DNA of 64,000 nucleotides from Ceratodon purpureus (taxonomy: Eukaryota > Streptophyta > Bryopsida > Pseudoditrichales > Ditrichaceae): contig CM026424.1 of NCBI GenBank assembly GCA_014871385.1, positions 11,503,115-11,567,114 of the forward strand, given 5' to 3'. The translations under genes and the position numbers were made by a program. Positions 1 to 64,000 of this stretch are shown here, piece by piece; within the stretch, counting starts at the first letter, position 1; the number at the start of each line of letters is the position of its first letter. The notes under the pieces were generated by a model, which searched no databases, was not told where the DNA came from, and was given only the letters and a program-made list of their open reading frames with translations.

Positions 1-952
1 CGTTTGGGAGTCTGGAAATATGAGGAATTTGCATCTCAGCTGTGCAGAAGTACTCGAAATGTTTTCGAGCATCGCTTGGAGGGCTGAGCAACTCGGAGCT
101 GTTAAACTTGTGGCCGTGTTTCAAGAAGCGCACTGCACTCCCTGATTCATTCGGAAGTCTGATCAGAAACCTCAGGGAATCAGAACTGAGTTACAATGTT
201 TGTATGCATCTTTAAATAGCCGATTAAATTGAAAGAACTGAATCTTTCCTTTGCGGTACTCTGCATGGTGTATCACAGTCTCTTTCATAACTCACAAATG
301 AATTACAGTTGGATCAATTTGATTTTTCCAATAGCCTTAAATCTTGCATGTGTCAAGGAATCGTAAAGCTATCTTCAGCTCGGATTGGTTAAAGTTGGGC
401 ATATGAAGACGAAGCAATGCTGCGCAGATATGATTCTGCATGGCGACTCACGAAGCACTTGAGGTTGCCATAGAGAAGACTCTTACTGGGGAATTCAGGG
501 GCTGATTCAGTAAATCATGAAGAATATACCAATCTCTGTGAGAGTATTGCTCTGGTGCATCATGAGGGGAAATGGAGCCAAAGCTTTGCTGAATCAGTCA
601 TTCAAAATGACCGACAAATGTACATGAAATGGGCTTCTAGGACGGCGATCTTATCCCGGCACAATACTGTACAGAAAAGTTTAGAGTAAATACTGCAGTG
701 GTAGCCTTTGAATATTGAAACTGATCAGTGAAGCCTACAGAGTAAATACTGCGGAATCATGTACAGAAACCGCAGGAAGGGACAAGCAATGAGTGGAAAT
801 AATGGAAAACAGTAAGCAGATCACAATAACAATGCACGACAATGCGCAAGAAGGTCACATCACAATGCAAGCAGGTGACGGTGGGTCAAATCATGAGATT
901 GCCTCCCCTTCAATCTCTCTAGTACAGAACCTATTTCCTAGACTTCATCCTG
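1..952. other. Upstream spacer, no gene recognised
   Basis: No reading frame here resembles a known family. A 14-bp word, agagtaaatactgc, occurs twice near 685 and 740, a minor local duplication. The stretch probably holds the distal promoter of the GDSL gene that follows. Confidence 0.5.
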
Positions 953-960
953 CTTATAAA
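953..960 (+). promoter_or_regulatory. TATA-like element of the GDSL gene
   Basis: The octamer cttataaa lies about 95 bases before the ATG at 1055, which would leave a leader of roughly 65 bases. A second A/T motif (ctatatat, near 1030) sits only about 25 bases before the ATG, too close to drive this start. Position and sequence only; no transcript evidence. Confidence 0.4.
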
Positions 961-1054
961 CCTCCGAAGCCATTGGTGTTCTTCATATCTTCATCTCAAC
1001 TTCCTTTGGGTGGCACATCAATTATTGAACTATATATCTTGAGAGGAGGGAGAG

Positions 1055-2799
1055 ATGGCAAGGAGATCAGCCAGCATGACGTTGTGGGATACAATATTGC
1101 TGGTGGTGGCATTTTGCATGCACGCCGGGATCGTATCAAGAGTGGTGCACTCTGCCAATGTCACTTGCGAATTTCCAGCCATTTATGGATTCGGGGACTC
1201 CTTGATGGATGTGGGAAACGCCATCGCTGCATTTCCAAACCAGTTTGCGTATGCAGAGAAGAATCCTAACGGCGTCATCTGGCCGATGCATAGTGCTGAT
1301 CGCATGTGCGATGGGAAGCTCCTCATCGACTTCTTTTGTAAGTTTAATGCACCACATGATTACCGTAAAGTTAGAGCTCCAGGTTGTGCTTGTTGTCAAG
1401 TTAGGTACACTTAAGAAGGGTTGATTTTTCTACATGTTCTGTTATTGTTTATGCCACTGATAAATCTGCGATGTGCATACAAATTAGTCTGATTGTAATG
1501 GCATGGATTGATTGTGAGCAGCGCTTGGTAGCTCTTTGGGACCGACATATCCGTGGTTGAGGAGCACTGCCACGAATCCGCAGTGGGGGACGAACTTCGC
1601 AGTTGCTGGCGCTACAGCGAGGAATCAAACCGACCTCTGGGTGCCAGATTCCGGGTTCAACACCCCGTTCTCCCTTAATCTCCAGCTGCAATGGCTCCAG
1701 CGCTACAAAGTTCGCTTGGACCTGTACTACCAGCAAACTTGTAAGCCGGCCTCCACTTCGCATGGATAAGAACAATCTGCCGAATCTTCAGTGCCTGAGA
1801 TCTAATCCAAATGTGATTCGGAGAAATGTGGGAGGAATAAATGTCAAAACCTTAGTTCTTGACTAATATGCTCCCCTTGTGTTGCTACTGCAGATGTTAA
1901 TCAATCCCTACCTGCATACGACACACTCAACACCTCCCTCTACATAGTGCAAGCCGGTTTCCAGGACTACTTTTTCCCTCTTTATAACATGAAATCTACA
2001 TCAAGAACATTGCTGAGCAATGTGCCAGAGGTTGTCTATGCAATCAGGGATTTGCTCAAGGTAACCTTCATTTTTGACCGAATTATTACACCTTCAAACA
2101 AGGGCTGATGGTCTTTCGAATATTCATAAAAACGCAAATTGCATTTTGTGATTTGCAGGGCTTAGCCGACTTCGGAGCCACCCGAGTGCTGGTGGTTAAC
2201 ATGCCACCTCTAGGATGTTTCCCTGCTCTGCTCACTTTGTACCCAGCCAGCATTGACAAGTACAACTCATACGGTTGCTTGACAAACCTAAACAAAATCA
2301 GCATCGCTCACAACGAAGCGCTGGAACAAGAGGTGGTCGCCCTGCGAACAACGTATACAAACACCACATTCTACCTCGGTGATTTCTACAGCGTCTACAC
2401 CAACATCCTCAAGACGCCTCAAGTCTACAGTAAGTGTAGACCCATTATTCATTTCAGTGCCGGAACAAGAAAGTGTTTGCGTTCAGAGCTTAACTCGCGC
2501 CATCGTGATGTTTGGTTGCAGACATAACGGAGACGCTGAAGGCATGCTGTGGCACAGGAGGCGCCTACAACTTCAACAAAGACGTGACGTGCTCGGAGAT
2601 CGGGACAGTCGGGAACCAGGCCGTGAACTTGACCACCGCGCCCTGCTCCAACTCTAAAGCCTTCTTGAGCTGGGACGGGATCCATCCATCAAACGCTGCA
2701 AACAGAGCCGCCGCAGCGGCTTTCTTCGCCGGCAAGCACATCACTCCCAGCAATTTCAACTGCTCGGCCAACACTTCTAGCTGGGACTCATCGTTCTAA
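1055..2799 (+). CDS. Secreted GDSL-type esterase/lipase (SGNH hydrolase), 5 exons
   Basis: Exons 1055-1337, 1522-1740, 1894-2060, 2159-2429 and 2522-2799 join in phase to 405 aa with GT-AG introns, close to the usual 350-400 aa of plant GDSL lipases. Residues 1-34 form a signal peptide with a hydrophobic core (LLVVAFCMHAGIV), so the protein should be secreted. Block I is GFGDSLMDVGN with the catalytic Ser; a block II Gly lies in NFAVAGATA; block V is WDGIHPSNAANRA with the catalytic Asp and His. Block III, normally GxND, reads AGFQDYF, so the oxyanion-hole Asn is replaced by Gln. Family members cleave esters of lipids, cutin or acetylated wall sugars; the substrate cannot be read here. The start is the first ATG giving a signal peptide. 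Confidence 0.9.
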
Positions 2800-4121
2800 G
2801 TTCACAGATGTCTTAAACTCTCGCTATGGCACCAACCTGAACCAGATCCATGGCGACGGACGAGTTTCTTCCATCTCTTAATCCAAGGCCTGAGAGCAAT
2901 GTATTCTTAGTTTGTTTGGTGTATACTGCTATCGGATTACTCGAAAAAACTAGAATAACATAATTCTTGTTCATGAATCATTCCCCAGAGGAAAGGCGTT
3001 TCGGAGCTGAGCCTGGGAAATTGGAGAGTTAGGCACATGACACGCCGAGATAATTAGATTCCTGGAGTATAGATACTTGAGACAGCAGATCTAGGAAATC
3101 CTGAACAATTTGTGTTGAATTATGCACCTGAGTCATCCAATGAAGTACGATTTGAGTTCTGTGTTCCTTTCGCTGAAAACTTCTGCCAAAGCCGGCGCCA
3201 TGAAGTATTTTGATTCCTAGTCATTTCAGGTGTTGTAGTTAATATTCTAAATCAATCATGGTCTCTATTGCAAAATCTTCAAGCACAGAACATGATGTGT
3301 ATGGCAATTGGTATATATCATTTCTTGCGATCAGAAGTGACATTCTCGTTACCAGGGATGTGACTTTCATACCAGGGATGTGACTTACAACATCTCAGGT
3401 TTAATCCTGTCTCCTTACATACTACTCATAAGTGAACCAAGGAAAAGACTTCCCCAGTGTTTCATCATCATCATATGCCAAATCATCAGCACAGTTGGGT
3501 TACCCGAACAGTAGTACATATAACAGGCTCATCCCATATTTGCCATTCAACCTCGTGGAAATATATTGTTGGGAGTGTTTTCTGAGTTTTGAGCTTTTTT
3601 TCTGTGAGTGTGAGAGCATGCCATGGTTCGTGAAGGGAAGCTGCAAGGCGGGAGCGAAGCATTAGCGTTTATCTTTCATTGAGGTAGAGTGCAGTGCCAT
3701 GAACTGTCCGTGAGGATCATGCTGACATCTGTGTCTTGAGGTTCTTTATTTTTTCCACTGTATCCCTGCTTCTCGATGTCTCAAGGTGTAACATATCTCA
3801 TCGTTCTAATGCTCTGATCAGTTTCTTTGGTCTTAGTTTGTATGAACTTAAACTAAGTTTGCATTCTCTGAATCAGGGAGTCTGTGGTAACGAAGCGCTG
3901 AAAACTTCTTTCGTCAGTAACTGCTTTGAATTGCATATGTTGTGGTTTGATGTGATTGCATTCCGCAACATGGCGTGATGTAGCCACTTTAGGAAGTGTT
4001 TTTCTAGGGAGTTCTGTGTCCCTCAAAACACATTGATACACTGACTTCTTGTTGAGACTTTACCAGTTGTTGTTCTAACAATTAGGTTTAACTCTGGCTT
4101 TGCAGGTTGTTGAGGAAATCC
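2800..4121. other. Spacer with a short tandem duplication; leader of the next gene
   Basis: No supported coding region. The 16-mer accagggatgtgactt is repeated at 3351-3366 and 3371-3386. The right part probably contains 5' untranslated sequence and a leader intron of the SINA-like gene, because a good splice acceptor (tttgcag) ends at 4105, just before that gene's first ATG. Confidence 0.5.
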
Positions 4122-5229
4122 ATGAGCATCTTGGAGAGTGAAGTAGGAGAACAATCTCAAACTAGAACGATGGACCCACATCAAGACGTGAAGCCATTTT
4201 CCAACGAGCTGAGACTCAGTGGAGAGAGAAGGAGAAGGTCGAAGAGTCCAGAATCTGATAACAGACGGCGAAAGTATGATGTGGATGTGGGCCTTCTGCT
4301 ATGCATTATCTGCGAGAATGAGCTCTTGCCGCCTGTCTGCCAGGTGATTCTCACTTCGCTGCTTCTCTTGCATCTAAGATTGTATGGTAGTTGTAAATAT
4401 TGCTTCGAGCCCCCAATTGCTGTTATATCAAAAATTCACGATTTGTAAAATAGGTTTCACTATCTTCTTGGAAATGTTGTCATTGCCTTGCTCAGCTAAT
4501 GCATAAGACTTTGAGACATTGTAGATTATGCTGATCCGGTTGCTGTTTTTTTGAAAGCAGTGCAAAAATGGGCACATGGCCTGTCAAGCGTGTTGCAAGA
4601 CTCGGACTAGGGGACAATGTCCCAAGTGCTTCCAACCTATTGGGCGAACCAGGAACAAAGCAGTGGAGCAAATGATTGCATCACTAAAATCACCTTGTAA
4701 GCATGCTGTGAATGGATGCAAGAAAATGCTTGCATCCTCCAACCGAAAGCAGCATGAATTATTTGAATGCGAGTTCATGATGCTGTACTGCCCCTTCCAA
4801 TGTGGATTCAGTGGCTTCATCCGAAATTTTTCTTCTCATGTTGAGCATAAGCACAAAGATGCCAGGATTATACGACACAACGAGAGTGAGCAGCTCTTGA
4901 CGTTCGGAGGTTTCAACCTGGATTCTCGAGATGAGTATGTGTTCTTGAAATCTTGTCCAGAGTTATTCTTGCTGCATCAGGAAGACACTGCCCTTGGGAA
5001 GATGCTCTATGTCACTTCATGTGGCAAGGAAACACCTTACTCTCTGGAAGTCCTCATCACCAGTGATTACGAGAAAGGGCGTACTAAGAGTTTCAAGATG
5101 GAGACAATGACGTCGATCAACGGAAGGACTCCCGGGTTGAGAGATTTTCTACTTGTCCCGAAGCAAATTACTTGTCCACATTATCCCCCAGTGAGTACAA
5201 GATGCACTGTGAGAATCCCTATGGATTAG
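4122..5229 (+). CDS. SINA/SIAH-type RING E3 ubiquitin ligase, 2 coding exons
   Basis: Exons 4122-4343 and 4561-5229 join to 296 aa. After a basic, Ser-rich N-terminus of about 65 residues comes a RING finger split by the intron: CIIC, LLPPVCQC, GHMACQAC, CPKC. All eight zinc ligands are present. The next Cys/His block (CKHAVNGCKKML, HELFECEF, LYCPFQCGFSG, HVEHKH) is the SIAH-type zinc finger, followed by the TRAF-like substrate-binding domain to the C-terminus. Family members attach ubiquitin to bound substrates and act as dimers in cytosol or nucleus; plant members serve in development and stress. A second in-frame ATG at MDPHQDVK could be the real start. An upstream leader exon is likely but not located. 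Confidence 0.9.
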
Positions 5230-6391
5230 CATCTCAGTGAGTTAACACTTGAACGCTCAAGGAATCTTTGGGACACGTGAAGGGTCGTAAAGGCTCCCTG
5301 TGCAACACAACAGAAGTATTTGTCAAAGATTTTGAGGACAGTTTTGACAAATAGAACTCGCTTTCATTTGAAATCGTTTTGCAGAACTTTCTTTTGATTC
5401 CAGTATATTTTCGGCCAACTAGTATTGCAACAATTGAGTGCTGTAATGACTCGCTAGCGCTGTAGTAATTCCGCAAAACGCTACCCACTCTATTCCCGAA
5501 GGTACACCATAACAGTGATACACGAGTGTGAATATTATGAATTCACACAAATGGACCATGACATCACCCCAAAACAATCTACAACTTGTGATGATCTGTA
5601 CATAATACGATCTTCTTCAGCCTTTTTATAACATACACTCAATTCACTAGGAAACACGCAATGAAACAAAACTCACACCAGGGTGACACAACGCCATTGA
5701 AAACAGTTGAACACCTCACTTACCAATGTTACCACACACAGTGAAACACCGTCGCCTTCGATGCCGTAGAGCCTACACAAGTGCAGAGGCGACATGACAT
5801 ATGCTTGTAAATCCACTGTACAGACTTTCCAGAGTTAAAAACTAAACTGACGGACACCAAGTACGTGAGAACGAGAATCTAAATTTTTGATCCTGATTAC
5901 CAATTTATCTTTTCTACAGGAATTGATACAAGACGCAAGCAAAGTGACGTCTTGGGCGGTTCATCAGCAGTGGCATTCTGCAGATGCCCCTAATCAGAGG
6001 TGCACGCAGACAGAGAGGGACTCATCTAGAAACAGTTGTTGGCAGGGTGGCGTGTGCTGTGCGGGTAGGTTCAAGGATGTGCTATAACATACACTACTGT
6101 AGCTGTCGTGACGAGTGAAGCGCTTGTCATCATCTTCCGGGTGCAGGGGGCGTGGTTTTCTGGTTGGGTTGTGGCGAGAATGGTTGTACAGTGGCGGGTA
6201 TGGCCGGAGTTGGTCTGATGGGGGATATAGGAGCTCACAAGCAAGGGAGAGGGCGTGTGGGGGTGACAGGCGGAAGTGTGCTGTGAGATGGAGGCGATTG
6301 GAACTCTCGTGGTAGACGAGTGCGGAAGTTTGTGCTTGATGAGGTGGTGCTGAGACAGTCGCGTCTGGAGAAGCCATCTGGGAGGAGGAGG
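5230..6391. other. Intergenic region and presumed bHLH leader
   Basis: Contains the 3' end of the SINA-like gene and the promoter and leader of the bHLH gene. No frame resembles a known protein. Long minus-strand frames at 6000-6600 are shadows of the first bHLH exon and its GC-rich leader. Confidence 0.5.
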
Positions 6392-8481
6392 ATGATGATG
6401 ATGTCCTCGCCGTCCACTACGACGAAGTGGATGTCGTACCTGGCGGAGGGTTTGCTGGCGGAGGAGGACGTCCAGCCCTCCAATCCGTTCTTCTGGTGCA
6501 CCAGCCAGCACCCTGTTGAGCAGGTTGATTGCAGGTTTGTATGTTTGTATGTGCCATGGCCTCTCCCAATTTCCTCCTCCATTGCTGAGAAAGCTTCTAG
6601 CCACGAGGATCCGTTTTTTAGCTTTGAACCACACTCGTGTGGGTCGTCTCAGTTGTCGTCATTCTTCGCAGAAGCTTATGGCCGGTTTTGATCTCGTTCA
6701 CTAGTCTTCGTGTGCTGAGAGAAAATGTGCAGTACACGTTTTTGTAACAGGCTTAGGCATATGGGTATGACATTTGGAATGAGGAAACGGATTGTTTTGT
6801 CGATTGCCCGGAGAAGAGCTTTGTTCTACAATGTCATTCTTGCCCGCTGTAGACTGGGTTGCATGAGCTGGTGCTGTGCTGGTTCTTTGGGACTCGGTAA
6901 AGGCTTGCTTTGGTTTCAACCGGCTGGATTGTTGTTGAACCTACGCGCATTTAGATTTTGGTGCTTTGGGATGGTGATCAAGCCCGCTATGTGCATTTTG
7001 TCGCCTTCGTACTAAATAGTATCCATTCGTTTTCTTTATCACATCACTCCTTGTAAGTAGACTCGAATTTACAATTCAGACTTGGCTCCGTTTGCTGTCT
7101 ACTTTGGATGCTTGTGTTGTCTGTGGGGATGATGTACATCTCTGCGTTTTAGATCACAGTCTACGTTTCCTTTCACAAGAGGTCCGTGTAGTGAATTCTC
7201 GTAGTGTTTTCAGGATGTCTATGTTGCGCGTTGTGAGTGCTAAAGGGGATTTAGGGGGTTTCGTGATCGAGAGTGCTTTGTTAGTGCTCAAAAGCTATTG
7301 CAGGAAGGTGAGGTTACGTGGTCGGTTAGTGGGAGAAGAAAACATGCTTCATAGCTGATGAACTTTCGTTTCCTTTTGTGCAGTATCGACAATGAATGTT
7401 CGAAGGGAGAATCAGACGTGCCTGAGAAAAGTTGCTCCAGAAAAAGGTTTGTCCGTCGCTTATTAGTGCATAGTAGATTATTTGCTTGCTTAATACGGAG
7501 GCCAAGTTGACCTACACGCTGTTAAGGATCCATGTCGTGTCGCAGACACAAATCTTCACATGGTATGATTGTTTAGCTTTACGCGATGCTGATTGCAACT
7601 ATCCAATTTAGCAAAGATCCCATTTCTCCTTGCCGTGTTTTCCTCGGGGTTATTTTAACAAGGTGTCCTTTCAGGTCGCGAGAGGAGGCATGTAGCAGCG
7701 CTGGCAATAAAGCATGCCGAGAAAAGATGCGCCGTGATCGCCTCAATGATAGGTAAGCTCATGACTAGTCTTGCTGTTTGACATGACACGCTGGCTCCTA
7801 AACCTTCAGACTTTAACAATCTTGTCTGAACTGTGATCATTTCAGGTTCATGGAATTGAGTGCAGAATTAGAACCAGGCAGACCGCCGAAGACCGACAAA
7901 GCGACTATCCTGAGTGATGCTGTGCGTATCCTGACCCAGCTTCGTACCGAGGCTCAAGGGCTCCAAGAGTCCAATAACCAGCTACGAGAAACTATCAAGG
8001 AATTGAAGGTATATAGACTCTACTCTCTTGTCGTTTAGCGTTCGCTATCCTCTCTTTGCTTCTTTAAAATGATATAGAATAACTGCCCTCAGTAATTTAG
8101 TAATTTATTAGAAAGTGCACGATCCAGGATACTTGTGAGTTTTGAAGTGATGCTGAAAGTGAGAATAATCTTGTTACTTATATATTGGTTTGCACTCGTT
8201 CTTTACAGAATGAGAAAAATGAGTTACGTGAAGAGAAGACACGGCTGAAGGCGGATAAAGAAAGGTTAGAGCAGCAAGTTAAGGCACTGACTATTCCCAG
8301 CGGATATATGCCTCACCCTGCAGCTGTGCATGCAGCTGCTGCTTATGTAGCACAGACGCAAGCTGCATCAACCAAGGCTGCGCAAATGGCTGCGTACCCT
8401 GGCATGGCGATGTGGCAATGGATGCCACCTGCTGCTGTAGACACTTCACAGGATCACGTCTTGAGGCCTCCAGTGGCCTAG
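6392..8481 (+). CDS. ILR3: bHLH transcription factor, subgroup IVc (ILR3/bHLH105-like), 5 exons
   Basis: Exons 6392-6534, 7384-7446, 7675-7752, 7846-8008 and 8209-8481 join in phase to 239 aa, almost the length of Arabidopsis ILR3 (234). Exon 3 carries the basic region NKACREKMRRDRLNDRF; helix-loop-helix follows with PPKTDKATILSDAVRIL, then a leucine-zipper-like coiled coil (NEKNELREEKTRLKADKE) and the subgroup tail ending WQWMPPAAVDTSQDHVLRPPVA split around the WxW core, which is nearly invariant in IVc factors. Family members dimerise and control iron-deficiency genes; their tails in flowering plants are bound by BTS-type ligases. Four ATGs in a row open the frame at 6392; any may serve. 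A Gln/Ala-rich linker near residues 175-205 is typical. An AATAAA at 8704 is a candidate polyadenylation signal. Confidence 0.93.
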
Positions 8482-11378
8482 AGCAATTCAATTCAACCTC
8501 CCGGAGTATCTTTTTTTCCCAGCAGGAGGTCGATCTTCGTCGAACGAGGAGAGGTGGCAAGGGAAACCGTGAGTTTCAAGCTATGTGTATTTAGGACTCT
8601 GTGAGTACTACCATTTGGTGTATTACTCGATTAACCATGTGACCAAGTTTCCATCTCGCTACCTGTAGAGTCTCTATCTTTTACAATTGATTCGCTTCAA
8701 TTGAAATAAACTTAGCCTTCTTCTCACGGATCTCTTTCGGGAATGTACAGAAGTTTATCCTCCGCCTGGGATCTTGGTATTCCGATTTCGGTTTTCCAAT
8801 CCTTGAGCACGAGAGATACATAACTAGGTAGTAGGGCCCCTGAGCATGTAGGGATGTCAAAATTGGTGAAGGCTTGACCACGAGGACTTGCCATCACTAA
8901 TGATTCCAGGAGTAAAAAGTGTCCATCGAACCACCAGAGCCTGAACTGGACAGATTAGACATCCTTCTTGTAGTGAATATTGTGTACCACTTTCTTTGTG
9001 ATTAATTCTTTGCTGCAACATATACATCAGGAGTTAATTTCCCACGGGGAAAAATCTGGTTCTCGCAGTGTTACGCATGATTTTCCCATTTGTGAGTTTT
9101 TGGTGTGGTTTTTGCATATGCTAATTTTTTTCCATGATGTATGAGCTCATCTGTGCAGTATTTGGACTGGCTTTCTGTATTAACTGATGTATGTCGAGCA
9201 GAAATCTACGTAGTGACCATAAGCTTATCAAGGCTTGCTGAAGGATGATTGTTTTGGATCTGCCTTTTAACTTTAACGACAGCCGAGGAGATGTGTCTGT
9301 TGATTTCGCCCAAAGGTCTCAAAAGTTGCGTCCCTTTTACCCACCCCAATCCACATTCTTCCCATGAGCTCATTATGTGCAATGTGCTCAGAAGCAACCG
9401 CCCTAGGTAGTGCCACAGGCCCAACTACCGAGTTTTGTGTCCTGCACACTCTACCCATTGAATCTTTTGTCAGTGATCTTTGGGAGTCCCTATGAATACT
9501 ACAGTGCCTAACTTATAGCAAGGCCTGTAAAAGTCTACTGAAGCATAGCTTGTTGCTGTCTTGATTGGTGAACAAAACTTCTTTACTTGTAAGATGTGGG
9601 TACTGGGTACACTTTTTAACCTGGTAGCCGACCCAATGGCCTCGAGTCATCCATTGCAAGTTTGCAATCATCGACACCGTGACTAACAAATTAATCAGCA
9701 CACCGGCAGTCCTACAATTCGGAAACCTCGACCTCGCTTTGTTTGCTACTGAGGCTACAACACATCGTTGTAATAAAGCATATTCCATGTGGAGACTCGA
9801 CTGCGATTACTGTCGAAACCATGTGACAGTTCCAAGAAATATTACTAACATACTCCGTGGAGATAAAATTTAGATATCTTGAAACGAATCAACATGGTTT
9901 TCGAATATTCGGTAAGGTCATTTGGCGAATCAGTCGTGACACTACCACCCTTTTTGCACGGGAAAAAGCCTGGGAACAAGTCTGCACATAATCCAGGTCC
10001 GGATGATCCTGTGTCCTGTTCGCTAGACTGCCCGGTTGCTCGGCCGGCGTCCCGGACAAGTGCGGTCATCCTCATTTGCTCAAACCTTGAGCTCCTTCTT
10101 CTTCGTATTCTCCGCTACAGCATGCAGTACATGTCAACGCTTGCGCACCATTTCCGATCGAAACTTCATCTCTAGCAGGGACCCCACCTGCACCCTCCCC
10201 ATACCTGGGCATCTTGCTATCCATTGAAACACCAATTGTATCCTCTTCGGATATTACTATTACAATTACCTCTCCTGGAATCTATCTGTGCACAGTACTG
10301 TTCAGTACAGCACAGTACATCAACATGGAAATTGCGTCTACCTAGAGCATATTCACTCATGTCCGCACACATGAAGAACCTTTGAGATAAAAATATTCGG
10401 ACTTGGTTCTGTCTCTAGTAACACTTGAGATAATCAACTTAGTTATAAGTCGACATTCACTGTCCCAGTTCAACATCCACCATGACTCTCACTCACACAA
10501 GTGAACAATGACAAAATGGCTGACAACATGTAACTAAATGGAAATTTCACGACGCCTTCTTTTTCTGTCATTTCTCTTGGAAAGGAACTTGGCACAAACT
10601 TCAAGATGTCTTGTATCTTCACGTTCCAGTGCATAAGCTCGCACTGCCATACAGTACCGTAATTGCAAATGCTCCCGGGCTCATTTGCGAGAAAGTCTTT
10701 TACTAATGCTTGACTCCGGCGAAGTGGCCCACAGTTGCTTCATGATATGGATAAGTTAAAAGTTGCTTTGTAGCAGTAATTGCAGTGTACACAATCGTTA
10801 TTCCACCTGGGAGCATCGCCGGGAACCGTGGAATGATGTCGCGTTTTCAGGGCTAATTTCAAGTGGATGCCGTCTCGGTTTGCCCAAGTAGATGGCCCTT
10901 CTGATAACCAAGGTGCGAAGCATCAACAACAGTTTGGGGTCATGCATGACTCAGGGGAGTCGCTTGAATGGTCCCATATTGGGAAAGATCCAGGTGGCTT
11001 GACATGGTGTTCTGTGCCTTGCGGCACTGTCCAAGAGATCTTTCTCATCATTTGTCGAACCGGAAGTTCCTAGCTTCCCTCTTGAGGAGAATCGAGCCTT
11101 CAATTCATGACTAAACTGATGACTCGAAGGGTTAGCAGAAAACAGTCACTGCACACTTCTACTAACTTTGATCAAACAATCAAGCTATCCACAACATCCT
11201 CCATTAATTACATCTTAGATTCTTAATGTTGACCCAAGCCTGGTAACTGTAGAAATAGCACATTTTTAGAGATTGCGCCGTCTAGATAGCAGTCACCTTA
11301 AGTTAGCTGCAACTCCAATTTGGGATTAAGTTGGATTCCTTGGAGATTGTCAAACAGTGTACACTATATTTGACTATT
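8482..11378. other. Intergenic spacer, no supported gene
   Basis: Apart from the 3' untranslated end of the bHLH gene (to about 8.72 kb), I see no conserved coding frame. Open frames at 9.2-10.2 kb show no domain, no splice-compatible extension and random-looking composition. Short cagtac-type words cluster near 10,300-10,320. Confidence 0.5.
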
Positions 11379-11424
11379 TTTTTTTTTTTTTTCTTCTTTT
11401 TTTTTTTTTTTTATTTTATTAAAG
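11379..11424. repeat. Poly-T tract
   Basis: About 45 bases that are nearly all T, interrupted by cttc and tta. It could be the A-tail of a retroposed sequence on the minus strand, but no flanking duplication or retroposon body was recognised. Confidence 0.7.
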
Positions 11425-12949
11425 CAAAAATTAAACCTATGTAAATTGAATTTTATACATCAGAGCCTGGAGTGTTGCTCTGTATATGTCCAAGAAATCA
11501 AACCATAGAGATCAGTATGTACCTATCCGTCCACCAAATTAAGTCATCGTCAGGTGGGCTGCATGGATACAGATTCCTTCGTTGTACTGGGCTATGCAAA
11601 ACCTCAAATCCAGGTGGAAACTGGAAGAGAGAGGCAATACTGGTGAGCGGTGAATGGTGAGCCATGTGCCATGATCATAAATTCATCGCTCAGATAATAT
11701 TGATAGAAAACATAAATCCAATTTCTAGTGGAGAATTTATGATTGAGACAGAAATAGAAGATGAATTAATGAGTGATATTTGGAAAATTTAAGTTGTTTA
11801 ACTTGATGTTTAGCATCTATCAAATAATTGAATTTTGGTCCCAAGATATCACAAAGGATGTTGATATCATTCTCAAATGATGAATATAAGGTAAATTGAA
11901 ATTGGTGTTGAAATTCATATGGAGTGTTCATTTAATTGCCAGAGATCTAATCAAATTCAATCCTCACAAGTTGTCATTGGATGTGGAGAAGGTAACTCAA
12001 ATTAAATCAAATAGGTTGAAACAACCCATCACAATAATCATCTAAATTGCAATGATGCACCTCTATATAAATTTCAATATAAGACCCCATTTGAAAACTA
12101 AAAATATGATTAGTAAGCCCAAATAGCCCTCTATAAAAACAATCAAATTTTATTAACCTCTAAAGCATCAACTTAGCAAAAATGGTATGATTTAGGGTTT
12201 GGTCATGCTCCCTCTGAGTAAATTTTTACAAGACGTGGTTGTAACTCTGACACAAAATGGACAATTGTCATATTTCTCTAGCAAGACCAAATTTTACATT
12301 CATGGCCTTGCGTTATAGGAGTTATTCATGTTTTAAAATAAAAAATTAATTCCTTCAAAAGTCACATCTGGACTACTAGGTTCAACACATCCAACCTAGA
12401 ATAGAATCACCAAGGCACGAGCATTTTGTTGAAGATTATCATGTCACCGCTGCTCCACACCAGGTTACTTTGGCGGCGAGAAGGCTCAACTTCTTCTTTT
12501 GAAGGCTTATGCAGTTGTGTAGGAGCATGTGATAGAAGAGTGCGAAGCGGCACTTGAGATAAAGAAAAATCCAACTCAAGCTTTGGTTGAAGCTCTACAT
12601 CATGAGACTCAAAAAATAATTCTATTTAACATTTCTAAAAAAATTCAAAACAATTATATCAAACTGATGAATCTCTAAATGATCCTTTTTATTATAAATT
12701 ATTTACTTTCTAGCAAGAAGGCGTCTCTTTGAAGCTTCTCTAAAAGATGTGATCTCTTTTCTCCACTTAAATTCACTCAAAAAACTATAAAATGAAATTT
12801 AAAACAATGAGTAGGCCCGGATATGAATTCCTTCAGCATGCTCTGATAATCGCTAAGTTGCCGAAGTCCAAATAATAAAGTGTTTCAAACACCATAGTAC
12901 AAGTCGGGGTTCATAACCTTCTAAATCCGTATGAGTAAGCGAATGGCCA
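11425..12949. other. AT-rich spacer left of the large transposon
   Basis: No gene recognised. At 11,641-11,662 the words gtgagcggtgaatggtgagc resemble the GTGAGCG repeats of the transposon ends at 12.96 and 29.07 kb, so a decayed end of a related element may lie here. Frames around 12.4-12.6 kb are interrupted and unassigned. Confidence 0.4.
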
Positions 12950-12959
12950 CGTGGCATGG

Positions 12960-13027
12960 CAGGAATGCTATCTTGTGAGCGGTGAGCGGTGAGCAGTGAG
13001 CGGTGAGCACTAAATTTTCAATTTTTT
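12960..13027 (+). repeat. Left terminal inverted repeat
   Basis: Starts CAGGAATGCTATCTTG, then GTGAGCG/A heptamers, and ends in an A/T-rich segment (ctaaattttcaatttttt). It matches the inverse of 28,999-29,066 at 64 of 68 positions. Weak similarity continues inward: gacctatgaccgtggaa near 13,079 resembles the inverse of a stretch near 28,880. Confidence 0.9.
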
Positions 13028-13224
13028 GAATATTTATTTGATATTTTGAAATGATTTTGTATGACATGGCATATAGGGGACCTATGACCGTGGAAGGTGT
13101 TTTAGGGTACATTCCCAAAAGAATGGCTTCTAAATTGATAAATGTAGAAATTTACACCCAATTCATACCCGTATAAATTGTGATTATTTTTTCATATATC
13201 CTATCAATTCCACGCCATGAAGAC

Positions 13225-13545
13225 CAAGAGGAAAAAAAAAAAATTTAAAAAAAAAGAAAAAGAGAAAAAAATAAATAAATGAAAGAAAGAAAAAAGATTA
13301 AAAATAAATAATGAAAAGGAATATAGAGGGAAAAAAATTAAAAAATGAAGGAAAATAGGAAGAAAAGAAAGAAAAATAAATAAAACAACGAAAGAAGAAA
13401 AATAACAAATAAATAAATTAAATAAATAAAACATAAAACATAAAAAGAAATTAACAAAAAAAGATAAACAAAAAAAATGAATGAATACATATAGGAGAGA
13501 AAAAAGACAGATAAAAGAAAATTAAAACAAAATTAGGTGAAGAAC
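13225..13545. repeat. Purine-rich low-complexity tract
   Basis: About 320 bases of almost pure A and G with scattered T on the plus strand (runs such as gaaaaagagaaaaaaat). It lies just inside the left end of the transposon and after the methylase-like gene's 3' end. Its minus-strand open frame is all Phe, Leu and Ser and is not a gene. Confidence 0.85.
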
Positions 13546-13703
13546 GGATATACACAACGGCTTTTGCAGATGAACGTGGCTTCTAGTTTTTGGGATGAAT
13601 AATTTTTCATCCAAGTGTTGGATGACTGATTTAAAGGTGAAGAATTAATTAACTGATAGTTAACTACTCCTAAAACGGACTTGGGATTTGTGTTCGGAGG
13701 AGA

Positions 13704-13813
13704 CCCCAAGTAATTACTAGGGGTGCCCAAGTACCCCAAGTAATTACTACGGGTGCCCAAGTACCCCAAGTAATTACTACGAGTGCCCAAGTACCCCAAG
13801 TAATTACTATGGG
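13704..13813. repeat. 30-bp tandem repeat, about 3.7 copies
   Basis: The unit begins ccccaagtaattacta and ends gggtgcccaagta; copies start at 13,704, 13,734, 13,764 and 13,794 (partial). The copies differ at one or two positions. It is subterminal in the transposon, where binding sites for a transposase are often repeated. Confidence 0.9.
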
Positions 13814-14101
13814 TATTTGCATAATAGGGAAGGGAAAATTACATGAGAAAGGTTTAAAGAGAACCACATTTTATTGTGATGCTTCAAGCTGTAACCAAGG
13901 AAAGTTCAACTTCTAAAAATATTAGTACCATCTTTATAATTTAATCATGTATAAAATCAATTTAAAATATATGACTGGTAGAGAAATTCACACAGAAGTT
14001 GAGTAAAGTGAGGTTAAGGCAAAATATAAAATCCAAAGCCAAAGCTATCATATGATATATAAGTAGGGAAAACTTAACAATATAGAGTAAATATGCAATG
14101 A

Positions 14102-17100
14102 TCAAGTAGACATCTCGTCATCGCTACAAGTACCAATCCAACCATGATAAGAATCGCTATCACTAGATAATTCCACTCTGGCAACTTCTGCAGCTATGTC
14201 AAAATATATTTCAGCATCATGACAAATGCTATCACTGTCAGATGAAATAGATGGAGAAGGAGCAGCTAAATAAGCTTGAGCCTGCATCTCTGCATAATGT
14301 GGAAGCTCTAAAGGTCTAACTGGACTCCTTATCTTGCTAAGATGGCGCGAGATAATAGAGCCACCAATGTCATTCTTCAACGCTTTCTTCCGACTGCACA
14401 TGACAATTTCACAGTTTAATAAAGGTTAATCAAAACTTTTTTAAAAAAATAAACAAATGTCAAACGAATGTAGAGACTTACTTACAAGAACGCTTGGGGG
14501 CGGTCTTCCTCTCAGGCTCATCATCTGACTCAACCGGACGTTTCTTCTTCAATGAAGGCACAAGAATTGGAGTAGACTCAACCTCCTCCGTGCTTGGAAG
14601 AAGAGCAAACAACACCTGATTGTACAAGGTGGTGTCAGACTCAAAGCCTATGACATGACGCCGGAGACTCTTCGATGCTCGAATGGAAGCACCTGCACAG
14701 AAATTAGGGCTCCAAGACATAAGTAAAAATTATAAAATGAAATACCAAAAACTTTTAAACAAATAAAAAAAAACAAATTAATACCTGTAGAAGCTGTGAG
14801 ATCCATGACAATGTCATTCTCAACCGTGCACAAATCAATTAGAGCTTGCAAGAGGTTAGAAGTCTTCTCCCGTGCTCCTCTAAATGGCTCACCAGTCTCT
14901 GAATTAATTGTCAGAGAATCTGCAGTAATCAAATTAGTGCAATGTCCATCAGAGGAGAGCTTGATGCCTTGGGCACCAAGCTCAGCCCTATCATGAAACT
15001 GGAACTTAGACCTTGGGACATCCTCCTCCACATTCTCCATTTTGATGAAGCACTTGACCATAAAAGTCTTGTGCTGGCGTGGATAACGATCTGGAATAGT
15101 CAAAGGAAGACCATTGATTGCAAACCACTTGGCCTCCTCCTGGAAGTTAGCCCACTCTGCCCAGGAAATAAGCTCATTCAAAATGAACTTTGAATCAGGG
15201 TAAAATACAATCAAAGCTCCATCATCCTGCAGAAACTGCATAGCAAACTCAAGATGGGCCTTAATCCATGCAGACTCCATTTTCTTCCCTGCTGAAATCT
15301 TGGGGTGCTTGTTCCAGTAAGGAATCTCACCATCCTGCCCTAAACCTGGAACTGGCAAATCCTCTGGAACATCAAAAATGATAAGGTCCACAACAGCCTC
15401 AGCCTCTTCACCTCCAAAATTCCTAGCCTTGGTACCAAGATTCCCCTTGATCCAATGCTTGATCTTGCTCCAAATCTCAGGCTCATCCTCCTCCGATAAA
15501 GAAGTAAACAAATCCAAAATGCCCATAGGGCAATCATTGATGATCTCAACACTAGTGTCTACCTCATCCAACTGCGAGCATGGAATCGTGTAGATAGTCT
15601 GAGAAGGCATGGGGGTAGAAAAAAGAGGCACCTGAGGAGCTACAGGAACTATGGCAGCCTGCATGCTATTGCCTGAAGGAGAAATGCCAACATGAGACAT
15701 CAACTTCTCCGGCCCTTCCTTCAAAACTAACTTGGCCAACTCTCTGTTCCTTGCTGCCACTTCTTTCTTCAGCTTGACTTCCTGCTCCTTCTCTTTCTTC
15801 TTGTCCTCCTTCTCCTTCATCTTTGCCGCTTCCTTAGCCTTCCTCTCAGCCACCTTCTTCTTCTGTCTCTCAGAAAGGCCTGCATCATCACCAACCTGGG
15901 AGATATCCTCCTCCAAATCCACCATGCCTTCATCCAGAAGCTGCTTCATTAAATTCTCACAACCTGCTTTAAGACCTCTCTCCTCCCCAGGGCAACTATC
16001 ATTCTCCTTGAGCTCGAGGTACCAAGGACACTGAAGGAGATGAGGAGCTCCAAAATGCCTCCTCTGATACTCTGTAAAAATGCATTCACTGCTAGACACA
16101 TCCACCCACTTCTTAAAACGATGAGGAATATCCTTCTTGTCAATGGCACCCTTAACAACCAACTCCCTCCAGAAATACCTCAAGATAGCCCGCTTCATAG
16201 CATTCTCAGCACCAGCCTGGTTGAGAAAAGGCTCTTTCTTTGTATAAGTGCCAGCCTTAGGAAAAAAACTCTTAAATGCTTTCCCCCACAAGGTCAAGGA
16301 ATGAGACTCAATCCATGAGCCAATATCATCAACAGGGTTAGGTAAATCCTCTGTCCTCAAAACTATCATGTCCTCCTCTACAATCTTGTCATAACGAATG
16401 ACTGCCTCCTCCTCCAACTGAAAAAACAATCAATTGCAGAACTCAAAACCAAGTCATGACTTTTTATATGAAGAAGGCATATGATAAACTGTGAAAGGCA
16501 ACAAAATTATAAAGAATTGCAAGAGCTTAAGAAATGGAAATTTACCCCAGCCCAGAAGGCAGCTTGATCCACCCAAGGCCGGAGAGCTAAATCATAAGCT
16601 GGTTTTGGAGGAAAGTTGTACTCCTGCCGACTCTCCTTGCTCATGTTCCACCACTTCAACCACCTCTCCTTATGCTTGGCACTCACCCTAGCGGAGGCAA
16701 TGAGCTGCAATTTCTCAGGGGTCATTTCTGCATTTGTTTGAAAAATGTCAAAGTGGCGAATGATCTGCAAATAAGATTACAAATACACTTATATCAGATT
16801 CATTTAGATTGGTTAATTACGCAATTCACTCAAAGAAGTTCATTTACAAATAGATACATGCATTAAATTAAACATAAAAGGATACTTAAACATTACCTAT
16901 AACTAAACACTTTCATTGATATTCATATCTCTCATGCTAAATGACATTGAAGAAGTTAACAATAACCAAAAGCTTAGAGCATACGCTCGCCCGCTCTTGC
17001 TTCACGTGAACCTCGGCCACATAAATTACACATCCGCTGCCAGGCTCAATGCAGCACCAAGCTACTATGTAGCTCACACCGAGCTCGAAGTCTGATACAG

Positions 17101-20100
17101 CATTCAAGAATAAACAAGCTCTACAAACTGTTGGAGCACAACAACAGAAAAAAATGAAGCAAAAAGGCTCGGCGGAGGCACCCCTCGGATCCGAGAGGTG
17201 GATGGGGGTGACCTCGGCACTTGGAAATTTCGAATTGGCCCTTCCTAAAAAGATTCTCCCCAAGATCCTGCTCTCGGATCCGAGGACTGAATATTCCTCT
17301 TGGATGCCACCAAGCTCTGACGGAGGTAAAAACCCCGGGAGAGAATAGCTACGACTCAAACTTCCAGGAGAGAATAAGCTGCGCGACCATGATCATCCTC
17401 CTTCATTTATCATGACAAATAGCTATTTCGAAGCTGCTTCCCTATGATCTGTGTAGCTGCTACACATGCCATGAGCTACAACTCCCCGCTGCCAAGACGA
17501 TCTTCGCAGCAGCCTTCCATAAAACAGACAACGAATCGTAGAAACAGAAGCCACATACCACGAACACTCTACGAAGAAACGCAATTCAGCACGAAATGAA
17601 CCTTGCCCTCTACTTGACAGGAAGTGAAAAACAGGCCGGAAGATCAAGCCAATCACATGTAAGATCACATCTGAAAACCAACCAAGCGTCTATCGCTGAA
17701 ACACTTGTCATCAACACAAGATCAACACATTCGATGAGGTGAACCCAGCTTCACCAGCTGCTGGAGCACACTCACACATCGGAAACAAAATTCAGCATGG
17801 TGACCATTAAACTCAAATTGACTGCCAAGTCTCACCACACAGACGCGACCTCAATCAGACACTAGTTACTTCGTTTCAACACAGTTTTTGAATACCCACA
17901 TGGCCTGGTTGAAGCTTTCCGATGACTTAAACTATACAGCGAGGCCTCAGTTACAGGCATTATTGAAATTAGAATACTCTGCTTCTGTTAACTGAATTCT
18001 TGTATAGCATAAAAGAAGCCAAGATGTCTAGAACATGTACTGATCATCAAGCAGCGTTGCTCAGACTTTCTGATCCGTCTTATTTACTTATTAATTACAA
18101 CCTCACATCCACAAGATTCTCCTAGTGCCCTCAGAATACGGTTAGACAGTCACCTCTGCTAGAAAATGGTGCACGTTGTATTAGAGCTCTACGACCGCAA
18201 TTATGAATCAAAACATTGAGAAATCAAACTCACTTTGCCTGGTTGGGAATATCACGTTCGCCTCGATTTTGAGAGGTGAAAATAATAGAAGCGCCACCAC
18301 CACTACACACAGGCTCTGTCGCTGAAACAACAGCCATCCCTTGACGCCCAACTCACGCCCTATCGGAGTAATCGTTCCATGCTCCGGAACTTCCAAGCGA
18401 ACCGTGAAATCAATTCCCATTTTGAGACAGATTCTAAAAGGAATTTAAATATTAAAAAAAGAATCTATAAAAGATTCACCTCTCGGATCCGAGAGCGCGG
18501 AAGGACTGGGAGCTTCAAACTGTTAACACAAGACACCGGCTTCCGCTGACTGCTGCAAGGTACGAGCGAGATACCAAGTACTACTTTTCAGTTCAACTTT
18601 GCAACATACCGACAACTTCAGAATAAACCATTTACCGTTGAAATTGAACACCACAAAAATCCTCAAGCCCAACATACAAGGTCAAGACCTACTAAAAGCT
18701 GCGACACTAACCCTTTCATCACACCCTCTAAAACATGTTATGTTTAATACTGAGACTCGAAAAGTCGGTGCAAGAGCTACCTCGCCCCACACCCTGGCGC
18801 TCTACGTACATAAAGCATTAACTTGCTAAAGATCTCAACTACGTCCACACTTTTCGACTGACATCTGTACAATGCTTAGGCAATGGCGATGTGATACTGC
18901 ATGATAATCAGGTGCTCATCTTGCAGTGTCTACGATCCTTTAAACGTCCTGCAGTAAAACAATGAGATTATCCTTGTTGGTCGACAACTCAGTCGGCATG
19001 CCCAGCATCGAGGCTTGTCTCACAACCTTAAGTTGAAGAGCAACTGAATCAAAGGTATGATCATTTCCAGGTTAAGTCTCCCAATTGCAATTTATATATC
19101 GATAGCTATGTCGGTCGCAACGGTGCTCGAAGCTGTAGAGAATGGCATCCTTGCCTCTGTCCCCGCCGACTACATCATCCTATCACTGGTTCATACATAC
19201 AAAGCAATGTCCCATGCCATCGCCGAGGCACCCCTCGGATCCGAGGGATGGACTAGGGGTGTCCTCGGCATTCAAAAAAAAAGGAATTTTAATTTTTTTT
19301 AAAAAAGAATCTACAAAAGATTCACCTCTCGGATCCGAGAACGCAGAATGAGTTCAAACGACTGGAACAAAATTCGGAACAAAATAAATTCGGAACAGAA
19401 GCTCCAACTGTATCATGTGTGAAACAGTATCATGTGTGGAGCCTGCCTTGAGCTTGAGAGCTAGCTCCATGCCCACGAACACCAATGAAACACGAAATAC
19501 GAAACACCACACCTCTCACCTTCCTTCGTAACTCATCACAAGTGCACAACACAAGAGCCACATCACAACTGAACCGACGACCCACCCACCCTGAACTGTT
19601 GTTAATTTTCCAACAGTATCAAAAGCTCCAGCAATATCAAAAGCTGAAGCAACATCATGAAAAAAAGCAATGTCCAATGCCACCGCCGAGGCACCCCTCG
19701 GATCCGAGGGATGGACCAGGGGTGTCCTCGGCATTCAAAAAAATGAATTTAAATTTAAATAACACCCTCGTTGCCTGCCTCAAGCAGGCAGCATGCACTC
19801 AATAACAGCCCACTCAAGCTGAGCATCACCTCAAACACACGAACTGTGTAAAAAAAAAACGAGCTCTTACAGTTGCTAGTGAGACATAACACAAAAAAGC
19901 AATGTGACATGGGACCACCGGGGCACCCCTCGGATCCGAGATATGGACCAGGGGTGTCCTCGGCAGTTGAAAAAAAAATAATTTTCAACCAAAAAAAACG
20001 AATTTCAACCTCCCTCCCAATAGTCAAGAGATTGAGCAGCAAAGAAGACCTTAAACAATTCAAACAAACTTTGAAATAAAGATACTGGGGACTAAGAAAA

Positions 20101-23100
20101 TGACGTACTTCTTTTAAAAAACCTTCTCCATTGGCTGGGTTGGCTATGGCGATAAAACGATCCAAATAGGATGAAAGCGATTTCTTCTTCGCTTCTACTG
20201 CATTAGCAGCGATTGCCTTCAATTCAGATGGACTACCTGGCCTATCTTCTCCAGTGCCTGTTATGAGTGTGTCTTTACAGCCCCGAATAGCCTCCTCCTG
20301 GGCCGCTGAAATCTCCCTCTTCAATAACAAAAAACACTTGTGAATTGTTTAGAACTCAAAATATTTTTGAATTGACAGTGTTTGTATTGTAGTAAATTCT
20401 TACCTCGTATAAGAAGTTGATAAACGCATCATTTGTAAGGTGATACCATTTTCTGTTCTTCATCCGTGCCCTCTAAAAAATGCTGGCTTGTAAATCCTCC
20501 TCTTTCACAAGACCCTTGAGTTGGTCAAAATCCAGCAAACCAAGTTGTTGGACACGCTTCACCTCATGTGTCCAATGTTGTGCAACGTGGTCTACTTGAT
20601 TTTTTCTGAATCGCAACAAATTGAAGATTTCCCACAGAAATTGGTGAGTCAAAATCAAACAAATACGAACAAGGAAGTTCTTAGACATAGTACTGAACAA
20701 AGTGATGACATGTCAGAGCTAAAATCACACAATTAAATATAATGGCGTGACTCCAGCTTCATGCTGGAGCTCACTGTTAAATTAAATTGTGTCACAAAAG
20801 CACCAGCCAAGGCACCCCTCGGATCCGAGAGGGGGACCAGGGGTGCTGGGGCTAATTACTTTTATGCAGACAATCGTAAAGTTAAGAGAGCCTCAGGTCG
20901 AGGCAGCTGCTTGTAACCAGCAGAGCAGTTCCCATAAGTGAGCCATAGAGCTCGACTAAAGCTCTAACAATATAAGAAAAATAAAATCTATGTGACTCAG
21001 GTTGAAGTTGGAGCTCAGTATGTACAATTAAACTGCAACATAAAAGCACCAGCATAATGGAGTAGCTATCTGATACGTGCTAGAGCAGGTCGCATACATG
21101 AGCCATAGAGCTTGATTAGAGTCCAAATCACATAAATAAAGAGCAAATCATCTCATTAAAATGATGAAATGTATTACGTACTTATTCCAGTCGGTCATGG
21201 CATGCAAAAGCATATTGCAGTTTGCAGGGGTGACATTGATAATAACCGATCGAACAGCAACATGAAATGACGAATCATGCTTCCGGATGGTGTTGATAAT
21301 CTCTGACCAAGCAATGTGGCGATGGTTTCCATCCCACACGTAGAAGTACTTGTTAGAATACTTCTGGAAGGCTGGATTTTCTGACAATCTTCTCTCAAAT
21401 TCTTCATCCTCCTTCCGCCATAGCTCAGACCACGATGCTCTGTCAGCTTCAGAAACACTAGATTCCTCCATCCTAAAACTCCTGAGAGAGAGATAGAAGC
21501 ATGATGACGCCCTCTTATATCCACGTGAGAACTCCGCCTTCAGCTTTTGAATATCAGTCTTCAAAGGCTCTCTGACGTCCTTCATTGGGATCATCCTGCA
21601 GAGAGGTACGTCAATCTCAATACCTGGCATGTCTAGAGCGTTTTCTAAACAAACATGTGAATCTCCCATCACCGATCTGCGGAGCTGGTCCTCGACTGCA
21701 GCCATGCCCCCGTCGTCATGGTCCATGGTGCTTGAGGGACTCTGGACGATCTGAATTTGTGCTTCACCGCTCATCTGCATGCAATAACCACCCCAAAATT
21801 AAGACCTAATCATTGAGTGTAATACTGAGACTCTGAGTTACGAGATTTGTAGAGAAGCTGCAACACGTAAGGATTATGACCACCCATTTAATTGAGAACA
21901 TTCATATTTCAGCTTGGCGAGAAACTTGAGCACCAGAAATTGAACTGCAGTTTTTGAATAAGCTGGATTACACTCACCTCTGACATGATCGAGATTCGAG
22001 AGGACTTTGGTGACAAACTTCGCGGCACTATCGTCAACTCTTGCTCGGCGATCTCAAACCTTACCGCTGCCTCATACACTGATGTGCCTGTATCATTCAC
22101 CTGCGGAAGAAACGATGCACTTAGTAGAATTACAGCCTTTGGAATAAACAAATTGTGGTCATACCTGAATTCAGCTACATCTATCGAACAATTGAAGAGT
22201 TCACCAAAATCCTCAGGCAATTCTTCTAATCCGGTGAACCACAAGGCTAATACTTCCAACATCTAGAGCCCACAAAGAGAAGATAACTTTTGAAGCCGAT
22301 TGCACATAGTGAGGTTCGATTGCACATAGCCGAATCTTAGGAGCTATTCTCTGTCCGAGGCTCTGTCCTTGAATCCAAAATTTCTGACTGATTCTTCCTG
22401 GACTATTTACACTTGATCCAGCTCTAAAATCCTGCTAATGTGATTCAGCCAAGAGAAACCAAGTAACGCCTTTTCTATTTTGAAATAAAATCATCATTAT
22501 CGGCATATACGAAGCTGATCCTGTCGGTTCGTCCTCCTCCCTCAACCAGCAGGATAGACGTCGTTAAACAACATCATCAACAATCAACAAAATCTGATAA
22601 ACTACACATTCTTATCACCCCCTCCACTCCTGTCGTGACATGTTCTGCACCAAAATCTCTGAGGTGTGGTTCTTAAAATTGTTATTAGATCGCTTGCAAG
22701 ATTAGCAAATTCGTTCTTTCGGTTCCCATTTCGTAGAGCCCTGAAATTAATTCGGAGCTACATTTAAAAGAAAATTAGTTCTTTCGCTTACCTTTACTGA
22801 GAGGCTATCAGGACTTGGCAGCTCCGGAAGCGATATCCCGAGGTTCGAGTTCACGCAAGGGAAGTCCAACTGGTCTTCAACCGCGAAATCTGCCTGCAAG
22901 TTTCCACAGAAATCGAGCTGAAGTTAATATGGGACCATGGGTTGTCTGAGGTTACTATGCTGCAGGCACTAAAGAATCACAAACTAGAGATGTTCCGTTC
23001 TGTTCCCTTGATCACAAGCACTTGTTTAGCCTAAACACCACTAGAGCAGCACACCTTTGACTTGCTTGGTATACGGGTTTGCTTAAAGGCAATTAAAAAA

Positions 23101-24235
23101 AGTTTCAGAAATTAAATGAGACCAACATCAAGTAATCCGAATTTTCCACGCCCATCTGCAACCTTTTCAAACTAATCGACCTAGGGTGAATCGTTTTTTC
23201 ACGCACAACCACGAATTCATGTACAGCAAGCACCACCAATTTTTAAATCATCAACATCTGCTTAAAGGCAGCCCTAATGTCTCAATACAGTAGGAGCCAA
23301 TCTGATGGATCTCACCTCTTCGATCTCGTTGGAATTCGGTGCTGAGCTCAGCAGCTCCGGGAGCTGATCGGAATGGACTGCTTCTTCAACCTGCGAGCAT
23401 TGACCGAGAGTATCCACACAATTATTGTAAGGAACTTCCAGTTACCAAGGTGCTAGGGTTTTGTAGGGAATGTATTCGCAGGAAGCAGGAGCCTTGGTAG
23501 AAATCTGCTAGGATATGTAGGCGAGGTGATAAGGGACGATGCGCTAATCAACAGCTGCAAAGGTAGAAGCCTGCATCAGAGCAACGTACCTGCTCAGCAG
23601 GAAGAATCTGCGACGGGAGCTCCGCCGGCGTCTCGCTCGAACCAGATGGAACAGCGTCTCCGGACACAGAGACTGAACTTCGAAGCGAGACCCCTGTACA
23701 CACTCGCGGCCCCTGCCCCGAGAGACCCTACTTGAGCAAATTGATGGTCCTACGTAATTAGTCAACTCTCCCACTCCAGTCGATTCATAAATTACTTGTT
23801 TGTGATACCAACGACCTGACTAATGTGATTTCTCTTAGTACGTGTAATTCTTATGCCTAAAATTCTGTAACTAAACCTATACATTGATAAAAAACTTTAC
23901 TATGGAGAGAGTTTGGGCGGGCTAGATATATTGAAATAGTTAGACTACACATGAAAAAAGAAAATTACTGATGATGAATTAAAGAGCGAGAAAAGAGAGA
24001 AGTCTTCTACCTGACATATAGAAGCCAATTCTTTGATTTTTAGGCTGTGACATTCATCTGATAAGCAATCCACTTCTGCAATACGGCTTAAAGCATCCTT
24101 CTCCTTTCTTCTCCTCTGGGCTGTCCTCTGCTTCGCATTACCCCAATGAGAACCTCGCCTTCTCCCTCTACCTCTAGTCGTACATGACCTAGGAGCCCTA
24201 GGCACTCTTGCACTCGGTACTTCCTCTTCCCTCAT
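14102..24235 (-). CDS. Transposon-borne ParB-like/DNA-methylase-like protein, 12 exons, one in-frame stop
   Basis: Exons on the minus strand: 24235-24011, 23712-23590, 23390-23316, 22893-22792, 22262-21978, 21774-21182, 20605-20404, 20318-20109, 16764-16546, 16417-14785, 14692-14482, 14393-14102. Phases fit throughout (about 1,390 codons). The N-terminus is Arg-rich (RGRGRRRGSHWGNAKQ). Around residues 330-440 a ParB/Srx-like region has IPMKDVREPL and YVWDGNHRHIAW. A charged coiled coil lies near 860-910. Residues about 1,020-1,260 have the order of a beta-class (IV-X-I) DNA methylase: DLIIFDVPEDLP, then LQDDGALIVFY, RQHKTFMVKCFIK, EKTSNLLQALIDL, DIVMDLTASTG, RRHVIGFESD. Motif IV, normally (D/S)PP(Y/F/W), reads DVPE, so catalysis is doubtful. 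The tail is Ser/Asp-rich. A TAG at 20,473-20,475 interrupts exon 7. ParB-methylase fusions are known from bacteria and phage; function here is unknown. Confidence 0.75.
17168..20846. repeat. Dispersed hairpins built on CTCGGATCCGAG
   Basis: The 12-bp palindrome occurs at 17183, 17273, 18482, 19234, 19328, 19697, 19929 and 20818 (start positions), with a ninth copy at 28708. At 19,222-19,269 and 19,685-19,732 it sits inside a 48-bp imperfect hairpin with arms gccgaggcacccct and aggggtgtcctcggc; 17,168-17,217, 19,914-19,964 and 20,804-20,846 are weaker copies. Copies at 18,482 and 19,328 share the left flank agattcacct. All but two of these eight lie in the 3.3-kb intron between exons 8 and 9 of the methylase-like gene or right beside it. 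Confidence 0.85.
20740..21130. repeat. Degenerate tandem duplication in an intron
   Basis: A unit of roughly 230 bp is repeated: the word cacaaaagcaccagc near 20,792 recurs as cataaaagcaccagc near 21,040, and tgagccatagagct occurs near 20,940 and 21,100. It lies in the intron between exons 6 and 7 of the methylase-like gene. One copy contains the CTCGGATCCGAG palindrome, the other does not. Confidence 0.65.
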
Positions 24236-24870
24236 GTGTCTCACTAACGCACTCCTATCAACAGAAGACTAACTAAGAAGATTGTCATGAACCAAGTAGT
24301 GTCTACTTATGCATCACTCTAGACTTTGTCTATCCCCTCTTTATATTTATATAGTGCCAACACAGTGCTGTGTAATGCTCGTGTCAGTATTTTAGTTAAT
24401 TGTAATATTAGTAAAAAATTGAATTGATTAGTACAGATCATCTTGTGAATACAAAGATGATCTGTAAAGATTATGACATGATCTTCAGTTTATTTCTTGG
24501 ACACCACTAATTGCCTTAAGGTGACCTCTACATTGACGGAATTTCCGGTTTGACATTTAGACTCTAAACATATCCTCAATTAAAGTAAAGGTCTAAACAT
24601 CGTGTTGAAATTGACGGCTAATTGATAAAATTGTAATTGCTTATGATGTCATGGTTGGCGTTTACAGCCGCCAAAATATTTAGTATGTCAGAGATATTCT
24701 GAAATAAAAATGACTTGTACAGGTCATAGTCTTTCCGCCATTTCATGATATTATTTTTATAATCATGTTGATTGGCATTCCACACCGTCAACTTAAGACT
24801 ATATAATCTCTACAACTTCTTAGAGACACAATTCATTATCTTCTACTCTTCCTAACCCACCTCTATTGCG
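24236..24870. promoter_or_regulatory. Divergent promoter of the two transposon genes
   Basis: On the plus strand ctatataa at 24,799-24,806 is about 65 bases before the transposase ATG at 24,871. On the minus strand ctatataaatataaag (24,339-24,355 in plus coordinates) is about 105 bases before the methylase-like gene's ATG at 24,235. About 440 bp separate the two TATA boxes, so both genes probably share regulatory sequence. Confidence 0.6.
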
Positions 24871-27800
24871 ATGCATGATTGTACTTCTTCTATCTTCTAT
24901 AGTACACTTAGAATGGCCTCTCTACGGTCTCATGATGGAGGTATTCCATTTGTGATGTCTGTAGGTCCAGACAATAAGGTAGTTGTGGAGGAGCGATTAC
25001 TTAGCCTCAGGTTTGTGTTTAGAGCTGGGACTATTTACGTGGAAGAAGAGGTCTTTGATGATAATGGTGAGATTCTTGAGTGTGTATTTCAAGTGAAGGA
25101 TAGTACACCTGACGGTTACGTCTGGACTCTTAGCACTGGAACTTTCAAGGTATACGGGTTATCAGATGCACAGATGTCTGAGTCTACTGTTCTCTTGACC
25201 CCTCCTCCTTCCACGTCAACAGTTCAAGTTCCTGGTCTAGCATCTGTCAAAATTGAACCCAGTGACAACTCAGTACATTTGTTGAGTGACTCGGATGATG
25301 ACACTCACACTGAGATAAAGCTAGGAGACAATAGGTCAAATCCATTTCAGAGTCGTGGATCCCAAGACTCAGGACGTCCATCTCGACAGGGTAGTCGTTC
25401 TAGTATGTCTGCGTCATTGTCTACAGGGCGTCCACCTATTCACCCTGCTTCCAAAAAAAACAAGAGCATTATGTTTTCCATCAGAATGACAGCATCAAGA
25501 AGGGGCTCCCGATCAGAATTATCGAAGATTGATTTCGACACTTGAACATGAACAAGTGAAGTATTTACCGCCACTTTACGATGGAGACAAGATTTTCGAG
25601 TTGCCCCCTGTACCAGAGGGAGTTCCAAATCCATTCGGAGGTGGAATGGACGGAATGAGCAAGCAGTATGATGGCCACACCTGGTGCAAGACCATGACCA
25701 CAAACATCAAAAACGAGTATGGCCTCACATATCGTAAGTCATCCTGTACCGGACACTTACAATGTCCCAACATGAGTTGTGATTACATTTGCCGGAATAA
25801 TGGGAGGGTAAATAGCATTGAATGGTCAGGCGTAGCTTTAGTACCTTTCACTGTGGGAGGCTCCCCCACAGAGAAATCTACTTTAGCATGCAAAGTATGT
25901 CAGACACCTCCTACTTGTCTAGCATTGTGCGACGCTAGGATCTATCATGTGTCCTCTCAAGACAATGATATGACCCGTGCGGCGATTCATTTAGGACGTC
26001 ATAGACATCCTGTATCTCAAGGCAGATGTCAAGACTGTATGGATATCATGTTTGACTGCATAGCTAAGGAGGTTCAGAGGACACCTAACGCCAAAAACTC
26101 TGCTATCGTTTTAGCGGCCAGCAAGCAGTACCTTGCCAATGCTCTGATCCGTCCTACTGCAGGAGGCAGTCATCTTCGGGGAGCATCTATGGATGCTGTA
26201 ATGGACCAATTTGAGACTCTTTCTTCACCGAATATACGGAATTTTGTTTTTGGATCGAAGAGGTTTTTCCGTCAAGGGAGAGGAGTCACAGATAGCATCC
26301 TGGAGCTGAAGGATTACTCGAACTTTGATTTCATCCACCGTAATCAGTTCCCTGGACAGAATGAAGGCAAGGTTTTTCTGTTCAAGATGTCCACTGATCG
26401 TCCAGGAAGCGGTGTGGATTTTGTGAAGCGCATGCAGGCTGGAGGTGATCTTCAAGACTGCTGGATCATGTTCGACCATGTTAGGCGTGTAGCTGACTGG
26501 ACCACTATGGCATGCCACGTTTATGACAGTAAGTATTGTAAAGTTATGACAATTGCCCTTTGTGACATGCAATCCGAAGATGCTGCTGCTCAGGAGTTAT
26601 TTTGGCTCCAGCTCAATGAAGTTATGCGCAAGAACGGCCTTGAAAATACTAATTTCAAAGGATTCATGGCTGACAATGCTGGAGCCAACTGGCACGCTGT
26701 TCGGAAGGTGTATGGGAACGGAGACCCCAATCATCCTATGGAAGAACGGGAGCGCACTTGTCTTTTCCACTGGACAAAGTGCCTTCAGAGGGCTACTTCT
26801 CGGAATATCTTCCCAAGCTTTCAAGACCAACACAAAGCTTTGTGCAAAGTATGGAAGGATGCAAAGACCCAGGAGGAAGCAGAAGCGCAGTACAATGTCA
26901 TCCGCGGGTGGTGGCTTTCGTCAGGCGCTACAACTGAAGAAGGAAGGCGTCATCTAAATGATTGGATGGTTTTCTGGCACTATCGGTATAGACAATGGGG
27001 AGGGTCGATGCAGCTTGTAAGTTCATTCATCTCTAAACCTTCCATCAAGTATTAGTATACCTTGCTTTTTATCTAAAATCCTGAAAATGACATGATTTAT
27101 TTTATTGTATTTCCCAGGATCTTACCCTTGACGAGAGAGCCGACATGCCTTCCTGCAACCTTGCGGAAACCGTGCATAACAGATGGCTTCAACAATCAGG
27201 AAACACGATGACCTGTTTGTACGAGGCAACAGTGGATGATATGATCCGCGCATTCATGCAGATCACAAGTTACCGGTCTTGGCTGAAGGGAGGAAAGGGC
27301 GGTAAAGGTCCGGACAGAGCAGAACTTCGTTTACGCCACGCTCAACGCTCTGGTGACCCCAAGTTGATTGCTGAGGCAGTTAATTCCTACCCAGGAGCCG
27401 AGGATTTACTGACGAAGAAAGGAGGCTTGGAAGGTGCAGAGATCTTTGGATCTACGAAATGGAAGTTAGATTTGCCGCCTGGTTCGAGTCATGACTCGCA
27501 TCGCTATGATACACTGAATTATTCCATTCCTCGTGATGGCACGAGATCCACCAGAGCACGCATTGAGGAGGCTCTTTCTCAACCTGACTCCGGTGTTGAA
27601 CACACTACTTCAGTGCAGGAGACAGATTGCGACCCGTCCAAGTGGCACATTGCTAGACTGTCCGGCAAGTCTAACCGAAAATGCCAAGCAATGCAGGCTC
27701 ATACAAATGAGAAGTGCGATACCCGAGTGCGCCGAGGTACACATGGTAAGCCTGCTCCTACCTATGTAGGGCTGAAGAAGGAGTTCAGAACCGATCGCCA

Positions 27801-28488
27801 TATTTCTACTGACTTCTGGTTTTGCGCCGATGACATTAATAGATGTGTGAAGGGCACAAAGAAGTCGTTTGTGATTGACTGGCCATCTATCCCGCAGACT
27901 TGGCCTGTAAAAAGGGGCACGAATTTGACCATCAAAGAGATTCTGGCTCTTGAAGAGGCCGGCTTCCAACTCCAACAACGTGGAGTACTATCACCTCGTC
28001 GTCAGTTCCAGGTTTCTGCTAATATGCCGCTTCCAAGGAGTCATTTCCCGGTTCCTGTCGATCCGGATACACACCCGACGACTCAAAACGGATATGCCAT
28101 CAGGAGAAGTTCTGACGCTCCTACCTCCGACCACCGCAACAAGTGGAGCAGTGCAGGTCTCATGAACAACTATTGGATTACAAATGTCACATCGATTCCA
28201 TATCCAGGATTTGGCTGCGTCATCTCCTTGAAGAGTCCAAGTGAAACGATATATTGTATCACCATCACGGACTTCCCTGGATGTACTTGCCCCGACTTCA
28301 TGAAAATGACTTCTGAAACCCTTGGCAAAAGAGGCCAGTGGAAGTACTGCAAACATGTTTATTATATCTTCCGTTATCTATGTGAGATGGATTACAAGGT
28401 TGATACTTTTATGCACGCCCCTAGCTTCAGCTTCAACGAAGTTATGCGTGTTCTGGAGATGGCTAAAGTTGCTGAACCGCTTCAATAG
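24871..28488 (+). CDS. Mutator-like transposase with SWIM zinc finger, 3 exons
   Basis: Exons 24871-25402, 25500-27016 and 27118-28488 join to 1,139 aa. The first intron (97 bp) is inferred: without it the frame ends at 25,545; donor gtatgt and acceptor atcaag restore the frame as SS|KGAPDQNYRRL. The second intron has clear gtaagt and ttcccag signals. An N-terminal globular region and a Ser-rich linker with VKIEPSD and VHLLSDSDDD precede a Cys/His finger (CTGHLQCPNMSCDY, then HLGRHRHP) resembling WRKY-GCM1/FLYWCH types of MULEs. The DDE core has CWIMFDHVRR, FKGFMADNAGANW and CLFHWTKC. The C-terminal SWIM motif is CTCPDF with KYCKH. The protein should cut and rejoin the element's ends. The frame is otherwise intact, so it may be active. 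Confidence 0.87.
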
Positions 28489-28692
28489 TTTCTTATCGTT
28501 AAACTGTGAAATTGAGTGACCAATACAGCTATAGTATACATTATATGAATAGCGGAATTGATTTGTTTTGGATTTATGATGGATTTGGAATCCGCAAAAC
28601 ATAAATAAAGGTCACTATTTATTTATATATTGTCCACCTCTCGAATGTGTTCGCGGTAAAATGAAGACCAAGAAAAAAATTCCTACATGGTT

Positions 28693-28734
28693 AGGGAATA
28701 TTCACCTCTCGGATCCGAGAGGTGAATATTCCCT
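28693..28734. repeat. Perfect 42-bp palindrome
   Basis: The sequence reads identically on both strands: arms agggaatattcacctctcgg and its complement meet at the centre of the CTCGGATCCGAG core (28,708-28,719). It is about 200 bp after the transposase stop and 270 bp inside the right end of the transposon. Confidence 0.95.
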
Positions 28735-28998
28735 CATACCTTGGAAATATTCTTCTCAAGAATCCGTGACCACAAAAATGCGATAAAATTTTTTTTAAAA
28801 AAAAATGGATATACATTCTGGATGTGACTTATGCAGTTAGATATTCCCTCCAACCATTCACATTTGATGGATTCCACGGTTATAGGGTCTACTTTATTTG
28901 CATTCATGTATTCCAACGAAATGTCCTAAACTGCTCATCATTGTTTGATTGCTTTCAAAAAAATTCAAAAATTCAAAAAAAAATTCAAATTTTCACCT

Positions 28999-29066
28999 AA
29001 AAAATTGAAAATTTAGTGCTCACCGCTCACTGCTCACTGCTCACCGCTCACAAGATAGCGTCGCTG
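28999..29066 (-). repeat. Right terminal inverted repeat
   Basis: Read on the minus strand it starts CAGCGACGCTATCTTG followed by the same heptamer array and A/T-rich inner end as the left repeat. It lies about 510 bp beyond the transposase stop codon. Confidence 0.9.
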
Positions 29067-29387
29067 CGTGGCATGGCACTGCTAGTGTACATTTCAACTA
29101 TCTTCGCGTTGATTAAATCATAATCTATTGAAACGTCAATTCATTGTTGACTAACTAGACATGTAACTATCAATTGGTGTCACCTACCCCCTGAGCATGT
29201 AAAAAGATGCAGAGTCTTCATGTTTTGTGGTCAAAACTACAATCCTTTCTCTTCCCACTTCATTCCTCTGATCTCCGCCCTCCTTTTTGGCTATACTTTT
29301 ATTTTATTTAGTTTTATTTCTATTTGCTCTCAAACCATTTCAGACTATATTTACATATTAAACCATTCTTTTACATAACAACAAGCA

Positions 29388-30225
29388 ATGAGAAGGAGAT
29401 ACCAAAGGAACGGAGCATTTGTTGCACAACTCAATGAGGATTCAATCAGTTTGAACAATGAGTATGAAAGTGACGATGAGGGTAATGGATGTATGAGTGA
29501 GAAACATCAGGGTAAATTTTATGAGGACAATGTATGGATTGAATATAGGGATGAGTTTTAGAGACAAGAACACTATACATATGAACCAATTCTAAATGTA
29601 TTTCATAGAATTAGTGGAAATACTCGATTTTACCAAACTATACCTACTATTATGCAACTTTGGAAGCTATTTTGGCCGTACAGCTTATTACGCAAAATTG
29701 TATGGAAGAACAATCGATATGCAAATTGCTTTCGTAAAGATTTTGGAAGAATAATAGGGAGGAGAACTTAGCTCTTAATTTCAATTAAAGATTTGAGACT
29801 TACTCATCTATGTACATCTACATGGGAATAAAGAAGCAAGCAAAGATGAAGACATATTGGGATAATGAAGGTTTTATTTTTCATTTCCCCATTATTTCAA
29901 ACATAATGACTTTGGCAAGGCTTACAAAATTAAGACGTACTATGCATATTATCAATCGACAGACATACAAAGATATTGAGAGAAGCCAAGCATGACATAA
30001 TAAGATGAGGGAAGTTAGATGACTTATAAGTTGTGGATGATATCAGAGACAGGTGCATGAAAAAATGGGCTTTTAGGTGAATTTATCATTATCAATGAGA
30101 TGATGATGTGATATAAATGATCCTATTGTTATGCAAGACAATATATACCTAAGAAGGCCAAAAAATGAGGAATCAAGGTTTGGTGTCTTGTTGATTCTAA
30201 ATTGAAGTTTGTGTACAGTTTTTAT
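29388..30225 (+). pseudogene. Decayed piggyBac-type transposase (DDE_Tnp_1_7 family)
   Basis: Fragments in several frames line up with the family: YMGIKKQAKMKTYWDNEGF followed by FPIISNIMT, then IRDRCMKKW in another frame, then YIPKKAKK-like and SKLKFVYSF-like pieces, all in the expected order. Many stops and frame changes separate them. A Met start with an acidic leader (ESDDEGNG) lies at 29,388. The copy cannot encode an active enzyme. No TTAA-flanked ends were found for it. Confidence 0.6.
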
Positions 30226-33200
30226 AAAAAAATAATAAATTAAAATAACTAAATTATTCTAGCCATTCACAATATTATGATTTTGAGTTATTCTTAAAGA
30301 TATGTGCTTTCGTACGATTCCTAAGGTATAAATTCTAATGAAATTGCTACAATTGCTTACGATTTGGCACTTTGATTTAAACAATGTCATTTTTATATAT
30401 AATTTGTGACCCTTAAAAATGCTCCCTTGTTTAATTTTATTTGTAAAATGGCCTTGATCTAGTAGCAATTTATATTTTTATATTCTAAATCTTTAAAACT
30501 TAAATTGACTAGATTGTAACAATACTGATCAGTTTATTTAGATAGATTCTTTTAAAAACCTTTTTTTAATCCATCTCTTAAACTTTTTATGCTTCATTTT
30601 CTTTTACTCCTTAAAGTTTCAATTTTTTCCTTCTCTTAATTTTTATTTATTTTATTTTTATATTTTTCTTAAATCAATTCGATATTTTTACTTTTTGTTT
30701 ATTTTTAAAAAATTCTTTAATTCATTTATTCTCATCGCCTAATTCTTTGAAATCCTTTAATCCCTTATTTTAACTAATTTTAATTTTAATTTTATTCTTT
30801 TAAAAAAAAATCTTTGTTTTTCCATATATAGATGCTTAAGAGTACATATAGACTCCTTCCGCTTCTATATAATCATCCATTGCATCTCCCTCTTTAGGCA
30901 ATGTGGGCTCCTCGGCCTAGAACTCCGCCCTTAGTATTCTCTCTCAGACCTCCGCGAAGCCAAGTCGTCTTATTACATCACTTGACAGACGAAACTTGTA
31001 TGTAAGAATATCAGAAATTTAGGAAGGACGTGATGGGCCCTTGAACTCGCCATTGCACTCAACTCAAAAAAATAATTGCAAGTCAAGGAGAAGGGCTGAA
31101 CACAAGAATCAGGTAGAAGGGGATGAGACTGATTAAGCCGGGTGATGTATGTGAGTATATAGTTTAGCCAGCGGATTTCATAAAAGCAGTGCTTCAAATC
31201 ATGAGTGCCGTTGAGTTAATAAGAATTTTGGCGGCCAACTTATATCAGCAATTAGTTCTGGGTATTTTGGATGCCAGTCTCATTTCAAATGGCGCCGACG
31301 CATATCCTATCCTGCTCACATAATTTTAATAACCAGTGATTTCGCCAATTTGAAAATTGGCCATGTTGATGCCCAATCATCTGCATGAATCAGGGTAATG
31401 AGGTTAATTAAATGAAACAAAATTCAAAGTGACATTCTAATTGAATGGCGCCGACGCCATGTGAATTTTTTTGCAGTAATGGCGACTCAATCTCGCTGCA
31501 CCGATCATCCGAAATTAATCTGATAATGGCGATAGAGTTTGGCTAAAATGTACAAAATACACTGATTTAACGAGCTCAAGGCTTAGATAAGTTGAATATG
31601 ATTCTTGTTGCCAAGTATATTGTGGATGCAATGGAACGTAGGCAAGATGTAATTTCAAATCGGTCTGAACATATATTTCTACGTCCAGTACATTCTCTAC
31701 TTCCTACAATCCAAAGTCTGTAGATAATTTAAACATATTTAACCTTCAAAATATACAACCAACAAAAAATTGTTATAAAACGGTGAAGGATTAAAAAACA
31801 AGTTTTATACTAATGCAATTGTCTTGAAAAGGAGCAGAAAGCGCCCTACTTATATAATAAAATCAAAGAAAAACTGACTAGGTAATTGCACCTTGAAAAT
31901 CAGGGTTCCACTTGAAATTTGCAACATAAAGACAATCATAATTTCTTTAATACAATGTATTTGAGGATGGGTAATAAACCATTCAAAAAATATCATTCAA
32001 AATAAAATCTTATGATATCATAAGAAAGATGCTTGTGATAAAATTACATGTGCAATCTATATCAATATTTATTGAAATAAAAAATTCCTTAATTAAGTGG
32101 TCAATAGGCAATCTTTAATACTTGTGACAATACTAATGAGATTAAAATAGAAAAGAATGAGAAAAGCATTAATTAAAATTACACTAGCAATAAATAGATC
32201 TAATAATAATTTTGTTGCTCTAAATTTGCTTTATCTTTGCTCTTCCTTATTAATATGTGTGAGTGGCTAGAATTATTCCTCTTAATTTATTTTTTATTTT
32301 TTATAATTTTAAGGAAAGAAGCTAATTAAGATTGGTAGAATGGATTTAATTAATGTTTGCAATAAAAGATTAATAGTTCAATAATTAGTATAGAATCAAT
32401 GTAAGAGTTCTAAAATTCTTTTAACTTCCTTTCATTTAATTATTCATTTAAACTGAAGTAAAAAGAAAGTAGATATTTTCTCTATTTAAGTGGATGACTA
32501 AATAATTAACGATTTGACCATGAATTAAAAATACGTCGACAACTCTAAAAAAACTATAAATGTTTAGATAGGGTAATTAGAATGTTGGAAATTCAACTAT
32601 TTAATTAATTTCTTTTAATTGCAAAAGTAAATGGCGAATTGTTTGAAGGCTATAGTAGAATTAGTTATAGGAAAATGATAGAAAAGACAAGGGTTTTTTC
32701 TTACATAGTTCACGTAGGAGTAAATTTCTAAAATGTTAATGATAAGTATAGCTGTTAGAAGGAATATGACAAATTAATGACTATAATCTAAATTGGACAA
32801 AAGGTGTGAGGAACATGTTGGAGGTAACAACCAATGTGGTTTGCGTGAACAGCGGGAAGAGTGATACTCTCCCTCTCTCAATCTAGGCCATAGACTACTC
32901 TTAAAAGTGTTTGTGTAGTTATTAAGTATGTATAAATTGTGATAAAATTTTGGATGTTTACTAATCTTGGCTATTAATCCAGTATGTTACATTAGAACTT
33001 AACCTTTTTCTTGCGGAAAAGGTTAAGTTCTTGTTTCCATTTACTACATATCACTATAGTATCCACGCGGAGTTAGTGCCGCAAGCTAATTACGGAATGA
33101 AATATTTTGCTTAAATGTAACGGTGCCAAGCTTTTTCCGCGTGAGGACATATTAATTGGTAAAGACAAAAGTTAGATCCTTCTGCTAGAAGAACTAGATT

Positions 33201-33521
33201 CTAAAAGACCAGTTGGACTTTATGCGGTCTAGGAATCTACTTTGGCCGCAGTTGTTGAAAAGGTTCACATCGATCATTGTGTTGCCCGAGTAGGTAAGGA
33301 GGATGGACTACAGAACCTCCTTCACATTATCAAAATTGAGGTAGGGAACTTCAACAACTGTATTGGAATTCCTAAATTTCGGAATGGGGGCCTGAGACAG
33401 ATTAACTCCATCTATAGCGATAATGGTACATAAAGCCATGAATACCTTGATTCGGATAGAAATGATTGGAATCCGGATGATTGTCCCCGTAATTAATATG
33501 CGGAGGATTGTTTCAACCAAG
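30226..33521. other. AT-rich spacer
   Basis: No gene supported. A 14-bp inverted repeat (gaacttaacctttt and its complement, about 32,996-33,030) forms a small hairpin. The word ggcgccgacgc occurs near 31,290 and 31,445. Moderately GC-rich sequence at 32.8-33.5 kb could be old transposon material, but no family was recognised. Confidence 0.5.
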
Positions 33522-33712
33522 TAAGAGCGTCTCGAGCGAAGACTCTGGGAGGCCAAAAAAACCGTAACCTGCTCTCAACCTCAGGAAGTCAAATTGCACC
33601 GTTCACTCTGCAACGGTAGCATGGAAGTCGGGCTCGGCCAAGGAAGCCTAGGGCACGGCCAAATCTCTCGATATACAGAATTCTCTACACCGCACTTGAG
33701 AGCTGGTCAAAG

Positions 33713-35096
33713 TGAATCTTCTTGGGTTTTGCACCTTTTCGGGAAGGATGGCGGGAAGTGGGAGAGCTTTGTCGCAGGCTGCACCTCTCACATCGACAAC
33801 TGGTGCCGCGCCTCTCACCTCTGGACCTGCAGCGCTGAAGCCCAAGAAGGGGCGCAATTTCACATCCAAGGAGGAGCGTCAGTTGTGTGGGAGCTTCTTG
33901 CACGTTTCTCAGGATCCTTGTGTGGGAAATAGACAGAGGAAGGATGCGTTCTAGGAGAGGATCACGGTGCACTTCAACGAGCATGTCACCACTGGTAGTC
34001 GCCCTGCTCGCTCGTTTGAATCCAAGTTTCATGTAATTCGCCACGATGTGAGTAATTTTGGCGGATGCTACGCGCAGGTGGAGCGGCTCAACGTGAGCGG
34101 CACAAACACGGAGGACACCTTGGAGAAAGCGCTGGAATTGTACAAGATCAAGGCGGCTAAGAACTCGGATTTTTTGATCCTGCATTGCTGGTGGTTGCTG
34201 AAGGACGCGCCGAAGTGGGCTGACGGATTTGAAAGAGCCAAGAAGACGACACCCACCAAGCTATCTTGGGCTGCGGAGGGGTCGGACCAGGAGTTAGATT
34301 GCCTGGATATGGAGGCGCCCGTCGAAGGGGGTGGGCCTGTGGCAGCAGGAAGCGCGGTAGTGGACCGCATGTTTAAGCGCGCGATGGGCAACCGCATTGC
34401 GAAGGAGGAGCACAAGCAGGGCAAGCTCCCCGAGCTCGCGATCAGGGCGCAGGCTACCGCGACCAAAGACATGGCTGCCGCGACGTGGAGGAAAACCGAG
34501 TTGTTGCAGGAGCAAAACGTGCTCATGCTTTTTACAACCGCAAATGTGCAGATTACAAACGCTGGGGCGAGGGAGTACCTGCGCCTGCGCCGCGAGGAGG
34601 AGCTTGCGATGCTTTGACGTAGGCTTGCCGAGGAGGCGCTCTAGGCGGAAGCGCGGCGGAAGGCAACAGAAGGGGCCAATATCCATGAAGGAAGGGAGGC
34701 GGAGCAACCAGGTGCAACAGGGCCGCCAGTCGACCCCTCCCTCGGAGCGAGCGACAACGACCAGTGGCCGGAGGAGGAGTTTCCTATGTAGAGAGGGCTC
34801 TCGGGTGGCTTGCAAGGAGGCTTGCAGACAAGGCTCTCGGGTGGACATCAAGATTCGGAGGGCCCTTGGGTAGAAGATTTTAATACAATTTGCTCAAGCA
34901 CTCCTACAACCTCTCAAGCATTCACAGATTTACAAGTGACGCCCGGGCAGCGAGGTTTCAATTTGCACAACGACTCACAGGATCCAATTTAGCTAGATAG
35001 TGAAGGTACTTTGAGTTCAAGAAGTAGAATCGATTTGAACGGAGTGTATTCCTTTGGACAGGAACAATACAATGTTTAGAAAGTAGGAGCGCCCTT
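33713..35096 (+). pseudogene. Harbinger ORF1-like SANT/NAM-associated protein, broken
   Basis: Joined pieces give GRNFTSKEERQLCGSF, then a TAG at 33,952-33,954 where Trp is expected (KDAF-stop-RITVHF), then SFESKFHVIRHDVSNFGG and ADGFERAKKTT, the layout of the DNA-binding partner protein of plant Harbinger elements and the related NAM-associated C-terminal domain. After a TGA at 34,615 the same frame continues with a charged helix and further TAG stops near 34,642 and 34,787. In intact elements this protein binds the ends and helps the transposase into the nucleus. Confidence 0.7.
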
Positions 35097-35117
35097 GAGG
35101 TACCATAGGTGCTCAAT

Positions 35118-36330
35118 CAAATCTCTTGAGTTGCAGCTGCTAGCTCCTCAAATGTAACACCATGGCCGAATTGCAAGGCCGCATTAATCTCAAGGATTGG
35201 TTGCAAATTGTTCTCCTGCTCATCTTCAATCACCATATTGTGCAATACCACACAGGCCATTATGATGTCGGAAATGGTGTCCTGTGACCAATGCCGAGAG
35301 GGGTTTTTGAATGATTACAAACCTTGACTGTAAAACCCCAAAGCACCTCTCTACATCTTTTTGGCAAGCTTCTTGGACCTTGTTGTAATGCGCTCTCTTC
35401 TCATCGGCCGGTTCATGGATGCTTTGTACAAAGCAAGACCATGACAGATAGATACCATCTGCAAGCAAGTAGTACCGTGAATACTCCACTCCATTCACGA
35501 CAAAAGTCATGCCGGATGAGCTGCCTCGGAGCATGTCATGAATGAGAGGTGATCTGTCAAGCACGATCAAGTCATTGTTCGATCCTGGCAACCAGAAGAA
35601 AGCATGCCAGATCTATAGGCTTTGATCGGCAATCGCTTCGAGAATGATCGACCGGTTCTTGTCCTTGTCCTGGAATTGGCCCTGCCATGCAACGCGGCAA
35701 TTTTTTCATTCCCAATGCATGCAATCAACAGAGGCAAACATTCCTGGGAAACCTCTATCCGTGTTGATGCTAATTTTTTTCTCAAGATCCTCATGGGTTG
35801 GTTGCCTCACCTAGCCTCGAACACAGCTCTCACTACCACTACAAATCTCTTTAAAGATAACATGGCCGTGGATTCCCCCAACCTATAGTACTCATCGGTG
35901 CCATGTGCACTAATGCCGTATGCAAGCATTTGCAATGCGGCTGTGCATTTCGGGATCGACGACAATCCCATCACACTAGCAGCATCACACTTTTGCACAA
36001 AGAAGGAATTGTGGGCGCAAACCTCTTCCATTATCCTCAAAAACAACTCTCATGACATTCGATAATGACGGCGGAATAGCTCAGGTCCAAACACGGGCTC
36101 ATCTGCAAAGTAGTCACGGTAGATGCACTCATGGCTGGCGAATTGATCTCGTTGTAAATTAGGTCGCCTCCCAGGCCTTGATCCACCATATTGGCCTCTC
36201 CGGACCTCAAACTCATGCCCATCACCAAGCTGGTCCACCAATACACCCATGAGCAAATCATCTTGCTCGTCGTCTTCCAAGAGCTCCCGTCGTTGAGCAA
36301 CCAAGAGCTGCCTCTAGCCTTCCAGCTCCA
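35118..36330 (-). pseudogene. PIF/Harbinger transposase (DDE_Tnp_4), broken
   Basis: Minus-strand frames give, in order, ELLEDDEQDDLLMGVLVDQL, LFLRIMEEVCAHNSFFVQK, GLSSIPKCTAALQMLAYG, LPGSNNDLIVLDRSPLIHD and CQKDVERCFGVLQSRFVII, all hallmarks of plant Harbinger nucleases. Several stops and at least one frame change interrupt it (for example after the RRHYRMS segment near 36,050 and after VRAVFEAR near 35,807), and the middle part around the first catalytic Asp is scrambled. It cannot make an active enzyme. Confidence 0.8.
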
Positions 36331-36591
36331 TTGCAGCACAGCAGAGAGAGAGGGAAGCACAATAGAGAGAGAGAGAAGATGAGCAAGGGCGGTGTTTTCA
36401 TGAGCTGGAAGTTGCTTCGAAGTCAGGAGGGGAGTTCGAATCAGGATAATGCGAGACTGGCCTTGTCCACGAGAGCCACCGGTGGGTGTGGTACCACTGG
36501 ACCAACTTTTCTAGCCTCTGGCACATTCCCCAAGCTCGCCCAAAGCCTCAGCCAGTGCCATTTCCCAGAGTCTCCGTTGGAGATGCTCTAA

Positions 36592-61309: not shown

Positions 61310-64000
61310 ATGAAAACACCTCTAGATGTTCAATGCAACGCTCTGCCCATGATGGTGGTGACTAGTGGGAGTTGTTGTCATGCTCCGCCTTATCGCGGGT
61401 TATCAAGTTATGAGGGCCTCAGAGAATCGCCGAGGGGCAAGGGATGGTGCATAAACTTAGTCAAGAAGGAGAATTTAAGACTTGCCAGTCTTGCGGGAAC
61501 AAGGATTAGCCACAAGAATTTGCTTAAATTCAGATATCAAGGAAGCTCACTATGCGTCACAGGAAACTACTCCTCCATCACTAGCCCAGAATTATGTACA
61601 CCTTTTAGGAAGACATTGCTTGTTAAAAGTTCGAGAGGAAGATTTGGAAAACGATATCAAGAGAGAGTAGAGAGATCCTGGGTAAGGTGTCATGCGCAAG
61701 GAGGATCTAGGGAAACTCATGAAAAGCAAATTCTAAACCGTAGCGGCGGTGCAAAGCAATCAGAACCTACTGGAAGAGTTGTACCTTTGAAAGATACAGG
61801 GGAAACCAGCGGCCAAGGAAGTTCTACGCTGTTTTACCAATCACAGGGGGAGGTGTTGGGGGGTGGGATATCTAATTCAGAATATCAAAACATTCAGGAT
61901 CTTAAGTTTTCTGGTGACATGTGGGAGGGCGACTCGGGACCTCAGGTCTTAGATCTACAGGTTGGTTAACACCATTGTTTGGCATGTGAAATTTGTTTAT
62001 GCTCCATTTCTCAGTTTCAAGTATTGGTATCATATGAAGTTTGTGTTGTGATTGTTGTTTTTGTTGTACTTTGTATTCAGTTATTAAGTTTAATCCCTTT
62101 TTTACACAAATCGAGATAGCCGGTGAGGCCAAGAGTTATCTGTAGCCAGGTAGATGAGCTTATAAGGTTGCTGACGACCTTGCATTTTACCTTAAACTAG
62201 GATGAGGCATAGAAGTTTGGAATGATCACTCAGTGCTGCAGAATAGAGCATTACTCAAGTTCTAATTATGTGTCCGTCTTACTGTTTGCTTTTTGAAACT
62301 GCGCAGAGAGCGTTGTACTGGTTCGGTTGTCTTTCCAAGCGCACAGAATTAACAGCGTAAGGGCTCCTAAAGTTTCTCAATCTGCTCAACAAACAAAGTC
62401 ATTCAGCTTGGAGATTCATTTATTTATATGAATTTTATTTGGATCTAAATGCGGTAGCTAAGATGCTTTTTGTATCCAGTTATTTTGGACCAGAGACGAA
62501 GAGGGCATTGCAACAGTTTCAAATTGCGCATGGAGTGCCGGGTACTGGTGCTTGGGGTTCCTCGTCTCGCCAAGCTTTGTGGAAGTTACTCAGTGAAGAA
62601 AGCTCGTTATTGTCTGTGAGTGTTCTCCATTCCCTGGGACATATACTGGTATATTGTACTAGGATTTGAAGTATATAGTTTCTTTAGTTTGCTTTGAAGT
62701 CATCATCAGGAATCATCGTGAGAGTGTCAGTTTTGAGCTATGTCTCCTCCTTTTACCTGATCATTGGCTCCATAGTTCTGCAAGGTTGGCTAGAGAAATG
62801 ATTTTTTGAAACCTGTTTTGTACTGTGGATGTATGACGGTTCTTATGTATTTGTCAGGACTATACGCCATGTATTGTCTATTTTAAAGTTTCAGCATAAT
62901 GGAGGAAATGGCCTGATCTTCTTACGAATTGACTTCTTGCAGAGAGGAGAAAGCAATGTGTATAGTGACTTGCACGAACCAGTTTCCACTTCTGTTGACT
63001 ATGTTAATACAGGAGGGACAGATGTTGGCATACGTGTATCAGAGCTTCTAAACGACATGAGTGCCCACAGTCAAGGTTCGCTATCTGCTCATATTGTTTT
63101 CTTATTTCTACGATTAGGAGACAATGTTGAAGGTGGGGGATGTGGCGTGTCTAGTGGGGTGGTACTGTGTAGAACACCGAGCGTACAGCATATATAGTGG
63201 ACTAAAATATTATAGAACACCAGGTGTACAGAAGTCTTGCTGTCCACTTTGGTCATTTTATTTTGATCGAATGTCTAGCGTTGAAATAAATATTAACAAT
63301 GATTTAATGTCTTGCCATTGCCTCGATTTGCACACAGAGAGTGAAGTTCTATAGTTCCTAGCTTAGATGGAAACATAGATGATGAATTTTAGTTTCTGGT
63401 TGAAATGATTAGTCGAAGGCCTTGTTGCCCAACTGCAGCACGATGTAAATTTCCCTAGGTTCTGCAGATACTCTTCAGAGCAACTCCTGTCCCTGTTCTT
63501 GTAAATCTGTTAACTGTAGTTGTCTTTAATGAGAGATATTGACTCAACAGAATCATACTGACCCATGTTTCTTGTATTACAGAATTTATGTCAACCTTGT
63601 CCTCTGCACCGTATTGGAGACATGTGCCTACCATTGTTCCTAGAAATGCTGCATTATTTGGACTTCTCTTTGGGTTGCTGGTGGCCCTTTTCGGTCTCGG
63701 ATACTCAGTTGTAGGGTTGTTCTCTAGGCAACATGAGCAAGAAGGGCAATCAGTAAGACGAAGGGTTTTAAGAGCAAGTTGGCGTGATGACATGAGTGGC
63801 ACTTCCTCCTCAAAGTCGAGAAGGCATCTTGACATGTTTCCAGGTTTAGATTTACCTGCAGTTGGAGAAGAGGATTTTAAGTATCGGCTTCGTTCGAAAT
63901 CAAAGCCTAGTTCAACGAATGGTGCTGGGCGTACAGATCGCTTGATACTATACGGAGGGCAGGTTCTTGTGGGGGATGAAACACCCAGTCACGTGTATCC
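61310..64000 (+). CDS. Plastid-type protein with peptidoglycan-binding-like domain and one membrane segment, partial
   Basis: Exons 61310-61960, 62307-62356, 62480-62615, 62943-63075 and 63583-64000 (continuing beyond the window) are in phase. Residues 1-140 are basic, Ser-rich and acid-poor, as in a chloroplast transit peptide. Residues about 218-265 read RALYWFGCLSKRTEL, YFGPETKRALQQFQIAHGV and GAWGSSSRQALWKLL, the PG_binding_1 fold. A hydrophobic segment follows (ALFGLLFGLLVALFGLGYSV), then a basic Ser/Arg-rich stretch. Plant plastid proteins with this domain exist, and moss plastids have peptidoglycan, but I do not recognise this family and claim no function. The start is the first ATG in the long exon; upstream leader exons are likely. 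Confidence 0.72.

Follow-up and report, generated by a model that had tools for sequence, protein, structure and literature searches.

Two clades of a MULE-like moss transposon family carry ParB-like and methyltransferase-like exons and each have their own repeated palindrome

A large transposon family of the moss Ceratodon purpureus has two branches, each with its own repeated palindrome, as if recognising its own kind. That clade 1 and clade 2 each have a palindrome of their own in noncoding DNA is a new observation. The first, CTCGGATCCGAG, occurs 1,882 times genome-wide, against 8 occurrences of the reversed control pattern; the second, GTTCKGYRCMGAAC, occurs 984 times, against 11 for its control. 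We see an even chance that the ParB-methyltransferase (ParB-MTase) protein of this MULE-like lineage recognises the palindromes of its own lineage and keeps related elements unsilenced or aids their transposition.

Structure of the element

The window (the whole stretch of 64,000 nucleotides that was analysed) holds a clade-1 element with the following ends and transposase-like gene; here and below, strand is given for coding parts.

12962..29066, MULE-like DNA transposon, 16,105 bp, its inverted ends flush with a 12-bp direct repeat
12950..12961, left target-site duplication (CGTGGCATGGCA), 12-bp direct repeat
29067..29078, right target-site duplication (CGTGGCATGGCA), 12-bp direct repeat
12967..13027, left terminal inverted repeat core, GTGAGC-type repeats
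28999..29059, right terminal inverted repeat core, same end present in the C5 copy (L039)
24856..25545, + strand, transposase-like gene, N-terminal part, conserved in L039 and L042
25490..27055, + strand, transposase-like gene, MULE-like core (MADNAGANWHAVRK...CLFHW), read by eye, 67% identical in L042
27091..28488, + strand, transposase-like gene, C-terminal part, SWIM-type CxC(n)CxH, read by eye, 70% identical in L042

The cores of the inverted ends agree at 60 of 61 bp. Target-site duplications of MULEs measure about 8-11 bp, for which the flush 12-bp repeat is slightly long; in a control, a match of at least 12 bp was found in none of about 2000 random pairs. Terminal inverted repeats are present in the window and the C13 copy, and at one end of the C5 copy within the DNA examined; a target-site duplication was looked for in the C13 copy and none was found. 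At the DNA level, positions 13416-16779 match the C5 copy with 84% identity. In the window, C5 and C13 copies the transposase-like gene is divergent from the gene with the ParB and MTase exons, and the clade-2 copy on C1 has the same layout though the N-terminal part of its transposase is only 32% identical. The DDE transposase of MULEs often has a SWIM finger, and SWIM-like and CxxH patterns were spotted by eye in the transposase-like gene. The two larger parts of this gene have no Pfam match at E<=1, and the sole match of the first part, Cohesin (E 0.039), is below the cut-off. The location in a transposon, as proposed in a preliminary description of this DNA, is upheld by the inverted repeats, the target-site duplication, the adjacent transposase-like gene and the many copies.

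The ParB and MTase exons

The second gene was read as follows.

24012..24235, - strand, probable first coding exon, 74% identical in L039
21183..21777, - strand, ParB/Srx-fold exon with DGNHR (predicted fold, motif conservation)
20404..20605, - strand, exon after the ParB exon (QHWTHEVKRVQQ...), splice limits read from sequence
20110..20318, - strand, exon REISAAQEEAIRG..., limits approximate, 74% in L039 and 46% in L041
16546..16764, - strand, exon IIRHFDIFQTNAEMTPEKLQ..., 75% in L040, 64% in L041 and 43% in L001
14783..16417, - strand, large exon with a conserved N-terminal region, a K/E-rich coiled coil and the beta-class amino-MTase domain, D-V-P-E at motif IV
14480..14692, - strand, exon completing the MTase (ASIRASKSLRRHVIGFESD), donor limit approximate, inside the 84%-identical stretch
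14102..14394, - strand, probable last exon and stop, open frame, inside the 84%-identical stretch

The ParB-like and MTase-like segments first noticed in the window are confirmed, and their assignment to ParB/Srx and beta-class MTase folds is borne out by structure prediction, the check that the preliminary description had proposed. The model of the ParB exon has a ParB/Srx fold, and its DGNHR, a GxHR-type phosphate-binding motif, retains N and H in 60 of 60 sequences and R in 53. This exon is under purifying selection, with a median dN/dS of 0.16 (297 of 351 pairs; 27 of 32 sequences, five with stops being left out). Sequence-only searches for ParB gave nothing significant, and no DNA-binding HTH was identified; the modelling covered the ParB and MTase parts. 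The permuted beta-class amino-MTase fold is predicted from the model of a relative, P0003, which shares 67% identity with the window across the MTase domain and has a mean pLDDT of only 57. Between the window and L040 this domain has dN 0.037 and dS 0.263, a sign of purifying selection. Protein searches with the MTase yielded 7, then 8 relatives; a sequence search of the MTase exon against PDB returned only coiled-coil or low-complexity matches, and a megablast search against phages no match. By tblastn, the L001 exon gave weak matches (E<=0.01) to 104 phage records, with query coverage no higher than 59% among the best 10 of the 104. The folds, the selection and the depth of the family rule out that the DGNHR and MTase motifs are chance resemblances.

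Order and strand of the ParB and MTase exons are identical in the window and four other copies, from which we infer one ParB-MTase polypeptide. The suggestion that both domains are joined in one transposon protein thus holds for the co-ordered exons in five copies and is less certain for the polypeptide itself: the annotated C. purpureus relative P0008 stops shortly beyond the ParB exon, and none of the proteins from length-filtered searches extends across both domains. In the window copy an in-frame TAG at 20473-20475, a premature stop, falls between the two domains. Two separate host genes are unsupported here, because the five copies carry both exons in shared order and strand. Bacterial contamination is ruled out by the introns, by the 22.8-Mb contig of a 362-Mb genome, and by the annotation of P0008.

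Palindromes of the two clades

The nine clade-1 palindromes of the window are located as follows.

17184..17195, palindrome CTCGGATCCGAG, intron
17273..17284, palindrome CTCGGATCCGAG, intron
18482..18493, palindrome CTCGGATCCGAG, intron
19234..19245, palindrome CTCGGATCCGAG, intron
19328..19339, palindrome CTCGGATCCGAG, intron
19697..19708, palindrome CTCGGATCCGAG, intron
19929..19940, palindrome CTCGGATCCGAG, intron
20818..20829, palindrome CTCGGATCCGAG, intron adjoining the ParB exon
28708..28719, palindrome CTCGGATCCGAG, mid-point of a more extended palindrome, past the transposase stop and before the right end

All nine lie within the element, with none in the 47.9 kb outside it and none in shuffles. 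Of 29 further ParB loci, each a close relative of the window's exon, 28 have the palindrome. A copy with a 44% identical ParB has 30 occurrences of the palindrome's 10-bp core in 10 kb, spread over several different tandem repeats, and both of the two examined site clusters lacking a listed ParB hold MTase pieces of the window's family. The C5 copy has only two sites, and 12 of the first 50 listed sites, in four clusters, were not linked to any element.

Palindrome 2 was defined from one clade-2 element with 15 sites (the Markov mean for a looser form is 0.055). Among the first 50 sites listed genome-wide, 31 fall outside that element; 28 of these are no more than 13.4 kb from one of two MTase matches, L005 and L047, both read as clade 2, and the remaining three are beside transposase pieces of the same lineage (L048). 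The clade-2 loci L001, L002, L003 and L008, of 3.2-3.8 kb each, contain no palindrome 2.

Duplication accounts for some copies, since many of the palindromes examined form part of tandem arrays or of longer inverted repeats. The palindrome-1 cores are centred in such inverted repeats, where arm self-complementarity averages 0.5, about 0.25 being expected. This position at mid-points and in arrays would be explained by a nested foldback or hairpin-forming repeat that spreads in the elements independently of the ParB-MTase protein. However, among 108 sites the 12-bp core is exact in 97, with one mismatch in nine and two in two, though arms and repeat units differ widely (83 different flanks); this exactness is partly by construction, because the sites were chosen by core. 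Moreover, the two clades have two different palindromes, and we regard such passive spread as very improbable.

Alternatively, the palindromes could be internal sites for a synaptic complex or for nicking by the ParB-MTase protein (or the transposase), any link to silencing being secondary. The site at 28708 is close to the element end, clade-2 sites form clusters spanning 19-21 kb, and two 10-kb pieces with MTase remnants and no ParB match retain eight and seven sites. Maize mudrB is a second ORF apparently needed for integration (PMC6446971), and a ParB-methylase of Bacillus cereus is reported to nick DNA non-specifically through its ParB domain (PMC5512222). Such a cofactor role is nevertheless unlikely in our estimate, with eight of the nine window sites in ParB-MTase introns, distant from the ends.

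Motif IV and methylation

Motif IV of beta-class N4/N6 amino-MTases is [DNS]PP[YFW]. Clade 1, to which the window belongs, has D[VI]PE instead in 12 of 12 sequences, and clade 2 has D[QT]P[FY] in 8 of 8 (L004 and L005 being nearly identical), also short of the canonical form. Both clades also lack the first glycine of motif I, with another residue in its place. Methylation by the clade-1 domain is doubtful because of its motif IV; this domain is probably a DNA-binding or SAM-sensing scaffold, and clade 2 may have retained methylation.

These motifs bear on a further explanation, active self-modification, by which the protein would place 4mC or 6mA on its own palindromes and thereby mark or mask the DNA of the element. 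The predicted fold and the palindromic targets fit enzymes of the beta-class type, and the clade-2 motif resembles the NLPY/NIPY of KsgA/Erm enzymes. Precedents are 4mC on transposons by a bdelloid rotifer enzyme (PMC8885841) and de novo methylation by retrotransposon-captured DNMT genes (PMC5890265). On the other hand, the rotifer enzyme is described as inactive after SPPY is changed to APPA (PMC8885841), and the clade-1 motif IV and the altered motif I of both clades also speak against self-modification, which we judge improbable.

Possible role of the ParB-MTase protein

In the favoured explanation, the second gene of the MULE-like element, transcribed away from the transposase gene, would encode a ParB/Srx-fold domain, then a coiled coil and, after it, an amino-MTase fold of the permuted beta class. 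The protein would most likely bind palindromes across the noncoding DNA of its own element, TCGGATCCGA-centred in clade 1 and GTTC-KGYRCM-GAAC in clade 2, and so recognise related elements, which most probably would be kept unsilenced or helped to transpose, as VANDAL elements are by VANC. We infer both the binding and its effect; the transposase or a host factor could be the binder instead.

A more tentative extension is a nuclear, lineage-specific address code resembling ParB-parS or modification sites, with sister lineages holding arrays of 1,882 and 984 sites. Loading of the protein at the sites, which might be gated by NTP as in ParB, would determine how the elements of its lineage are modified or packaged in chromatin; clade 2 would write an amino-methyl mark, and clade 1 would act by binding only.

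Overall, the preliminary description, which took the gene for a captured prokaryotic-type modification gene that may bind or mark element DNA, is partly supported, namely for the folds, the transposon location and the exon arrangement. Binding has gained ground from the concentration of clade-specific palindromes within the elements, whereas marking has lost it because motif IV is non-canonical in the window's clade and the window copy is interrupted. If the favoured explanation is true, a eukaryotic transposon recognises itself via a specific palindromic site, with prokaryotic-type folds and protein domains unrelated to VANC; this might also explain the spread of the family in the moss genome and provide a candidate source of plant amino-methyl marks. 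N4-methylcytosine in liverwort sperm is reportedly the subject of published work. The palindromes are precise enough for a direct test of recognition, and the two orthogonal candidate protein-site pairs are ready for binding tests.

Comparison with known systems

A search of openly available journal papers by title and abstract opening brought up none recognisable as a description of the moss element or of a plant ParB-MTase. ParB-parS partition systems share the ParB/Srx fold and palindromic clustered sites; in contrast to the canonical GERR-type motif, the moss ParB has GNHR, no HTH domain was identified with it, and no ParA was noticed in passing in the element. In structural comparison, the METTL3-METTL14 and MTA1-MTA9 pairs are likewise eukaryotic MTase-fold proteins, and pseudo-MTase partners are known in pairs of this type, but the moss clades reside in separate elements.

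Bacterial and phage ParB-methylase fusions also combine a ParB-like domain with an amino-MTase, as described for Bce_0392 of Bacillus cereus (PMC5512222). The moss case differs in its eukaryotic transposon, in the several conserved exons that separate the domains, and in the degenerate motif IV of clade 1. Bdelloid rotifer N4CMT is a captured beta-class N4-MTase depositing 4mC on transposons (PMC8885841); it belongs to the host and carries SPPY and a chromodomain, whereas the moss MTase is transposon-borne. Retrotransposons of dinoflagellates and charophytes likewise carry a DNA methyltransferase aboard a eukaryotic transposon, their captured DNMT genes methylating de novo; unlike the moss element, these are retrotransposons with C5 enzymes of host origin (PMC5890265).

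VANDAL21/Hiun of Arabidopsis, with VANC, is also a MULE-type element with a gene additional to the transposase. VANC target motifs lie chiefly in noncoding regions including introns, often in tandem repeats (PMC5735166), and both systems have family-specific motif arrays in noncoding DNA with variable flanks and repeat units. VANC, however, has DUF1985 and DUF287 domains and a motif, YAGTATTAY, which is not palindromic (same source), whereas the moss element has ParB and MTase folds and a palindromic motif; neither DUF was among its Pfam matches (E<=1; 0.1 in one search). By this analogy, the moss protein may have a VANC-like anti-silencing role.

Structure and condition of the window element

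The MULE-like element is delimited at 12962-29066 by inverted ends that lie flush with a 12-bp direct repeat; no such 12-bp match was found in ~2000 random pairs of stretches from the window. Its features, in window positions, are as follows.

12959-13047 and 28979-29067: inverted ends, with a 60/61-bp core in common
Flush with the inverted ends: 12-bp direct repeat CGTGGCATGGCA
24856-28488, plus strand: transposase-like gene, in which SWIM-like and MULE-like motifs were recognised by eye
Minus strand, opposite to the transposase-like gene: multi-exon ParB-MTase gene

In Pfam, the first part of the transposase-like gene had only a sub-threshold match to Cohesin, and its two larger parts had no match. 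Close to the left end lies a short tandem repeat, AGTAATTACTTGGGGTACTTGGGCACC (13690-13830). Elsewhere in the window, an inverted repeat pair of 143 nt (59128-59614; 95% complementary, 201 nt between the arms) may be a MITE-like element or a small hairpin.

The window copy is probably inactive, unless splicing bypasses an in-frame TAG (20473-20475) that follows ...LQASIF in the exon after ParB. This position was matched in 23 of the 24 other copies scanned (all but L016) and is a sense codon in 22 of them; L034 is rearranged there, and L038 has the sense codon, yet carries a different stop upstream.

Conservation of the ParB-MTase gene

The same layout is seen in other copies. The copy on contig C5 (L039/L040) has a ParB exon (75% identity), connecting exons and an MTase exon, with a transposase-like gene running divergently from them, and the window layout recurs in the C13 copy (L041/L042; ParB 47%, terminal inverted repeats present) and in a clade-2 copy on C1 (L043 with L006; ParB 42%, N-terminal part of the transposase 32%). 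Both ParB (44%) and MTase exons are also present in L046 on C8. From the exon order, we infer that the two exons are joined in one product in these copies. DNA identity between the C5 copy and 12962-29066 is mosaic, at 90-95% in the transposase half, 84% at the MTase end and 73% in the ParB exon, which suggests exchange of the middle, ParB-containing part between element subfamilies.

The two MTase clades, found in the same genome, differ in motif IV. In clade 1 it is D-[VI]-P-E-x-LPVP, at the end of strand 337-343 in the predicted structure of the relative P0003; D-[VI]-P-E occurs in 12 of 12 sequences (10/10 in the alignment, plus L046 and L041, the latter read in another frame because the copy is interrupted). 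In clade 2 it is DQPY, DQPF or DTPF (8/8: L001-L005, L008, L043 for the element of L006, and L047, with L007 left out). Thus the aromatic residue of motif IV is absent in clade 1 and retained in clade 2. Most sequences of either clade have DLxASTG as motif I; the variants DITASTG, DLTTTTG and DLTTSTG belong to clade 1.

For the ParB exon, median dN/dS (Nei-Gojobori) was 0.16 (quartiles 0.13-0.20) over 297 of 351 pairs, with 54 pairs excluded for low or saturated dS and 5 of 32 sequences for internal stops. Between the window and L040, dN and dS were 0.082 and 0.403 for the MTase exon, and 0.037 and 0.263 for its domain. The median for the clade-2 MTase exon was 0.075, with a ratio obtained from only 4 of 21 pairs.

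Palindrome of clade 1

All nine copies of CTCGGATCCGAG in the window lie inside the element, with none in the 47.9 kb outside it and no one-mismatch form anywhere in the window. By the exon model, eight fall in ParB-MTase introns, and the ninth follows the transposase stop, ahead of the right end. Of 18 palindromes in the C13 element, the majority are in 147-bp and 86-bp tandem arrays; the C5 copy has only two. L046 contains 30 copies of the inner core TCGGATCCGA, 10 as CTCGGATCCGAG and 11 as TTCGGATCCGAA; none of them lies in a matched exon, and they occupy 150-bp, 96-bp and 237-bp arrays as well as further sites. The three arrays of L046 are different but have the palindrome core in common:

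L046, 8219-9868: tandem array
L046, 6189-6956: tandem array
L046, 1613-2801: tandem array

The exact 12-mer occurs in 28 of 29 other ParB loci, all near the window's subfamily (55 copies in 104 kb), and is absent from the clade-2 DNA searched (13.2 kb, plus eight loci that amount to 26 kb and overlap it in L006). Throughout the genome (362 Mb, 151 contigs) it was found 1,882 times, versus 8 for the reversed pattern. The 50 listed occurrences are all from C1. Of these, 23 lie no more than 10 kb from a ParB exon in a list of 150; the area so defined makes up 0.94% of the C1 stretch. Of six clusters without a listed ParB exon, the two examined contain MTase pieces with 68-73% identity, and 10 kb of DNA from each gave no match to ParB; the other four comprise 12 sites.

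Two local arrangements were also observed. At L045 4261-7322, MTase-gene pieces of this family are duplicated head-to-head as an inverted repeat, with seven palindromes next to the arms or in the space separating them. At G000:C1:8534353-8538704, 16 palindromes are spaced by ~255 bp or multiples, ~1 kb from a ParB exon (C1:8532863).

Palindrome of clade 2

The motif GTTC-KGYRCM-GAAC was read from the repeats of the C1 clade-2 element, where it occurs 15 times in 13.2 kb. Its looser 12-bp form (Markov expectation: mean 0.055, maximum 2 in 200) is found once in the window element and not outside it, once in the C13 and not in the C5 copy, once each in L004 and L006, twice each in L005 and L007, and not in L001, L002, L003 or L008. 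Genome-wide, the full motif numbers 984 versus 11 for the control. The 50 places listed form four C1 clusters of 13, 3, 15 and 19 sites. Three, spanning 19-21 kb each, surround MTase matches (C1:835556, C1:16297306 and C1:19940466); the last is the source element, and the sequences of the remaining two (L005, L047) place them in clade 2. The 3-site cluster adjoins transposase pieces of the lineage (L048; 43% over 100 aa, E 9e-21). Thus all 31 listed sites beyond the source element lie within this lineage.

Possible role of the palindromes

The sequences define two related lineages of transposons, and each lineage has a ParB-MTase gene and a noncoding palindrome that are specific to it. Such lineage-specific pairs are the pattern expected if the protein recognises the palindrome, and the ParB-MTase protein of each lineage would then recognise that of its own lineage. 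Alternative roles are methylation, that of a transposition cofactor, or passive repeats. For recognition of an element's own motifs by a protein that it encodes, the closest working model is VANC, the anti-silencing protein of Arabidopsis VANDAL transposons. VANC21 binds YAGTATTAY motifs mainly in noncoding parts of its own element, introns included, and copies of the motif are gained and lost via tandem repeats (PMC5735166).
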